Below are positions 1 to 64,000 of a stretch of 64,000 bases of DNA, in pieces. The stretch is from Micromonospora sp. NBC_01813. GTDB lineage: Bacteria; Actinomycetota; Actinomycetes; Mycobacteriales; Micromonosporaceae. The notes below the pieces were generated by a model, which had not been told where the DNA came from, did not search any database, and was given only the letters and a program-made list of their open reading frames with translations. Position numbers and translations under genes: made by a program. The stretch spans positions 1,490,501 through 1,554,500 of the forward strand of contig NZ_CP109067.1 of NCBI RefSeq assembly GCF_035917335.1, given 5' to 3'. Numbering within the stretch: position 1 is the first letter of the stretch; the number at the start of each line of letters is the position of its first letter.

Positions 1-1
1 G

Positions 2-811
2 TTGACGCGGCATCCGGGGGTGGACGCGGTCACGTTCACGGGTGAGTCGGCGACGGGGTCGGCGATCATGCGGGCGGCTGCTGACGGGGTGAAGGCGGTG
101 TCGTTCGAGCTGGGCGGCAAGAACGCCGGTCTGGTGTTCGCCGACGCGGATCTGGACGCCGCCGTGGCGGGTTCGGTGCGGTCGTCGTTCACCAACGGCG
201 GCCAGGTGTGTCTGTGCACGGAGCGGTTGTATGTGCAGCGGCCGGTGTTCGACGAGTTCGTCGACCGGCTGGCGGCCGCCGCCCGGGACGCCCGCTACGG
301 CTGGCCGGCCGACGGGTCGATTGCGACGATGCCGTTGATCTCGCAGGCGCATCGGGACAAGGTGCTGGGCTACTACGACCTGGCCCGCGTCGAGGGCGCT
401 GAGGTGTTGGCCGGGGGTGGGGTGCCGGTGTTCGGCGATGCCCGGGATGGTGGCGCGTACGTCGAGTCGACGGTGGTGACCGGGTTGGGTCAGTCGGCGC
501 GGTTGCTGCGGGAGGAGGTGTTCGGTCCGGTCTGCCACATCGCGCCGTTCGACACGGAGGAGGAGGCGTTCGCGTTGGCCAACGACTCCGACTACGGCCT
601 CGCGGCGACGGTGTGGACCCGTGATGTGGGGCGGGCGCATCGGGCCGGCGCGCGCCTGGATGTGGGCATCGTGTGGGTGAACACCTGGTTCCTGCGGGAT
701 CTGCGGACGCCGTTCGGTGGGGTGAAGGCTTCCGGGGTGGGCCGGGAGGGTGGCGTGCATTCGCTGGGTTTCTATTCCGAGTTGACCAACGTCTGTGTGG
801 ACTTTTCATGA
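2..811 (+). CDS. Muconate-type semialdehyde dehydrogenase, 5'-truncated
   Basis: Only the C-terminal 269 residues are inside the window; the gene enters from the left. It oxidises a ring-cleavage semialdehyde to the acid with NAD+. The aldehyde dehydrogenase signature FELGGKN is near the start of the visible part, the catalytic cysteine lies in GGQVCLCTERLY, and the C-terminal PFGGVKASGVGREGG motif is intact. The downstream hydratase, acylating dehydrogenase, aldolase, decarboxylase and RidA-type deaminase belong to the 2-aminomuconate branch, so 2-aminomuconate-6-semialdehyde is the likeliest substrate (AmnC/NbaE role); 2-hydroxymuconate semialdehyde is the alternative. Its stop overlaps the next start as ATGA at 808-811, which suggests translational coupling. 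Confidence 0.9.
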   Translation: MTRHPGVDAVTFTGESATGSAIMRAAADGVKAVSFELGGKNAGLVFADADLDAAVAGSVRSSFTNGGQVCLCTERLYVQRPVFDEFVDRLAAAARDARYGWPADGSIATMPLISQAHRDKVLGYYDLARVEGAEVLAGGGVPVFGDARDGGAYVESTVVTGLGQSARLLREEVFGPVCHIAPFDTEEEAFALANDSDYGLAATVWTRDVGRAHRAGARLDVGIVWVNTWFLRDLRTPFGGVKASGVGREGGVHSLGFYSELTNVCVDFS

Positions 812-1653
812 CTGTTGATGTTGATGTTGATGTTGATGTTGAGGCGGCTGTCGCGGCGTTGGTCGGGGCGTATGACACCGGGGTGCCGTGTGCGCCGTTG
901 CGGGACCGCCTGTTGCCGGCCGGTGACGTCGAGGCCGGGTACGCGGTGCAGCGGGCGACGGTTGCCGGTTGGACAGGGGCGGGGCGGCGTCGGGTGGGGG
1001 CGAAGATCGGGTTGACGTCGCCGGTGGTGCAGGCCGCGTTCGGCGTGTTCCAGCCGGATTTCGGGGTGCTGTTCGCCGATATGGCGGTGCCGGATGGTGA
1101 CGAGGTGGACCTGGCCGGGTTGATTCAACCTCGGGTGGAGGCGGAGGTGGCGTTCGTCCTCGGCGTCGATCTGCCGCACGGGCCGGCGACCGTGGTCGAT
1201 GTGCTGCGGGCCACGGAGTTCCTGTTGCCGGCGATCGAGATCGTCGATTCCCGGATCACCGGGTGGGACATCTCGATCGTGGACACGGTGGCGGACAACG
1301 CGTCGTCCGGGCTTTTCGTGTTGGGTGACCGGCCGGTGTCGCCGGCCACCGTGGATCTGCGTGAGTGCGGGATGGTCCTCGAATCGGCCGGTGAGCCGGT
1401 GTCGGTCGGGGCCGGAGCGGCCTGTCTCGGGAACCCGGTGCACGCGGTGGCCTGGTTGGCGTCGACGATGGCCGCTGCCGGGGATCCGCTGCGGGCCGGT
1501 GACATCGTGCTGTCGGGTGCGCTCGGTCCGATGGTGCCGGTCACTCCGGGTGCCGCGTATGAGGCCAGGATCGGCGGGCTCGGTTCGTTGCGGACCAGAT
1601 TCAGCGCGAAGCCGGGGCAGGGTCCTTCGGCCGAGGCAGGGGAGGGGTTGTGA
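808..1653 (+). CDS. 2-oxopent-4-enoate hydratase
   Basis: The enzyme hydrates 2-oxopent-4-enoate to 4-hydroxy-2-oxovalerate (MhpD/XylJ family, fumarylacetoacetase-like fold); 281 aa, slightly longer than the usual 260. [20 protein letters not shown] and GVLFADM match the hydratase rather than the decarboxylase branch, and the metal-site region is seen in [14 protein letters not shown] chose ATG 808 because it overlaps the preceding stop; the frame stays open further upstream, but only inside the dehydrogenase gene. Codons 3-12 are a GTTGAT repeat giving alternating Val-Asp, an unusual N-terminus. The stop at 1651-1653 overlaps the next start. Hydratase and decarboxylase are homologous, so the assignment relative to the gene at 3619 rests on these motifs. 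Confidence 0.85.
814..843. repeat. GTTGAT hexanucleotide repeat in the hydratase start
   Basis: There are four perfect GTTGAT units (814-837) followed by one GTTGAG. They encode Val-Asp four times directly after the second codon. The unit is six bases, so copy-number change would alter protein length but not the frame. Confidence 0.9.
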
Positions 1654-2594
1654 TGGGTGTCGGGGTGGCGGTGATCGGGTCGGGCAACATCGGCACCGAC
1701 CTGATGATCAAGGTGTTGCGGTTGTCGGAGTCGCTGGACATGGTGGCGATGGTGGGTATCGACCCGGAATCGGACGGTCTGGCCCGCGCCCGCCGGCTCG
1801 GCGTGGCGACGACCGCCGACGGGGTCGACGGCCTGGTCGCGATGCCGGAGTTCGCCGACGTGCGACTCGTCTTCGACGCCACGTCGGCGGGTGCGCACCG
1901 ACGTAACAACGAGGTCCTGCAGGCGCACGGCCGGACGGTGGTCGACCTGACCCCGGCGGCTGTCGGCCCGTACGTGGTGCCGTCGGTGAATCTGGATGTC
2001 CACCTCGGTGTGTCGAACGTCAACATGGTGACCTGTGGCGGGCAGGCGACGGTGCCGGTGGTCGCGGCTGTCGCGGCGGTGGCGCCGGTGGCGTACGCGG
2101 AGATCGTCGCCTCGATCGCGTCCCGCTCGGCGGGGCCGGGGACGCGGGCGAACATCGACGAGTTCACCCAGACGACGGCCCGCGCGTTGGAGGTCGTCGG
2201 CGGTGCCGGCAAGGGTAAGGCGGTGATCGTGTTGAACCCGGCGGATCCGCCGCTGCTGATGCGTGACACCGTGTACTGCCTGGTCCCGGCCGGCGTCGAC
2301 ACCGACCAGGTGGCGGCCTCGGTGGAATCGATGGTGGCGTCGGTCGCCGGCTATGTGCCCGGTTACCGGCTCAAACAGGCCGTGCAGTTCGACCCGGTCG
2401 ACACCTTTGTGCCGGCGTTGGGCGGCCACTTCGTCGGCACCCAGGTGTCGGTGTTCCTGGAGGTGTCCGGTGCCGGGCACTATCTGCCGGCGTATGCCGG
2501 GAATCTGGACATCATGACGTCGGCGGCGTTGCGTACCGCGGAACGTCTAGTCGCTCTGCGCGCCGAGCGGCAGGAGCAGGGGGTGCGGTCGTGA
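1653..2594 (+). CDS. Acetaldehyde dehydrogenase (acylating)
   Basis: It converts acetaldehyde, channelled from the aldolase, to acetyl-CoA using NAD+ and CoA (DmpF/MhpF/BphJ family); 313 aa, the normal length. The N-terminal Rossmann motif [11 protein letters not shown] is present and the acyl-forming cysteine is Cys128 in [17 protein letters not shown] 1653 overlaps the hydratase stop (TGATG); GTG 1650 is a possible alternative adding one residue. GGAGGGG just upstream serves as ribosome site. The aldolase gene follows with a GTGA overlap, as expected for the two-subunit channelling complex. Confidence 0.95.
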
Positions 2595-3622
2595 CCCGCC
2601 TGTACATCCAGGATGTGACGTTGCGCGATGGCATGCACGCTATCGGGCACCGGTACACGGTCGGGCAGGTCCGGGAGATCGCCGCCGCGCTGGACGCCGC
2701 CGGGGTGGATGCGATCGAGGTCGCGCACGGCGACGGCCTCGCCGGCTCCAGCGTCACCTATGGTCATGGCGCGGCGTCGGACGCCGACTGGATCGCCGCC
2801 GCCGCCGAGGCGGTCAACCGGGCGACGTTGACGACGTTGCTGCTGCCGGGGATCGGCACGATCGACGATCTGCGGGCGGCCCGGGATCTCGGGGTGACGA
2901 GTGTGCGGATCGCGACGCACTGCACCGAGGCCGACATCGCCGCGCAGCACATCGGCTGGGCGCGTGACAACGGTATGGACGTGGCAGGGTTCCTGATGAT
3001 GTCGCACATGAACACCCCGGACGGGCTCGCGCAGCAGGCGAAGCTGATGGAGTCGTACGGGGCGCACTGCGTGTACGTCACCGACTCGGGTGGCCGGCTG
3101 CTGATGGATGATGTGGCGCAGCGGGTCGACGCCTACCGGGCCGTGTTGGACCCGGGTACGCAGATCGGTATCCACGCCCACCACAACCTGTCGTTGGGGG
3201 TGGCGAACAGCGTGGTCGCGGTGCGGCACGGCACGACCCGGGTGGATGCCTCCCTGGCCGGGATGGGCGCCGGGGCCGGCAACGCCCCCCTGGAGGTGTT
3301 CACCGCTGTGGCGGATCTGCACGGTTGGGCGCACGGCTGTGACACGTTCGCGTTGATGGACGCCGCCGAGGACCTGGTCCGCCCGTTGCAGGACCGCCCG
3401 GTGCGGGTCGACCGGGAAACCCTGTCCCTGGGCTACGCCGGCGTGTACTCCAGCTTCCTGCGCCACGCCGAACGCGCCGCCGACCGCTACAACCTGGACG
3501 TGCGCTCGATTCTGATCGAGTTGGGCCGACGGCGGATGGTCGGCGGTCAGGAAGACATGATCACCGACGTGGCCCTCGACCTCGCCGACGCCGCCAACAC
3601 CGCCCACGGAGGCAGCCAGTGA
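2591..3622 (+). CDS. 4-hydroxy-2-oxovalerate aldolase
   Basis: It cleaves 4-hydroxy-2-oxovalerate to pyruvate and acetaldehyde (DmpG/MhpE/BphI family, HMGL-like TIM barrel); 343 aa is typical. [15 protein letters not shown] near residue 8 supplies the catalytic Arg-Asp pair and a histidine; [11 protein letters not shown] carries the metal-binding histidines. The C-terminal third is the partner-binding domain. GTG 2591 overlaps the acetaldehyde dehydrogenase stop (GTGA). Base composition changes inside this gene: from about 3.35 kb the + strand becomes C-rich and stays so to 4.8 kb. Confidence 0.95.
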
Positions 3623-4401
3623 CCGCCATCGCAGACGTTGACCTCGACGACCTGGCTGCCCGCCTCGACCAGGCTGCGGCCACCGGCACCCCCATCCCGC
3701 AACTCGCCGCCGCGCACGGCATCGACGTCGACGCCGCGTACCAGCTGCAGCACGCGTTGATCGCTCGGCGGACCGGCCGGGGCGAACACGTCGTCGGCGT
3801 CAAGATGGGCCTGACCAGCCAGGCGAAAATGGCCCAGGTCGGCGTCGACTCCCCGATCCTCGGCCACCTCACCGACACCACCCAGGTCCCCGACGGTGGC
3901 AGCATCGACATCACCGGGCTGATCCACCCCCGCGTCGAACCGGAGATCGCCTTCCTCCTCGACCGCCCACCGGTGCCGGGGATGCCGTTCACCGACGCCG
4001 TCCGCGCCGTCGCCCCCGCCCTCGAGGTCATCGACTCCCGCTACCGCGATTTCACCTTCTCACTGCCCGACGTGATCGCCGACAACACCTCCGCCGCCCT
4101 GTTCACCATCGGACAGTGGCAGCCGGTCCCCGACAGGATCGACAACCTCGGCGTCCTCCTCGACGTCGACGGCCACACGGTGCAGACCGGCTCGACGGCG
4201 GCGATCCTCGGCGACCCCCGCCGCGCCCTCGCCGCCGGCATAACGCTGGCCGGCCGGCACGGTCCCACCCTGCAAGCAGGGTGGATCTTCCTCGCCGGCG
4301 CCGCCACCGCCGCCGTCCCCCTCACCCCCGGCGTCCACGTCCGCGTGACCGTGCAGGGCCTCGGCACCGCCGCCTTCACCACCACCGGAGGTACGCGGTG
4401 A
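3619..4401 (+). CDS. 4-oxalocrotonate decarboxylase
   Basis: It decarboxylates 2-oxohex-3-enedioate (4-oxalocrotonate) to 2-oxopent-4-enoate (XylI/DmpH/NbaG family); 260 aa. [19 protein letters not shown] and GHLTD follow the decarboxylase pattern, whereas the gene at 808 has the hydratase pattern. [13 protein letters not shown] and [12 protein letters not shown] are the metal-site segments. GTG 3619 overlaps the aldolase stop and GTG of the next gene overlaps this stop. In known pathways this enzyme forms a complex with the hydratase, here placed three genes upstream in the same operon. Confidence 0.85.
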
Positions 4402-4826
4402 CCGCGCACCTGGTCGCCGGAAAAGCCACCCCACGCGGCGCGTTCCCGCACGTCAAAACAGCCGCCGGCCTCATCTTCGTCTCCGGCACCTCCAGCCGCC
4501 GCCCCGACAACACCATCGCCGGCGCCGAGGTCGATGCCTTCGGCACCACCGAGCTCGACATCCGGGAACAGACCCGCGCGGTCATCGCCAACATCGCCGA
4601 CCTGCTCACCGCCGCCGGCGCCAGCCTCGCCGACCTGGTGTCCGTCACCACCTACCTGGTCAACATGAACGACTTCGGCGGCTACAACCAGGTCTGGGCC
4701 GAACACTTCGACCACACCGGACCCACCCGCACCACCGTCGCCGTCCACCAACTACCCCACCCACACCTGCTCATCGAAATCCAGGCCGTCGCCGTAGCGC
4801 CGGAAGGAGCCGCAACGCAAAGGTGA
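4398..4826 (+). CDS. RidA-family protein, probable 2-aminomuconate deaminase
   Basis: 142 aa, the size of RidA/YjgF proteins, with [15 protein letters not shown] at the N-terminus, the conserved arginine in [13 protein letters not shown] and [11 protein letters not shown] at the end. In 2-aminophenol and 3-hydroxyanthranilate pathways a RidA homologue (AmnD/NbaF) releases ammonia from 2-aminomuconate to give 4-oxalocrotonate; its place as last gene of this operon makes that the best reading. A general enamine/imine deaminase role cannot be excluded. GTG 4398 overlaps the decarboxylase stop (GTGA). It implies that the operon degrades an aminated ring, for example from tryptophan via 3-hydroxyanthranilate, with the ring-cleavage genes outside the window. 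Confidence 0.8.
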
Positions 4827-4925
4827 GCGTGACATCACGCTGTGGTGGCGGCGGTTGGTCGCGGTGGTACGGCAAGATGGCGTCTGGCGCAGACGTACGC
4901 ATCGACGACCATTCCCGGAGACACC

Positions 4926-6086
4926 GTGACCACAGACGTTCACCCGCAGGTAGACGCGTCGGGCCCGTTCGCCGTTAGGGCCGATCTGGAGACGCCCAAC
5001 CTGCTGCTCGACCTCGATGTGCTGGAACGCAACCTCGACGAGATGGCGGGCCGGTGCCACCAGTATCAGGTGGGGCTGCGCCCGGATGCCCGGACTCACC
5101 GGGTGCCGCAGCTCGCCCGGGCGCAACTGGACCGTGGCGCCGACGGCGTCAGCGTCGCCAAACTTGGTGAGGCCGAAGTACTGGCCGCCGCCGGTGTCTC
5201 CCGGATGACGGTGGCGTACCCGCTCGTCGGGACAGACAAGGCTCAGCGCGCGCTGCGGTTGGCGCAGCGTTGCGAGTTGACGGTAGGAGCGGACAGCGCG
5301 GCAGGTGCCCGTACGCTCGGCGAGGTGTTCGCGGCGGCGGGTCGGTTGCTCGACGTGCTGCTGATCGTGGACAGCGGGGCGGGCCGCTACGGGGTGGATC
5401 CCGTGCAGGCGGCGCGGGTCGCGTGGGACATCGCCGAGTTGCCCGGCGTCCGGCTGACCGGCGTGTTGACCTATGAGGGGTCGGTCCGTGACGCGGTCGA
5501 CCAGGCCGACCTGACCGCCCGGGGCCGGGCGGTGGCCGGAGCGATGGTGGAGGCTGCGGAGGCGATCCGGTCAGCTGGGCTGACACTGTCGACGATCTCA
5601 CTCGCGGCGTCGGCGTCCGCGCGGACGGTGGTAGCCGAGCCCGGGGTGACCGAGATCCGGCCCGGTGCGTACGCATTCAACGACGTCGGTCAGATCGCGT
5701 TGGGCAACGCCACGGTCGCGACCTGTGCGGTGCGGGTGCTCGCCACCGTGGTCAGCCATCCGGAGCCGCACCGGGCCTGCATCGATGCCGGTTGGGCCTC
5801 GCTCGGATCGGGCGGCCTGCCGGCCATGGCAGATCGCAGCGTCTTCGGTGGGACCGGGCTGCTGGTCGGCCTGCCCGGCTGGCAGATCGAACAGCTCTGC
5901 GCGGAGTTCGGCTGGCTGCGCTGGGTCGGTGCCGGGCCGCCGACCGCACTCGACGTGGGGCAACGGGTGCAGATCATCCCCGATCACGTCTCCATGGCCT
6001 TCGCCGGTTCGGCCGAGGTGACGGCGGTGCGCGGCGGTGAGGTGGAGTCGGTCTGGTCGACGATGGGCCCAGGCGCGTCGAGGTGA
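4926..6086 (+). CDS. D-threonine aldolase/D-serine dehydratase-like protein without PLP lysine
   Basis: 386 aa with the alanine-racemase-type N-terminal barrel and a C-terminal DSD-like beta domain (family of D-threonine aldolase and eukaryotic D-serine dehydratase). The family normally reads RPHxKTHK with the first lysine holding PLP; here the stretch is LRPDARTHRVPQ, so His, Lys and the following Lys are Asp, Arg and Arg. The C-terminal metal motif, usually His-x-Cys or His-x-Asp, reads PDHVSMAF. Activity by the classical mechanism is therefore doubtful. GTG 4926 is chosen because GGAGA precedes it by a normal distance; the frame is open to 4842. The next gene starts 4 bases after the stop, so the two are probably one unit. 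Confidence 0.75.
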   Translation: MTTDVHPQVDASGPFAVRADLETPNLLLDLDVLERNLDEMAGRCHQYQVGLRPDARTHRVPQLARAQLDRGADGVSVAKLGEAEVLAAAGVSRMTVAYPLVGTDKAQRALRLAQRCELTVGADSAAGARTLGEVFAAAGRLLDVLLIVDSGAGRYGVDPVQAARVAWDIAELPGVRLTGVLTYEGSVRDAVDQADLTARGRAVAGAMVEAAEAIRSAGLTLSTISLAASASARTVVAEPGVTEIRPGAYAFNDVGQIALGNATVATCAVRVLATVVSHPEPHRACIDAGWASLGSGGLPAMADRSVFGGTGLLVGLPGWQIEQLCAEFGWLRWVGAGPPTALDVGQRVQIIPDHVSMAFAGSAEVTAVRGGEVESVWSTMGPGASR

Positions 6087-6090
6087 TCCG

Positions 6091-6828
<738 letters not shown>

Positions 6829-6856
6829 CCGGCACCGGCCGAGGTTCGTCGGACGG

Positions 6857-8773
6857 CTACCCCGCGCCGCCTGAGCCGTTGTTGGTGGCGATCGCGGTGC
6901 CGTCGGCCGGCACCGCCTCGCCGGCACCACCACGCTGTGCCCCGGCGGTGACAACCGGCCGCTCCGGTTCGCAGAGCGCTGCCAGGTCGTCGGTCAGATC
7001 GTCGCAGCGGCCGTACGGGTCGAGCAGGTGCACGTGCACCGGATCGAGCGCCGGCACCGGCACCTGGGAGATCAGCGGGTGTAGCGGCCGGGTGTCGCAT
7101 TCGTCCCGGCCGAGTAGGTCCTCGTGGAGCTTCTCCCCGGGCCGCAGCCCGGTGTAGATGATTTTTACCGGGTTGTCGTGCTGCTCGGCGATGGTGCGGG
7201 CGACGTCTGCGATCCGCACCGGTTCGCCCATGTCCAGGACGAGCGCCTCGCCGTCGCGGCCGATCGCCGCGGCCTGGACGACCAGCTGCACCGCCTCCTG
7301 GATGGTCATGAAGTATCGGGTGACCTCAGGGTCGGTCACGGTGATCGGCCTGCCGGCCGCAGCCTGGGCGACGAACGCGTGCAGCACCGATCCGCGACTG
7401 CCGAGGACGTTGCCGAACCGGACACTGAGGAACGTGCCCGGGTTCGCGCTGGCGGCGAAGGAGGTGAGGCGCTCGGTGATCCGTTTGGAGTAGCCGAGGA
7501 CGCTGGTGGGGTCGGCGGCCTTGTCGGTGGAGATGTTGACGAACCGTTCGACCCCGACTGCGGCTTCGAGCAACGTCTGGGTGCCCCAGACGTTGGTCTT
7601 CACCGCCTCGCCAGGGTGGCGTTCCAGCAGAGTGAGGTGCTTGAGCGCGGCGGCGTGGAAGACGACCTCGGGGCGCCGGGTCCGCATGACCTGCCGGACG
7701 GTGTCGCTGTCGCGCAGGTCGGCCAGGATCAGGTCGGGGCTGTCGAGCAGCGCGCGGCCGCGAAGTGACAGCTGTACGGCGTGCAGGGCGGATTCGTCAC
7801 GGTCGAGCATCATCAGCTCACCCGGCTGGAACCGTTGGATCTGCCGGCACAGCTCGGAGCCGATGGACCCACCGGCGCCCGTGACGAGGACCCGCTTGCC
7901 GGTCAGGTAGCCGGCGATCGCATCCAGGTCGGTCTCGATCTGGTGGCGGCCGAGCAGGTCGCTGAAGTCGGGGTCCCGCAGGTCGGTGACGGCGGGCTCG
8001 TTGTCCAGCAGTTCGCTGACGGAAGGCACCACCTTGAACCGGGCGCCGGCCTGGTGGGCGAGCTGACGGACCTCGCGGATCAGCGCCGCGTCCGCGTTGG
8101 CGACCGCCGACACGACGGTGGTCGCTCCGGTGCTGGCCGCGGCGGCCGGGATGTCGTGGCGGCCACCGAGCACGGGTACGCCGTTGACCCGCAGCTGTCG
8201 TTTCGCGGGGTCGTCGTCGAGCAGCCCGACGGGCAGGTACCGTCCGTTGGGTTCGTCGAGCATCGCTCGGAGCAGGGACTGGCCGGCGGCACCGGCACCG
8301 AACAGCAGCACCGGGGCGACGTCACGGCCGGTCGGCCGGCGGCGCCGTTCGCGCTGAAGCCGCCGCAGGTAGCGCACACCGAGCATCTGGACCAGCGCGA
8401 GACAGCCAGCCACCAGCGGCGCGCTCGCCGGCACGGGTCGTTGCGGGGCCGCGAGGTCCAGCAGCAGCAGTACCGCCATGGTGGCCAGTACGCACCGGGA
8501 AACCGCCCACACCTCGTCGAAGCTGCCCGGGCGGTAGCGGTCCCGGTACAGGTAGCCGGCGTGCGCGATCGCGGTGTGCAGCACGATGGCGGCGAGCATC
8601 GCCAGGACGAGCCCGTTGAGGTGGATGCCGGCGAGACCGAACTCGTACCGGGTCCAGACGGCGACGATCAGGCCGCTGCACCAGGCACCCAGGTCGGCCA
8701 GCCACAGCGGCGCGACGGTCCGGTCCCGGTTGCGGCGGGTGGTGTTGTCTGGGAGTCGGGTCGATGGATCCAT
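6857..8773 (-). CDS. CapD/PglF-type nucleoside-diphosphate-sugar 4,6-dehydratase, membrane-bound
   Basis: 638 aa. The N-terminal part (about residues 20-140) contains several membrane segments, followed by a nucleotide-binding CoA-like domain (LLFGAGAAGQSLL) and the extended SDR domain with VLVTGAGGSIGSELCRQI, ISTDKAADPTSVLGYSKR and TGLRPGEKLHEDLL. The family converts UDP-GlcNAc to the 4-keto-6-deoxy sugar at the membrane. Together with the DegT aminotransferase (11148) and PglD-like acetyltransferase (12296) it forms a bacillosamine-type set. ATG 8773 is chosen since it precedes the first hydrophobic segment; a longer frame to 8911 is less credible. It is divergent from the tyrosine kinase gene, so 8774-8956 should hold both promoters. 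Confidence 0.88.
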   Translation of the reverse strand: MDPSTRLPDNTTRRNRDRTVAPLWLADLGAWCSGLIVAVWTRYEFGLAGIHLNGLVLAMLAAIVLHTAIAHAGYLYRDRYRPGSFDEVWAVSRCVLATMAVLLLLDLAAPQRPVPASAPLVAGCLALVQMLGVRYLRRLQRERRRRPTGRDVAPVLLFGAGAAGQSLLRAMLDEPNGRYLPVGLLDDDPAKRQLRVNGVPVLGGRHDIPAAAASTGATTVVSAVANADAALIREVRQLAHQAGARFKVVPSVSELLDNEPAVTDLRDPDFSDLLGRHQIETDLDAIAGYLTGKRVLVTGAGGSIGSELCRQIQRFQPGELMMLDRDESALHAVQLSLRGRALLDSPDLILADLRDSDTVRQVMRTRRPEVVFHAAALKHLTLLERHPGEAVKTNVWGTQTLLEAAVGVERFVNISTDKAADPTSVLGYSKRITERLTSFAASANPGTFLSVRFGNVLGSRGSVLHAFVAQAAAGRPITVTDPEVTRYFMTIQEAVQLVVQAAAIGRDGEALVLDMGEPVRIADVARTIAEQHDNPVKIIYTGLRPGEKLHEDLLGRDECDTRPLHPLISQVPVPALDPVHVHLLDPYGRCDDLTDDLAALCEPERPVVTAGAQRGGAGEAVPADGTAIATNNGSGGAG

Positions 8774-8956
8774 TCCAGCCCCGTTCAATCGGCGTACGGC
8801 GTCACCCGGTCGCCCGGTGGCGCGCCTTGGTCTCGTCCACTGGCTACGGTCAGCCGCGGCAATGCCACTATTTGACCAGAAATGCCCCTTAGCTAGTGCA
8901 GATTGGTACAAGATGGCACTGACAATGACGGATCAGGAGTTTTGGAGGCCGTACCG

Positions 8957-10441
8957 ATGGAACTGCGTGACTACTTCGACGCGGTGCGGAAGCGGTGGTG
9001 GTGGGTGGTGGCTGCGGTGGCCGTCGCCGTCACCGCCGCCGTGCTGGTCAACGTGCGAGCCACGCCGCAGTACGCCACCTCGGTGACGTTCTTCGTCTCG
9101 ACCTCCAGCGCACAAGGGGTGGCCGACGCGTACCAGGGCGGACTCTTCTCCCAGCAGCGGGTCAAGTCCTACAGCGGACTGCTCACCAGCGACCGCCTCG
9201 CCGAGTCCGTGGTCAGCCGGCACAGCCTCGGTCTGACCCCCGGCGAGGTGCAGGCGCGCATCAGCGCACGTCCGGTGCCCGACACCGTCCTGCTGCAGGC
9301 CACCGTCACCGACAGCTCACCCACCAGGTCCGAGCAGATCGCCCGGGCGATCGCCCGGGAGTTCGTCGATCTGGTCCAGCGGCTGGAGACCTCACCTGGC
9401 GCCGACCGACCCGCGGTCAAGGTCGAGGTCGTCGCCGGCCCGCTGCTCGCGGCGAACCCGGTCTCGCCCCAACCGGTACGCAACGTGGGACTGGGGTTGT
9501 TCCTCGGTCTCCTGGCCGGGGTCGGCCTCGCGCTGCTACGCGGCCTGCTCGACACCACCGTGCGTACGGTCGAGCAACTGCAGGAGGTTGCCTCGGCGGC
9601 GGTGCTCGGCACCATCCCGCTGGACAGCACGGCACGCCGCGAGCCGCTCGTCATCGGCCGGCAGACCCACTCCGCGCGGGCCGAGGCCTTCCGTCAGCTG
9701 CGGACCAACCTGCAGTTCGCTGACGTGGACAAGCCGATTCGGAGCCTGGTGGTGACCAGCGCGATGCCGAACGAAGGCAAGACGACGACCGCGACCAACC
9801 TGGCCCTGACGTTCGCCGAGGCCGGTAGCTCGGTGGTGTTGGTCGAAGCGGACCTACGCCGCCCGCAGGCTGCCGCGTACCTCGACATGGAGGGTGCCGT
9901 GGGGCTGACCAACGTGTTGGCGGGTCAGGCGGACATCGACGACGTGCTGCAGCGGTGGGGCGACAGCAGCCTGACGGTGCTGCCGAGTGGGTTCATCCCG
10001 CCGAACCCGAGTGAGTTGCTCGGGTCGCAGCAGATGGCCGACCTGCTCGCCAGCCTGCGCGCACGCTTCGACGTGGTCATCGTGGACACCGCGCCGCTGG
10101 TGCCGGTCACCGACGCCGCGCCGATCGCGGCACAGGTCGACGGCGCGATCCTGGTGGGCCGCTGCGCCAAGACCACCGAGGCACATCTGCGGGCGGCGGC
10201 GGCGGCGCTACGGGCGGTCGATGCCCGGCTGCTCGGCTGCGTCCTGAACATGACACCGCATCGCAGCGGCTCGTACCACTACTACTACTACTACGAGTCT
10301 GGCCGGCGGCGGATCAAGAACCCGGTCGCCCCGGCCCGCCAGCGGCAGGTGCCTTCGTCCGAGCCGACTGCCGCCGTCACCGCCGTCACCGCCGTCAGCG
10401 GTGACGAGCCGGTCGCCACCGGCGGCGTCAAGACTTTGTGA
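8957..10441 (+). CDS. Wzc-like polysaccharide co-polymerase with tyrosine kinase domain
   Basis: 494 aa. The Wzz domain is framed by membrane segments at about 15-34 and 176-196; the cytoplasmic BY-kinase follows, with Walker A SAMPNEGKTT (268-277), Walker A' VEADLRRP (297-304) and Walker B VVIVDTAP (373-380). A C-terminal tyrosine cluster (Tyr440 and Tyr442-446) is the expected autophosphorylation site. Such proteins control chain length and export of capsule or exopolysaccharide. ATG 8957 has GGAGG eight bases upstream. The gene ends in convergent overlap (14 bp) with the LMW phosphatase gene. The tail contains a 9-bp repeat (Ala-Val-Thr). Confidence 0.9.
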   Translation: MELRDYFDAVRKRWWWVVAAVAVAVTAAVLVNVRATPQYATSVTFFVSTSSAQGVADAYQGGLFSQQRVKSYSGLLTSDRLAESVVSRHSLGLTPGEVQARISARPVPDTVLLQATVTDSSPTRSEQIARAIAREFVDLVQRLETSPGADRPAVKVEVVAGPLLAANPVSPQPVRNVGLGLFLGLLAGVGLALLRGLLDTTVRTVEQLQEVASAAVLGTIPLDSTARREPLVIGRQTHSARAEAFRQLRTNLQFADVDKPIRSLVVTSAMPNEGKTTTATNLALTFAEAGSSVVLVEADLRRPQAAAYLDMEGAVGLTNVLAGQADIDDVLQRWGDSSLTVLPSGFIPPNPSELLGSQQMADLLASLRARFDVVIVDTAPLVPVTDAAPIAAQVDGAILVGRCAKTTEAHLRAAAAALRAVDARLLGCVLNMTPHRSGSYHYYYYYESGRRRIKNPVAPARQRQVPSSEPTAAVTAVTAVSGDEPVATGGVKTL

Positions 10442-11018
10442 TGACGTCCAGCAGGGTGTCGACGCTCTGGCTGATCTGGGCGGCGCAGACCCGGAAGTCC
10501 TCGACCGGTCGCAACACCGGGTCGGCCAGATCGTCGTGCGCGGCGGAGACCGGCTGGGTCCGGCTCCGCGCGGCCGCTGCGGCCACCACCAGGGTCCGGG
10601 CCCGCAGCACCGGGTCCGGACCTGTCTGCGGCACACCGACGGCGGCTCGGGCCAGCCGGCCGAACTGGCGAATGGTGAAGGTCCGAGCGAGCGTAGCCGG
10701 GGCAAGCGTCACACAGTGCGACCGGTGTCGGCGGCTGGCGGTCAGGATCAGGTCGGCTGACTCGAGCAGGCCGGCGTACACCTGGCGACTGACAAACCCT
10801 GACGGATCCGCCTGGTGCTCGCGCAGGACCTGTTCGGAGTACGGATGCATCGGCTGCTCGGACAGCGCGTGGGTCCCGGCGCTGTGTGTGATGAATCCGG
10901 TCGCGTCCGGGCCGAGCCGGTTCTCCAGGTCGTGCCGGGTCAGCCGCTCCGCCAACGGCGAACGGCAGATGTTCGCCCGGCACACGAACAGGATGGTGAA
11001 CCGATCAGTGGTCGTCAA
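10428..11018 (-). CDS. Low-molecular-weight protein-tyrosine phosphatase
   Basis: 196 aa with the P-loop FVCRANICRSP: nucleophile Cys13 and Arg19 (CX5R). The general-acid loop is DLADPVLRPVEDF near the C-terminus. LMW-PTPs of the Wzb type dephosphorylate Wzc-like kinases, and the convergently overlapping kinase gene is the obvious partner. No ATG exists near the conserved N-terminus; TTG 11018 is taken because it gives the family's normal start just before the P-loop. An insert of about 30 residues between P-loop and acid loop makes it longer than the usual 150 aa. It is transcribed away from the aminotransferase gene at 11148. Confidence 0.82.
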   Translation of the reverse strand: MTTTDRFTILFVCRANICRSPLAERLTRHDLENRLGPDATGFITHSAGTHALSEQPMHPYSEQVLREHQADPSGFVSRQVYAGLLESADLILTASRRHRSHCVTLAPATLARTFTIRQFGRLARAAVGVPQTGPDPVLRARTLVVAAAAARSRTQPVSAAHDDLADPVLRPVEDFRVCAAQISQSVDTLLDVITKS

Positions 11019-11147
11019 CGTGGCAAGCCATTCCTGTGTGCGCTCGGTTGGCCGCCCGACCGGGGCGGTCGGGTCGCCGTGGCCGGGTCGCCGGCCACGA
11101 AGGGCCAAGCCTAGCGCCCGTTTGGTGCCTTTCGTCGGAGCCGCGCG

Positions 11148-12299
11148 ATGACGGCGCAGATCCTCCTGTCGGCTCCGGACGTCGGTCCACTCGAAGAGGA
11201 ATTCCTGGTCACGGCCTTTCGTTCGGGCTGGCTGGCACCGGCTGGCCCGGACGTCAACGCCTTCGAGCGGGAGGTGGCACAACGGGTCGGGGTCGACCAC
11301 GCGGTCGCCGTCAACGCGGCGACCTCTGGACTGCACCTGGCGCTGATGGCGCTCGGGGTGGGGCCGGGTCAGGCGGTCGCCGTGCCCACGTTGACGTTCG
11401 CGGCCACCGCCAACGCCGTCGCCTACACCGGTGCGGTCCCGATCTTCGTCGACTGCGACAACCGGACGGGTAACATCGACGTCGATCTGCTGGCCGAGTT
11501 GCTGGCCAGGCCGGACCGGAGCATCCCGGTGCGGGCAGTGATCCCGGTCGACATGTTCGGCCGTTGCGCCGACTACGACGCGATCATCCCGCTGTGCGCG
11601 GCATACGACGTGCCGGTCGTCGAGGACGCAGCGGAGGCACTGGGGGCGACCTTGGCGGGTCGGTCGGCCGGGACGTTCGGTCGTGTCGGAGTCTTCTCCT
11701 TCAACGGCAACAAGATCATGACCACCTCCGGCGGCGGTATGGTGGTCACCGACGACGCGGCGCTGGCCAGTCGGTGCCGTTACCTGGCCAGCCAGGCGCG
11801 CCAGCCCGTGGCCTACTACGAGCACACCGAGATCGGCTACAACTACCGGCTGAGCAACCTGCTCGCCGCCGTCGGCAGGGCACAGCTACGGCGGCTCGAC
11901 GGCATGATCGCCCGTCGCCGCGAGACCCGTCAGCGGTACGCGAAGACATTCGCCGGAGTTCCCGGCGTTCGACTGCTCGGCGATCTCGGTGACGCGGCCG
12001 ATCTCGGTGCCAATGCCTGGCTCACGGTCATCCTGGTGGACAGCGCGGTCGCTGGCTGGAGCGCCGCCGAACTGGGTGGGTTTCTCGCGGATCAGCGGAT
12101 CGAGACGCGACCGGTGTGGAAGCCGATGCACCAGCAGCCGGTCTTCGCGTCCGCGGACCGGATTCTCACCGGAGCGGCGGACGGTCTCTTCGCCACCGGC
12201 CTGGCGCTGCCCAGCGGCTCCTCGCTCAGCGACGAGCAGATCAGCCGGGTGCTCGTCGCCATCACCGCGTTCCTCGACGGCGACCGGACCGCTCGATGA
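11148..12299 (+). CDS. DegT/DnrJ/EryC1 sugar aminotransferase
   Basis: 383 aa PLP enzyme that aminates a 4-keto nucleotide sugar. VNAATSGLHLAL, VEDAAEALGA (Asp160) and SFNGNKIMTTSGGG (Lys189, Schiff base) are the PLP-site motifs. Relatives include PglE, which makes UDP-4-amino-4,6-dideoxy-GlcNAc; this fits between the CapD-like dehydratase and the PglD-like acetyltransferase. ATG 11148 has GTCGGAG upstream. Its stop overlaps the next start (ATGA 12296-12299). Starts divergently from the phosphatase with about 130 bp between them. Confidence 0.9.
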   Translation: MTAQILLSAPDVGPLEEEFLVTAFRSGWLAPAGPDVNAFEREVAQRVGVDHAVAVNAATSGLHLALMALGVGPGQAVAVPTLTFAATANAVAYTGAVPIFVDCDNRTGNIDVDLLAELLARPDRSIPVRAVIPVDMFGRCADYDAIIPLCAAYDVPVVEDAAEALGATLAGRSAGTFGRVGVFSFNGNKIMTTSGGGMVVTDDAALASRCRYLASQARQPVAYYEHTEIGYNYRLSNLLAAVGRAQLRRLDGMIARRRETRQRYAKTFAGVPGVRLLGDLGDAADLGANAWLTVILVDSAVAGWSAAELGGFLADQRIETRPVWKPMHQQPVFASADRILTGAADGLFATGLALPSGSSLSDEQISRVLVAITAFLDGDRTAR

Positions 12300-12958
12300 C
12301 CGCAGCTGAACTCGTCATCGTGGGCTGCGGGGGGCACGGCCGTGAGGTGTACGGCATCGTCACGGCGATCAACAACGCCCACCAGCGGCCCCGCTGGCAG
12401 GTACTGGGCTTCGTCGACGATGACCCGACTCCGGCTAGCAAGGAGTGTCTGGACCGTCTCGGCGTGCCGTTGCTCGGCGCGGTGAGCTGGTTGACCGGTC
12501 GTGCCGATCCCCCGGCCCACGTCATCGGCATCGGCTCGCCCGCCGCGCGCCGGTCGGTCGGTCAGCGGATCGACCCGGCGGGGTCCGGCCGACCCCGGCA
12601 GCTCGCCGCGACCCTGATCCATCCCGCCGCGACGGTTGGCCTGGGCAACACCTTCGGGGCGGGCACGGTGCTGTTCGCCGGTGTCCGGGTGAGCACCAAC
12701 GTCAACTTGGGCCGGCACGTGCATCTCAACCAGAACAGTGCCGTCGGGCACGACACCACGGTCGGGGACTACAGCTCGGTCAACCCGCTCGCGGCGGTGT
12801 CGGGCCACTGCCGGCTGGCCGCCGAGGTACTGGTCGGCACGACCGCGGCGATCCTGCAGGGACGGCAGGTCGGCACCGGCGCGACGGTCGGTGCCGGCGC
12901 GTGTGTCGTGCGTGACGTGCCGGCGGGCGTCGTGGTCAAGGGAGTTCCGGCGCGATGA
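12296..12958 (+). CDS. PglD/NeuD-family sugar O/N-acetyltransferase
   Basis: 220 aa. The N-terminal nucleotide-sugar binding domain begins LVIVGCGGHGREVYG and a left-handed beta-helix made of hexapeptide repeats runs from about residue 100 (NTFGAGTVLFAGVRVSTN, HLNQNSAVGHDTTVGDYSSV). His in AVGH is the likely catalytic base. It would acetylate the new 4-amino group to complete a di-N-acetylated bacillosamine-type sugar. ATG 12296 overlaps the aminotransferase stop. Confidence 0.88.
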   Translation: MTAAELVIVGCGGHGREVYGIVTAINNAHQRPRWQVLGFVDDDPTPASKECLDRLGVPLLGAVSWLTGRADPPAHVIGIGSPAARRSVGQRIDPAGSGRPRQLAATLIHPAATVGLGNTFGAGTVLFAGVRVSTNVNLGRHVHLNQNSAVGHDTTVGDYSSVNPLAAVSGHCRLAAEVLVGTTAAILQGRQVGTGATVGAGACVVRDVPAGVVVKGVPAR

Positions 12959-13007
12959 CCGTACCTCGGGTGATCGACCGGCACCGAAGGCAGTGAGAGG
13001 AACGACC

Positions 13008-14210
13008 GTGCGAGTGGTAGTGATGCTCAAGACGGCGGAGGGCGGCCGATGGATCGTGCCCCAGGTCATGGAGTTGCGACGGCGTGGCAACGACGTGATC
13101 GTGCTGCTGCCGGCCGGGCCGGGCCGGCTGCGTGAGCAGTTGCACCGGGCCGGGGTGCCGATGATCGATTCGCCGTTCCGGTTTCGCTTCCGGCCAGGCG
13201 TGTCCACGTTGGTGCAGCTACATCGGCTACGTCGGCTGCTCCGCAGACTGCGCCCCGACGTGGTGCAGTACCACCACTACCACGCCGCTCTGGCGGTCCG
13301 GCTCTGCGCGCCGGGCCTTGGCCTGGCCCGGGTGTTCATGGTTCCCGGTCCGCTGTTTCTCGAGTCCGGGATGATTCGCGCGGCGGAACGGATCCTGTGC
13401 CGGCTCGATGACGCCGTCATCGCCGGCAGCGGGCACACCGCGGCGCTGTACCGGACATTGGGACGGCCCGACCAGAGCCTGTACGCCATCCCGTACGGCG
13501 TGGACACGCGAGCGTTCCGTCCGGCCGACCCCACGACGCGGGCCGCCGCTCGCCGCCAGCTCGGTCTGCCGCACGACACGTTCGTGGTGATCATGGTGGC
13601 GTACGTCTACGCGCCGAAGTCGCTGGTGCACCGGGGAACCGGGATAAAGGGCCACGACATCCTGCTCGAGGCGTGGCGAAGGTTCCACCGTGACTGCCCG
13701 GCCTCGCGGCTCATCCTGGTGGGTAGCGGTTGGGATGCCGCAGGGGAGGAACACCGGCGGGAACTCATCGGCCGGTTCGACGTGACGGGCGAGCCGAGCA
13801 TCGAGTGGTTCGCTGGAGTGATCGACGTTGGGCGGTACTACGCGGCCGCGGACGTCAGCGTCAGCCCGTCCCTGTCGGAGAATCACGGTGCGGCGCTGGA
13901 AGCAGGGGCGTGTGGTCTGCCGTCGATCGTCTCCGACGCCGGCGGGCTGCCGGAGACGGTGTCGGCGGGCAGCGGGTGGGTGGTGCCGGCCGGTGACGTG
14001 GCGGCGTTGGTCGCCGCGCTGCACGCCGCCCAGGCCGAGTTCCGTACCGGCGACCTGACCCGGCGTGGGGTCTGCGCGCGGGAGCTCGTGGAGCGGCAGT
14101 TCGACAGCGGGGAGTGTGCCCGCGCGGTGGCTGATGTGATCGAGGTGACCGGGGGACTGCACCCGGTGCCGCGCCGACGCCGACGGTTGGCCGGGACGGT
14201 CACCGGGTGA
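13008..14210 (+). CDS. Glycosyltransferase family 4-like
   Basis: 400 aa GT-B glycosyltransferase. The N-terminal half ends in AIPYGVDTRAFRPADP; the C-terminal Rossmann half carries RLILVGSGWD and the donor-site pattern SPSLSENHGAALEAGACGLP with the EX7E-type glutamates. Donor and acceptor cannot be read from sequence. GTG 13008 is chosen because GAGAGGAA precedes it; the frame is open upstream inside the acetyltransferase gene. It follows that gene by 49 bp and is likely in the same transcript. Confidence 0.88.
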   Translation: MRVVVMLKTAEGGRWIVPQVMELRRRGNDVIVLLPAGPGRLREQLHRAGVPMIDSPFRFRFRPGVSTLVQLHRLRRLLRRLRPDVVQYHHYHAALAVRLCAPGLGLARVFMVPGPLFLESGMIRAAERILCRLDDAVIAGSGHTAALYRTLGRPDQSLYAIPYGVDTRAFRPADPTTRAAARRQLGLPHDTFVVIMVAYVYAPKSLVHRGTGIKGHDILLEAWRRFHRDCPASRLILVGSGWDAAGEEHRRELIGRFDVTGEPSIEWFAGVIDVGRYYAAADVSVSPSLSENHGAALEAGACGLPSIVSDAGGLPETVSAGSGWVVPAGDVAALVAALHAAQAEFRTGDLTRRGVCARELVERQFDSGECARAVADVIEVTGGLHPVPRRRRRLAGTVTG

Positions 14211-14344
14211 GCCCACCACCCACCGCCCGGCGACCAAGGATCTGGGAACAGCGGGAACCCTGATATCCATCTCCTCCGGCAATAGCGCTCTGATAGCCTT
14301 AATTACGAAATATAGGGCAATTCCCGGCGATGTACGGGGGCACA

Positions 14345-15592
14345 GTGGACAAGTTTTCAGGCTCCATGGCAGGCACGATCGCGGTCAGTACGCAGGCGCG
14401 GCTCCAGCGCACGCCGGACGGTGCCGTGTGGACCGTGGCCGGACCCGCACACTCCTTCTGGACCCGGTACCTGTCCGCCTTCGAGCGGGTGCGGCTGCTG
14501 GCGAGGGTGATCGATGTCCCGGTGCCCCCGGTGGCAGGATCCAGAGTCGACGGGAGTGGGGTCGGGATCTGGCCGCTGCCGTACTATGTCGGCCCCAGTC
14601 AGTTCCTGCTGCGTCGCACCGCACTGCGTCGGTCACTTCGTGACGCGGTCGACGGCGTCGAAGCGGTGATACTGCGCGTGCCGTCGCCGATCGCCACTCT
14701 GGCGCTGCCGATCCTTCGTCACCAACGTCGTGGGTACGCCCTCGAGGTCGTCGGCGATCCGCAGGACGTGCTCGGCCACCGGGCGGTGCGCCATCCGCTG
14801 CGGCCGCTGCTACGTCATTGGGCCGTGCGCGGACTGCGGGAGCAGTGCCTGGCCGCCACCGCCGTGGCCTACGACACCGAGACGCGCCTGCAGGACCGAT
14901 ACCCGCCCGGGCCGCACACGATCGCCACCTGGTACTCGAGCATCGACCTGCGACCTGAAGCGTTCGTCACCGAGGCGCACACCCCACCGCCGCCCGGTAC
15001 CCCGGTCACGCTGATCTCGGCCGGCTCACTCGATCATGGCTACCAGGGCATCGACGTCCTGCTGCTGGCGATGTGTGAGCTGACCCGTGGTGGCGTCCTG
15101 ACGAATCTGGTGCACCTGGGCGACGGTCGGTTCCGGCCCCGGCTCGAACGCCTCGCCGCCCAGCACGACCTGACCGACCAGGTCACCTTCACCGGTGACC
15201 TGCCCGCCGTCGGGGTCCGACCCTGGCTCGACCGGGCCGATCTGTTCGTCGTCGCCTCCCCGGGCGAAGAGTCGTCCCGGCCGCTGATCGAGGCGATGGC
15301 CCGCGGTCTGCCGGCGGTCGGCACCCTGGCCGGCGGTACCGCGGAACTGCTCGACGCGGACTGTCTGGCTGCCGCGGGCGACCCGGCTGCCCTCGCCGAG
15401 GCGATCGGGCGGCTGTTCGCCGACCCGCAGCGGATGGCCGACGTCGCCGCTGGCAACATGGTCCGGTCCCAGGACTACCGCACCGAGGTGCTGGCCCCCC
15501 GCCGGGCCAACTTCTACCGGACGATCCGGATGGCCTGCCGCCCCGCGAGGGTCTCTCCCGCCGTGGCGCCGCGGGAACATGCCTCCGCTTGA
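14345..15592 (+). CDS. Glycosyltransferase, GT-B fold
   Basis: 415 aa; the C-terminal half holds VTLISAGSLDHGYQGIDVLL, LVHLGDGRFRPRLE and VVASPGEESSRPLIEAMARG, the donor-binding region of family 4-type enzymes. The N-terminal half is poorly conserved. Start is uncertain: GTG 14345 has GGGGG at a good distance, while ATG 14330 adds five residues. It is preceded by a 134-bp gap with an AT-rich patch (about 14286-14320), unusual here and possibly a separate promoter. The gene ends eight bases before a large hairpin at 15600-15654. Confidence 0.82.
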   Translation: MDKFSGSMAGTIAVSTQARLQRTPDGAVWTVAGPAHSFWTRYLSAFERVRLLARVIDVPVPPVAGSRVDGSGVGIWPLPYYVGPSQFLLRRTALRRSLRDAVDGVEAVILRVPSPIATLALPILRHQRRGYALEVVGDPQDVLGHRAVRHPLRPLLRHWAVRGLREQCLAATAVAYDTETRLQDRYPPGPHTIATWYSSIDLRPEAFVTEAHTPPPPGTPVTLISAGSLDHGYQGIDVLLLAMCELTRGGVLTNLVHLGDGRFRPRLERLAAQHDLTDQVTFTGDLPAVGVRPWLDRADLFVVASPGEESSRPLIEAMARGLPAVGTLAGGTAELLDADCLAAAGDPAALAEAIGRLFADPQRMADVAAGNMVRSQDYRTEVLAPRRANFYRTIRMACRPARVSPAVAPREHASA

Positions 15593-15599
15593 GTCCCGC

Positions 15600-15654
15600 C
15601 CGACAGACAGTCAGCGACTCGGCCGCCCTGGCCGAGTCGCTGACTGTCTGTCGG
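15600..15654. terminator. 25-bp perfect hairpin between convergent genes
   Basis: Arms 15600-15624 and 15630-15654 are perfectly complementary around a 5-base loop (GCCCT). It lies between the converging glycosyltransferase (stop 15592) and UDP-sugar dehydrogenase (stop 15696), the expected place for a bidirectional terminator. There is no U-run on either side, as is common in actinomycetes. Confidence 0.75.
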
Positions 15655-15695
15655 TACGCCGCCGCCGATCCCGGTCGGGAGTGGGCGGCGGGTGG

Positions 15696-16961
15696 TCAGA
15701 GCGGTTCGGCCGTGGACGACGTGGTGGCAAGCCGTCGACGTGTGTCCAGCACCAGGGGAGCGTCGGCGAGTAGTTCGTAGTCGATCCCGTCGTGGTCGGT
15801 GAGGACGACGACCGCGTCAGCGGCCAGTACCTGGTCTGTGGTGAGCGAGACCGGCAACACGAAGGGCGGCATCTGGTCCGGCCGCAGGTGCGGATCGACC
15901 GCCAGGACCTGGGCACCGGCGTTGTGCAGCAGTTCGGCTACGCGTACGGCCGGGGATTCCCGGCAGTCACCGCTGTTGCGTTTGTAGGCCAGACCGATCA
16001 ACAGGATCGTCGCGCCGTTGAGCGCCTGACTGTGCCGGTTCATCAGGTTGGTCAACCGTTCCACGACGTACGTCGGCATGTAGTTGTTGACGTCGTTGGC
16101 CAGCTCGACGAATCGGAATGTCCGCCCGAGGCTGCGCTTGACCTCCCACGACAGGTACGACGGGTCGACCGGTAGGCAGTGACCGCCGACTCCGGGACCG
16201 GGCGCGAACCGCATGAATCCGAAGGGCTTGGTGCTGGCGGCGTCGATCGCGTTCCAGATGTCGATCCCGAGCATGTGCGCGTACATCGCGAGTTCGTTGA
16301 CCAGGGCGATGTTGACGTGTCGGAAGGTGTTCTCCAGCAGCTTGGTGGTCTCCGCCTCGCGGGTTCCCCGGACCGGTACGGTCCGCTGAACCAGTCCGTC
16401 GTAGAACGCCTGTACCGCGGCCAGCGATTCGGGCGTGATACCGGAGACGACCTTCGGAGTGTTCACGAAGGTCCATTCACGGTTGCCCGGGTCGATGCGT
16501 TCCGGGCTGTAGCCCAGATGGAAGTCCAGGCCGGCGTGCAGCCCGCTGCCCTTCTCCAACAGTGGGCGGAGCAGTTCCTCGGTGGTGCCCGGGTAGGTCG
16601 TCGATTCGAGAATGACCGTTGCCCCGGGGGTGAGATGCCCGGCGAGCGAGCGTGCCGCGTCCTCGATGTAGCGCAGGTCGGGGGCACCGTCGTGCAGCGG
16701 TGTCGGCACGGTGATCACGGCTGTGGCGAATCCAGCGGCATCGGCGTAGTCGGTGCTGGCCGTGTAGCGGCCGCTCGCCAGGACCGCACGGAGTTCGTCG
16801 TCGGGGACATCCTCGACGTATGACGTGCCGTCGCACAACATCCGGATCCGCTCGGCGTTGGTGTCGAGGCCGACGACACGGTGCCCCACCTGTACGGCGC
16901 GCATGGCCACCGGGAGCCCAACGTATCCCTGACCGACGATGACCACCGGAGCGTCCGTCAT
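15696..16961 (-). CDS. UDP-N-acetylglucosamine/mannosamine 6-dehydrogenase
   Basis: 421 aa. VVIVGQGYVGLPVA binds NAD; YSPERIDPGN is typical of the WbpA/WecC branch acting on UDP-HexNAc; Lys207 in ETTKLLENTFRHVN and Cys262 in PGVGGHCLPVDPSYL are the catalytic residues. The product, a UDP-HexNAc uronate, would feed the neighbouring glycan. ATG 16961 has GGAGGT nine bases upstream; the frame runs to 17015, but the family starts at the Rossmann motif. The 150 bp upstream contain an AT-rich stretch (about 16990-17030) that may be the promoter. Confidence 0.9.
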   Translation of the reverse strand: MTDAPVVIVGQGYVGLPVAMRAVQVGHRVVGLDTNAERIRMLCDGTSYVEDVPDDELRAVLASGRYTASTDYADAAGFATAVITVPTPLHDGAPDLRYIEDAARSLAGHLTPGATVILESTTYPGTTEELLRPLLEKGSGLHAGLDFHLGYSPERIDPGNREWTFVNTPKVVSGITPESLAAVQAFYDGLVQRTVPVRGTREAETTKLLENTFRHVNIALVNELAMYAHMLGIDIWNAIDAASTKPFGFMRFAPGPGVGGHCLPVDPSYLSWEVKRSLGRTFRFVELANDVNNYMPTYVVERLTNLMNRHSQALNGATILLIGLAYKRNSGDCRESPAVRVAELLHNAGAQVLAVDPHLRPDQMPPFVLPVSLTTDQVLAADAVVVLTDHDGIDYELLADAPLVLDTRRRLATTSSTAEPL

Positions 16962-17112
16962 ATCCCCGCCACCTCCGAACTGAGCGTGCAATACAGACAT
17001 AAGCGATCTAAGCATCTAATTAGGGTCTGGGAGTCGGTTTCGGCGATGCCCGGCCAGGCCGGGAGCTGGAAATCGGTCGCCGTCGCGACCTGGTTGCGCG
17101 ACGATCTGACTC

Positions 17113-18042
17113 GTGTCGACCGCCACCGATGAACCCGTACTGCCAGCCGGATACACCCAGCGTCCGCCCGCCGTAGCGGACGCACCGGCCATCTTCGACC
17201 TGATCGCGGCGCACAACACCGCCGTCGTCGGCCGCCCCGACTACACCCTCGTCGAGGTCGCCGACGAACTCGCCGATCCCGATTTCGACCCGACGAGCGA
17301 CGGTTGGCTGATCCACGACCCGCACGGCCGGCTCGTCGGCTGGGGATGGGCCTGCCGCAAAGGACTCAGCGACACGGTCGACATCGACGCCTACCATGTC
17401 CCGACCGAGCCGGTCGTCGGTGACTGGCTGTGGCATCAGACGCAGCGGCGCGCCGTCGCCATCGCGGCCGGGCTGGGCCATCCGCGCGCCGTGCTCGACG
17501 CGGGCTGCTACCGGGAGGACACCGCGACGGCGACCCGGCTGGCCGGCTACGGATTCACCGTCGCGACGGTGTTCAACCGGCTGTTCCTGGCGCACGACCC
17601 AGCGAGTCTTCCCGTCGCCCCGGACGCCCCGGACGGGTTCCGGCTACGATCCACCGCCGACGATCCGACGGTCCGCCACGACGCCTGGGGGGTGCACCAG
17701 GCTGCCTTCGCCGACCATTTCGGGTTCGCGGCAAAGTCGTACCCCGCCTGGGTGGCCTACCTCTGCGCGCACAACAGCCACGACTGGGCACTGGGGGAGG
17801 TCGCCTACCGGGGTCCGGCACCGGTCGCCATGGTGCTGCGCTCACACGCCTTCGTCGAGGACGAGCGCAGCGGGTACGTCTGGCTGCTCGCCGTGCATCC
17901 CGACTGGCGGGGACGCGGTCTCGGCCGGCTGCTGCTGCGTCGCGCACTCGCCGCCGACGCCGCCAGCCGGCGGCGGGGAACCTTCCTCCACGTCGACACC
18001 GACCCCCGCCGGCCCGCTCTCGGCCTCTACCTCGCCGAGGGG
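17113..18042 (+). pseudogene. Tandem-GNAT acetyltransferase, 3' end cut off by an IS607-type insertion
   Basis: The frame encodes 310 residues with two GNAT domains (about 10-150 and 165-310), an MshD-like layout; the acetyl-CoA loop of the second is HPDWRGRGLGRLLLRRAL. It stops artificially at TAG 18043-18045, just after LGLYLAEG, where GNAT proteins normally continue with Gly-Met/Phe and a last strand. The missing 18 codons, starting Met-Arg-Pro-Val-Gln-Val, are found at 20067-20120 directly beyond the mobile element, in frame once the element is removed, giving 328 aa. The truncated product may be unstable. Start GTG 17113 lacks a clear ribosome site. Confidence 0.85.
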
Positions 18043-18100
18043 TAGTGGCAGCTAGCGTGTTGAGCATCTTTAGTTCTCTTGAATGTCCTATAGTGGTCGG

Positions 18101-18685
18101 GTGAATCTCAAGGAGTGGGCTGCGTCGCAGGGCGTCGCGTACATCACCGCGCGGCGGCAGTACGCGGCCGGCACGCTGCCTGTTCCCACATACCGACTCG
18201 GCCGCCTGATCATGGTCGGTGAGCCGTTGACTACCGCTCGGCGCGGTCGGGGGCAGGTGGCGGTGTACGCCCGTGTCTCATCCGCCGACCAGAAACGGGA
18301 CCTTGATCGGCAGGTCGCTCGGGTGACTGTGTGGGCGACCGGGCAGCATCTTGCTGTGGACCGGGTGGTGACCGAGGTCGGGTCCGCGCTGAACGGGCGT
18401 CGGAAGAAGTTCCTCGCTCTGCTGCGTGACCCGTCGGTGTCCACGATCGTGGTCGAGCACCGGGACAGGTTCGCCCGGTTCGGCGCCGAGTACGTGGAGG
18501 CCGCGTTGGCCGCGCAGGGACGACGGCTGCTGGTCGTTGACCCCGCCGAGGTCGACGACGACCTGGTGGGTGACGTGACCGAGATCCTCACGTCGCTGTG
18601 TGCCCGGCTGTACGGCCGCCGGGTGGCGGCGGACCGTGTCCGGCGGGCGGTCGACGCTGTCACCGGTCCTGGTGGTCCGACGTGA
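18101..18685 (+). CDS. tnpA: IS607-family serine recombinase TnpA
   Basis: 194 aa. An N-terminal MerR-like helix-turn-helix (NLKEWAASQGVAYITARRQ) precedes the resolvase catalytic domain with VAVYARVSSADQ (nucleophile Ser60) and VVEHRDRFARFGAEYVEAAL. This domain order, reversed from classical resolvases, is characteristic of IS607 transposases. GTG 18101 is chosen since the family begins at this motif; the in-frame ATG 18083 adds six residues. Its stop overlaps the tnpB start (GTGA). All key residues appear present, so the protein could be active. Confidence 0.92.
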   Translation: MNLKEWAASQGVAYITARRQYAAGTLPVPTYRLGRLIMVGEPLTTARRGRGQVAVYARVSSADQKRDLDRQVARVTVWATGQHLAVDRVVTEVGSALNGRRKKFLALLRDPSVSTIVVEHRDRFARFGAEYVEAALAAQGRRLLVVDPAEVDDDLVGDVTEILTSLCARLYGRRVAADRVRRAVDAVTGPGGPT

Positions 18686-20055
18686 AGGTGATCCAGGCGT
18701 ACCGGTTCGCCCTCGATCTCAACCCCGGTCAGGAACGTGCGGTGCTGGCGCACGCCGGGGCCGCCCGGGTGGCCCACAACTGGGCGCTGGCTCGGGTGAA
18801 GGCGGTGATGGGCCAGCGGGCGGCGGAACGCTCCTATGGCGTCGCCGACGCCGGTCTGACGCCTGCTGTCGGCTGGAGCCTTCCGGCGCTGCGCCGGGTC
18901 TGGAACGCGGCCAAGCCCGACGTGGCGCCGTGGTGGTCGGAGGTGTCCAAGGAGGCGTTCAACACCGGCCTGGACGCCCTCGCCCGCGGCTTGAGGAACT
19001 GGGCCGACTCCCGCAGCGGGAAACGAGCCGGTCGTCCGGTCGGGTTTCCCCGGTTCGCGTCCCGCCGCCGCACCACACCATCGGTCCGGTTCACCACCGG
19101 TGCTATCCGTGTCGAGCCGGACCGCAAGCATGTGGTGCTTCCGCGTCTGGGCCGGTTGAAGTTGCACGAGTCCGCGCGCAAGCTCGCCCGGCGTGTGGAA
19201 GCCGGCACCGCCCGGATCATGTCCGCCACTGTGCGACGCGACGGCGGGCGCTGGCATGTCGCGTTCACTGTCGAGGTCGAGCGGGCCGAACGCAGCCCGG
19301 CCCGACCAGGCTCGGTGGTTGGTGTGGACGTGGGTATCCGGCATCTCGCGGTGCTGTCCACCGGTGAGCTGGTCGACAACCCGCGTCACCTCGTGGCCGC
19401 GCGAGGGAGGATGCGTGCGTTCGGCCGGGCGTTGTCGCGCAGGCAAGGCCCGGATCGGCGCACCGGCCGGCGTGCGTCGAAGCGGTGGGAACGGGCGGCG
19501 GCCCGCCTCGGCCGGGCGCATGCGCGGGTCGCTCATCTGCGCCGTGACGGCCTGCACAAGCTGACCACTCGCCTGGCCCGCGAGCACGGCACCGTTGTGG
19601 TGGAAGACCTGAATGTGGCCGGCATGCTGCGCAACCGGCGGCTGTCCCGGCATATCGCCGACGCCGGATTCGCGGAGATCCGCCGGCAACTCGGTTACAA
19701 GACCTCGTGGAACGGCGGCCGGCTCGTGGTGGCCGACCGCTGGTACCCGTCCAGCAAGACCTGCTCGGCATGCGGTGCGGTGAAAACCAAGCTCGCCCTG
19801 TCCGAACGGATCTACACCTGCACCGCCTGCGGCCTGGTATTGGACCGGGACCTCAACGCCGCACGCAACCTTGCCGCCCTTGTGACGGCAACCGCCGGGA
19901 GTGGCCCGGTGGCTGGACGTGGAGCCGACCGTAAGACCCCGCTTGCGGGGCTGGTGGCTGTGAAACGTCAACCCGGCACCGCTCAAGCGGGTAAGACCGG
20001 GACCGTCCCACCGCAAGGCGGGACTACCAATCAAATGCTCACCAGAGCGCACTGA
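18682..20055 (+). CDS. tnpB: TnpB RNA-guided nuclease of an IS607-type element
   Basis: 457 aa. The RuvC-like catalytic acids are visible: Asp216 in VVGVDVGIRHLAV, Glu308 in TVVVEDLNV and Asp390 in LDRDLNAARNLA. The zinc-finger cysteines are 361, 364, 380 and 383 (CSACG ... CTACG). TnpB proteins are ancestors of Cas12 and cut DNA guided by an RNA made from the element's right end; they help the element persist at its site. GTG 18682 overlaps the tnpA stop. The C-terminal ~55 residues after the RuvC-III motif are low-complexity and overlap the presumed guide-RNA region. It appears intact. Confidence 0.9.
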   Translation: MKVIQAYRFALDLNPGQERAVLAHAGAARVAHNWALARVKAVMGQRAAERSYGVADAGLTPAVGWSLPALRRVWNAAKPDVAPWWSEVSKEAFNTGLDALARGLRNWADSRSGKRAGRPVGFPRFASRRRTTPSVRFTTGAIRVEPDRKHVVLPRLGRLKLHESARKLARRVEAGTARIMSATVRRDGGRWHVAFTVEVERAERSPARPGSVVGVDVGIRHLAVLSTGELVDNPRHLVAARGRMRAFGRALSRRQGPDRRTGRRASKRWERAAARLGRAHARVAHLRRDGLHKLTTRLAREHGTVVVEDLNVAGMLRNRRLSRHIADAGFAEIRRQLGYKTSWNGGRLVVADRWYPSSKTCSACGAVKTKLALSERIYTCTACGLVLDRDLNAARNLAALVTATAGSGPVAGRGADRKTPLAGLVAVKRQPGTAQAGKTGTVPPQGGTTNQMLTRAH

Positions 20056-20080
20056 AAGGTAACGGAATGCGACCGGTCCA
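19890..20080 (+). ncRNA. Candidate TnpB guide RNA (omega RNA), right end plus guide
   Basis: By analogy with characterised TnpB systems, the scaffold should come from the 3' end of tnpB and the element's right end, with the guide read from flanking DNA starting at 20065. Small hairpins are visible (CCCCGC-TT-GCGGGG and GTCCC..GC-AA-GGCGGGAC). The guide would begin GAATGCGACCGGTCCA, which is host acetyltransferase sequence. The 5' boundary is a guess and nothing shows transcription. Confidence 0.35.
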
Positions 20081-21893
20081 AGTGATCGATGCCTGGCGCC
20101 GGATCGTGCCGGCGACCGGCTAGCTCGGCCGTGGTCCGCAGCATCGTCTCGTCGAACAACGACCCGTCGACCGGGGTCAGCGAGGCCGTCATCGTCACCA
20201 CGACGACCGTGGTGTCCACCTGCGCGAGTCCCAGTGCGGTCGTCGCGGTCACCCGCCCGGCCCCACGACCGAGAGTCTGCACCAGGTCCACCCGCCAGGC
20301 CCGGTCACCGGCTGAGGGAGCCGGGCGGGTGACCGCCTGGACCCTGAGCCCGGAGGGCTCGTCGGTGAACTCCCGACAGGCGATGGCGGTCCGGTTCGCG
20401 GCGGCGAAGACCAGATCCACCGGCTCGCGGTAGGACACCACGTCGATCTGCAGGGTGATGCGGCTCAGTGAGTCGGAGCCGGCTGGGCCGGACGTGGCGT
20501 ACCGGGCGACCCCGTGCCCGGTCCGGTGGGCCATGCCGCTGCGCAGATAGCTCTCGATGATCGACGGATGGCAGCCGGCCGGCCGCGCCCAGCTGGGCGG
20601 TGGTTCCGGCAACGGGTCGGCCCGCCACGTCGGATCGAGCACCTGCTCGATCACCCGAGCCACCCGGTTCGCCACATCGGTGTCCACACCCGCCGTCACC
20701 GGCGAGGCGGCCGGCTGCCGGGAGGCGGAAGCCGCCGGGGTCGACGCACCAGGCGGGCCGGCCGGTACGCGTGGCTCATCGGATCCGGTGTCCGATGGTC
20801 CTGCCGTGGGCGCCCGGTGCCGCGCCGGCGGGTCGACGACGCCGACCGGTGGCCGGGCCAGCATCGTCGCGGCGGCACCTGGTGCGGCACCGAACCCGAT
20901 CGGGAACACGGTCGCGCCGACCAACAGCCCGGCAAGGGCACCGAGCACGGCGTTGCCGAGCCGGGGGCGGGCGCCGAGAACACCGGACCGGCCGGCGAGC
21001 AGGACGCCCAGCAGACCGACCGTGACCACCATGGCGGCCGTCGCGGCGACGATCAGCGGCGGTCCGGCCGACGGGTCGAGGTGCCAGACGACGGACGCGG
21101 CACCCATCGCGCCGATGCTCGCCGCCGCGCCGGTCGCCCCACCGGCGTACCAGCTGGCGATGCGCCGCAGACCGGGCCGGCCACGACCAAGGCCGCGGAG
21201 CCCGATCGACAGGCCGGCGACGACGGCGGCCAGCAGCACGAGCCGGACGCTGGCCGACAACGGTACGGCGAGGGTGGAACCGGCCAGCCCCACGACGCCT
21301 GCCAGCCCGGCGCACACCGGCGTGATCAGCCACGGCCAACCACGCAGGCACGATGCCCACCCGGTCCGACCGGTGGCGATCCGGTTCAGTTCGACGCGGA
21401 CCACGGGGTCGAACGCGGCGGGCCGCAGCGGAGCCCGGCCGAGCGCGGCCGGAACCACGACCATCGCCTGCCCCGCGACGGCGCGGACGCTTTCCACCCG
21501 TTGGCCGCCGACGCGCAGCGCCGGCAGGTCTGCGGCACGCAATCCGTACTGCCGACAGAGTTCCGCGAAGCGGACGTCCACCAGCGGATGCGCCCGGCCG
21601 TGCCGGGCCGACCTCGCGGTGTCACCCAGGCCGGCGAGCGTCACGCAGGCCAGGCCGACGCCGAGCGCGACAGCGGCTCCGGCGACCATCAGCAGCCCGA
21701 CGGTTCGGGTGGCGTCGGTCAGGCACACCGCAGCGTCGCCGCTGGCGGGGCCGCACAGCACCAGGGCGTCCGCGTAGGCGAGGCCGGTGGGTCGGTAGGC
21801 CAGGGCCAGGAATCCGCCGACCGCCGCGCCGAGTGAGGCCATGCCGGTCCCGATGGTCAGGACCGGCCACGCGCTGTCCCGCCTACGAGCCAT
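20031..21893 (-). CDS. Multi-pass membrane protein, degenerate M48-like, C-terminus altered by IS insertion
   Basis: 620 aa with about nine hydrophobic segments in the first 350 residues, a Pro/Ala/Ser-rich linker (about 360-410) and a C-terminal extracytoplasmic domain. Residues around 110-190 resemble actinobacterial M48 peptidase-like proteins, but where HExxH would be expected the sequence reads VVRVELNRIATGR, so no protease activity is predicted. The last 11 or so residues (after Asp-Arg-Ser-His) are encoded by the right end of the IS607-type element, so the native C-terminus is lost; the original gene must have overlapped the acetyltransferase antisense. Function unknown. Confidence 0.7.
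   Translation of the reverse strand: MARRRDSAWPVLTIGTGMASLGAAVGGFLALAYRPTGLAYADALVLCGPASGDAAVCLTDATRTVGLLMVAGAAVALGVGLACVTLAGLGDTARSARHGRAHPLVDVRFAELCRQYGLRAADLPALRVGGQRVESVRAVAGQAMVVVPAALGRAPLRPAAFDPVVRVELNRIATGRTGWASCLRGWPWLITPVCAGLAGVVGLAGSTLAVPLSASVRLVLLAAVVAGLSIGLRGLGRGRPGLRRIASWYAGGATGAAASIGAMGAASVVWHLDPSAGPPLIVAATAAMVVTVGLLGVLLAGRSGVLGARPRLGNAVLGALAGLLVGATVFPIGFGAAPGAAATMLARPPVGVVDPPARHRAPTAGPSDTGSDEPRVPAGPPGASTPAASASRQPAASPVTAGVDTDVANRVARVIEQVLDPTWRADPLPEPPPSWARPAGCHPSIIESYLRSGMAHRTGHGVARYATSGPAGSDSLSRITLQIDVVSYREPVDLVFAAANRTAIACREFTDEPSGLRVQAVTRPAPSAGDRAWRVDLVQTLGRGAGRVTATTALGLAQVDTTVVVVTMTASLTPVDGSLFDETMLRTTAELAGRRHDPAPGIDHLDRSHSVTFQCALVSI
20065..20123 (+). pseudogene. 3' remnant of the split GNAT acetyltransferase
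   Basis: Directly after the element the host sequence reads GA-ATG-CGA-CCG and continues for 18 codons (ending Ile-Val-Pro-Ala-Thr-Gly) to TAG 20121-20123. Methionine-arginine-proline followed by a beta strand is what follows the LY-x-x-x-G motif in GNAT proteins, and the phase fits the 5' part exactly. Confidence 0.82.
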
Positions 21894-22054
21894 GGTCGTT
21901 GGAACCCCTCAGCTTGATCACGGCGAGTATTCATACAAGTACGCAACGTTAGTCATCATGGGGTATGAGGACCCGTAGGTCCAGACCCGTGTTCGGTGAT
22001 CCGTGTCGACCCTGGTGGGGTAGCCTCGGGCGCACCCCGGGAGGTGCGAGTCGA

Positions 22055-22507
22055 ATGAACGAACGGGTCGGCAACGCCCAGCGCAATCAGGTCGTCGAGC
22101 TGCTCAACGAGGCGCTGGGCGGCGGCTATCTCGACCTCGCCGAGTACGAGCGGCGACTGACGGACGCGACCGCCGCCCAGACGACGGGCGACCTGGTCGG
22201 GCAGCTGGCGGACCTGCCGGCCCGGTTCCACTGGGATCCGCGTACGCCGGCGGTCACCGTGCCTGCGGCTGCCGACCGTTCGGTGGCCACCCGTACCACC
22301 CTGGCATTGGTCTGCGCGATCAGCGCGTTGCCGTTGGCGGCCTGCTACGGACTTGGCGCGCTACCCGGCCTGGTGGCGATCGCGCTGGCCGGGGCCGGTC
22401 GGCGTTCGCCACAGCAGCGGGCCAAGGCGCTCGCGGCGACCGTCATCGGTGTCCTGGCAGTGGCGTTGTCGGTAGCGGTCGTCGCCCTGCTGCTCACCGT
22501 CGCCTGA
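22055..22507 (+). CDS. DUF1707-domain membrane protein
   Basis: 150 aa. The N-terminal 55 residues (MNERVGNAQRNQVVELLNEA ... LAEYERRLTDATAAQTTGDL) are the DUF1707 domain, common in actinomycete membrane and regulatory proteins. Two hydrophobic segments follow at about 75-105 and 120-145. ATG 22055 has GGGAGGT upstream; the frame is open to 21965, but the domain begins here. Function unknown; stands alone, divergent from the membrane protein at 21893. Confidence 0.8.
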   Translation: MNERVGNAQRNQVVELLNEALGGGYLDLAEYERRLTDATAAQTTGDLVGQLADLPARFHWDPRTPAVTVPAAADRSVATRTTLALVCAISALPLAACYGLGALPGLVAIALAGAGRRSPQQRAKALAATVIGVLAVALSVAVVALLLTVA

Positions 22508-22609
22508 TCCGCCCCGCCCGCGGGGCGCCCGCAACCGCTGATCCCGAGAACGTGCCACCTTCACGATGCACAGATCCACTCACGACGTGTTGGCCGGATC
22601 GTCACTGGT

Positions 22610-22987
22610 ATGCGCCAGACCCAGTTCGTTCTTCGCGCCGTACTCGTCCTGCTGCTGCTGTGTGTCACGGCCTGCACCACGACCAGCGCCAAGTGCCGGA
22701 ACAACCGGTGCACGGTGGCGGTCAAGACCACCAGTTCGACGAGTGCCGAGATCCTTGGCTACCAGGTGACGTTCGAGGATCTCGTCGCCGGTCGGGTGAC
22801 AGTCGGGTACGCCGGAGCGCGGCATCCGATCGCAGCCGGGCAGACGGCGACCGTGGGCCCGATGACGGTGACGGTGGCAATCGCCGAACCCGGCCGGGCG
22901 GAGCTCTCCATCACCGCCGATCAGCGTGGTGGAGACAATGGGCTGCGGCGCCAGAGCGGTGCCTCAGCGCTGAACCCAGAAGCGTAA
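22610..22987 (+). CDS. Small secreted lipoprotein
   Basis: 125 aa with a signal peptide and lipobox (LLLLCVTAC, lipidated Cys at about 22), followed by a beta-rich domain with a Cys pair (AKCRNNRCTV). No family recognised. Its last 24 bases overlap the convergent gene ending at 22964. Confidence 0.65.
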   Translation: MRQTQFVLRAVLVLLLLCVTACTTTSAKCRNNRCTVAVKTTSSTSAEILGYQVTFEDLVAGRVTVGYAGARHPIAAGQTATVGPMTVTVAIAEPGRAELSITADQRGGDNGLRRQSGASALNPEA

Positions 22988-23611
22988 CTCGCGTGGATCG
23001 AGGCAGGTGAGCACCGCTTCGTGCAGGATCATGCTCGCTGCCCGGGCGAGGACCAGGTCGAGCTGGCTGCTGCGTCCGTCCGGCAGGCGAAGGTGGACGG
23101 TTCCGGTACGGCGGTCCACGGCACAGCCGAGTGGCAGCTCGGTCGGGCGGCAGCCAGCCGCCCGTACGAAGATCCGCAGCTCGACAAGCCGGTCGTTGGT
23201 GCGCTGCCGGGCGGTCCGGGCCTGGTTCGGCGTCGCCGCCGGTGGTTGGCCGAGGTCCTCTCGGCCCTTGGGCCGACCTGCCGGCCGGCGCAGCGGGCGG
23301 GTAGGTGTGGCGCCGTTCGCTCTGCCGAGCGGCGTGGCCGGCGAGTCCGCCCGGACGGGGACGGGTGGCCCCGGTGGGGGCAGCGGGCCTACCCGGTGCA
23401 CCAGTTCGGGACGGCCCAGTACGACGGTGTCGACCCCGGTTCCCTCGGCGCCGGTGACGCGATAGCGGATCGTCGCCGCGGTGGATGACCTGGTCAGTAC
23501 CACTCCGGAACGCCACACACCGGCCCGGTGGATCCAGATCAGATCGCCCGGCTGGTAGGCCGGAGATACGCCTGGGCGGCCGTCCTCAGCTGCGGGTGAG
23601 CCGCTGCTCAT
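22964..23611 (-). CDS. Hypothetical protein
   Basis: 215 aa. The N-terminal third (YQPGDLIWIHRAGVWRSGVV) looks like a small SH3/Tudor-like barrel; a Pro/Arg-rich linker follows, then a C-terminal segment VDRRTGTVHLRLPDGRSSQL. No known family was recognised. ATG 23611 is the first methionine before the globular part; its ribosome site is weak and the frame runs on to 24130, so the start is uncertain. Ends overlapping the lipoprotein gene on the other strand. Confidence 0.5.
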   Translation of the reverse strand: MSSGSPAAEDGRPGVSPAYQPGDLIWIHRAGVWRSGVVLTRSSTAATIRYRVTGAEGTGVDTVVLGRPELVHRVGPLPPPGPPVPVRADSPATPLGRANGATPTRPLRRPAGRPKGREDLGQPPAATPNQARTARQRTNDRLVELRIFVRAAGCRPTELPLGCAVDRRTGTVHLRLPDGRSSQLDLVLARAASMILHEAVLTCLDPRELRFWVQR

Positions 23612-23820
23612 GGCCGCGCGACCAGGGGGACGTACCACATTGTCGTGAGCTGCCTCTGGTCGCCGGGACAGGTGATGTGCCGCCTGACGACGATACTTGC
23701 CTATTGACTCCGGCGGCAGACGTGCTTGCCAGGTGCCTATTTGGATATTGCGGACCAGCCACCTGGTGCGCGATGCCGCGTGTTCGATTTGTCTACCGCG
23801 AAGTCCACCGGGTGGCCCGG

Positions 23821-23866
23821 CTGAGGCCTGGTGGTCTGCGAAACCTCGCAGACCACCAGGCCTCAG
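23821..23866 (-). terminator. 20-bp perfect hairpin after the 51-aa membrane gene
   Basis: Arms 23821-23840 and 23847-23866 pair perfectly around loop AAACCT. It begins a few bases beyond the stop of the small minus-strand gene (23872), so it is its likely terminator. Confidence 0.75.
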
Positions 23867-23871
23867 TCCGT

Positions 23872-24027
23872 TCACCAATAGTGTTTGCGTCCACCGACGG
23901 GCCGACCGACCGCGCCGAGGATGTACAGCACCGCACCGACCAGGAGCAGGATGATGCCGAGCGTGTAGAGGATGGAAATGTTCAGCACCAGGCCGAGGAC
24001 CAGCAGGATCAGGCCGAGCAAGAGCAT
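23872..24027 (-). CDS. 51-aa membrane protein (DUF6131-like)
   Basis: A short frame reading from ATG 24027 encodes 51 residues with two hydrophobic helices (LLLGLILLVLGLVLNISILY and TLGIILLLVGAVLYILGAVG) and a basic tail ending GGRKHYW. This is the pattern of small actinomycete membrane proteins that I recall as DUF6131. CGGAG lies at a normal distance upstream and a strong hairpin follows the stop. Function unknown. Confidence 0.8.
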   Translation of the reverse strand: MLLLGLILLVLGLVLNISILYTLGIILLLVGAVLYILGAVGRPVGGRKHYW

Positions 24028-24331
24028 CTGAGGCTCCGTTCCGAGAGGTGTTCGGGGGACGTCCCTTCGTACCCAGGGTCATCCATGATTCAAACCGGGT
24101 GGCGGCACCCGGCCGATCCCGGAGGAGCACCAGACCAGCTTCCTAGGATGCCTTACGGGCGGTGTCGCCGCACACCCGATCGGTCCACGAGGAACGAAGG
24201 CCGAAGTGCGTCTTAAGTGGATTCTCAGAGCGCGTTCGGCGAATGTCCGAACGCCTAGGTGGGCGGGAGCCTGCTCGACCGCCTACCTAGATGATCAAGA
24301 CCCCGGTGGGGGAGAGGCCTGGACCGGAGGG
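24028..24331. other. Intergenic region, 304 bp
   Basis: No gene is supported here. Arms 24254-24265 and 24278-24289 form an inverted repeat with one mismatch, just downstream of the TetR gene's 3' end, and may be its terminator. The promoter of the small membrane gene should lie near 24030-24090. Confidence 0.5.
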
Positions 24332-24916
24332 TCAGACCCGGGTGGATACACCGTCGAGGAAGACGGCCGTGCAGTCTGCGACGAGCCGGTTGAGCGAGTA
24401 CTTGCTGCCGGGCTTGAACCAGCGCACGGTCAGCCAGATCGCGTCCCTGGTCAGCCGGTGGAACGTCTTGGGATCTACATCAGAACGAAGTGATCCGTCC
24501 TGGCGCCCGGCCTCGATGACACTCAGCCAGACTCCGTCGAGTTCCCTCGCGACAGCCTTGAGGTACCCGAAGCGAGGAAGCGCCCGCAGGTAGTTCGCGT
24601 CCTTCTGATGGATCTCGGTGGCGTGCGGGTGTGCGGCGGCGACCTCCAGCGACGCCCGGATCAACTGCCGCAACTGCTGTTGCGGTGCGCAGGAGTCGGC
24701 GAGTACCTGTTGGTAGCGGCTGCGCAGGTCGGCCAGGTAGACCGAGAGGATCTCGTCGACCATGGCCTCTTTGGACTCGAAGTGATGGTAGAGACTGCCT
24801 GACAGGATCCCGACGTCGTCGGCGATCTCGCGCACCGTGGTGCCGGCGACACCTCGGCTGGCGAAGAGCACGCCGGCTCGGTGGAGTATTTGGTCTCGGC
24901 GGCTGCGGGAAGTCAA
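24332..24916 (-). CDS. TetR/AcrR-family transcriptional regulator
   Basis: 194 aa. The N-terminal helix-turn-helix domain reads RDQILHRAGVLFASRGVAG ... IADDVGILSGSLYHHFESK; the rest is a helical ligand-binding domain with no clue to the ligand. TTG 24916 with GGAGACAAGG upstream gives a typical N-terminus; the frame continues to 25063 and ATG 25018 is possible. It is isolated: neighbours on both sides are small unrelated genes, so its target may be its own promoter. Confidence 0.8.
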   Translation of the reverse strand: MTSRSRRDQILHRAGVLFASRGVAGTTVREIADDVGILSGSLYHHFESKEAMVDEILSVYLADLRSRYQQVLADSCAPQQQLRQLIRASLEVAAAHPHATEIHQKDANYLRALPRFGYLKAVARELDGVWLSVIEAGRQDGSLRSDVDPKTFHRLTRDAIWLTVRWFKPGSKYSLNRLVADCTAVFLDGVSTRV

Positions 24917-25131
24917 CCTTGTCTCCCAGATGGCGTGTCGAATGAGCGAACATTTGCTTGGCACCTTCCGCGACGGGCAGCCAACGACGCGGTTTCGCCG
25001 GATCCGGCAGTCGACCATCGTGGCAATCTGACCTATGTGATCAGTGGCCGGGGTGGGCCACATCGCGAGCGGAGGAGGTACGTCGCCAGTGTAGGACCTG
25101 CCACGGACACCGGAGTATGGCGTATTGCCAC

Positions 25132-25386
25132 TCAGTCCAGTGTGCTTGGTGCCTGCCCCGTCACGCTGTCCGTCGACTCAGCATCAAGGTCAGGAGGGAG
25201 GACGTGGCCGCCGGGGCGGCGGCCGCCCCGGCCTCGGACGGTGACCCCCGAGTAGTGCAGCCGACGGTGCACGTAGCTGTAGGAGACATCGAGTTCTGCG
25301 GCGATCCGCCGGATCGGCTGCCCGGCCAGGTACCGTGCGACGATCTGTGCAGTCGTAGGGCGATCGGCTCGCGGGGTGGCCGGCAT
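25132..25386 (-). CDS. Small helix-turn-helix protein
   Basis: 84 aa. IVARYLAGQPIRRIAAELDV followed by SYSYVHRRLHYSGVTVRGRG is a clear helix-turn-helix of the type seen in small actinomycete DNA-binding proteins; the tail is Pro/Asp-rich. ATG 25386 has GGGAG five bases upstream. Target unknown. Confidence 0.7.
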   Translation of the reverse strand: MPATPRADRPTTAQIVARYLAGQPIRRIAAELDVSYSYVHRRLHYSGVTVRGRGGRRPGGHVLPPDLDAESTDSVTGQAPSTLD

Positions 25387-25504
25387 GACTGCTCCCTGCA
25401 TCTGGCTGACGGTTCGTCGCCGGTCCGGGAACGGGTGGTCCGGACCGCTGTGACTGCGTCGCCTACGGGGTCAGCCAGGTTGACCTGCCGGGGTGTCGGA
25501 TCAA

Positions 25505-25541
25505 CGGCATATCTGACCGCCTGCGGCGGTCAGATATGCCG
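25505..25541. terminator. 16-bp perfect hairpin after the anti-sigma gene
   Basis: Arms 25505-25520 and 25526-25541 pair perfectly around CTGCG. It lies nine bases beyond the minus-strand anti-sigma stop at 25550. Confidence 0.75.
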
Positions 25542-25549
25542 CATCGCGG

Positions 25550-26332
25550 TCAGGCCGCGCGGTCCTGGTTCAGTTGGCGGTCCCGGGCCCGACCAACCCG
25601 GACCGATGCTTCACCGGTGACCAGACGCAGTGGTGTGCGACTCGGCGTCGGAGGGGCCTCGTCCAGCTCGACGCGCCATCGGGATCCGGCCCGCCGCTGG
25701 TCGCCACTCGGCGAGTCGCGTTCGGTGTCGCGTCGACCCAGGGCCAGCAACAGCAGGTAGCCCACGACCACCAGCCCGTGGCTGAGCAGGCGGGGGTAGT
25801 CGACCCTGCCAGTGATCACGTCATTGACCGACAGCAGCGCCAGAACAGCTACAAAGGCGGTCAAAGTAGGCAGGATGCCGGACGGGCGGGTTCGGCGTAC
25901 CGCGATCCACGCGAAACCGGCACCGAGCGCGACGTTCCACGCGGCGGATTCGTGCCAGAGATGGTTGGGCGCCGTCCCACCGATCGCGTCGGCTACGTGC
26001 AGGTGGCCGTCCGCCACTCCACCGATCTGGGCCGCGCCGAGCAGGAACTGGGCGACGCCGAGCAGCCCGAGCGCGTATCGCAGCATGGTGGTGACGCGGG
26101 CTGCGGTCAGCTTGCGTGGTTTCGGCAACGCGTCGAGGACGGACTCGTCGACCGTGACCACGGACTGTGGCGGGGTGCGGACGGCAAGCGCCGTCACCGC
26201 CGAGGCGGTGGCATACCAGGTGCGGCAGCCGGCACAGTCGCCCAGGTGTTCCCTGGCGGTCGCCGATTCCGCCGCGCTGGTCTCGCCGTCGAGTTCGGCC
26301 GACAACATCTCTCGAAAGTCCGCACACCCCAC
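25550..26332 (-). CDS. Zinc-binding (ZAS) anti-sigma factor, membrane-bound
   Basis: 260 aa. The N-terminal ZAS domain has Cys3 and the HX3CX2C motif in REHLGDCAGC; about five hydrophobic segments follow (LGLLGVAQFLLGAAQIG, TLTFAVLA-type). Such proteins hold an ECF sigma factor at the membrane until a signal releases it. The likely partner is the divergent ECF sigma gene at 26474, rather than a co-transcribed one as is usual. GTG 26332 gives the standard family N-terminus but has no evident ribosome site, so it may be leaderless. Confidence 0.82.
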   Translation of the reverse strand: MGCADFREMLSAELDGETSAAESATAREHLGDCAGCRTWYATASAVTALAVRTPPQSVVTVDESVLDALPKPRKLTAARVTTMLRYALGLLGVAQFLLGAAQIGGVADGHLHVADAIGGTAPNHLWHESAAWNVALGAGFAWIAVRRTRPSGILPTLTAFVAVLALLSVNDVITGRVDYPRLLSHGLVVVGYLLLLALGRRDTERDSPSGDQRRAGSRWRVELDEAPPTPSRTPLRLVTGEASVRVGRARDRQLNQDRAA

Positions 26333-26342
26333 AGATCAATAG

Positions 26343-26383
26343 TCGGTCCACCGGCCTGGACGGTTCCCGTCGGGGTGGACCGA
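26343..26383. promoter_or_regulatory. Inverted repeat in the sigma/anti-sigma divergent region
   Basis: TCGGTCCACC (26343-26352) and its reverse complement GGTGGACCGA (26374-26383) are separated by 21 bp in the 141-bp gap between the two starts. It could be an operator or an autoregulated promoter element; there is no functional evidence. Confidence 0.35.
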
Positions 26384-26473
26384 TTCTCTCCGGCCGGGTG
26401 GTCGGTCCGATCGCCGACCACGACGCGCCGGGCAGGCTGTCCCAGCGGGGAGGCGAAGGATAGTCTTCTGGCC

Positions 26474-27055
26474 ATGTCGCACGCCGGACCGGACGACGAA
26501 CAGATCACCTCGTGGGCGATGGCGGCCGGGGACGGTGATCGGGCTGCGGCCACCGCCTTCATCCAGGCGACCCAACGTCACGTGCAGCGGTTCCTCACCC
26601 ATCTGGTGGATGCCGCCGAAGCCGAGGACCTCACCCAGGAGACCTACCTAAGGGCGATGCGTTCGATTCGGGGCTTCGCCGGCAGGTCCACGGCGCGTAC
26701 CTGGCTCCTGGCGATCGCCCGCCGGGTCGCCGTGGACCACATCCGGGCCCTCGTCGTCCGCCCACGGGTCGCTGACCTGGACGATTGGCAGGCCGTCGCG
26801 GAGTCGACCAGCACCGGCTCCCGGTTCGAGGACGCACTCGTGCTGCGGCAGCTGCTGGGTGGCCTCGACGCGGACCGGCGGGAGGCCTTCGTCGCCACCC
26901 AGGTCCTCGGACTGAGCTATGCCGAGGCGGCTGAGGTGTGCGACTGCCCGATCGGCACGATTCGTTCGCGGGTCGCGCGGGCCCGCCAGGACCTCGTGGC
27001 GGCGATGACCGAGCAGGACCAGACCCCCGGGCAGCGGCTGCGCGCGATCAGCTGA
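26474..27055 (+). CDS. ECF RNA polymerase sigma factor
   Basis: 193 aa. Region 2 is seen in DAAEAEDLTQETYLRAMRS and TARTWLLAIARRVAVDHIR; region 4 in AFVATQVLGLSYAEAAEVCD and IGTIRSRVARARQDL. It would direct transcription of a small regulon when released from its anti-sigma partner at 26332. ATG 26474 is the family start; the upstream open frame to 25574 is a shadow of the anti-sigma gene. Confidence 0.9.
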   Translation: MSHAGPDDEQITSWAMAAGDGDRAAATAFIQATQRHVQRFLTHLVDAAEAEDLTQETYLRAMRSIRGFAGRSTARTWLLAIARRVAVDHIRALVVRPRVADLDDWQAVAESTSTGSRFEDALVLRQLLGGLDADRREAFVATQVLGLSYAEAAEVCDCPIGTIRSRVARARQDLVAAMTEQDQTPGQRLRAIS

Positions 27056-27115
27056 TCTCCCGGCCGCCGGCCCGCGCTCCGCAGCCAACGGCCCGGTTCG
27101 CCGGTCCGGGCGGCG

Positions 27116-27745
27116 TCAGTGGCCGCGGCTGATCCATTCCGCGAGATGCGGTGCTTCGGCGCCGATCGTCGTGCTGTCTCCGTGCCCGGTGTGCACCACG
27201 GTGGCGGCGGGCAGGGTCAGCAGCCGGTCCCGGATCGAGGCGATGATCGTGCCGAAGTCGCTGTAAGAACGGCCGGTGGCACCGGGCCCGCCAGCGAACA
27301 GCGTGTCGCCGGTGAAGAGCACCCCGAGGTCGGGGGCGTGCAGGCTGCAGGCTCCGGGGCTGTGCCCCGGGGTGTGCAGTACCCGCAGCACGGTGTCGGC
27401 GACGGTCAACTGCTGGCCGTCGGTGAGTTCACCGTCCGGCGGCCGCTGCGGATGGACCTGGTCCCACAGCACCCGGTCGGCCGGGTGCAGCAGGACCGGA
27501 GCGCCGGTGGCGTCGGCCAGCGCCGGCGCGACCCGAACGTGATCGTCGTGGGCGTGCGTGGCGATGATCGCCCGGACGGTGCGCCCGCCGATGACGGTAC
27601 GGATGGCGTCGACGTCGTGTGGTGCGTCGAGCACCACACACTCGGCGTCGTCGCCGATCACCCAGACGTTGTTGTCGACGTCGAAGGTCTGCCCGTCCAG
27701 CGAGAACGTCCCGGAGGTGACGGTGTGGTCGATCCGGGCCGCCAT
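27116..27745 (-). CDS. MBL-fold hydrolase, mycothiol-linked glyoxalase II-like
   Basis: 209 aa metallo-beta-lactamase fold with THAHDDH (HxHxDH), LHTPGHSPGACSLH and FTGDTLFAGGPGATGRS, closing with HTGHGDSTTIG. Homologues paired with the mycothiol-dependent dehydrogenase hydrolyse S-formylmycothiol or a related thioester. Its ATG (27745) overlaps the dehydrogenase stop by one base (TGATG), so the two are translationally coupled. Confidence 0.85.
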   Translation of the reverse strand: MAARIDHTVTSGTFSLDGQTFDVDNNVWVIGDDAECVVLDAPHDVDAIRTVIGGRTVRAIIATHAHDDHVRVAPALADATGAPVLLHPADRVLWDQVHPQRPPDGELTDGQQLTVADTVLRVLHTPGHSPGACSLHAPDLGVLFTGDTLFAGGPGATGRSYSDFGTIIASIRDRLLTLPAATVVHTGHGDSTTIGAEAPHLAEWISRGH

Positions 27746-28830
27746 CAGAACACCACCACCGAACGCAGCACGTCACCGTGGTGCATCTTGGTGAACGCCT
27801 CCTCGACCTGGTCGATGCCGATTTCCTCGGTGACGAACGCGTCCAGGTCGAGCCGACCCTGGCGGTACAGCTCGGTGAGCATGGGGAAGTCGCGTGACGG
27901 CAGGCAGTCGCCGTACCAGCTGGACTTGAGCGCGCCGCCGCGGCCGAAGACGTCCAGCAGCGGCAGCTCCACCCGCATGTCGGGGGTGGGCACCCCGACC
28001 AGGACCACGGTGCCGGCGAGGTCGCGGGCGTAGAACGCCTGCCGCCACGTCTCCGGGCGGCCCACCGCGTCGATGACGACGTCGGCGCCATGCCCGTCGG
28101 TGAGTGCCTGGATCGCCTCGACGACGTCGCCGGCGCGGGCGTCGACGGTGTGGGTGGCGCCGAAGCCACGGGCCCAGTCCAGCTTCCGTGGGTCGGTGTC
28201 CACCGCGATGATCGTCGTCGCTCCGGCGATCGCGGCTCCGGCGATCGCCCCGTCGCCGACCCCGCCGCAGCCGATGACCGCGACGGAGTCACCCCGGCCG
28301 ACGCCGCCGGTGTTGATCGCGGCGCCGAGGCCGGCCATCACGCCGCAGCCGAGCAGCCCGACGGCGGCGGGTCGGGCCGCCGGGTCGACCTTGGTGCACT
28401 GCCCGGCGTGCACCAACGTCTTCTCGGCGAAGGCTCCGATGCCCAGGGCGGGGGAGAGCGTGGTGCCGTCGGTCAGGGTCATCTTCTGGGCGGCGTTGTG
28501 GGTGGCGAAGCAGTACCAGGGCCGGCCGCGGACGCAGGCCCGGCAGGTGCCGCAGACCGCCCGCCAGTTGAGCACCACGAAGTCACCCGGGGAGACGTCG
28601 GTGACGCCGGCGCCGATCTGTTCGACGACGCCGGCCGCTTCGTGGCCGAGCAGGAACGGGTAGTCGTCGCTGATGCCGCCGTCGCGGTAGTGCAGGTCGG
28701 TGTGGCAGACGCCGCACGCCTGGACGCGGACCACCGCCTCGCCCGGACCGGGATCCGGTACGACGATCGTGGTGACCTCGACCGGCGTACCGGTGCTGCG
28801 GGAGATCACCCCTCGGACCTGCTGGCTCAT
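27745..28830 (-). CDS. S-(hydroxymethyl)mycothiol dehydrogenase
   Basis: 361 aa zinc alcohol dehydrogenase of class III type (AdhE2/MscR). [12 protein letters not shown] and GHEAAGVV give the catalytic zinc ligands, [16 protein letters not shown] the structural zinc, and [14 protein letters not shown] the NAD site. It oxidises the formaldehyde-mycothiol adduct, the actinobacterial formaldehyde detoxification route, and precedes the coupled hydrolase. ATG 28830 has a strong AGGAGGGG upstream; further upstream frame is antisense to other genes. Confidence 0.88.
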
Positions 28831-28947
28831 CGGACCCCTCCTGAAACTTCGTCGTCTCACGCAGGTTCCGAACCTACCGCCGTCGGGGCCGGCGTGGAAC
28901 CGGCCCGGTGGTTCCCACCTGACCTGGGGCCGGGAAGGATGGCAGCG

Positions 28948-30069
28948 GTGAGCGAGGATCTCGACGTACTGCGCGGGCAGGTCCGTGACCTGGCCGCCCG
29001 GTGGCGCGCGGCCGGCCGGTTCCGGCCGAGGTGCGACGCCTGGCTGCGGGGACACGACATCGGGTTCAGCCGGGAGCTGGCCCGGCGGGGTTGGATCGGC
29101 ATCACCTGGCCCCGTGAACACGGTGGCGGCGGACGGTCGAACCGGGCCCGGCTGGTCGTGACGGAGGAGCTGTTGCGGGCCGGCGCGCCGGTGGCCGCGC
29201 ACTGGATGGCCGACCGCCAGATCGGGCCGGCGATCCTGCGTTACGGCACACCCGAGCTGCAACGGGAGTTCCTGCCCCGGATCGCCGCCGCCGAGGTGAC
29301 GTTCTGCCTGGGCATGAGTGAGACCGAGGCCGGCTCGGACCTGGCGGCGGTGCGGACCACCGCCACCCGTGACGGCGACGGCTGGCGGATCACCGGCGCG
29401 AAGGTGTGGACCAGCCACGCGCACCGCAGCAGCCACGCCTACGTGCTGGCCCGCACCGGGGGTGGGCAACGCCGCCACGAAGGGCTGAGCGAGTTCGTGG
29501 TCGACCTGGCCAGTCCCGGGGTGACCGTCCGCCCGATCATCGACCTGCAGGGCGAACACCACTTCAACGAGATGATTTTCGACGACGTACCGGTCCCGGA
29601 CGGCTGGGTGATCGGCCAGGTCGGTGCCGGCTGGCGTCAGGTCACCGAGCAGCTGTCGTTCGAACGGGGCGGTCTGGAACGGGTGTTGAGCACCTACCCA
29701 CTGCTGGAGGCACTGGCCCGGTCGGTCCGTTCCGGGGCCGAACCCGACGCGGTGCGGGCTGTCGGTGAGCTGGCCGCCCGGCTGGCCGTCCTGCGCCGGA
29801 TCGCCTGGGAGATCGCCGCCGACCTGGACACCGGTGCCGCGCCGGTCCGCCGGGCGGCGCTGCTCAAACACCTCGGCACCACGTTCGAACGCGACGTCAC
29901 CGAGACCGCCCGCCGGGTCAGTGGGGTGCGTCCCGACCCGACCGCGGCGGGCCTGCCGGGCCTGCTGGCTCAGGGAATCCTGGCGGCACCGGGATTCTCC
30001 ATCCGGGGCGGCACCACCGAGGTGCTGCTCACCCTGATCGCCCGAGGGGAGGCAGACGGTGGCCGCTGA
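28948..30069 (+). CDS. Acyl-CoA dehydrogenase family protein
   Basis: 373 aa flavoenzyme: [38 protein letters not shown], the FAD-binding [12 protein letters not shown] and [15 protein letters not shown] at the C-terminus. It introduces a double bond into an acyl-CoA; substrate unknown. GTG 28948 is chosen because GGGAAGG sits nine bases upstream; ATG 28939 overlaps that site. Its 3' end overlaps the next acyl-CoA dehydrogenase, suggesting the two form a heteromeric enzyme as in steroid and other actinomycete pathways. Confidence 0.87.
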
Positions 30070-31186
30070 CGAACCGACCGACGAGTCCGTGCTGCGTCAG
30101 GTCACCGCCGAGGTGCTGGCCGGGGTGCCGGCCGACGCGCTGGCGGCGACGGCAGGTGAACTCGGCTGGCCGAGCGTCGGGATCGCCGAGTCCAGCGGCG
30201 GTTCGGGCGGTACGCTGCGCGACGCGGCGGCGATCGTCCGCGCGGCGGCCGCGTACGCCCCGGAGTTGCCCCTGGTGGAGCAGCTGCAGGCGAACTGGCT
30301 GCTCGCTCAGGCCGGCTGGTTGGACCCGAGAGCCGTCGGACCGCCGCCGGCCGTGGTGCTGCCCGAACCGGACGCGCCGATCACCCTGACCACCGGCCTG
30401 GACGGGGTGGCGGGCGCGGTGGCCGGCGCGGCGACCGCCTCCGCGTTGCTGGTCGCCGCCATCGCCGCCGACGATGGTCGGCCGGTGCTCGCCCTGGTCG
30501 ACCAGCGGGCCGGCGGGGTACGGGTCGAGCCCGGCGAGAACCTGGCGGGGGAGCCGCGCGACCGGGTGACGCTGCGGGGCTGCGCCGCGCTGCGGGTGGC
30601 CCGACCGGCACCGGAGGTGACCCGGATCCGGGTACGGGAGTCGGTGCTGCGTACCGCCGCGCTGCTCGGCGCCATCGAGCGGGCCTGCCAGTTGACCGTC
30701 GACCATGTGCGGGTCCGCGCCCAGTTCGGCAAGCCCTTGCTGGCCCAGCAGGCGGTCGCCCACGCGGTGGCCACCATGGCGGGGGAGCGGGAACAGAGCC
30801 GGGCGGCGTTCGGTGTCGCGCTGGACGCGTGGGACACCGACGCGGAGGGCGGCGGCGCCGACCCGGCTCACCGGGTGGCGGCGGCGCGGATCGTCCTGAG
30901 CCGGGCGGCGACCACGGTGGCCCGGCTGGCGCACCAGCTGCACGGCGCGGTCGGCATCACCCGGGAACACCCGCTGCACCGCGGCACCGTACGGTTGCTC
31001 GCCTGGCGTGACGAGCCGGACAGTGCCCGGACCGCCGCGCATATCCTGGGCGAGGTCGTCACCGGTGACGGCGACCTGTGGGAGTGGACCGTCACCGGCC
31101 GGACACAGGAGCTGACCCGTGCAGACCGTTTCGCTGCGTACCGCCGACCATCACGGGGTGCGGCTGCTGACCCTCGACGATCCTGA
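30059..31186 (+). CDS. Acyl-CoA dehydrogenase-like partner protein
   Basis: 375 aa with the acyl-CoA dehydrogenase C-terminal bundle ([37 protein letters not shown]) but a shortened, Ala-rich N-terminal half. Such divergent subunits pair with a catalytic one. GTG 30059 overlaps the preceding gene by 11 bp with GGGGAGG upstream. Its end overlaps the enoyl-CoA hydratase start by 68 bp, so the true stop region is unusual but the frame is uninterrupted. Confidence 0.82.
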
Positions 31187-31877
31187 CCGGCGCAACGCGA
31201 TCGGTACCCGGATGATGCGGGAGCTCACCGAGGCGGTGGCGGCGGTCGCGGCCGACCGGGACGCCCGGGTTCTGGTCGTCACCGGCGCCGGCACCGCGTT
31301 CTGTGCCGGCGCGCACCTCGATGAGATCTTCGGCGGGCCGGTCCGTCCGGTCAGCCAGACCCGCCGCGACCTGGAGGACATCTACCGCAGCTTCCTCGCG
31401 GTGCGTGACCTGGATCTGCTGACGATCGCGGCGGTGCAGGGGCCGGCGGTCGGTGCCGGACTCAACCTGGCGATGTGCTGCGATCAGCGGTACGCCGGCC
31501 CCGACGCCCGGTTCGGGGCGACGTTCACCCGCATCGGGCTGCACCCCGGCGGTGGCTGTACCTACTTCCTGGTCGACGCGCTCGGCCCGCAGCGGGCCAT
31601 GCAGATCCTGCTCGACGGCGCGATGCTCGACGCCACGCGGGCCCACGAACTCGGTCTGGTGCTGGAGGTGGTCGACGATCCGCTCGCCGCGGCGCTCACC
31701 GCCGCCGGCCGCTACGCCGACCTCGATCCGCACCTGGTGCGGCACATCAAACAGAGCGTGCGGATCGCCGCGACGGCCGGCCTGGACCCGTCGCTGCAGT
31801 ACGAGGCGTGGGCCCAGGCCGCGTCCGCCAGCGACCCGGCGGTGCTGGCGACCCTGCTCGGCGGCCGCCGCCGCTGA
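31119..31877 (+). CDS. Enoyl-CoA hydratase/isomerase family protein
   Basis: 252 aa crotonase fold. VTGAGTAFCAGAHLDE and VQGPAVGAGLNLAMCCD form the oxyanion hole, followed by FGATFTRIGLHPGGG. The substrate is unknown; with the two upstream dehydrogenases it makes a short beta-oxidation-like operon. GTG 31119 has AGGAG upstream. Confidence 0.87.
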   Translation: MQTVSLRTADHHGVRLLTLDDPDRRNAIGTRMMRELTEAVAAVAADRDARVLVVTGAGTAFCAGAHLDEIFGGPVRPVSQTRRDLEDIYRSFLAVRDLDLLTIAAVQGPAVGAGLNLAMCCDQRYAGPDARFGATFTRIGLHPGGGCTYFLVDALGPQRAMQILLDGAMLDATRAHELGLVLEVVDDPLAAALTAAGRYADLDPHLVRHIKQSVRIAATAGLDPSLQYEAWAQAASASDPAVLATLLGGRRR

Positions 31878-31884
31878 CGCGCTG

Positions 31885-33075
31885 TCACACCACGCCGATC
31901 GGGCCTTCCCGTGGGCCTGACTCCTGTGCCGGCTGCACCGCGAGGGACGGGAAGTCCGCCAGGTCCCCGTCGGGTTCGGCGTCCCATTCGGGAAAGACCA
32001 GGTCGCTCTGCAGGTAGAGGCAGAGCAGTTGGGTGAGGTGCCGCAGCCCTTCGAGGTGGGTGCGTTCGTGTCCGTGGGTGGCGTCCACCCCGAAGCCGAG
32101 CAACGCGACCCGGGCGTGGGCGCCGGCCTCCACGGCGGCCGCCACGTCCGAGCGGTAGTAGTCGAACACGTCGCGGACCAGGTCGACGTCGTGTTCGGCG
32201 GCGAGTGCGGCCAGCTTACGGGTCAGGTGGTAGTCGAACGGCCCGACGCCGTCGCCCATCGCCAGGGTGGCGGCGTCCTCGCGGGACTGCTGTCCGGGGG
32301 CGACCACGGCCGCGTCGACCGAGACGATCTCCGCGACGTCGGGGTCGAGGCCGTGGCTGGCGCCGTGGCCGATCTCCTCGGTGCAGGTGATCAGCAGATG
32401 TGCGGTGACTGGCGGCTGCCGGCCGGCGTCGACCATCGCCTTGACGGCGGTCAGCACGGCGGCCACCCCGGCCTTGTCGTCGAGATGACGGGACTTGACG
32501 TATCCGCTGGGGGTGATGGTCGGTGCCGGTAGCATCGCGGCGAAGTCGCCGACGTCGATGCCGAGCGCGCGTAGCCCGGCGATGTCGGTGACCTGTTCGT
32601 CGACGCGGACCTCGACCTGCTCCCAGCCGACGCCCTGCAGGTCGACGGCCTCGTTGTAGCGGTGTCCGCTCGCCTTCAACGGCAGCACCTGCCCGGTGAC
32701 GACCCGGTCGAGGTCGTCGGTGAAGATCCGCACGTGGGCGCCTTCGGCGAACCGGGCGCTGTGGGTGCCGATCTGCTTGAGTTCCAGCCGGCCGTTCTCC
32801 TTGAGCCGTTTGACCATTCCGCCGATCGTGTCGGTGTGCACCACGATTGCCCGGTCCGCGCCGGTGGTCCGGGGGCCACACAGCGAGGCGCTGAGCGCAC
32901 CCCGCCGGGTGACCGTGAACGGCATGCCGAGCGCGGACAGCCGCTCCCCGACGTACTGCTGGACATGATCTGTCCGGCCGGACGGACTGGGGATGTCCAG
33001 CAGTTCCAGCAGCACCTGCTGCAGGTAGTCCAGGTCCAGTTTCAGTGGGGCGGGAATGTTCGGGTCGGCCGGCAT
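31885..33075 (-). CDS. M42-family peptidase of the NAGGN osmoprotectant system
   Basis: 396 aa. Metal-site motifs are visible: VVHTDTIGGMV, SRHLDDKAGVAAVLTAV, CTEEIGHGASHG and VSVDAAVVAP. Peptidases of this subfamily accompany synthesis of N-acetylglutaminylglutamine amide and may recycle or trim the dipeptide. It is the last gene of the minus-strand operon, 22 bp after the synthetase. Length is slightly above the usual M42 size. Confidence 0.85.
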   Translation of the reverse strand: MPADPNIPAPLKLDLDYLQQVLLELLDIPSPSGRTDHVQQYVGERLSALGMPFTVTRRGALSASLCGPRTTGADRAIVVHTDTIGGMVKRLKENGRLELKQIGTHSARFAEGAHVRIFTDDLDRVVTGQVLPLKASGHRYNEAVDLQGVGWEQVEVRVDEQVTDIAGLRALGIDVGDFAAMLPAPTITPSGYVKSRHLDDKAGVAAVLTAVKAMVDAGRQPPVTAHLLITCTEEIGHGASHGLDPDVAEIVSVDAAVVAPGQQSREDAATLAMGDGVGPFDYHLTRKLAALAAEHDVDLVRDVFDYYRSDVAAAVEAGAHARVALLGFGVDATHGHERTHLEGLRHLTQLLCLYLQSDLVFPEWDAEPDGDLADFPSLAVQPAQESGPREGPIGVV

Positions 33076-33097
33076 GCGAAGACCGTACCGTCGCCGC

Positions 33098-34909
33098 TCA
33101 CGGCGCTGTCGCCGCCCCGCCGGGCCCGGCCGGTGTCCACCGCCGCTGCTGCGCGTTGGTGCCCGGGAACAACAGGTCGATGAAGCGTTCAGCGGTCGGC
33201 TGCGGTTCGTGGTTGGCCAGCCCGGGCCGCTCGTTCGCCTCGATGAACACGTGCTCCGGCTGATCGGGAGCGGACACCAGCAGATCCATTCCGGTCACCG
33301 GGATGGCGAGTGCCCGGCTGGCCGCGACGCACGCGGCGGCCAGGTCGGGATGCAGCCGGTCGGTCACGTCGTGGATCGTTCCCCCGGTGTGCAGGTTCGC
33401 GGTACGCCGCACGGTCAGCAGCTGCCCGGTCGGCAGGACGTCGTCCAACGCGTACCCGGACTCGGCGACCACCTCCCGGGTCAGGTCGTCCAGCGGGATC
33501 TTCGACTCGCCGCCGGTGGCCGCGGACCGCCGCCGGCTCTGCCGCCGGATCAGCTCCGTGACGGTGTGTACGCCGTCGCCGGTGACCGCCGCCGGTCGGC
33601 GTACCGCCGCGGCCACCACCTCGTGGTCGATCACCAGCACCCGCAGGTCCTCGCCCTGGTGCCGCTGTTCGATCAGCACCTCGGGGCAGTGTTGGCGGGC
33701 CAGGGCCACCGCGGTCCGCAGCGCGTCGGGCTCGGTGACCCCGACGGTGATCCCGGTGCCCTGCTCGCCGCGGGTCGGCTTGACCACCGCCTCGCCGACC
33801 TCGGCGAGGAACGCCTCGTCGGCGGCGTCGCCGGTGGCGGTGCGGCCCCGAGGTACCGACAATCCGGCGTCGGCCAGTACCCGGCGGGTGACCCGCTTGT
33901 CGTCGCAGCGGCTCATCGCCACCGCCGAGGTCAGCTCGGACAGCGATTCCCGGGTGACGAGGGTGCGGGCGCCGTGGGTCAGCCGCAGTTCGCCCCATGC
34001 CGCGTCGATCACCTCGACCCGGATGCCGCGCCGCATCGCCTCGTCGGCGACGATCCGCGCGTACGGGTTCAGATCGTCGTAGCCGTCGGGCATGCTGGCC
34101 AGGAAGAGCCGTTCGTTGATCGGGTTCTTGCGCTTGACGCACAACGTCGGGGTGCGCTCGAAGCCGAGCCGTTCGTAGAGTCGGATCGCGCCGTCGTTCT
34201 CGGCGAGGACCGACAGGTCGACGTAGACCCGGCCCCGGTCGGCGAGCCGGCCGGCGAGGGCGAGTAGCAGCGCCTGCCCGGTGCCCGGTGGGGCGTGCAG
34301 CGGGTCGACGGTGAGGCACCACAGGCTCGCGCCGTTGTCCGGGTCGTCGAAGACCGCGACGTGGTCGATCCCGGTGACGGTGCCGACGACCTGACCGGTG
34401 ACCGATTCGGCGACCAGGTGCACGAACTGTTCGGTGGCCGCGTTGTCGACGAGGGTCTGCACCGGCGCGGTGACCATGCCGTTGTGGGCGTAGATCCGGT
34501 TGACGGCGTCGGCGTCGGCGTCGTCGCGCAGCGGGCGGATCCGTAGTCCGGGTTCCTCCGTGTCGGGTGCGTCGACCCGACTCAGCGCCAGCCGGAAGGT
34601 CAGCGACGGGTCGATGAACAGCTCGTCCGGCAGCCGGGACACCAGCACGTGTGGGTCGGGCAGATAGATGCAGATGTCGCGGGAGCCGGCGGCTTCCGAA
34701 CGTAGGACGTCGGCGACGGCCGACGGGTCGGCGAAGGTCTGGCCGAAGACCAGCCGACCCCAGCCGCATTCCAGGATGATGTCGGCGCTGTCGACGGGTT
34801 TGGCCGGTGGGTCACCCGGGACGGTCGGGTCGCCGCCGGGGCCGATGCGTTCCCGGCGGGGTGGGGCGGTGTCGGGGCGGGGGACGTTCGTGTCGTCAGT
34901 CAATGCCAT
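33098..34909 (-). CDS. ngg: N-acetylglutaminylglutamine synthetase (GNAT plus ATP-grasp)
   Basis: 603 aa fusion. An acetyltransferase domain (about 100-290; LRIRPLRDDADADAVNRIYA, LHAPPGTGQALLLALAGRL) is followed by an ATP-grasp domain (VVKPTRGEQGTGITVGV, DLRVLVIDHEVVAAAVRR, VFIEANERPGLANH). It acetylates glutamine and ligates a second glutamine to form the dipeptide osmolyte backbone. ATG 34909 overlaps the end of the upstream amidotransferase by 14 bp. Confidence 0.88.
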   Translation of the reverse strand: MALTDDTNVPRPDTAPPRRERIGPGGDPTVPGDPPAKPVDSADIILECGWGRLVFGQTFADPSAVADVLRSEAAGSRDICIYLPDPHVLVSRLPDELFIDPSLTFRLALSRVDAPDTEEPGLRIRPLRDDADADAVNRIYAHNGMVTAPVQTLVDNAATEQFVHLVAESVTGQVVGTVTGIDHVAVFDDPDNGASLWCLTVDPLHAPPGTGQALLLALAGRLADRGRVYVDLSVLAENDGAIRLYERLGFERTPTLCVKRKNPINERLFLASMPDGYDDLNPYARIVADEAMRRGIRVEVIDAAWGELRLTHGARTLVTRESLSELTSAVAMSRCDDKRVTRRVLADAGLSVPRGRTATGDAADEAFLAEVGEAVVKPTRGEQGTGITVGVTEPDALRTAVALARQHCPEVLIEQRHQGEDLRVLVIDHEVVAAAVRRPAAVTGDGVHTVTELIRRQSRRRSAATGGESKIPLDDLTREVVAESGYALDDVLPTGQLLTVRRTANLHTGGTIHDVTDRLHPDLAAACVAASRALAIPVTGMDLLVSAPDQPEHVFIEANERPGLANHEPQPTAERFIDLLFPGTNAQQRRWTPAGPGGAATAP

Positions 34910-36680
34910 GACTCTGCAGCCACATCTCCAGCAGTCCGAGTTGCCACAATTTGTTGCCACGAAGTGGGGTCAGTTCGGCGTTCGGATTCCGCAGCAAGGT
35001 GTCGACGTAGTCGTCGCGGAACAGCCCGCGGTGGCGGGCCTGCGGGGCGTGCAGGGCGTCGCGGACCCGGTCGAGCAGCTTGCCTTCCAGATGGGTCAGG
35101 CCCGGCACCGGGAAGTACCCCTTCGGCCGGTCGATCACCTCCCAGGGCAGCACCCGTCGACCGATCTCCTTGAGTACCCCCTTGCCGCCCTGAGCCAGCT
35201 TCAGCTGCGGCGGGCAGGCGGCGGCCAGTTCCACGAACTCGTGGTCGAGGAACGGCACCCGGGCCTCCAGGCCGTGCGCCATCGTCATGTTGTCGACCCG
35301 CTTCACCGGGTCGTCGGTGAGCATGACGGTGGTGTCGATGCGCAGTCCGGCGTCGACCGCCTGCTCGGCTCCGGGCGCGGCCAGATGCGCGGCGACGTAC
35401 TCGCGGGCGGGGTCCCCGCCGGTCAGGTACGCCGGGTCGAGTACCTGGGCGAGGCCGGCGGCGTCCCGGTCGAAGAACGCCGCGGCGTAGGTGTCGAGTG
35501 CCTGGTCGCGGCCGACCTGCGCCAGCGGCGGGTACCAGTGGTAGCCGCCGAGGATCTCGTCGGCGCCCTGACCGGACTGCACCACCTTGAGGTGCTCGGA
35601 CACGACCTGGCTGAGTAGGTAGAACGCGACGCAGTCGTGGCTGACCATCGGCTCGCTCATCGAGGCGACCGCCGCTTCCAGCGGCGGCACCAGATCCCGG
35701 GCGGCGACGCGGATCTGGTGGTGATCGGTGCCGAAGCGCTGCGCGACGAGATCGGAGTAGACGAACTCGTCGCCTTCCCGGCCGCCGACCGCGTCGAAGC
35801 CGATGGAGAAGGTGGCCAGTCCGCGCTGGCCCTGCTCGGCCAGCAGAGCCACCACGAGGCTGGAGTCCAGTCCGCCGGAGAGCAGGACGCCGACCGGCAC
35901 GTCGGCGACCATCCGACGCTGCACCGCCGTGGTCAACGACTCGAGCAGGGCGTCCTGCCAGTCGGTAGCCGACCAGTCGGCGTGCCGGGGGTCGCGGGCG
36001 AACGGTGGGTTCCAGTAGACGTGCTCGTCGACCCGACCGTCGGGTTGGTAGACCCGTACGGTCGCGGGCGGCAGCTTGCGGACCCCGGTCAGGATGGTGC
36101 GCGGTGGCGGCACGACGCTGTGGAAGCTGAGGTAGTGGGCCAGCGCCACCGGGTCGATGCTGGTGTCGACGCCGCCGCCGGCCAGGAGGGCGGGCAGGGT
36201 GCTGGCGAAGCGGACGACGCCGGGTGTCTCGTTGACGTACAGCGGCTTGATGCCCAGCCGGTCGCGGGCCAGGATCAGCCGGCCGGTGTCCCGCTCGGTG
36301 ATGGCGACGGCGAACATGCCGATCAGGTGGTCGACGAAGTCGACTCCCCATTCGGCGTACGCCTTGACGACGACTTCGCTGTCACCCTGGGAGAAGAACC
36401 GGTGGCCCCGTGCCTGGAGTTGCTCGCGCAACTCCCGGTAGTTGTAGACGCATCCGTTGAAGACTCCGGCGAGGCCAGCCGCCGAGTCGACGATGGGCTG
36501 GCTGCTCGCCGCCGACAAGTCGATGATCTTGAGCCGCCGGTGGCCGAAGGCGACCGCTCCGTGTGACCAGGAACCGCCTTCGTCAGGTCCGCGGTCACTC
36601 ATTGTCGCCGCCATCCGTTCCACCGCGCCGGTGTCGGCGCGGGAACCGTCGCGGCGAAGCTCTCCCGCAAGTCCGCACAT
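34896..36680 (-). CDS. N-acetylglutaminylglutamine amidotransferase (AsnB-like)
   Basis: 594 aa. The class II glutaminase domain starts with the nucleophile Cys2 (MCGLAGELRRDG) and has NGCVYNYRELREQLQ; the synthetase domain carries the ATP loop LLSGGLDSSLVVALLAEQG. It amidates the C-terminal carboxylate of the acetylated dipeptide, giving NAGGN, a compatible solute. First gene of the operon; expression is likely osmotically controlled but no site is recognised. Confidence 0.88.
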   Translation of the reverse strand: MCGLAGELRRDGSRADTGAVERMAATMSDRGPDEGGSWSHGAVAFGHRRLKIIDLSAASSQPIVDSAAGLAGVFNGCVYNYRELREQLQARGHRFFSQGDSEVVVKAYAEWGVDFVDHLIGMFAVAITERDTGRLILARDRLGIKPLYVNETPGVVRFASTLPALLAGGGVDTSIDPVALAHYLSFHSVVPPPRTILTGVRKLPPATVRVYQPDGRVDEHVYWNPPFARDPRHADWSATDWQDALLESLTTAVQRRMVADVPVGVLLSGGLDSSLVVALLAEQGQRGLATFSIGFDAVGGREGDEFVYSDLVAQRFGTDHHQIRVAARDLVPPLEAAVASMSEPMVSHDCVAFYLLSQVVSEHLKVVQSGQGADEILGGYHWYPPLAQVGRDQALDTYAAAFFDRDAAGLAQVLDPAYLTGGDPAREYVAAHLAAPGAEQAVDAGLRIDTTVMLTDDPVKRVDNMTMAHGLEARVPFLDHEFVELAAACPPQLKLAQGGKGVLKEIGRRVLPWEVIDRPKGYFPVPGLTHLEGKLLDRVRDALHAPQARHRGLFRDDYVDTLLRNPNAELTPLRGNKLWQLGLLEMWLQSHGID

Positions 36681-37009
36681 GCGTACCCATCCTGCCAGAC
36701 CGACCGGGGGTCGCCCAGTTGACGACGGCCGGCCGTGCGTCGTCGTTGCCGTACCGATGGCGTTCCAAGGCCGAGATCCCCCGCCGAGCTGTGTTGTGGA
36801 TCTCGCTACGCTGTCCCGCGGACAGGGCTGCCGGGTGACTAATCAATCAAGTGGTTGGTTGCTCGCCGACCCAGGGCTTCCGTCAGATATCTGGTTCAAG
36901 GTAACGTTTGGGTGGGTTTGATAGACGGACGGCGGATCGCCCATCGCTGTTCGGTATGGGTGGTCCGCCGGGTTTTCTCGGGCGGACGTCGACCGGGGAG
37001 GGCACGAGG
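36681..37009. other. Intergenic region, 329 bp
   Basis: It should hold the promoters of the NAGGN operon and of the gene at 37010. An AT-richer patch lies at about 36838-36862 (GACTAATCAATCAAGTGG). No further gene or repeat is supported. Confidence 0.5.
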
Positions 37010-37558
37010 TTGCTGACCACGCTTGAAGGCCATCACCTGCGGGCTGCGGTGCTCGGCCATTCCTGGCTCACCCGTCGTCTCGAGCGCCGAGGCGCGGGGC
37101 TGGACTCGAGCGCGTTGTTCGGCGTCGTCGAAGGTGCCTTCGTCACGGTCCTGGACCAACTCGCCCGCAGCGACTTCCAGCCCACCGAACTGCGGTGTTT
37201 CGCTGACGCCGCCGCCCGTCTCACCTCCTCCGGCCGGGAACCGGTGACCGCCGACGAGGTCAGCCGGATCGTCCGCTACGAGTTCGGCGAAGCCGTCACC
37301 GTGGCGGACATCGAGTCCCGACGGGCGGTGCCGGTTCGTCGTGCGGTGATCGGCACCGCGGTACGGAGACTGAAGTTCACCCTGCATGATGTGGACAACC
37401 TGCTGCGCCGGGCGGAGGGCCTGGCACAGCAGTGGGGCTTCGCCGCCACCAGCTACCATCCTGGCCCGGTCACCGCCTGCTATCTGTTGGCGGTGGAGAC
37501 CCGCTGGTCGAAGCGCGAGATGCGGCACCGCCACACCCAACTCGGCCAGGTCCTCTGA
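37010..37558 (+). CDS. Hypothetical helical protein
   Basis: 182 aa, mostly helical, with ADEVSRIVRYEFGEAVTVAD suggestive of a DNA-binding or scaffold helix pair. No family recognised. TTG 37010 is chosen for the good GGGAGGG upstream; the open frame back to 36908 has ATG 36957 as an alternative. Ends next to a 22-bp duplicated sequence. Confidence 0.55.
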   Translation: MLTTLEGHHLRAAVLGHSWLTRRLERRGAGLDSSALFGVVEGAFVTVLDQLARSDFQPTELRCFADAAARLTSSGREPVTADEVSRIVRYEFGEAVTVADIESRRAVPVRRAVIGTAVRRLKFTLHDVDNLLRRAEGLAQQWGFAATSYHPGPVTACYLLAVETRWSKREMRHRHTQLGQVL

Positions 37559-37563
37559 CCGGT

Positions 37564-37615
37564 GCGCTCAGTGCGCGACTGATTCGGTGTCGGGCGCTCA
37601 GTGCGCGACTGATTC
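37564..37615. repeat. 22-bp direct repeat at the STAS gene's 3' end
   Basis: GCGCTCAGTGCGCGACTGAT plus TC occurs at 37564-37585 and again at 37594-37615, offset by 30 bp. The second copy encodes the last codons and stop of the STAS gene; the first lies just beyond, so the end of the gene was duplicated. Confidence 0.85.
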
Positions 37616-37942
37616 ATCTGTCGCATACGTCGCCGGGAACCCGAACAGGCCGAGCAGACCGGTCGCCCACAGTTGCCGTCGGGCGAACGCGCTGAGATTC
37701 TCCAGGTCGAGTCGGCTCCCGCTGACCGCCGCCGCCTGGTGGCAGGCGACCAGGCTGCCGATCCCGGTCGAGTCGATGAAACTGACGAGTTTGAGATCCA
37801 GGACGATCCTGGCCGGCGTCGACCGGGACAGGATCGCGGTGACCGTGTCCCGTACCTCGCCGGCGGTCGCGAGATCGAGCTCGCCGCGTAGCGCCAGCCG
37901 TACAGTGGGACCCTGGTAGCTCTTGGTGATGACGAAGTCCAC
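37598..37942 (-). CDS. STAS-domain anti-sigma factor antagonist
   Basis: 114 aa SpoIIAA-like protein. VRLALRGELDLATAGEVRDT and the phosphorylation-site region LKLVSFIDSTGIGSLVACH (Ser after Asp) are typical. It would release a sigma factor by binding an anti-sigma kinase, but no such partner is adjacent. GTG 37942 has GGAGG seven bases upstream; a longer frame to 37999 is less likely. Confidence 0.85.
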   Translation of the reverse strand: MDFVITKSYQGPTVRLALRGELDLATAGEVRDTVTAILSRSTPARIVLDLKLVSFIDSTGIGSLVACHQAAAVSGSRLDLENLSAFARRQLWATGLLGLFGFPATYATDESVAH

Positions 37943-38118
37943 GTCGTGCCTCCGGTCGGGTGGCGCCGGGTGCTGGGAGGAAAACCGAGTCATCCACATC
38001 AGTCCATATACGCTGATGCGTGCGGTGCGTGAGCCGTCACGTTACGGTATGTCCGCGCGTTGTGCCAGCCCCATTTCGGACTGTGCGGGAACCGGGCCGA
38101 CCACGGTGAGCGAGCAGG

Positions 38119-38292
38119 TCACCATGGTCCGGTCGGTTCCTCGGCGAGTTCGTCGCCGGTCTGCGCGACGCCGCTGTCCGTGTCCCCGGTGGCCGCCGGC
38201 TCGACGGTACCGTCGTCGTCCTCGCCGGACGTGACGTTGTCGTCCGGTCCACCCACGGTGTCCCCGCCGCCGTCCTCGTCGTCGCTGCCCAT
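38119..38292 (-). CDS. 57-aa very acidic protein
   Basis: ATG 38292, with GGAGGAG immediately upstream, opens a frame of 57 residues rich in Asp, Glu and Gly (starting MGSDDEDGGGDTVGG, ending ELAEEPTGPW). No family known to me. The strong ribosome site and its own space between the DUF4142 terminator and the STAS promoter support it as real. Confidence 0.65.
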   Translation of the reverse strand: MGSDDEDGGGDTVGGPDDNVTSGEDDDGTVEPAATGDTDSGVAQTGDELAEEPTGPW

Positions 38293-38326
38293 GGTCTCCT
38301 CCGATCTGCGTTCGATGCGGTCACGG

Positions 38327-38372
38327 CGTCCTGGCGGCGGTGGAACGAGTCGAGTCCACCGCCGCCAGGACG
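38327..38372 (-). terminator. 18-bp perfect hairpin after DUF4142 gene
   Basis: Arms 38327-38344 and 38355-38372 pair perfectly around a 10-base loop, 15 bases past the minus-strand stop at 38388. Confidence 0.78.
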
Positions 38373-38387
38373 ACCCGAGCGGCTACC

Positions 38388-39053
38388 TCAGCTCTGCGCC
38401 GGCAGCGGCGTCTGCGGACTGACCGTCGGGGCGGGCAGCGTCGGGCTGACCGTCGGTGCCGGTGTCCCGGTGCCCGGTGCCGCGCTCCCGGGCGCGGTCG
38501 GGCTCACCGCAGGGCTCGGTGAGGTGGGCAGTCCGAGTTGGGCCGCCAGGTTCTGCAGCGCGGCGTACAGGTCGTTGAGCACCGGCCCGGCCTCCTGCGC
38601 CAGGTCGACCACCCGCTCGTCGGATCCCTGTGCGATCTCGGCGTTGCCGACCTCGATGGCCTGTGCGTAGCCGACCAGCTGGCTCTCCACGAAGGCGGCG
38701 TCGAACTCGCCGCCGTCCAGCCCGTCCAGCCTGGAGATGACGTCCTGCTGCTCGTCGGTCGGCGCATCAGGCAGGGTCACGTCGACCTCGCCAGCCACCC
38801 GGTTGACCTCCTCGTCGAGTTGGGTGTGGTCGGTGACCATCCGGCCGCCCAGATCCCGCACCGCCTGGTCGGCGTCCGGCGTGTCCTGGGCCAGCTGGCC
38901 GATCTGGATCGCGGCCAGGTTGACCTGGTGGATCGTCCGTAGGTACTGGGTGTCCTGCTCGGATGGTGCGGCGGCATGCGCCGCCGCCGGGAGCAGCGCG
39001 ACGGCGGTCAGTGCCGCCAGTAGGCCCAGCCGGGTGACTGCGGACCTTCTCAT
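38388..39053 (-). CDS. Exported DUF4142 protein
   Basis: 221 aa with a signal peptide (LGLLAALTAVALLPAAAHA, cleavage near residue 28), a four-helix DUF4142 domain (about 33-165, ferritin-like topology) and a Pro/Ser/Thr tail with repeated Ala-Pro-Thr-Val-Ser-Pro. The tail may span or attach to the wall. Function unknown. Confidence 0.8.
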   Translation of the reverse strand: MRRSAVTRLGLLAALTAVALLPAAAHAAAPSEQDTQYLRTIHQVNLAAIQIGQLAQDTPDADQAVRDLGGRMVTDHTQLDEEVNRVAGEVDVTLPDAPTDEQQDVISRLDGLDGGEFDAAFVESQLVGYAQAIEVGNAEIAQGSDERVVDLAQEAGPVLNDLYAALQNLAAQLGLPTSPSPAVSPTAPGSAAPGTGTPAPTVSPTLPAPTVSPQTPLPAQS

Positions 39054-39425
39054 CTCGTTCCTCCTTGCTCAAGGGCTCGTCGGGGCACGGAGGTACCCGG
39101 TGCCGGATGCGACATTCCCGGCGGGTCGGATGAGCGGCGACGCCTGTCCCGGGTGACCCCGGGCCCACCGGGCCTAACCCGGGGGCTACCGCATGCGGAC
39201 GGCCACCGCGGGTAATCCCGCCGTCCTGATGTGGCGCGGCCACGAAGAGGCACCGGTCCGCTACGGCCTGGCCGCGCCCACCCGCCGAGCCGCCCTCGGT
39301 GGGTCCGACGTCACCGGTGAAGAAAGTTCGTGGTCAGATTGAACCGTTCGGCCCCGGCGACCGAACCACCTAGCGGTGAACCAGGTTCGGCGGCGACCGC
39401 CGCCGTCGCACGGGAGGCAAGGCAC
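39054..39425. other. Intergenic region, 372 bp
   Basis: It separates the divergent DUF4142 and YcnI genes. A 49-codon frame (39193-39342, +) has no ribosome site and is not called. A GC-rich palindromic stretch lies at about 39140-39185. No other feature is supported. Confidence 0.45.
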
Positions 39426-40250
39426 ATGGTCAGTGGTCTGGGCACGGGTGCCCTGCGAATCGGCACCGTGCTGTTCGGCGCGGTGGTGGCGCTCACGCTG
39501 GCCGCCGCACCCGCGGCGGCGGCCGACATCGTGTTGGAGCCGACACAGGCTCCCCGGGGCTCGGGGATCATGCTCACCTTCCAACTGCCGGAGGAACGAC
39601 CCGGCGCGCACACCACGCAGGTCCGGTTGGACCTGCCGGCGGATCTGCCGATCGCCGAGGTCTATCCCATGTCGGTCGACGACTGGGCTCCACGGATCGC
39701 GAGCCGGCCGCTCGCCGAGCCGCTGCCCGGCCTGCACGGCGGCATCATGACCGAGGCGACCGAGAGCATCGTCTGGCAGCGGGTGACCGCCGCACCGGCG
39801 AGCGCACCGCCGGTGCGGTTGTCGGTGTCGATCGGCCCGCTGCCCGACGCGGACCGGGTCGACTTCACCGTGACACAGGCCTATTCCGATGGCACCGAGG
39901 TCCGCTGGGGCGGTCCGGACGCGCAGCGCCCCGCGCCGTCGCTGGTCCTCTCGGCGGCGGACCCGGCGGCCGCCGCCGGCCACGGCACCCATTCCGGTGG
40001 CGGCCAGGCCAGCGGGGACCAGGGTACGTCCGGGCCGGCGGCGGCCAGCACGGACAACGCCGGCACCGGGATGGGACTGCTGCTCGCCGGGCTGGCCGGC
40101 GGAGCGTTGCTGGGCGCCGCCGCAGTGTGGTGGCAGTCCCGCCGCCGGGCCGGCGCGACGGTGGAGCCGGCCGACGACGCCGAGCCGGGCCCGCTGGTCG
40201 GCGCCGGCTCGACGAGCACCGCGAACCAGTGGCGGTTGACCGAGCGGTGA
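39426..40250 (+). CDS. YcnI-like (DUF1775) exported copper-handling protein
   Basis: 274 aa: a signal peptide (ending AAAPAAAADI), a YcnI beta-sandwich (about 35-180, with LTFQLPEERPGAHTTQVRLD and VDFTVTQAYSDGTEVRW), a His/Gly/Ser-rich linker and a C-terminal membrane anchor (GLLLAGLAGGALLGAAAVWW). YcnI proteins bind copper near CopC/CopD; the convergent neighbour is a CopC-CopD fusion. ATG 39426 has GGGAGG upstream; the longer frame to 39330 is unlikely. Confidence 0.78.
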   Translation: MVSGLGTGALRIGTVLFGAVVALTLAAAPAAAADIVLEPTQAPRGSGIMLTFQLPEERPGAHTTQVRLDLPADLPIAEVYPMSVDDWAPRIASRPLAEPLPGLHGGIMTEATESIVWQRVTAAPASAPPVRLSVSIGPLPDADRVDFTVTQAYSDGTEVRWGGPDAQRPAPSLVLSAADPAAAAGHGTHSGGGQASGDQGTSGPAAASTDNAGTGMGLLLAGLAGGALLGAAAVWWQSRRRAGATVEPADDAEPGPLVGAGSTSTANQWRLTER

Positions 40251-40297
40251 CCCGCCGGCCGCCACGGCCACGGCGACGGCACACCGCGACAACCCGC

Positions 40298-42010
40298 TCA
40301 GCGCACCGCGACCGTCGTGGTCACGGTGGCCTGGTCGATGTCGGACAGCCTGATGGTGAACCGCACCTCCCACTCCCCGGGTACTGGAAAGGCCACCGAC
40401 CCGGCCGCGTGGTTGTCGTCGATGGGCAACAGCGGAGCGGTGACCGGCTCCACATCCTGCGTCGGCAGGGCGGTCGTCATCGACCACTCCTCGACCCGTA
40501 CCGGAGCGCCCTCAGGCGTGTACACGTAGGCGTGCACGGTGTTGTACTCGCCCAACTGGACCGGGTAGATGTCGAACTGCAGCGTGTACAGGGAATTGGT
40601 CAACGTCTGAGCGAAGCTGTCCTGGCCCAGGGCCTGCGCTTCGACCGCGGCGGTGCGCGCCGGGGTCGTCTGCACCAGGACGGCGCTGACCCCGAGCGCG
40701 ACCACCGCGAGGGCCACCTCGACTGCGACCGTGCCGGCGAGCTGCCGGGTCCGGACCGTCGACCACCGGTTCACCAGCCGCCTGGCGTACCCGGCGGCGA
40801 CCAGCAGCATCAGCACCAGGGCGACCTTCAGTAGTACCAGCCGGCCGTACGTGGTGGTGAGCAGCGCCGCCACGGTGCCGGTTTCCATCAGGGCCTGGAC
40901 GATGCCCGCCAGGACCAGCCAGCAGACCGAGACAGCCGCCCACCGGGACCAGGCCGGAAGGATCCGGCCGAGCACCCGGGGGTGGGCTCGGCGGAGCAGC
41001 ACCGTGCCGAGCAGGAGCAGGCCACCGATCCAGACACCCATCGCCGCGATGTGTACGGTGTCCGCGACGATGCTGACCGCCGGCACCGGCGCGGCCATCG
41101 CGTGTCCGGTCAGCGGCCAGGTGCCCAGCCCGCCCAGCGCGAGGGCGATCAGGGTCAGCCCGCGCCGTTTGCCGCCCGCGCCGGCCAGCAGCGGCGCCAC
41201 CGCGGCGGCCACCGCGGCGAGGATCACCAGCCGGGCGAGCAGCGCCAGCCCGTACCCGCTGGTCAGCACGGCGCGAAGATCAGCGAATGAGACCTCCCAC
41301 AGTCGGCTGCCGGTGGAGTACGGTGCCTGCACCCACAGCCCGGCGGCGGCGGCCACCCCGATCAGCAGCAGTCCGCTGCGGACCATCAGCTCGCCGGGCC
41401 GGCGGGACACCCGGGTCGGCCACAGCAGCGCCAGCAGCATCGCCGGTCCGAGCGCCAGGACGACGCCGACGTAGCCGACGTACTTGGTCGCCAGCACCGC
41501 CGCCGTGACCGACGGGTGTTGGCCGTCGCTGTCGACCTGCGGGACCGTCGCAGACGGCGCACCTACCGAGAAGGTGTAGCCGCTGCCGACCGGGTGGCTG
41601 TCGGCCGAGATGATCCGGTAGCTGACCAGGTACGTGCCGAGCGGCCGGTCGGGTATCCGGATCGGGATGACGACGGTGTTGCCGTCGGACCGGGGCGCCC
41701 CGTCGGTGATCCGTTTCCCGTCCGGTGCGAGGACCTGCAGTCGCCCGGTGACCGGCCGGACGGGTTCGCTGAAGGTCAGCACGACCTGTCGGGGCGACCC
41801 GCCCAGCACCGAGCCGGGGGCCGGGTCGGCGGTCACCAGGACGGCGTGCGCGGCGGCCGGCTGTGCCGGTCCGACGAGCACCATCACGCCGCTCAGTAGC
41901 AGCACCATCACCGCTGCCGGACCGCGCCGTGCCCACTGGCCGATTCGTCGTCGTGTCGCCGCATGTCCCACCCCAGGTAGTTCGGCGCGGGCGGGTGAAT
42001 GGTTCAGCAC
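40298..42010 (-). CDS. CopC-CopD copper resistance fusion protein
   Basis: 570 aa. The CopC domain starts after the signal peptide with the metal-binding histidine (AAAHAVLVTADPAPGS) and contains YRIISADSHPVGSGYTFSVG; about eight membrane segments of CopD follow (from about residue 165), ending in a C-terminal extracytoplasmic domain. It binds and imports copper. GTG 42010 is used, but an internal GTG 13 codons later is also possible. Faces the YcnI gene. Confidence 0.85.
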   Translation of the reverse strand: MLNHSPARAELPGVGHAATRRRIGQWARRGPAAVMVLLLSGVMVLVGPAQPAAAHAVLVTADPAPGSVLGGSPRQVVLTFSEPVRPVTGRLQVLAPDGKRITDGAPRSDGNTVVIPIRIPDRPLGTYLVSYRIISADSHPVGSGYTFSVGAPSATVPQVDSDGQHPSVTAAVLATKYVGYVGVVLALGPAMLLALLWPTRVSRRPGELMVRSGLLLIGVAAAAGLWVQAPYSTGSRLWEVSFADLRAVLTSGYGLALLARLVILAAVAAAVAPLLAGAGGKRRGLTLIALALGGLGTWPLTGHAMAAPVPAVSIVADTVHIAAMGVWIGGLLLLGTVLLRRAHPRVLGRILPAWSRWAAVSVCWLVLAGIVQALMETGTVAALLTTTYGRLVLLKVALVLMLLVAAGYARRLVNRWSTVRTRQLAGTVAVEVALAVVALGVSAVLVQTTPARTAAVEAQALGQDSFAQTLTNSLYTLQFDIYPVQLGEYNTVHAYVYTPEGAPVRVEEWSMTTALPTQDVEPVTAPLLPIDDNHAAGSVAFPVPGEWEVRFTIRLSDIDQATVTTTVAVR

Positions 42011-42290
42011 ATCAGGTTCCTAGCGGGTGGAAACCCCGGCGCTCGGGCGGGGCTTCACGAGTATGCGGCCATGGGCGGTCGCCGCGGGTTGTCGCGGTCG
42101 GTTGCCGGCAAGGATGGTGGTCGAGCGGGCGCGGCAGGGCAAGTCAGGTGGATTCTGAGCTGGCGACGCCGTCACCGGAACGAGGCACGGATGCGAGTGG
42201 GCCTCGGATTCCGTCCGTGATCGGGTTCCGGGTCCGGCTACCATCCGGTTGGATTGCCGCACCCCCCACGCGAACGTCGAGGGGGAGTCG

Positions 42291-42974
42291 ATGGCAGTGC
42301 TGTGGGCCGTGACCGGTCGCCTGGCGGCCGGATTGTTGGCGGTCACCGTGTTGACCGGCCTCACCGGCTGCGGTGGGGTTACGCGCTTCGGAGCGGCGCC
42401 GGCCGGTGGTGGGCTGCCGGTGGAGAACCTGGTGGACGAGGGCCCCAACGCCGCCGACTGGGCCTTTCTCCGAGAGATGATCGTCCACCACCAGCAGTCG
42501 GTCGACATGGCCGCGATGGTCGACATCCGGGGCAGTCGATACGAGGTCAAGACCCTGGCGGCCGAGTTGCAGCGGGCCCAGCGGGATCAGATCGCCGCGA
42601 TGAGTGGGTGGCTACGCCATCGGGAGTCGCTCGACCCGGTGCCGTCGCCTGAGCCGGTTCCGGACGGCGGGCAACGCTTCTCACCAGGAGGACCGACGTC
42701 TGGGCCCTCGGGTTCGCCCTCGGCGTCCGAGCCGGTGGCGGTTGCGGGGGTGGCCACCGCCGCTGAGATGTCGGCCCTGGCCCGGGCGGGGGGAGCGGAG
42801 CTCGACAGTCTCTTCCTGGAGTTGCTGCTGCGCCACCATCGGCGTTCCGTCGAGTTGGCAGCGGAACACCGAGGTGTCGGGGCCGACCGCGAGGTGGCGA
42901 TGGTGGCCGAGGAGATCGTCGTCACCCATCAGGATCGGATCGATTCGCTCAGTCGGTTGTTGGCGGCCGACTGA
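42291..42974 (+). CDS. DUF305 lipoprotein
   Basis: 227 aa with signal peptide and lipobox (VLTGLTGC). Two DUF305 halves carry MIVHHQQSVDMAAMV and LLLRHHRRSVELAAEH, ferritin-like helices with metal-binding histidines. DUF305 proteins often accompany copper genes; the CopCD gene is divergent upstream. ATG 42291 has GGGGGAG upstream. Confidence 0.83.
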   Translation: MAVLWAVTGRLAAGLLAVTVLTGLTGCGGVTRFGAAPAGGGLPVENLVDEGPNAADWAFLREMIVHHQQSVDMAAMVDIRGSRYEVKTLAAELQRAQRDQIAAMSGWLRHRESLDPVPSPEPVPDGGQRFSPGGPTSGPSGSPSASEPVAVAGVATAAEMSALARAGGAELDSLFLELLLRHHRRSVELAAEHRGVGADREVAMVAEEIVVTHQDRIDSLSRLLAAD

Positions 42975-43071
42975 TACGCCGACCAAATCCACCTATCATC
43001 CTAGGACGCACGAGAGATTGTGCCCACCCGGGCGCAAAGACAGCGAACGACCAGTACTTCGCCTCGGCGGA

Positions 43072-43593
43072 CTACTGGTCGGACTGTGCGTGGGAGAAGG
43101 TCACCGGTATCACCGGACGAGCGGCACCGGGGGCGGCCGCCGGCGGCTGGTCCGGTGTCGCTCCCGGTTTCGACCTCGGGATGTGCTCGCCGGTGAGTAC
43201 GAGGAGCTCGTAGGCCCGGTCGGCGGGTAGCCGACCGGTCACGATCGCGATCCGCAGCGGCAGGGGCGGGCTTCCCGCGACGAGGTCGACGGGAAGGTCC
43301 AGCACTCTGGGGTCGACCTGGTGACTGGCCAGGTGGCCGGCGGCGGCGGGTGGGAGATCACGCCAGGGTCGGACGGTGTGCTCGGTGAAGCCGTGGCTGG
43401 CCCACTGGTCGGCTTCTGCCCTCACCCGGTCGGCGACGTGCTGCGGCACCACGTCCCGGCCGCCGAGATCGTCGCTGAGCAGTGCCCGTGCCAGTGGGCT
43501 CAGGTCACTGACGGGACACCAGCGGGTGCGTGGGGCGTTCGCTGGTCGGCCGCGCCGGGCGGGTGGTTCGAGGTGGGCCGGCATGCCCACCAT
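43072..43593 (-). CDS. Hypothetical protein
   Basis: 173 aa, no recognised family. SPLARALLSDDLGGRDVVPQ and HVADRVRAEADQWASHGF look helical; the C-terminus is Pro/Ala-rich. The start at ATG 43593 is uncertain (ATG 43584 nearby); the frame upstream to 43818 is antisense to the next gene. Confidence 0.5.
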   Translation of the reverse strand: MVGMPAHLEPPARRGRPANAPRTRWCPVSDLSPLARALLSDDLGGRDVVPQHVADRVRAEADQWASHGFTEHTVRPWRDLPPAAAGHLASHQVDPRVLDLPVDLVAGSPPLPLRIAIVTGRLPADRAYELLVLTGEHIPRSKPGATPDQPPAAAPGAARPVIPVTFSHAQSDQ

Positions 43594-43715
43594 CCAAGCA
43601 TGATCGACTGTGCTTTCGCGGCAAGGGGTCGCAGGTCGCGGGCACCGGGCCCGGGGTGCGAGGTGCCGACGTTCGTAGAGGTTTGCGGGCCGCGTGCCGG
43701 GGAAGCCCGTACCGG

Positions 43716-44117
43716 ATGGCTGAGGATGGACATCCGGTGGCACCGCCGGCCGGGGTGGGCACGCCGACGGGGGAGCGGTGGGAGTACGGGTACCTGTACT
43801 TCGTGCAGACGCTTGCACCGGTGGACGGTTCCGGGCAGCCGTCGGCCGGGCCGACGGTGACGGTGGTGGCCGACGGGGCGGGGCACCGGTGTGCAGTGCT
43901 GGCTGGTCGACGGTTGGAAGTGCTCAACGAACTGGGTGGTCAGGGGTGGCTGGTCAGCGACGGATTGTGGAATCCGGAGCAGGTGCGGTGGCTGGCCGAG
44001 GTGGTGGGCGCGATGGACGGGGTGGATCGGATGGTCGGCTACTGGCAGTCGTTCATGCGACGGCGGCTGCTGCCGGTAGCGGCAGACGGTGGCGGTGAGT
44101 CGGCAGGCGGAGTGTGA
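43716..44117 (+). CDS. Hypothetical protein, DUF4177-like N-terminus
   Basis: 133 aa. RWEYGYLYFVQTL and VLNELGGQGWLVSDGLW resemble the WEY...LN-x-LG-x-GW pattern of DUF4177, a small beta-alpha domain. Function unknown. ATG 43716 is taken as the start of the conserved part; upstream frame overlaps the divergent gene. Confidence 0.55.
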   Translation: MAEDGHPVAPPAGVGTPTGERWEYGYLYFVQTLAPVDGSGQPSAGPTVTVVADGAGHRCAVLAGRRLEVLNELGGQGWLVSDGLWNPEQVRWLAEVVGAMDGVDRMVGYWQSFMRRRLLPVAADGGGESAGGV

Positions 44118-44237
44118 GGGCCGCGTTATAGTGACGCTCGCCAGGTGACAGGGACCCTTGGGGGACTGCCGGCCCGCTCACCGCCGCTGTGGTGTGTCCG
44201 TTCCGGTGGGGCAGGGCGTCTGGGCGGGGGAGAGGAA

Positions 44238-44879
44238 GTGTCGGTGTCGCGGTCGCGTCCGTCTGCGCAGTCCGCGTCGATGCGGGCTGATGTGATGTCC
44301 CGCGTCGGCACCGTTCCGAATCTGATCAGTTTTATCCGCTTGCTGGGCGTTCCGCTGTTTCTGTACCTTTTTTTGGTGCACCACGCGGACGTCGCGGCCC
44401 TGGTGGTGCTGGCGGTCGGCGGGACGAGTGACTGGGTCGACGGTTTCGTCGCCCGACGGTTGCGGCAGGTTTCCCGGCTGGGTGAGCTGCTCGATCCGTT
44501 GGCCGATCGTCTGTACATCCTGGCCACACTGGTGGCGTTCACGGTGCGCGGGGTGATGCCGTGGCAGTTCACGGTGGCGCTGTTGAGTCGTGAGGTCCTG
44601 CTGGCGGGCTGTCTGCTGGTGCTGCGACGGTTTGGCTATGGCCCGCCGCAGGTGCACTATGTAGGCAAGACGGCCACTTTCGTATTGTTGGCGGCTTTCC
44701 CAATTCTGCTGCTCTCTGCTGTTCTGGGCTTTTCGACGGCGGCGTCCACCGCTGCCGCGATCGGGTGGGCGCTGGCCTGGTGGGGGCTGGTCCTGTACTG
44801 GCTGGCCGGCCTGCTCTACGTACGGCAGACCGCCGCGTTGGTACGGACGAGTCGGGTGATGGGAGCGGACGGGGAATGA
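44238..44879 (+). CDS. CDP-alcohol phosphatidyltransferase (PgsA2-like)
   Basis: 213 aa integral membrane enzyme. The CDP-alcohol signature is complete in DGFVARRLRQVSRLGELLDP followed by LADR (DGx2ARx8Gx3Dx3D). It makes phosphatidylglycerol-type lipid or a relative; the equivalent in M. tuberculosis is Rv1822, also first of this gene block. GTG 44238 has GGGGGAGAGGA upstream; a possible -10 TATAGT lies at 44128-44133. Stop and next start overlap (ATGA). Confidence 0.85.
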   Translation: MSVSRSRPSAQSASMRADVMSRVGTVPNLISFIRLLGVPLFLYLFLVHHADVAALVVLAVGGTSDWVDGFVARRLRQVSRLGELLDPLADRLYILATLVAFTVRGVMPWQFTVALLSREVLLAGCLLVLRRFGYGPPQVHYVGKTATFVLLAAFPILLLSAVLGFSTAASTAAAIGWALAWWGLVLYWLAGLLYVRQTAALVRTSRVMGADGE

Positions 44880-45769
44880 GCGAGAGGGACCGGGGTGGGT
44901 CCAGGCCGAACCGTGGCTACGCACCCGACTTCCTGACCGAGCTGTTTCGGGCTCCGCTCGACCCCGGCTATGCCGATGCGGCGCGGCGCCGATCGGAGGT
45001 GGGCCCGCCGCGGGGCTGGCGGCGGCTGACCTCGCGGACGTTGATGGCCCTGTCGATGGTGGCAGTCGGCCTGCTTCTCGTGCTGGCGTATCAGAAGACG
45101 GTGGCGGAGGAGCCGAGCCGATCGCAGGCCCGGGCCGGGCTGGTGGCCCAGGTCACCCAGCGACAGGCGGAGACGGACGAGTTGCAGGGTCGGGCCGAGG
45201 CGTTGCGTGCCGAGGTGGCACGTCAGCGCGACGCGGTACTGGAGGGGTCACAGGCTGCGGATCTGCGTGATCTGGAGGCGGCGACGGGGTTGGCCCGGGT
45301 CAGCGGTGACGGGGTGGTCGTGCGGTTGGCTGACGCCGCCGAGTCGGTGGATCCGGTGACCGGTGCCAGTACCGTCAACGAACTCGGCCGGGTTCTGGAC
45401 CGGGATCTGCAGGCTGTGGCGAACGCCCTGTGGAGTGTCGGCGCGGAGGCCGTGTCGATCAATGGCCAGCGGTTGACGGGGACGTCGACGATCCGGGCGG
45501 CGGGTAGTGCGATCCTGGTGGACTTCCGGCCGGTGACCGGGCCGTACGAGGTGTCTGCTGTCGGTCCTCGGCAGTTGGCCGAGGACTTCGACGCGAGTCA
45601 GGCGGCGGCGCTGTTGCGGCTGGTGTCGGCCGACCACGGGTTGTCCTTCGATGTGCGTTCAGCTGATGATCTGTTGTTGCCGGCGGCGGGGGACCCGCAG
45701 TTGCGGTACGCCCGCGCGCCGTCGGCGTCGTCCGATCCGTCTGTGACTGCCTCGGGAGGGACTCGATGA
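44876..45769 (+). CDS. DUF881 membrane-anchored protein (first copy)
   Basis: 297 aa: a short cytoplasmic head, one membrane segment at about 50-75, a coiled coil (LVAQVTQRQAETDELQGRAE) and the DUF881 domain (GDGVVVRLADAAESVD, EAVSINGQRLTGTSTIR, PYEVSAVGP). DUF881 proteins are of unknown function, possibly linked to cell division or envelope. ATG 44876 and the stop overlap both neighbours. Confidence 0.85.
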   Translation: MSERDRGGSRPNRGYAPDFLTELFRAPLDPGYADAARRRSEVGPPRGWRRLTSRTLMALSMVAVGLLLVLAYQKTVAEEPSRSQARAGLVAQVTQRQAETDELQGRAEALRAEVARQRDAVLEGSQAADLRDLEAATGLARVSGDGVVVRLADAAESVDPVTGASTVNELGRVLDRDLQAVANALWSVGAEAVSINGQRLTGTSTIRAAGSAILVDFRPVTGPYEVSAVGPRQLAEDFDASQAAALLRLVSADHGLSFDVRSADDLLLPAAGDPQLRYARAPSASSDPSVTASGGTR

Positions 45770-46098
45770 TCGCCGTGGTGGCGTTGCTCGCCGGGATGCT
45801 GCTGGGGGTCTATTTCGACCCGGTGGTGCCGGCGGCGCTGCAGCCGTATCTGCCGATCGCCGTGGTGGCGGCGCTCGACGCGGTGTTCGGCGGGGTGCGG
45901 GCCAAGTTGGACGGGATCTTCGACGACAAGCAGTTCGTCATCTCGTTCATCTCGAACGTGCTGGTGGCGGGCCTGATCGTGTATCTGGGTGATCAGTTGG
46001 GGGTGGGTGGGCAGTTGTCCACCGGTGTGGTGGTCGTGCTCGGTGTGCGGATCTTCGGCAATGTCGCGGCGATTCGTCGGCATCTGTTCCGGGCCTGA
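45766..46098 (+). CDS. sbp: Small basic protein (DUF1290)
   Basis: 110 aa with three hydrophobic segments and the conserved AALDAVFGGVRAKLDGIFDD and FISNVLVAGLIVYLGDQLGV. The family (Sbp) lies near division genes in many Gram-positive bacteria. Sits between two DUF881 genes with an ATGA overlap; the three products probably form one membrane complex. Confidence 0.87.
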   Translation: MIAVVALLAGMLLGVYFDPVVPAALQPYLPIAVVAALDAVFGGVRAKLDGIFDDKQFVISFISNVLVAGLIVYLGDQLGVGGQLSTGVVVVLGVRIFGNVAAIRRHLFRA

Positions 46099-46107
46099 GG
46101 CGGGGGT

Positions 46108-46992
46108 ATGACGCAGCGCAGGCAGACTGGTACCGGTTGGCCGCAGGAGTCGGGATCGTCTTCGTCGTTGGTGGCGGGGGGTGTCGCTTCGTCGTCGGCC
46201 TCGGGGGGCGTGGTGCCGGGTGCCACGGCGGACGGCGGGGCCGATGTCGGCGGGTCGCGGCCCGCCGGTGATGGTCCGGGTGCGCGGGGGGTGTCCCGGG
46301 CGGCGATGTCGCCGGCCGGGTTGATCATTGTGGCCCTGTTGGTGCTGCTGGGGTTCACGCTGGTGGTGCAGGTGCGGAGCAACTCGACCGATCCGGCGTT
46401 GAGCGTGGCCCGGCAGGAGGATCTCGTGCGGATCCTGTCGGACCTGGAGGCCCGCGAGGATCGGCTGCGGTTGGAGATCGCGGAGTTGGAGGAGAGTCAG
46501 CGGCAGCTGACCTCGGGCGCTGAGGGCCGGGCGGCGGCGTTGGAGGAGGCGTCCCGGCGGGCGGACGAGCTGGGTGTGCTGGGTGGTGGTCTGCCGGCGC
46601 AGGGGCCGGGGTTGCGGTTGCGGTTCGTGGCGGGCGGCAAGCCGTTGCGGTCCTCGGATCTGCTCGACGCCGTGCAGGAGTTGCGTGGGGCGGGTGCTGA
46701 GGCGATGCAGATCAGTGGGGGCGACGGCCGGGCGGTGCGGATCGTGGCGGGTACCTATTTCCTTGACGCCGATGGCGGTGTGGATGTGGGTGGCCTGCGG
46801 TTGACCGGCCCGTACGAGGTGTTGGTGATCGGTGACGCGTCGACGATGCGGACCGCGCTGAACATTCCGGGTGGGGTGGTCGCGTCGGTGTCCGGTGACG
46901 GCGGTACGGTGATCGTCGAGGAGCTCGACGTGGTCGACGTGTCGACCTTGAGCGAGCCGATGCAGTTGCGTTACGCGCGGCCGGTCTCCTGA
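46108..46992 (+). CDS. DUF881 membrane-anchored protein (second copy)
   Basis: 294 aa. A Ser/Gly-rich head (1-70), one membrane segment (LIIVALLVLLGFTLVVQV), a coiled coil (LSDLEAREDRLRLEIAELEE) and the DUF881 domain. Paralogue of the gene two positions upstream. Function unknown. Confidence 0.85.
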   Translation: MTQRRQTGTGWPQESGSSSSLVAGGVASSSASGGVVPGATADGGADVGGSRPAGDGPGARGVSRAAMSPAGLIIVALLVLLGFTLVVQVRSNSTDPALSVARQEDLVRILSDLEAREDRLRLEIAELEESQRQLTSGAEGRAAALEEASRRADELGVLGGGLPAQGPGLRLRFVAGGKPLRSSDLLDAVQELRGAGAEAMQISGGDGRAVRIVAGTYFLDADGGVDVGGLRLTGPYEVLVIGDASTMRTALNIPGGVVASVSGDGGTVIVEELDVVDVSTLSEPMQLRYARPVS

Positions 46993-47052
46993 CCGGACGG
47001 GTGCCCCGCTTGGTGGGGTTTGTCAGTTGTGCACAGGATCGAAGGACCGGCC

Positions 47053-47433
47053 GTGATTCCAGAGGATCTGCGGTATACCGCGGAGCATGAGTGGGTGGCA
47101 GGCGACGCGACCGGATCGGTGCGGGTCGGCGTCACCTACTTCGCGCAGGATGCGTTGGGCGACATCGTGTTCGTCGAGTTGCCTGAGGTCGGGGCCGTGG
47201 TGACGGCTGGTGAGGCGTGCGGCGAGATCGAGTCGACGAAGAGTGTGTCGGAGATCTACGCGCCGCTCAGTGGCAGGGTGGTGGCGCGTAACGACGCGCT
47301 GGTGGATGCGCCGGAGACGGTCAATTCTGACCCGTACGGGGCAGGTTGGTTGGTGCAGTTGGAGCTGGCGGATCCGGCGGCGGTGGGCGGGTTGCTCGAC
47401 GCGGCGGCGTACCGTGAGCTCACCGAGCGCTGA
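47053..47433 (+). CDS. gcvH: Glycine cleavage system H protein
   Basis: 126 aa lipoyl carrier. RYTAEHEWVAGD begins the fold and GEIESTKSVSEIYAP contains the lipoylated lysine. It shuttles the aminomethyl group between GcvP, GcvT and lipoamide dehydrogenase. GTG 47053 is chosen with GAAGGA upstream. gcvP is 3 kb away in the same direction; gcvT is not in the window. Confidence 0.92.
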   Translation: MIPEDLRYTAEHEWVAGDATGSVRVGVTYFAQDALGDIVFVELPEVGAVVTAGEACGEIESTKSVSEIYAPLSGRVVARNDALVDAPETVNSDPYGAGWLVQLELADPAAVGGLLDAAAYRELTER

Positions 47434-47474
47434 CCGGTGTCGGGGCGCGTTGTATCGTGTGCCCGCGAGTCTTG

Positions 47475-47504
47475 TTGACCCTAGTTTTCGGCGCTGGCTA
47501 GGCT
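47475..47504 (+). promoter_or_regulatory. SigA-type promoter ahead of the FHA gene
   Basis: TTGACC (47475-47480) and TAGGCT (47499-47504) with an 18-base spacer match the actinobacterial housekeeping consensus and lie 150 bp before the GarA-like start. Confidence 0.5.
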
Positions 47505-47651
47505 CGCCCAGTCGACCGAGAAGCCAACAACAGTTGAGTGTTGCGGAAATTGCCGTCCAGGCACGGGGGAGCTTGTACCTTGCGATCCATCAAGGGTTGG
47601 TGGCTTGCCCGACACACCCAGCGCCAACCGAACAGATCCGTGAGGTGGTCC

Positions 47652-48104
47652 ATGACGCGCCCAGACGACGAGTTCCCCCCACTCGACGTCACGTCGACGT
47701 TGAATCTCGGTTCGCTCGACGAAGTGTTGGAGGGGCCGGACGCCGATGTGGTGCCGAGCCGTATGTCGGGTTCGTTGCCGCCGGGGATGGCGTTGCTGGT
47801 CGTGCGGCGGGGCCCGAACGCTGGGGCCCGGTTCCTGCTCGATCATGATGTGACGACCAGTGGCCGGCATCCGGACAGTGACATCTTTCTGGATGATGTG
47901 ACGGTGTCGCGGCGTCATGCGGAGTTCCACCGTGACGGCGGTACCTTCACCGTCCGCGATGTGGGTAGCCTGAATGGCACCTATGTCAATCGGGAGCGGG
48001 TGGAGGCGGCGACCCTGAGCAACGGTGACGAGGTCCAGATCGGTAAGTTCCGGCTGGTCTTCATCGCCGGTCCGCGGCCGGACGAGGAGGTCGGCCGCGG
48101 CTGA
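47652..48104 (+). CDS. garA: FHA-domain regulator GarA
   Basis: 150 aa. An N-terminal tail with candidate phospho-threonines (PLDVTSTLNLGSLDEVLEG) is followed by an FHA domain (TTSGRHPDSDIFLDDVTVSR, RHAEFH, GSLNGTYVNRERVE). In mycobacteria GarA, when unphosphorylated, inhibits 2-oxoglutarate dehydrogenase and controls glutamate metabolism. ATG 47652 is the family start. Confidence 0.87.
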   Translation: MTRPDDEFPPLDVTSTLNLGSLDEVLEGPDADVVPSRMSGSLPPGMALLVVRRGPNAGARFLLDHDVTTSGRHPDSDIFLDDVTVSRRHAEFHRDGGTFTVRDVGSLNGTYVNRERVEAATLSNGDEVQIGKFRLVFIAGPRPDEEVGRG

Positions 48105-48176
48105 CGCCTGGGGGCACGTGTGCGGGTTGTCGCGCACGGGTGCGTGGCTGACGTCGGCGGGTGAGCCGGGGGTGTC

Positions 48177-48938
48177 GTGGTGAGTGATCAGGCGGCGGCC
48201 CGTCAGGGTGTGCCTGCGGCGCCGTTGCTGAGCATCGGCGAGGTGTTGGCGCAGCTGCGTCCGGAGTTTCCGGACACCACGATCTCCAAGTTGCGGTTCC
48301 TGGAGGCCGAGGGCCTGGTGGAGCCGGAGCGCACACCGTCCGGTTACCGCAAGTACAGCCGGGAGGACGTGGCCCGGTTGCGGTTCGTGTTGACGGCGCA
48401 GCGGGACCAGTACCTTCCGCTGCGGGTGATCCGGGAGCAGTTGGCGAGGCGGGACGCGGAGGCGGCTGCCGGTGCGGGCTGGCCTCGGCCGGCGTTGGTC
48501 GCGGTTGGTCCGTCCGGTGAGGTGCCGGGGCGTGCCGCGGTGTCGGATCAGCCGGATCAGCCGCAGCAGGTCCGGTTGAGTCGGTCGGATCTGCTGGCGG
48601 GTAGTGGTCTTGAGCCGTCGACGTTGGCCGAGGTGGAGCGGCTTGGTCTGGTGGTGGCGGTGGTGCCGGGTTGGTACGACGCGGACGCGTTGGTGATCGC
48701 CGTCGCGGTGGCGGGGCTGTTGGATCACGGGCTCGAGGTGCGTCATCTGCGGGCGGTGCGGGCTGCGGCGGATCGTGATGTCGGGTTGTTCGCGCAGTTG
48801 GTGGCGCCGTTGGTGCGGCAGCGGGATCCGGCGGCGCAGGCGCGGGCGGCGGAGACGGCCCGGGAGTTGATCGGTCTGTCGCAGCGGCTGCATGCGGCGT
48901 TGGTGCGGGCGGGGTTGCGGGGGACGCTCGGCCGGTGA
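48177..48938 (+). CDS. ftsR: MerR-family regulator FtsR
   Basis: 253 aa with a MerR DNA-binding domain (LSIGEVLAQLRPEFPDTTIS, KLRFLEAEGLVEPERTPSG, YRKYSREDVARLRF). FtsR controls ftsZ expression in corynebacteria; Rv1828 is the mycobacterial equivalent. GTG 48177 or GTG 48180 is the start. Confidence 0.85.
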   Translation: MVSDQAAARQGVPAAPLLSIGEVLAQLRPEFPDTTISKLRFLEAEGLVEPERTPSGYRKYSREDVARLRFVLTAQRDQYLPLRVIREQLARRDAEAAAGAGWPRPALVAVGPSGEVPGRAAVSDQPDQPQQVRLSRSDLLAGSGLEPSTLAEVERLGLVVAVVPGWYDADALVIAVAVAGLLDHGLEVRHLRAVRAAADRDVGLFAQLVAPLVRQRDPAAQARAAETARELIGLSQRLHAALVRAGLRGTLGR

Positions 48939-49030
48939 GGTGGTTGGCGTGACCGGACGGCTGCGTGGTGGTCCGTGTACCGTGCAGGGAAGGCCGGAGC
49001 GGGTTTGGTGACGACGACACGGAGGCGGCG

Positions 49031-49495
49031 GTGCGTGAGCTGAGCGTGGTCGGGGTGCGGGTGGAGTTGCCCACCAACCAGCCGATCGTGCTGCTGCGCG
49101 AGGTTGACGGGGACCGTTATCTGCCGATTTGGATCGGTGCGGTGGAGGCCACGGCTATCGCGTACGAGCAGCAGGGCGTCAAGCCGGCCCGTCCGTTGAC
49201 GCATGATCTGTTGCGCGACATTCTGGCGGCGTTGCAGGCTCCGCTGCGGGCGGTGGAGATCACCGAGTTGAAGGACAATGTCTTCTACGCGGACCTACTC
49301 ATTGGTGACAGTGTTCGGGTGTCGGCGCGGCCCAGTGATTCGATCGCCTTGGCGTTGCGTGTAGGCGCTCCGATTCGTTGTGCTGAGCAGGTGCTCTCCG
49401 AGGCGGGCATCGTCATTCCCGATGAGCAGGAGGACGAGGTCGAGAAGTTCCGGGAGTTCCTGGATCAGGTGCGGCCGGAGGATTTCGCGGGTTGA
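49031..49495 (+). CDS. DUF151 bifunctional-nuclease family protein
   Basis: 154 aa. ELSVVGVRVELPTNQPIVLL, YLPIWIGAVEATAIAYEQQG and RPSDSIALALRVGAPI are the family's conserved blocks. Members show nuclease activity in some organisms; the role here (Rv1829 equivalent) is unknown. GTG 49031 has GGAGG upstream. Confidence 0.87.
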   Translation: MRELSVVGVRVELPTNQPIVLLREVDGDRYLPIWIGAVEATAIAYEQQGVKPARPLTHDLLRDILAALQAPLRAVEITELKDNVFYADLLIGDSVRVSARPSDSIALALRVGAPIRCAEQVLSEAGIVIPDEQEDEVEKFREFLDQVRPEDFAG

Positions 49496-49664
49496 CCGGC
49501 GCGGTCCGGCAGGTGATCACGCGCGTACGCGCGGCGTGGCCAGCTGTACGCGGCGTGTCGCGGACCGGGTTGCCCGGTGTGGCTCCCAGCTGGCGTTAGG
49601 CTGGCCTTGTCGATTGGCTCACGTTCTGTCCGGGGTGTGGGCCGCCTGACGGGGAGGTTTCCGG

Positions 49665-50231
49665 ATGCCCGCACAGCATGAGCCAGGGCCTGGTTCGTCC
49701 GATCATGTGGACGGGGTCGGCGCCGAGGAGGATCTGGTCGGCTACCGCGGGGTGACCGCCTGCCACGCGGTGGGGATCAGCTACCGGCAGTTGGACTACT
49801 GGGCGCGGACGGCGCTGGTGGTGCCGAGTGTGCGCGACGCGGCGGGTTCGGGGTCTGCCCGGCTGTATTCGTTCCGCGACCTGGTCGTGTTGAAGGTCGT
49901 CAAACGCCTGTTGGACGCCGGGGTGTCGTTGCAGAACATCCGCAGGGCGATCGAGACGTTGCGCTCACGGGGGGTGGCTGATCTCGCGGGGATCACGCTG
50001 ATCTCGGATGGGACGACGGTGTACGAGTGCCGTTCGCCGGAGGAGGTCGTCGACCTGCTGCAGGGCGGTCAGGGCGTGTTCGGTATCGCGATCGGTGGGG
50101 CGTTCAAGGAGATCCAGGGTTCGTTGTCGCAGTTGCCGGCGGAGCCCGCCGTGGTGACCGAGCCTGACGCGTCGCCGGTGGTCGCCGGTGACGAGTTGGC
50201 GGCGCGCCGGGCCCGCCGGCGGGCCGGCTGA
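49665..50231 (+). CDS. MerR-family transcriptional regulator
   Basis: 188 aa, second MerR protein of the block (Rv1830 equivalent): YRGVTACHAVGISYRQLDYW, SGSARLYSFRDLVVLKVVKR and LLDAGVSLQNIRRAIETLRS. Effector unknown. ATG 49665 has GGGAGG upstream; a TAGGCT -10-like box is at 49597-49602. Confidence 0.87.
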   Translation: MPAQHEPGPGSSDHVDGVGAEEDLVGYRGVTACHAVGISYRQLDYWARTALVVPSVRDAAGSGSARLYSFRDLVVLKVVKRLLDAGVSLQNIRRAIETLRSRGVADLAGITLISDGTTVYECRSPEEVVDLLQGGQGVFGIAIGGAFKEIQGSLSQLPAEPAVVTEPDASPVVAGDELAARRARRRAG

Positions 50232-50329
50232 CGGCACCCGACCGGTCGTCGACCGCCCCTGCACGCTGGTGATCGACGTCACCGGCGCAGCCGGGCCGCG
50301 CAGCCGGTAGCGTAGGGGACGCCACGTAT

Positions 50330-50416
50330 CCGTGTGGGAGAGACCGCCTGTTGTTCGTAGGCGGCGCCGAAGGGGCAATTCCTCCCCGGAACCTCTCAGG
50401 CAGAAGGACCACACGG
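50330..50416 (+). promoter_or_regulatory. Glycine riboswitch upstream of gcvP
   Basis: P1 pairs CCGTGTGG (50330-50337) with CCACACGG (50409-50416). Inside are the family's conserved strings GGGAGAGACCGCC, GCCGAAGGGGCAA, CCCCGGAACCTCTCAGGCAG and AAGGACC. Only one full aptamer is clear; the following CTCTGGAG (about 50425) may be the ghost aptamer of single-type glycine switches. It should raise gcvP expression when glycine is abundant. Confidence 0.9.
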
Positions 50417-50489
50417 GTTGGCGACTCTGGAGGCGGCGGTGCCGACAGAGGGGGAGGTTGCCTGCCGACCTCACCCCGGGAGCCGCCTG

Positions 50490-53324
50490 GTGGATACTTC
50501 TGTTTCTGCGTTTGCCGATGCCACGTTCGCCGACCGTCACATCGGTGCTGATCCGGCCGCGCAGCGGCGGATGCTCGAGGTGGTCGGCTACGCCAGCGTC
50601 GACGATCTGATGGACGCGGCGATCCCTGAGGTCATCCGGTTGCGGGACCGGTTGGATCTGCCGGCACCGGCCAGTGAGCCGCAGGTGACGGCGGCGTTGC
50701 GCCGGTTGGCGCAGCGCAATGTGGCCGCGGTGTCGATGATCGGCCTGGGTTATCACGGCACGCACACGCCGGCGGTGATCCGCCGCAACGTGCTGGAGAA
50801 CCCGGCCTGGTACACGGCGTACACGCCGTACCAGCCGGAGATCAGCCAGGGCCGGCTGGAGGCGTTGCTGACGTTCCAGACGATGGTGTCGGACCTGACC
50901 GGGCTGGCCACGGCGAACGCGTCGATGTTGGATGAGGCGACGGCCGCGGCGGAGGCGATGACGTTGGCGCGGCGGGCGTCGAAGTCGGGCAGTGACGTGT
51001 ACGTGGTGGACGCCGACGCGTTGCCGCAGACGGTCGCGGTGCTGCGGACCCGGGCGCAGCCGCTCGGTATCGAGGTGCGGGTGTGTGACGTCACCGAGGA
51101 CCTACCGGCGGAGTTCTTCGGGGCGCACCTGCAGTTCCCGGGCGCGTCGGGGCGGCTGCGTGACGACACGGCGGTGGTGGCGGCGGCGCATGCGGTCGGC
51201 GCGGTGGTGACGGTGGCCGCTGACCTGTTGGCGTTGACGGTGCTGCGGGCGCCGGGTGCGATCGGCGCCGACGTGGCGGTCGGGACGACGCAGCGGTTCG
51301 GGGTGCCGATGGGCTTCGGTGGGCCGCACGCGGGTTACCTGGCGGTGCGGGCAGGGTTGGAGCGGATGCTGCCGGGCCGGTTGGTCGGGGTGTCACGGGA
51401 CACGGCCGGGGACCGCGCGTACCGGTTGGCGTTGCAGACCCGGGAGCAGCACATCCGCCGGGAGAAGGCGACCAGCAACATCTGCACCGCGCAGGTGCTG
51501 TTGGCGGTGATGGCTGCCATGTACGCGGTGTACCACGGACCGCAGGGGCTGCGGGCGATCGCGCAGCGGACGCACGCGGCGGCGGCCAGGTTGCGGGCCG
51601 GGCTCGCCGCCGGCGGGGTACGGGTGGCCGACGGGCCGTTGTTCGACACGGTGACGGCGACGGTTCCCGGTGCCGCCGGGCAGGTGGTGGCCGACGCGGC
51701 CCGCCGCGGTGTCAACCTGCGGTTGGTGGACGCCGACACAGTCGCGGTGGCGTGTGACGAGACGACGACGGGGGAGCACCTGGCGGCGGTGTGGGCGGCG
51801 TTCGGGGTGGCGGCGTTCACCGGTGACGTGCCGCAGGTGATTGCGGCCAGCTGGTGGCGTACCGATGAGATCCTGAGCCACGAGGTTTTCCACTCCTACC
51901 GCAGTGAGACGGCGATGCTGCGGTATCTGCGTCGGCTCGCCGACTCCGACTACGCGTTGGACCGCGGCATGATCCCGTTGGGGTCGTGCACGATGAAGTT
52001 GAACGCGGCGGTGCAGATGGAGCCGGTCAGCTGGCCGGAGTTCGCCGATGTGCATCCGTTGGCGCCGGCCGCGCAGACCGCCGGCTACCGGGAGCTGATC
52101 GGGCAGTTGGAAGGCTGGCTGGCGGAGGTGACGGGCTACGACGCGGTCAGTGTGCAGCCCAACGCGGGTTCGCAGGGCGAGTTGGCGGGGTTGCTGGCGA
52201 TCCGGGGTTTCCACCGGTCACGTGGGCAGACCGGCCGGGACGTGTGTCTGATTCCGTCGTCGGCCCACGGCACGAACGCGGCGAGCGCGGTGATGGCCGG
52301 GATGCGGGTGGTGGTGGTCGGCTGCGACGCTGACGGCAACGTCGACGTGGCCGACGCGCAGCGGCTGATCGACGTGCACCGCGACGCCCTCGCGGCGATG
52401 ATGGTGACGTATCCGTCGACGCATGGGGTGTATGAGGACGGCATCGCGGATCTGTGTGCCCGGGTGCACGACGCCGGCGGTCAGGTGTACGTCGACGGGG
52501 CGAACCTGAACGCGTTGCTCGGCTATGCCCGGCCTGGTCGTTTCGGTGCCGACGTGTCACATCTGAACCTGCACAAGACGTTCTGCATTCCGCATGGTGG
52601 TGGCGGCCCCGGAGTGGGGCCGGTGGCGGTGCGGGAGCATCTGGCGCCGTTCCTGCCGGCGGACCCGGTGGCCGGCGGCGACGGTCCGGTGATCTCGGCG
52701 GCCCGGTACGGGTCGGCGGGTATTCTGCCGATCCCGTGGGCGTATCTGCGGTTGATGGGTGCCGACGGGCTGGTGCGGGCGACCGGTGCGGCGGTGTTGG
52801 CGGCCAACTACGTGGCCGCCCGGCTGCGGCCGTTCTATCCGGTGCTGTACTCCGGCAACAAGGGTTTGGTGGCGCACGAGTGCGTGCTGGACCTGCGGCC
52901 GTTGACCAGGGCGACCGGGGTGACGGTGGAGGATGTGGCGAAGCGGCTGATCGACTACGGGTTCCACGCGCCGACGATGTCGTTTCCGGTGTCGGGGACG
53001 TTGATGGTGGAGCCTACCGAGAGTGAGGACCTGGCGGAACTCGACCGGTTCTGCGCCGCGATGATCGCGATCCGGGAGGAGGTCGACCAGGTGGCGCGGG
53101 GCGTGTGGCCAGTGGCGGACAGCCCGCTGCGGCAGGCGCCGCACACGGCGGCGCTGGTCACCGGGGACGAGTGGTCGTTGCCGTATCCGCGTTCGGTGGC
53201 GGCGTTTCCGGCGGGTCGGCCGGCTGGTGGCAAGTACTGGCCGCCGGTACGTCGGGTCGACAGCGCGTACGGGGACCGGAATCTGGTGTGCGCCTGCCCG
53301 CCGGTGGAGGAGTACGCCGACTGA
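50490..53324 (+). CDS. gcvP: Glycine dehydrogenase (decarboxylating), P protein
   Basis: 944 aa, full-length fused P protein. [19 protein letters not shown] opens it, [20 protein letters not shown] and the PLP lysine in [18 protein letters not shown] are present. It decarboxylates glycine and loads the H protein. GTG 50490 follows GGGAG; TTG 50418 is in frame but lies at the riboswitch edge and is less likely. Controlled by the riboswitch at 50330. Confidence 0.93.
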
Positions 53325-53436
53325 TCGGGCGTGGGGCCGGCGGGCGCGTCGGGGCACCGGGCGGCTTCGTCGCCGGCCGGTGCCGGAACAGGGAGGGGTC
53401 GGCTCGACGGTGAGCCTGCGGGCCGCAGGTGTCGGG

Positions 53437-53637
53437 TCAGGCAGCGAGGGCGTGCCGGGCCGGGCCGCGGTGCGGGGCGATGCTGCTGCCGTCGGGGAGC
53501 AGCTCGCCGGTGTCTTCGAAGACGATGACTCCGTTGCAGAGCAGGCTCCAGCCCTGCTCTGGGAAGCAGGCGATCACGCGGGCCGCTTCCCGGTCGGTGG
53601 CGTCAGCCGTCGGACAGTGTGGTTGGTGCTGGCACAT
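53437..53637 (-). CDS. Small protein (DUF5999-like)
   Basis: 66 aa: MCQHQPHCPTADATDREAAR, FPEQGWSLLCNGVIVFEDTG and ELLPDGSSIAPHR. I recall this pattern as DUF5999, widespread in actinomycetes and of unknown function; the two close cysteines may bind metal. ATG 53637 has GGAGA upstream. Confidence 0.78.
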   Translation of the reverse strand: MCQHQPHCPTADATDREAARVIACFPEQGWSLLCNGVIVFEDTGELLPDGSSIAPHRGPARHALAA

Positions 53638-53871
53638 CGGGATCTCCGGACTGTGGGGGTGCTGTGTCATGGTTCACATGACCAGTGATGAACGTTACCA
53701 AGCCGAACGACACCCTTCCGAGCAGGTAACGGCTTTCGGACCGAAGAATCCCCCCTTCGGCCGAGGCAGATCCAACCGGTCGGTGTGGAAACGCTCCCAT
53801 GAGTCTACGGCCAGCGCACCACCACCGACCCGCCACCGCGACCACCGACCACCGCCAGTAACCTGACCGCC

Positions 53872-54372
53872 ATGACCATGCGTCCGATCCGGATCATCGG
53901 CGACGCCGTACTACGCACCCCCGCCGAACCGGTCACCGACTTCGACCGCACCCTGCGGGACCTGGTCACCGACCTGATGGACACCCTGCTCGGCGCACCC
54001 GGCCGCGCCGGCGTCGCCGCCCCCCAGATCGGCGTGAGCGCCCGCGTGTTCGTCTACGACGCCGACGACCACCGCGGCCACATCGTCAACCCCACCCTGC
54101 ACCTGCACGGCGACGACACCGACACCGACGACGAAGGCTGCCTGTCCATCCCCGGCCTGTACTTCCCGACCCGGCGCGCCCGACACGCCACCGTCGACGG
54201 CGTCGACCAGCACGGCGAACCGGTCACCATCACCGGCACCGGTTTCCTCGCCCGCGCCCTGCAACACGAAACCGACCACCTCGACGGCCGCCTCTACGTC
54301 GACACCCTCCGCGGCGACCCCCGCCGCCAGGCACTACGCGAGATCCGCGCCGCCCACTGGACCCGCCGCTGA
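53872..54372 (+). CDS. def: Peptide deformylase
   Basis: 166 aa. GVAAPQIG, EGCLSIPG and QHETDHLDGRL are the three PDF motifs with the metal ligands Cys and two His. Removes the N-formyl group from nascent proteins. ATG 53872, with ATG 53878 as alternative. Unlike the gcvP block just upstream its codons favour C at third positions. Confidence 0.92.
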   Translation: MTMRPIRIIGDAVLRTPAEPVTDFDRTLRDLVTDLMDTLLGAPGRAGVAAPQIGVSARVFVYDADDHRGHIVNPTLHLHGDDTDTDDEGCLSIPGLYFPTRRARHATVDGVDQHGEPVTITGTGFLARALQHETDHLDGRLYVDTLRGDPRRQALREIRAAHWTRR

Positions 54373-54383
54373 ACGAACCACCC

Positions 54384-55565
54384 TCACACCACCACCATCC
54401 GTGGATACGGATGCCGCAGAAAATCGTGGTGCGAGATGTCCCACCCGTACGCCCCCGCCCGGCCGAACACCACCACGTCACCAGCCCGCAACCGGTCCAC
54501 CACCTGCCCCCGGCACAGCACGTCACGCGGCGTACACAACTCACCCACCACATCCACCGCCGCCGCCCGCACCTGCGGCCGCGCGAACGGATACGGCCAC
54601 CCCGACACCGGCAACACCACGAACGGATGGTCGTAACCCCACGCCGCCGGCAACCGGAAATGATGCGTCCCGCCCCGCAGCACCGCGAACCACCGGCCCT
54701 GCGTGCGCTTCACATCCACCACCTGCGCCGCGTACCAGCCCGCGTCCGCCACCAGCAACCGCCCCGGCTCGAACACCAGCCGCACCCCCGGGGGCACCAC
54801 CAACCCGGCCAGGCCCGCCCGCAGCACCGCCAAGTCGAACCGCCTCCCACCGGCGTAGTCCACCCCGAACCCGCCACCCACGTTCACGTACTCCACCGCC
54901 ACCCCGAACCGCCCACCGGCCGCCACCGCCCACGCCAGCGCATCGACCACGAACCGCGCGTGCGCCGCCGCGTCCAGATTGTTCGACACCGCGTGCAGGC
55001 TGAACCCCACCAGCCGCACCCCCGGCAACCCCGCCGCCACCGCCACCACCTCACCCAACCGCGCCTCGTCCACCCCGAACTGCGTCGCCACCCCCGCCAT
55101 CGCGTGACTACCCGCCAACCCACCCGCCGGCCGGTTCACCCGCACCGCCGCCTCCACCCGCACCCCCGCCGCCCGCGCCACCAGATCCAACCGCCGCAAC
55201 TCCAACACACTCTCCACGTTCACCAACGCACCCGCCGCCACCGCCGCCGCCAACTGCCCATCGGTCTTCGCCGGCCCACCGAACACCACCTGCCCGGCAC
55301 CCGCCGCCACCGCCGCCGCCAACTCACCCCCCGACGCCACCTCCACCCCGTCCACCACCCGCGCCAACTCCGCCACCACATCCGGATGCCCGTTGGCCTT
55401 CATCGCGTACAACAACACCGCACCCGGCGGCAACGCCGCCCGCACCGCCCCCGCCACCTCCCGCAACACCACCCGGTCGTACACGTACGCACACACCGGG
55501 GCGTCCCCGCCCACCAGCCCCGCCACCGCAGCCGCCACCCGCGGCGGCACCCCGACCGCCATCAC
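54384..55565 (-). CDS. Type III PLP decarboxylase of a siderophore operon
   Basis: 393 aa, ornithine/diaminopimelate decarboxylase-like barrel. LLYAMKANGHPDVV holds the PLP lysine; EYVNVGGGFGVDYAGG and RLVFEPGRLLVADAG bind the phosphate and substrate; ELCTPRDVL and DVVVFGRAGAYGWD are the C-terminal domain. Downstream of two NIS synthetases it parallels SbnH/AcsE, which decarboxylate a citryl-diaminopropionate intermediate. Its start overlaps the upstream synthetase stop. Confidence 0.83.
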   Translation of the reverse strand: MMAVGVPPRVAAAVAGLVGGDAPVCAYVYDRVVLREVAGAVRAALPPGAVLLYAMKANGHPDVVAELARVVDGVEVASGGELAAAVAAGAGQVVFGGPAKTDGQLAAAVAAGALVNVESVLELRRLDLVARAAGVRVEAAVRVNRPAGGLAGSHAMAGVATQFGVDEARLGEVVAVAAGLPGVRLVGFSLHAVSNNLDAAAHARFVVDALAWAVAAGGRFGVAVEYVNVGGGFGVDYAGGRRFDLAVLRAGLAGLVVPPGVRLVFEPGRLLVADAGWYAAQVVDVKRTQGRWFAVLRGGTHHFRLPAAWGYDHPFVVLPVSGWPYPFARPQVRAAAVDVVGELCTPRDVLCRGQVVDRLRAGDVVVFGRAGAYGWDISHHDFLRHPYPRMVVV

Positions 55566-57298
55566 CGCACCCCAACCGGCGGCCCGCCGACGAACCCGCC
55601 CGCACCCAGCGGATTACGCACCGGCACATACACATCACCCGCGCCCGTCAACCTCATCCGCACCAACGCCTTGTGCGCCACCATCGGCGCCGTCCACGCC
55701 GCATGATCCGCCGCCACCGCACCGGCACAACCCGGCACCCCCCGCAGACCCTCATACGTCTCATCCACCACCGCCCGCACCACCCGCCACGCCGCCGCCT
55801 CATCCACCCCGTGCGACGACACCAACCCCAACACCACCTCACCCAGATGCGCCTGCAACGCCGTATACCCCAACTTCGCCCGCATCACCGCCGCATCATC
55901 GGTGCCCACCACCGAACCCTGCGCCAACCCCACCGACACCCCCGCCGCCGCCAACCGCGGCACCAACACCCGCAACCCCGCGAAATCCCGCACCACCAGC
56001 CGGAACGGCAACCCATCGCGGAACGTCGGCAGGCAGTTCTGCAGATGCGCCTCCAACGCCACCCCGAACCGCGTCGCCAACCGCAGCAACGGCGGCAACA
56101 CCACCCGCGCGTACGCGTCCACGAACCCCAACGCCGCCGCCGACCCGTCGGCCACACCCCGAGCCCGCGCGAAATCCGCCACCCGGCCCGCCAACTCCCG
56201 CCCCGTCACCAACGCCACCCCCGGCACCGCCACCTCACCGGCCACCAACCGTCCCGCCAAACCGTCCCGCACGATCACCGACATGTCCCGCCCCGACCCC
56301 ACCGTCACCGCCGCCCCGGCCACCTCCGGCAACAACACCAACCGCGTCGCCGCCACCTCGTCACCGGCCACCAACGACGCCAACACCCGCGACAACACCG
56401 GGCCGTTACGGGTACTCGCCACCGAAATCGTCCGCCGCGTCGACGTCACCTGAATATCCACCGACACCTTCAGATACCGCCGCCGCCCATCCGCCCCCGG
56501 CGGCAACAACACCGTGCGGACCGCCGCCGTCGGCACCGCCGGCACCACCCCTGGCAGCAACCGCACCACCCCCGCATCGATCAGATCCGCGTACCGCCGA
56601 GCCACCACCTCCCGCTGCCACACATGCACCGGCTGCACCACCCACCCCGGCCCCACCACCGGAACCTGCGGATACCACCGCCCCAACTCCGCCGCCACAT
56701 CGTCACCGACATGCACATCCCGGCGCACCGCCACGAACCCCACCCCGGTCGCCGGCGACTCCACGTCATGCGCCAACACATCCGCCACCGACCACCCCAA
56801 CCGGGTACGCCCACACGGATGCAGATTGTGACCCGTCACCGCCCGCCGCTCCGCGACCACCGCCCACCCGTCCGGTCCATCCGCCACCACCGGGGGCCCC
56901 GGCCGCGCCACCGCCACCGCCAGATTCACCACCGCGTCGGCCAGCTCACCCGCCAACGCCCACCCCCGCCGGTCGCGCAGCAGCCCCGCCGCGAGCACCG
57001 CCAACGGATCGTCGACAGCACCCTCATCCACCACGAACCGGTCGAACCCGTGCCACCTGCCCCGGCCCCGCCACGACGACCGCGCCCCCGCCACATCCTC
57101 CCGACACAACGCGTCCACCAACCGCACCGCCACCACCCGCGCCGCCCACGGCACCGCCGCCCGGAACCCCGCCACCAACTCCGGCGCCACCCGCCCCAAC
57201 TCCGCCGCCGCCACCGCCACCGCGTCAGCCAACCCCACCGTCCCCCGCGCACACCCGCACGAACGACCAGCAGCCGCCACCACCCCCAACCCGGTCAT
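55562..57298 (-). CDS. IucA/IucC-family NIS siderophore synthetase (second)
   Basis: 578 aa. GHNLHPCGRTRLGWSVADVL, VQPVHVWQREVVARR, STRRTISVASTRNGPVLSRV and ALEAHLQNCLPTF are the adenylation and acceptor motifs; a C-terminal FhuF-like segment follows. It condenses a carboxylate (often citrate) with an amine or alcohol using ATP. ATG 57298 overlaps the upstream stop (ATGA); a longer frame to 57391 is unlikely. Confidence 0.87.
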   Translation of the reverse strand: MTGLGVVAAAGRSCGCARGTVGLADAVAVAAAELGRVAPELVAGFRAAVPWAARVVAVRLVDALCREDVAGARSSWRGRGRWHGFDRFVVDEGAVDDPLAVLAAGLLRDRRGWALAGELADAVVNLAVAVARPGPPVVADGPDGWAVVAERRAVTGHNLHPCGRTRLGWSVADVLAHDVESPATGVGFVAVRRDVHVGDDVAAELGRWYPQVPVVGPGWVVQPVHVWQREVVARRYADLIDAGVVRLLPGVVPAVPTAAVRTVLLPPGADGRRRYLKVSVDIQVTSTRRTISVASTRNGPVLSRVLASLVAGDEVAATRLVLLPEVAGAAVTVGSGRDMSVIVRDGLAGRLVAGEVAVPGVALVTGRELAGRVADFARARGVADGSAAALGFVDAYARVVLPPLLRLATRFGVALEAHLQNCLPTFRDGLPFRLVVRDFAGLRVLVPRLAAAGVSVGLAQGSVVGTDDAAVMRAKLGYTALQAHLGEVVLGLVSSHGVDEAAAWRVVRAVVDETYEGLRGVPGCAGAVAADHAAWTAPMVAHKALVRMRLTGAGDVYVPVRNPLGAGGFVGGPPVGVR

Positions 57299-59046
57299 CC
57301 CAAACCCGCCATCGGGTTCGCCACCCACGCCCACCGCGGCACCAGCGGATCCGCCGACAACCGCATCGACAACGTCGCCTTCACCGGCCACACCTGACCG
57401 AACACCGCCGCCGCCACCTCACCACGCACCACCACCGGCAACCCCGCCACCACCTCCCGCGCCACCTGCGCCACCCGCGACCACAACCGCTCCGGCTCCA
57501 CCCCGAACTCCCGCGCCAACACCGCCAACGGCTCACCCAACGCCGTCCCCACCGATGCCAACGCCGTCACCGCCACCTCCGCCGAATCCCCAACCGCCAC
57601 ATCACCATGCACCGGCGGCACCACCACCCCCGCCGCCGCCAACCGATCCACATCCAACCGCACACCCCCCACGTCCCGATACCACATCCCCACCAACCGC
57701 ACCCCCCGCCACACCAACACCACGTTCTGCCCATGCGCCTCCAACCCCACACCCAACCCCAACGCCCCCAGCACCGGCCCCAACAACACCCGCGCCAACT
57801 CACCCGCGAACACCACCGGATCACCGCCGTAACCCGCCCGCACCAACCCCGCCACCACCGACGGCCCACCCGGCACCCCCACCGGCGCCGCCAACGCCGC
57901 CACCGGCATCACCTGCACCCCCGCCGCCACCCGCGGCACCCGACGACGCACCACCGCCAACGACCGACACGGCACCCCGTCCACCACCACCGCACCCGCC
58001 GCCACCTCACGCAACACCCGCAACCCCGGCAGCCGCCGGGCCAACCCCACCAGCAGACCCGTCACCACCGGACCGTTGCGCACCGCCGCCGCCGACACCG
58101 TCCGCACCGCACTGGTCATCTGCACATCAACCGCCGTCTTCCACTGCCACGACCCATCCGCCACCGGCACCACCGTCCGCAACGACAACAACGGCCGCGC
58201 CCGCACCACCCGACCAGTGCGCCGCAACCACCCGTACGACCCCAACACGTGCTCCCGCTGCCACGGATGCACCGGCAACACCGGCGGCAACCCCGCCCCC
58301 GAACTCACCCACCGACCCGCCGGCACCGCCACCAACTCCAACTCCACCACCGGCCCATGCTCCGGCCCATACCGCAACACCTCCAGCGTCGACATCCCCA
58401 CCCGGGTCCGACACCCCGGATGCACCGGATGCCCATCCACCACCACCTGCTCCCACGCCACCGCCGACCGCACCAACCCGTCACCAGAACCGGACCCCCG
58501 CGCCACAGCCACCGCCCGCGCACCCCGCGCCAACGCCATGTTCGCCACACTGTTCGCCACCTCACCCGCCACCACACCACCACCGGCCAACCCCAACAAC
58601 GACACCAACTCCGCCGGATCCGCCACCGCCCGCCCCGCCACCGACACCCGCAACCCCGAATCCACCCCGGCGAACAACTCCGCACCGTCCGCCGGCCCCC
58701 GAACCTGCCGGCCATCGGCCAGCACCAGCACCAACTCCCCGCCGACCACCCGCCGACCCACCACCTGCGGCACCGGCTCCCGACCCAACGCACCCCACAA
58801 CCGGGCCAGCACCGCCGCCCGCGCCCCCGGCACCGCCGCGCTCACCGCCGGCACCAACTCCGGCCGCCACCGCCGCAACTGCGCCACCGTCGCCGACACG
58901 TCCGGACACCGCACCACCGACACCCCGCCTCCGCTGACCACACCAGCTCCCGACACCACCCCGGCAGGCACCGTCACCGCCCCCGGCGCCGACGCAGCCA
59001 CACCCCCCACCAACCGACCGCCACGAACAGCAGCGACGAACAGCAC
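57295..59046 (-). CDS. IucA/IucC-family NIS siderophore synthetase (first)
   Basis: 583 aa with GHPVHPGCRTRVGMSTLEVL, LPVHPWQREHVLGSYGW, SAVRTVSAAAVRNGPVVTGL and GLEAHGQNVVLVWRG. First gene of the operon. Start GTG 59046 is provisional; GTGs about 40 codons in also have purine-rich leaders. No DtxR/IdeR iron box was seen in the 58 bp to the divergent gene at 59105, and no transporter gene is adjacent. Confidence 0.85.
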   Translation of the reverse strand: MLFVAAVRGGRLVGGVAASAPGAVTVPAGVVSGAGVVSGGGVSVVRCPDVSATVAQLRRWRPELVPAVSAAVPGARAAVLARLWGALGREPVPQVVGRRVVGGELVLVLADGRQVRGPADGAELFAGVDSGLRVSVAGRAVADPAELVSLLGLAGGGVVAGEVANSVANMALARGARAVAVARGSGSGDGLVRSAVAWEQVVVDGHPVHPGCRTRVGMSTLEVLRYGPEHGPVVELELVAVPAGRWVSSGAGLPPVLPVHPWQREHVLGSYGWLRRTGRVVRARPLLSLRTVVPVADGSWQWKTAVDVQMTSAVRTVSAAAVRNGPVVTGLLVGLARRLPGLRVLREVAAGAVVVDGVPCRSLAVVRRRVPRVAAGVQVMPVAALAAPVGVPGGPSVVAGLVRAGYGGDPVVFAGELARVLLGPVLGALGLGVGLEAHGQNVVLVWRGVRLVGMWYRDVGGVRLDVDRLAAAGVVVPPVHGDVAVGDSAEVAVTALASVGTALGEPLAVLAREFGVEPERLWSRVAQVAREVVAGLPVVVRGEVAAAVFGQVWPVKATLSMRLSADPLVPRWAWVANPMAGLG

Positions 59047-59104
59047 AACGCCTTCACCACCATCCCGACACCCTTACACAACCCGCACCCCGTAGGGTGC
59101 TCCC

Positions 59105-59903
59105 GTGCGCATGGCCACCTTCAACGTGCTGCACGGGCGCTCACCGCGCGACGGCCGCGTCGACGCCGACCGGCTCACCACCGCGATCCGCCACCTCGAC
59201 ACCGACCTGCTCGCCCTGCAGGAAGTCGACCACGCCCAACCACGCTCCAACCACCTCGACCTCACCGCGCTCGCCGCCGCCGCACTCGACGCACCCACCC
59301 ACCCACCGCTTCGCCGCCGCACTCGTCGGCACCCCCGGTGACACCTTCCGCGTCCCCCGCCACGACCACGACGGCCACCACGAACCCTGCTACGGCATCA
59401 GCCTGATCAGCCGGCACCCCGCCACGCACTGGCAGGTCAACCGGCTCGACCCGGCCCCCGTACGCTCACCCGTCATCGTCGCCGACCCCACCCCCCGGCT
59501 GCTGCTGCTCCGCGACGAACCCCGCGTCCTGCTCACCGCCGTCCTGGCCACCCCGCACGGCCCGGTCACCGCCGCCGCCACCCACCTGTCCTTCGTCCCC
59601 GGCTGGAACCTGCGTCAACTCCGGGCCGCCATCCGCATCCTGCGGACCCTCCCGCCACCGAGGCTGCTCCTCGGCGACCTGAACATGCCCGCCGGCCTCG
59701 CCGCCGCAGCCACCGGCTGGCGGCCGCTGGGCCGCCGCGCCACCTACCCGGCGCCCCGACCCCGCGTCCAGCTCGACCACATCCTGCTCGACCCGCGCGG
59801 CGCGACCGCGGCACTCGCCGCCGTCACCTCGGTCGACACCCCGACGCTCGACGTCTCCGACCACCGCCCCCTGGTCGTCACCGTCGCGGCGCGGACCCGG
59901 TGA
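59105..59903 (+). pseudogene. Endonuclease/exonuclease/phosphatase-family gene, frameshifted at a CACC repeat
   Basis: The N-terminal part from GTG 59105 (MRMATFNVLHGRSPRDGRVD ... DLLALQEVDHAQPRSNHLDL) and the rest (HRFAAALVGTPGDTFRV ... LLLGDLNMPAG ... LDVSDHRPLVV, to 59903) are in different frames, meeting at 59292-59307. The EEP motifs NVLHG, QEVD, GDLNMP and SDHRPL are spread over both. Removing one CACC unit joins them as ALDAPTHRFAAALVG, a 265-aa protein. So the gene is broken as sequenced, phase variable, or affected by a sequencing error. Confidence 0.82.
59292..59307. repeat. CACC tetranucleotide repeat, four copies
   Basis: Four perfect tandem CACC units at the frameshift point of the EEP-family gene; loss of one unit restores the frame. 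Confidence 0.9.
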
Positions 59904-60897
59904 CCCCGTCGACGACCTGCTGCAACGACCGGTTCGACCGGTTGGCGCGGACCGCCGCCCGTTGCTGGTCGGCCGTCACCTCGATGTAGTTCTGGCTCGC
60001 CGCCAGGCTCGCGTGCCCCAGCAGCCGCATGATCTCGGCCGCGTGCGCCCCGTCCTCGGCCAGCCGGGTGGCGAACGTGTGACGCAACGCGTGCAGTTGA
60101 GCACCACGCGGCACCCGTTCGGTGACGCCGGCCCGCCGGAAACAGGCCCGTACCAGGTACTGCAGGCCACCGCGGCGCAGACCGTCGCCGCGCCGGTCGA
60201 CCAGCAGGGTCGTGTCGGATCGCACCGACCGGTCGCCGAACCGTACCCGCCGGCTGTCGAGGTAGCCGTCGATCACGGCGTCCAGCGCCGGTTCGATCGG
60301 CACCGTCCGCAGCCGTCCGCCCTTGCCGGCCACCTCCAGACGCCGCTCACCATGACGACCGGCGATCGAACCGACCCGCAACTCGAGCATCTCGCCGAGT
60401 CGTAGTCCGGCGCACAACGCGAGCGCCACGACGGCGAGATCCCGCTCCGGCCAGGGGTCACGCTGGCGTTCGTCGCGACGGGCGGCGCCAGCGAGCACCA
60501 ACTCGGGGGTCTGCTCGCCGCGTAGTGGCTTCGGCAGCGGCAGGGGAGCCCTGGGACGACCCACCGCAGGCATCGGGTTACCGGCGGCTGCACCCTCGGC
60601 GACCAGGAAGTTGAAGAACGAGTTCCAGGTCGACCAGGCCCGGTGCACCGAGGCGGGGGAGCGAGGCGAGGCGAAGCGCGCGAACGCCGCCCGCAGCTGC
60701 CGCTGCCCGATGGTGGACAGTGCGATCTCCGCCCAGGCGGGGGGAGTGGGGTCGATCGCGTCGCCGATCAGTCGCAGCACGGCGACGAGGTCCCGGCGGT
60801 ACGCCTGCAGGGTGTGGGGGGAGGGTTTGCGGGTGGTCCGGTCGGCGAGGAAGCCTTCGACCGCCTCGCCAGCCAAAATAACTCCATTGTGGTGCAT
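59878..60897 (-). CDS. Tyrosine site-specific recombinase (XerC/D-like)
   Basis: 339 aa. A SAM-like N-terminal domain (KPSPHTLQAYRRDLVAVLRL) precedes the catalytic domain with Arg166 (CAGLRLGE), Lys192 (AGKGGRL), His269 and Arg272 (LHALRHTFATRL), His295 (LLGHASL) and Tyr304 (ASQNYIEV): all catalytic residues are present. ATG 60897 is inside a 28-bp palindrome (60889-60916) and lacks a ribosome site, so translation may be leaderless or recombinase binding may repress it. The frame is open to 61152, but this start matches the family length. It overlaps the EEP gene's end by 26 bp. Confidence 0.88.
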   Translation of the reverse strand: MHHNGVILAGEAVEGFLADRTTRKPSPHTLQAYRRDLVAVLRLIGDAIDPTPPAWAEIALSTIGQRQLRAAFARFASPRSPASVHRAWSTWNSFFNFLVAEGAAAGNPMPAVGRPRAPLPLPKPLRGEQTPELVLAGAARRDERQRDPWPERDLAVVALALCAGLRLGEMLELRVGSIAGRHGERRLEVAGKGGRLRTVPIEPALDAVIDGYLDSRRVRFGDRSVRSDTTLLVDRRGDGLRRGGLQYLVRACFRRAGVTERVPRGAQLHALRHTFATRLAEDGAHAAEIMRLLGHASLAASQNYIEVTADQQRAAVRANRSNRSLQQVVDGVTGSAPRR

Positions 60898-60916
60898 AAG
60901 GGATATTATGCACCAC
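60889..60916. other. 11-6-11 palindrome, candidate recombinase site
   Basis: GTGGTGCATAA (60889-60899), spacer GGGATA (60900-60905) and TTATGCACCAC (60906-60916). The 11-bp arms are perfect inverted repeats with a 6-bp centre, the geometry of Xer core sites. It covers the start codon of the adjacent recombinase gene. AT-rich in a GC-rich region. Confidence 0.7.
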
Positions 60917-61193
60917 TTTTCGCGATTGGTGTAGGGGGTAGCCGGGCATCCGGGGTCGCGGATACAGATGGCTCGGGCGCAGGGGGGAAGTCGCAGCGAT
61001 CCTTCGGCGCGACGCCCAACAGATCCGGTGACGACGCCGGGCACGGACCCAGCCCGCGTCGACGCGTCCGGCGTCGTCACCGGCCGGCGAATGACATCCG
61101 CGCCGCGTGGCACACCGGCGGACGGGGGCCGTCGGACCACGGCCCGCGCCATCGGCTGCCGAGGCCTCGTCGAGAGGTACCCCCGCCCTCACT
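60917..61193. other. Intergenic region between the recombinase and the dif-like site
   Basis: About 277 bp with no supported gene; the upstream frame of the recombinase is open here but unlikely to be translated. Confidence 0.4.
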
Positions 61194-61221
61194 AGTTGAC
61201 ATAATGTAAATTATCGAATCG
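61194..61221 (-). other. dif-like Xer recombination site
   Basis: On the minus strand it reads CGATTCGATAA, TTTACA, TTATGTCAACT: an 11-6-11 site whose second arm (TTATGTCAA) matches the XerD arm of actinobacterial and E. coli dif (TTATGTTAAAT). It is AT-rich in its surroundings and about 300 bp upstream of the recombinase start. If it is the chromosomal dif, this window lies at the replication terminus. Confidence 0.7.
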
Positions 61222-61256
61222 CGTTCGGGATGGCCGGGGAGTCGTACCATCGACCT

Positions 61257-61748
61257 ATGCGAACGTCCCGGGCACTGTCGGTCGCCGTCGCCGTCGCGCT
61301 GCTCGGTGGCTGCACGGCCCGCGCGAGCACGGCCGACTATCCCTGGTACGCCGACGCGGCCGCGCTCTACGCCGCCGCCGACCTGGTGATCATCGGCACG
61401 CCGGACGACGGCGAACGCCGCGACGTCGCACTGTCGGAGTCCGGCGAACGACTACCCCACCACGTGTACACCGTCACCGTCACCCGGGTGTTCAAAGGCG
61501 ACAGTGCGCCGGGTGCGTCGGTACTGGTCAAACAGACGGTGGACGACGCCGCGGCTGATGACACCGGGCTGGCCGGCGACGAGCCGGCACTGATGTTCCT
61601 CGAGGTCTACGACGAGGTGCCGGCGTCGTTGCTCAGCCCGACCCAGGGCTGGTACCGGATCGACGCCGCCGGTGAGCCGGTGGCGGTAGCGGACAATCCG
61701 GTGCCGGTGACGCTGGCGCAGCTCGTCCGGCTCGCCGAGCGGCGTTGA
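61257..61748 (+). CDS. Lipoprotein of unknown function
   Basis: 163 aa with a signal peptide and lipobox (VALLGGC). The mature part YAAADLVIIGTPDDGERR and VYTVTVTRVFKGDSAPGASV resembles small extracytoplasmic beta proteins that carry a VxxVFKG motif. No function known. ATG 61257 is the start just before the signal peptide. Confidence 0.68.
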   Translation: MRTSRALSVAVAVALLGGCTARASTADYPWYADAAALYAAADLVIIGTPDDGERRDVALSESGERLPHHVYTVTVTRVFKGDSAPGASVLVKQTVDDAAADDTGLAGDEPALMFLEVYDEVPASLLSPTQGWYRIDAAGEPVAVADNPVPVTLAQLVRLAERR

Positions 61749-61773
61749 CCGCCGGCAAGGCCCGGGGTGCCGG

Positions 61774-62502
61774 TCACAGCCCGCCAGCGACGCGGATCAC
61801 CGTACCGGTGGTGTAGGAGGCCTCGTCGCTGAGCAGCCAGGCGACGGCTCCGGCGATCTCCGGTGGTTGTCCGGCGCGGCGCAGCGGCACCACCGGCGCG
61901 ACCCGGGCGGGCCGGTCCGGTTCGCCGGACAGGGCGTGGATGTCGGTCCAGACGGTGCCGGGGGCGACGCCGTTGACGCGGATGCCACGGGGGCCGAGTT
62001 CCTTGGCCAGACCGACGGTGAGCGTGTCGGTGGCGGCCTTGACGGCGGCGTAGTGGACGTACTCGCCGGGGCTGCCGAGGGTGGCCGCGGCGGACGACAC
62101 GTTGACGATGGCGCCGCCGCTGGTCATCCGGCGGGCGGCCTGCTGGGCGCAGAGGATGTAGCCGACGAGGTTGACGTCGACGACGGTGCGCAGGTCCTCG
62201 AGGGTGAGGTCGACGAAGGGTCCGATCCGGCTGGTGACGCCGGCGTTGTTGACCAGGCCGGTGAGCGGGCCGAGTTCGGCGGCGGTGTCGAACAGGCTCG
62301 TCACCGTGTCGGGGTCGGTGGTGTCGACGGCGACGGTGACGGCGCGCCGGCCGAGCGCGTGCAGGTCGTCGCGGACGGCCTCGGCGGCGGCGGTGTCGCG
62401 GCGGTAGCCGATGACGATGTCGTGTCCGGCCTGGGCGAGGCGGCGGGCGGTGGCCGCCCCTATCCCCCGGCTACCGCCGGTGATCACGGTGACGGGTGCC
62501 AT
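61774..62502 (-). CDS. Short-chain dehydrogenase/reductase
   Basis: 242 aa, FabG-like. VITGGSRGIGAATARRL binds NADP, NNAG is present, and Ser and Tyr-x-x-x-Lys are in VNVSSAAAT and YVHYAAVKAA. Ends with TGTVIRVAGGL. Substrate unknown. ATG 62502 has GGAGGAG upstream; the longer frame to 63600 is a shadow of the opposite gene. Confidence 0.87.
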   Translation of the reverse strand: MAPVTVITGGSRGIGAATARRLAQAGHDIVIGYRRDTAAAEAVRDDLHALGRRAVTVAVDTTDPDTVTSLFDTAAELGPLTGLVNNAGVTSRIGPFVDLTLEDLRTVVDVNLVGYILCAQQAARRMTSGGAIVNVSSAAATLGSPGEYVHYAAVKAATDTLTVGLAKELGPRGIRVNGVAPGTVWTDIHALSGEPDRPARVAPVVPLRRAGQPPEIAGAVAWLLSDEASYTTGTVIRVAGGL

Positions 62503-62578
62503 GCCTCGGTGCTCCTCCGCGTTGCCGTGGTTCGTGGTGGTGACGTTACCGGCGGCGGTGACGGGCAATAGAGAGGGC

Positions 62579-63415
62579 ATGGCTGGTACGCGGGCGTTGG
62601 TGTTGGGCAGTGGCGGGGTGACCGGGGTGGCCTGGCAGATCGGGGTGTTGTGCGGGCTGGCGCGGGCCGGGGTCGACCTGGGCGACGCCGATCTGGTGGT
62701 GGGCACGTCGGCGGGGGCGGTGGTGGGTGCGCAGCTGCGTTCGGGGGCCGATCTGGCGCGGTTGTACGCGGGGCAGTTGGTGCCGGGTGAGCCGTCGGCG
62801 GACCGGATGGGGCCGGGGGCGGTGTCCCGGGTGTTGTTGGCGGCGGTGGGTAGCCGCGACGGCCGGCGGGCGCGGGCCCGGATCGGCCGGTATGCGGTGG
62901 CGGCCGCGGCCGGGTCGAGGGTGTCGCGGCGGCCGGTGTTCGAGGAGGCGTTGCCGGTGTGGTCGTGGCCGCAGCGGCCGTTGTGGGTGACGGGGGTGGA
63001 CGCCGATTCGGGGGACTTCGTGGTGTTCGACGCGTCGTCGGGGGTTGATCTGGTGGATGCGGTGTCGGCGAGTTGCGCGGTGCCGGGGGTGTGGCCGCCG
63101 GTGGTGATCGGTGCTCGCCGGTTCGTCGACGGTGGGATGCGGTCGGCGGCGAACGTCGATCTGGCGGTGGGGTACGCGGCGGTGGTGGTGTTGGCGCCGA
63201 TCGGTTGGGGTGTGGGGCATCTGCCGTCGGTGTCGCGGCAGGCGGTGGCGTTGGGGTCGGGTGTGGTGGTGGTGTCGCCGGATCGGGCGGCGCGGCGGGT
63301 GATTGGGCGGCGGTTGCTGGATCCGGCGCGCCGGGTGGGTGCGGCGCGGGCCGGTCGGCGGCAGGGGTTGTCGGTGGCTGGCCGGGTGGGTCGGTTGTGG
63401 GGCGGGGTGGGGTGA
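62579..63415 (+). CDS. Patatin-like phospholipase family protein
   Basis: 278 aa. LVLGSGGVTGVAWQIGVLCG gives the oxyanion hole, VVGTSAGAVVGA the nucleophilic serine (GTSAG), and FVDGGMRSAANVDL the catalytic Asp (DGG). It is probably a lipid acyl hydrolase. ATG 62579 follows GAGAGGG. Confidence 0.85.
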   Translation: MAGTRALVLGSGGVTGVAWQIGVLCGLARAGVDLGDADLVVGTSAGAVVGAQLRSGADLARLYAGQLVPGEPSADRMGPGAVSRVLLAAVGSRDGRRARARIGRYAVAAAAGSRVSRRPVFEEALPVWSWPQRPLWVTGVDADSGDFVVFDASSGVDLVDAVSASCAVPGVWPPVVIGARRFVDGGMRSAANVDLAVGYAAVVVLAPIGWGVGHLPSVSRQAVALGSGVVVVSPDRAARRVIGRRLLDPARRVGAARAGRRQGLSVAGRVGRLWGGVG

Positions 63416-63499
63416 TCGGTTGTGGTGGGGTGCGCTCGGTGCTGTCGGCGGGGGCTGGTAGGAAGGCAGGACTCAGACAGGTGTACGGAAAGGGTGCTG

Positions 63500-64000
63500 A
63501 TGGTTGCCGCGGGTGCTGCTGTGGGTGGGTTGTCGGATGAAGAGTTGGGGGTGATCCGGGAGTCGGTGGCCGCTGGGCGTAAGCCGAGGGTGATGTTCAC
63601 CGAGTCGGCGGGTCAGATCGCGGGTCAGGTCGGCCAGGTGGTGGGGTTGGCGGATCCGGCGGTGTCCGACGAGTGGGTGGTGGTGCGGTTCGGGCGCGAC
63701 GAGTTGCCCTTCTCCCCCGCCGATCTGGTGGTGGTGCCGCGGGGTGCGGGTGGGCGTCGGCCGGAGCCGAAGCCGGTGGTGGAGGAGGATCCGGTGGTGG
63801 AGCCGGAGTTCAAGCTGGGTGAGCCGCCGGTGGTGCCGGTGGTGCGGGAGCAACGGGTGGAGGAGTCGACCGTGGATGCTGGGGCGGACCGGCCGGTGCG
63901 GCGGGCGGCGAAGGTGGCCAAGGCGAAGCCGCCGGCGGGGCTGACGGTGACGTTGGCGTACGCGGAGGGTGAGTGGACGGTGGCGGCGTCGCAGGGGGCG
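63500..64000 (+). CDS. Hypothetical protein, 3'-truncated by the window
   Basis: 167 codons are visible from ATG 63500, open to the edge. The N-terminal 75 residues (GGLSDEELGVIRESVAAGRK ... WVVVRFGRDELPFSPADLVV) form a conserved-looking domain; a Pro/Glu/Val-rich region follows. I recall similar actinomycete proteins but no function. GGAAAGGG upstream is the ribosome site. Confidence 0.6.
   Translation, partial: MVAAGAAVGGLSDEELGVIRESVAAGRKPRVMFTESAGQIAGQVGQVVGLADPAVSDEWVVVRFGRDELPFSPADLVVVPRGAGGRRPEPKPVVEEDPVVEPEFKLGEPPVVPVVREQRVEESTVDAGADRPVRRAAKVAKAKPPAGLTVTLAYAEGEWTVAASQGA

Follow-up and report, generated by a model that had tools for sequence, protein, structure and literature searches.

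In Micromonospora sp. NBC_01813, a perfect palindrome lies over the start codon of a tyrosine recombinase gene and 277 bp from a canonical chromosomal dif. It is likely, with a probability that we put at about two in three, that this palindrome serves a third Xer system, one with a single recombinase, as its cognate recombination site beside dif. Half-sites that covary among relatives, an asymmetric 6-bp spacer, and intact catalytic residues fit the action of one recombinase on both arms, and a single site on each chromosome is in keeping with exchange between sisters or inside a dimer, the mode known from dif.

The palindrome, the start codon, and the neighboring dif

The window referred to below is the whole stretch of DNA that was analyzed, 64,000 nucleotides in length. 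The palindrome, at 60889-60916 (no strand assigned), reads GTGGTGCATAA-GGGATA-TTATGCACCAC, and the 11-6-11 architecture reported in an earlier note on this DNA is exact. A scan of the window allowing up to three mismatches returned this palindrome as the sole match, and such a palindrome arose in 0/100 dinucleotide shuffles. Its core, TGCATAATNNNNNTTATGCA, is present as a single copy in the 7.63-Mb genome (reversed-pattern control, 0). The recombinase gene, recognized through its open reading frame, Pfam domains, profile matches, and catalytic residues, lies on the minus strand at 59878-60897 and encodes a protein of 339 amino acids. Its ATG (60895-60897) falls inside one arm of the palindrome, so that the overlap with a start codon that had been claimed is real, and relatives support this start. 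The offset between site and start codon is identical in 58 of 69 tabulated sites (and off by two bases in G007), which makes this ATG the likely true start. In six relatives, translation could not begin upstream of the site, since the spacer has an in-frame stop codon two codons ahead of the ATG (TGA in L101, L107, L110, L125, and L126; TAG in L106), which adds to the credibility of a start within the site. A candidate -10 hexamer, CATAAT, was read from the minus strand at 60905-60910, within the palindrome and 7 nt 5' of the ATG, and inspection by eye gave no ribosome-binding site before this ATG; together these suggest a leaderless recombinase transcript that would begin inside the site.

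Two neighboring features were seen by eye. An endonuclease/exonuclease/phosphatase-like gene (59097-59903, plus strand) converges on the recombinase gene; its start (59105-59341) and its end are read in different frames, and comparable gene ends are seen beside the recombinase in several relatives. Two long adjacent open reading frames on the minus strand (55562-59046) are siderophore synthetase-like.

The canonical dif, which the earlier note had missed, is found at 61194-61221 and, in minus-strand reading, consists of a XerC arm (CGATTCGATAA), the spacer TTTACA, and a XerD arm (TTATGTCAACT). It agrees with the actinobacterial dif as represented by the Frankia alni sequence quoted in PMC3025954, and its 21-base pattern occurs as a single copy in the genome. 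On the 7.63-Mb chromosome, dnaA lies at 5.49 Mb and dif at 1.55 Mb, a separation of 0.484 of the total length. Among 17 chromosomes of genomes carrying the recombinase (carriers), taken as single contigs or as one large contig, the dif-dnaA distance was 0.47-0.50 of the length in 16 and 0.38 in G038. As dif is roughly opposite dnaA, the window contains the replication terminus. The palindrome itself does not have the two different half-sites of a canonical dif, its arms being symmetric here and covarying in relatives, and dif is a separate element. Recombination between the palindrome and dif was considered and rejected. Across 66 palindrome-dif pairs (G080, with an odd dif, was left out), spacer likeness within a genome was hardly above that in shuffled genomes, with 738/2000 as high for the same strand and 86/2000 for the opposite strand, and a palindrome spacer unlike that of dif argues against exchange between both sites.

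Further tyrosine recombinases were seen near the terminus. Outside the window, at G000:C1:1616016-1616861, this genome has a tyrosine recombinase gene 64 kb from dif whose product is 35% identical to the third recombinase. Several relatives (e.g., G028, G014, G009, G038, G042, and G012) have XerD-model matches of ~155 bits at distances of 2-45 kb from dif or from the site; that these form a common family is only putative. Eight Micromonosporaceae genomes (G017, G019, G020, G022, G023, G025, G036, and G044) had no XerD-model match above ~150 bits, and neither the exact-pattern dif nor the third recombinase at the cut-off. These may have linear chromosomes or another system.

Conservation of the site and its position near dif

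The core was found once each in 30 of 121 genomes (control, 0), in every case within ~250 bp of a recombinase match. An invertible switch would have two recombining copies; the core is single-copy in this genome and in 30/30 relatives having it, and its spacer is unlike that of dif, which together speak against the inversion and promoter switching proposed in the earlier note. A wider definition of the element, ATAA-N6-TTAT with at least 7 of 11 symmetric arm positions, was satisfied at 69 of 72 distinct loci (41 genomes and 31 named loci; L102, on the same contig as G061, was left out before all counts). Conservation upstream of orthologous recombinase genes, a question posed beforehand, is thus found at the shared start-codon offset described above; besides those sites and that of G007, the remaining ten lie 44 bp to 3.1 kb upstream of the gene, the largest distance being in G051. 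Three loci lacked the element as defined. Further reading of G010 gave a site ~9.4 kb from the gene whose distance to dif is 290 bp; L099 has a relaxed form with one inner arm altered; and L129 has no element within its 4-kb flank.

The arms, as claimed, are perfectly inverted in the window, but this does not hold generally: symmetry was 11/11 in only 12 of the 69 sites, at least 9 in 42, 8 or fewer in 27, and 7 in 5. Counted inward from the outer end of the arm, positions 3, 4, and 5 covaried across 57 different sites (0/5000 shuffles each, the shuffles ignoring relatedness), and the outermost positions 1 and 2 showed no covariation. When the 46 sites with a TGCATAA core were considered, position 4 covaried (1/5000) and position 3 did so less clearly (52/5000), again with shuffles that ignore relatedness. 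Whole arms are also swapped jointly, as in G032 (TTTCCACATAA/TTATGTGGAAA); TTGATGGATAA/TTATCCATCAA is a further alternative pair, and one Micromonosporaceae subclade regularly has A opposite G at position 5.

Measured at 67 sites, the element lies 229-1799 bp from dif (median 0.43 kb), with one at 5374 bp (G015), and the orientation of dif relative to the gene goes both ways (59 vs 8). In the first sample, among genomes with dif in the stretch read, 39 of 40 carriers and 0 of 31 non-carriers had an element at most 2 kb from dif; in the non-carrier G029, a palindrome symmetric at 9 of 11 positions lies 5.5 kb from dif. At L295 and L300, on contigs of ~200 kb, the site adjoins the gene and no dif was found in the stretch. 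Proximity to dif, together with the two strong XerD-model matches of all sampled carriers (below), could also suit an accessory role, in which the recombinase would bridge sister termini or regulate XerCD at dif without strand exchange at its own site. Plasmid cer, with its accessory sites, is a model for this. We consider such a role unlikely: the catalytic residues of the recombinase are invariant, the variable distance and either orientation of dif show no fixed geometry and argue against a fixed complex with it, and the sites of L295 and L300 accompany the gene in stretches where no dif was found.

At the level of the order, a search with a profile built on an alignment of 40 of the 72 proteins gave a recombinase match (E<=1e-70) in 83 of 298 genomes, a patchy distribution. 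The loci read at this level comprised 31 new ones from family f15, which is probably Pseudonocardiaceae as named Streptoalloteichus rows group with it, 6 from family f8, and 30 mostly of one Micromonosporaceae genus (among them the previously read G009, G050, G069, and G014, the last from another genus). The element was near the gene at 20/31, 4/6, and 30/30 of these loci, respectively; the two f8 loci left over have it 0.35-0.40 kb from dif, although 4.0 and 8.4 kb separate it from the gene. In the other 11 f15 genomes, both the element and dif were missing up to ~9 kb from the gene. With a pattern built from other genomes and up to two mismatches allowed, each of these 11 was found to have a site 338-613 bp from dif; the pattern gave one site in nine genomes and two in G303 and G177. 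Gene and site are separated by 143 kb to 1.57 Mb in six of them (on one contig) and lie on different contigs in five. As the site is beside dif while the gene is distant, it is uncoupled from the promoter of the gene and tied to dif.

These distant sites bear directly on the autorepression operator envisaged in the earlier note. If the palindrome were an operator only, the recombinase or XerC/XerD would bind it and repress the recombinase promoter, with no recombination. Here the site does span a possible -10 and the start codon, the same offset recurs in the 58 sites noted above, and a leaderless start is plausible. However, an autorepressor site would be kept in the promoter of the gene that it controls, whereas in 11/11 of these genomes the site stays by dif even though 0.14-1.57 Mb separate it from the gene or the two are on different contigs, and lesser separations of 3.1 kb (G051) and ~9.4 kb (G010) occur elsewhere. 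There is no reason for an operator to remain near dif. Nor was any gene common to the neighborhoods of the 11 distant sites (the largest cluster was present at 4/11 loci), and a role as the promoter of a common neighbor gene was rejected on that ground. Operator function alone is therefore very unlikely and was rejected as the main role, the site tracking dif and not the gene; autorepression in the lineage of the window is possible. An RNA hairpin over the start codon was likewise dropped, as the element also occurs far from the gene and without a common neighbor gene.

The pattern TGSATAA-N6-TTATSCA, written after the carrier sites had been seen, was present in 88 of the 298 genomes, that is, in 83/83 carriers and 5/215 non-carriers (reversed control, 0 in the genomes listed). 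Since the pattern was derived from carriers, the independent evidence lies in its near absence elsewhere and in its link to dif. A stricter count is 82/83, because the hit in G010 lies elsewhere and is probably unrelated, the likely real site of this genome being more divergent. Three of the pattern-positive non-carriers (G151, G277, and G332) are fragmented assemblies (350-610 contigs) of a carrier genus, and the other two (G231 and G248) belong to genus g51, which mixes carriers and genomes with neither gene nor site. Gene and site occupy the same 18 of 77 genera (18/18 vs 0/59 others; g5 rests on G010). Terminus position and palindromic form would suit many DNA-binding proteins, and one could imagine the site as the target of an unrelated terminus-organizing protein that co-occurs with the recombinase by chance. 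The agreement by genus, the Xer-type spacing, and the joint presence of gene and site on some plasmids make such a coincidence exceedingly improbable.

The third recombinase and its plasmid relatives

The window protein has the Pfam domains Phage_integrase (PF00589) and Phage_int_SAM_1 (PF02899), and thus the SAM-like N-terminal domain and catalytic hexad of the Xer/phage integrase family. The catalytic R-K-H-R-H-Y is complete in 72/72 proteins, the window protein included and none left out. Its closest solved relative is XerD (E 4.5e-16), with a weak likeness to XerH (E 4e-7), and its structure is predicted with confidence (mean pLDDT of 88.7, pTM of 0.64). Of 121 genomes, 41, including this one, have such a gene, in one copy each (E<=1e-60); within Micromonosporaceae the count is 39/73. 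The same genome also encodes XerD (2016321, 307 bits) and a protein named XerC-like in this analysis (3076552, 261.5 bits; both with the XerD model), to which the window recombinase is 34% and 36% identical, respectively. Two strong XerD-model matches, XerD and XerC-like, are present in 27/27 carriers of a 73-genome sample (one partial in G007, G034, G035, and G086). The third recombinase is an ortholog of neither, as the gene tree separates both from 95 other rows. In G007 the recombinase at L167:4665-5662 is seemingly frameshifted after residue 55, with two matches in different frames; its site is still 10/11 symmetric.

The tree contained 98 rows with three outgroup proteins and omitted 12 proteins by name; it took 29 of the 37 loci of the f15 and f8 set, and the 30 loci read largely from a single Micromonosporaceae genus were left out. 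Copies from f8 group with plasmid copies (100/99), and most Actinoplanes-type copies group together (98/96). Copies from the family of the window organism fall in more than one place, f15 requires two changes, and the deep forks are weak. From this untidy tree and its weak deep forks, some horizontal movement is possible.

Homologs of the recombinase were found on 60 plasmid records, mostly of Mycobacterium, Mycolicibacterium, and Rhodococcus (E<=1e-40). The f8 relatives include contigs of ~200 kb, of which that of G079 corresponds, judged by its length and an identity of 100%, to plasmid NZ_CP092363.2 of Mycolicibacterium crocinum. Three of six plasmid stretches have the element, as defined above, upstream of the gene: L332 (9/11), L333 (10), and L334 (11/11), the last with the new arms CTGCTAGATAA/TTATCTAGCAG. 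Judged by eye, one inner arm of the L331 element is altered, and only a half-site is present in L329 and L330. This module-like behavior, seen in part of the stretches, fits a recombinase with its own site, and one might guess at a plasmid role in multimer resolution. At least two element copies, with spacers that differ between copies, were seen in the f8 genomes G196, G079, and G272, on contigs of ~200 kb. G196 has four sites that differ in their spacers, two of them chromosomal and two small-contig; those on its large contig lie 0.9 and 7.2 kb from dif, and its recombinase match is on the small contig.

The plasmid homologs, the multiple sites of some f8 genomes, and a gene tree that departs from the families could also be explained if the palindrome were the attachment site of an IMEX-like integrative element that exploits the terminus, the integrase gene of that element having since become domesticated. 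Elements of this kind are known to target dif regions (PMC5357621). This origin is improbable: the core site is single in 30/30 relatives having it, with no flanking pair there. A search of 50,697 phage records gave no homolog of the recombinase at E<=1e-20, and a phage origin was rejected.

A proposed second Xer system at the terminus

The preferred reading, a third Xer system with its own site, can be set out as follows. Two copies of the enzyme would bind the two half-sites, and the asymmetric 6-bp spacer would set the direction of the site. Two such sites, on sister chromosomes or on the halves of a dimer, would then be synapsed and recombined by the single enzyme near dif, at the terminus, where the DNA pumps of the division septum gather the sister termini. 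The system would be parallel to, or a backup for, XerC/XerD/dif in chromosome unlinking. In the lineage of the window, where the start codon and probably the promoter are inside the site, binding would probably also repress the gene. Binding, recombination, dimer resolution, and autorepression are all steps that we infer from sequence comparison. The proposal of the earlier note that the site is the target of this recombinase acting alone, in the manner of Xer/dif, gains good though indirect support from the co-occurrence of gene and site, the 6-bp spacing, the covarying arms, and the invariant catalytic residues; the adjacent dif had no place in that proposal. Symmetric arms should be no obstacle, as an engineered palindromic difH was recombined by XerH at 29.4%, compared with 9.9% for natural difH (PMC5241119). 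Several observations weigh against this reading, including the XerD-model pair already present in all sampled carriers, the patchy distribution, the many imperfect sites, the site of G015 at 5.4 kb from dif, the lack of an element in L129, the less clear covariation of position 3 among the TGCATAA sites, the half-sites and the altered inner arm on plasmids, the multiple sites of G196, and the scatter in the gene tree of copies from the family of the window organism.

Several known systems resemble the one proposed here. The layout of 11-6-11, the inner arms ATAA/TTAT, and the terminus position are shared with XerC/XerD/dif, whereas the symmetric arms, the separate recombinase, the outer arms, and the spacer differ. 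XerS/difSL of streptococci and lactococci likewise pairs a single tyrosine recombinase with a site adjoining its gene (PMC5357621), but difSL is 31 bp long with an 11-bp center, and accounts of XerS present it as a single-enzyme alternative to XerCD, while here XerD, XerC-like, and dif are present too. In Helicobacter and Campylobacter, one enzyme, XerH, acts on both arms of difH, and a palindromic difH variant is functional (PMC5241119); natural difH, however, is asymmetric and is the sole dif, unlike the near-symmetric arms alongside a canonical dif seen here. XerL/dif of Legionella and Coxiella is also a single-enzyme system, with a Coxiella plasmid site adjoining the gene (PMC9765430), although in the accessible account it is described in place of XerCD and not alongside. 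Genes called xerC are mostly near dif across bacteria (PMC3025954). A gene beside its site at the terminus, as is typical of single-recombinase Xer systems, is found here in the 58 of 69 sites at the start codon, with the 11 f15 genomes as the exception. Replacement of XerC and XerD, another trait of such systems, is not seen in the sampled carriers. Of the readings considered, a second system of Xer type next to dif has the best support; unlike XerS, XerH, and XerL, it accompanies XerCD and dif and does not replace them. Titles and abstract openings, with few subscription papers among them, gave no description, for actinobacteria, of a third recombinase or of another site next to dif.

Published accounts, as far as their accessible portions go, have one dimer-resolution system per chromosome, which is XerCD/dif or, in its stead, a single enzyme. 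In the present case XerCD/dif shares its location with a second Xer-type enzyme and site, in at least two actinobacterial families, which include many antibiotic producers. Whether many actinobacteria have two independent terminus unlinking systems, XerCD/dif and a single enzyme with a near-palindromic site a few hundred bases off, with a relative of the latter serving large mycobacterial and rhodococcal plasmids, is a broader proposition for which we see even chances. The naturally symmetric Xer site provides material for the study of strand-order choice, and the compact pair of recombinase and site might become a genetic tool in actinobacteria. The coexistence also opens to test why the terminus would need two systems, be it for septation of multigenomic hyphae, for sporulation, or for a different control by the septal DNA pump.
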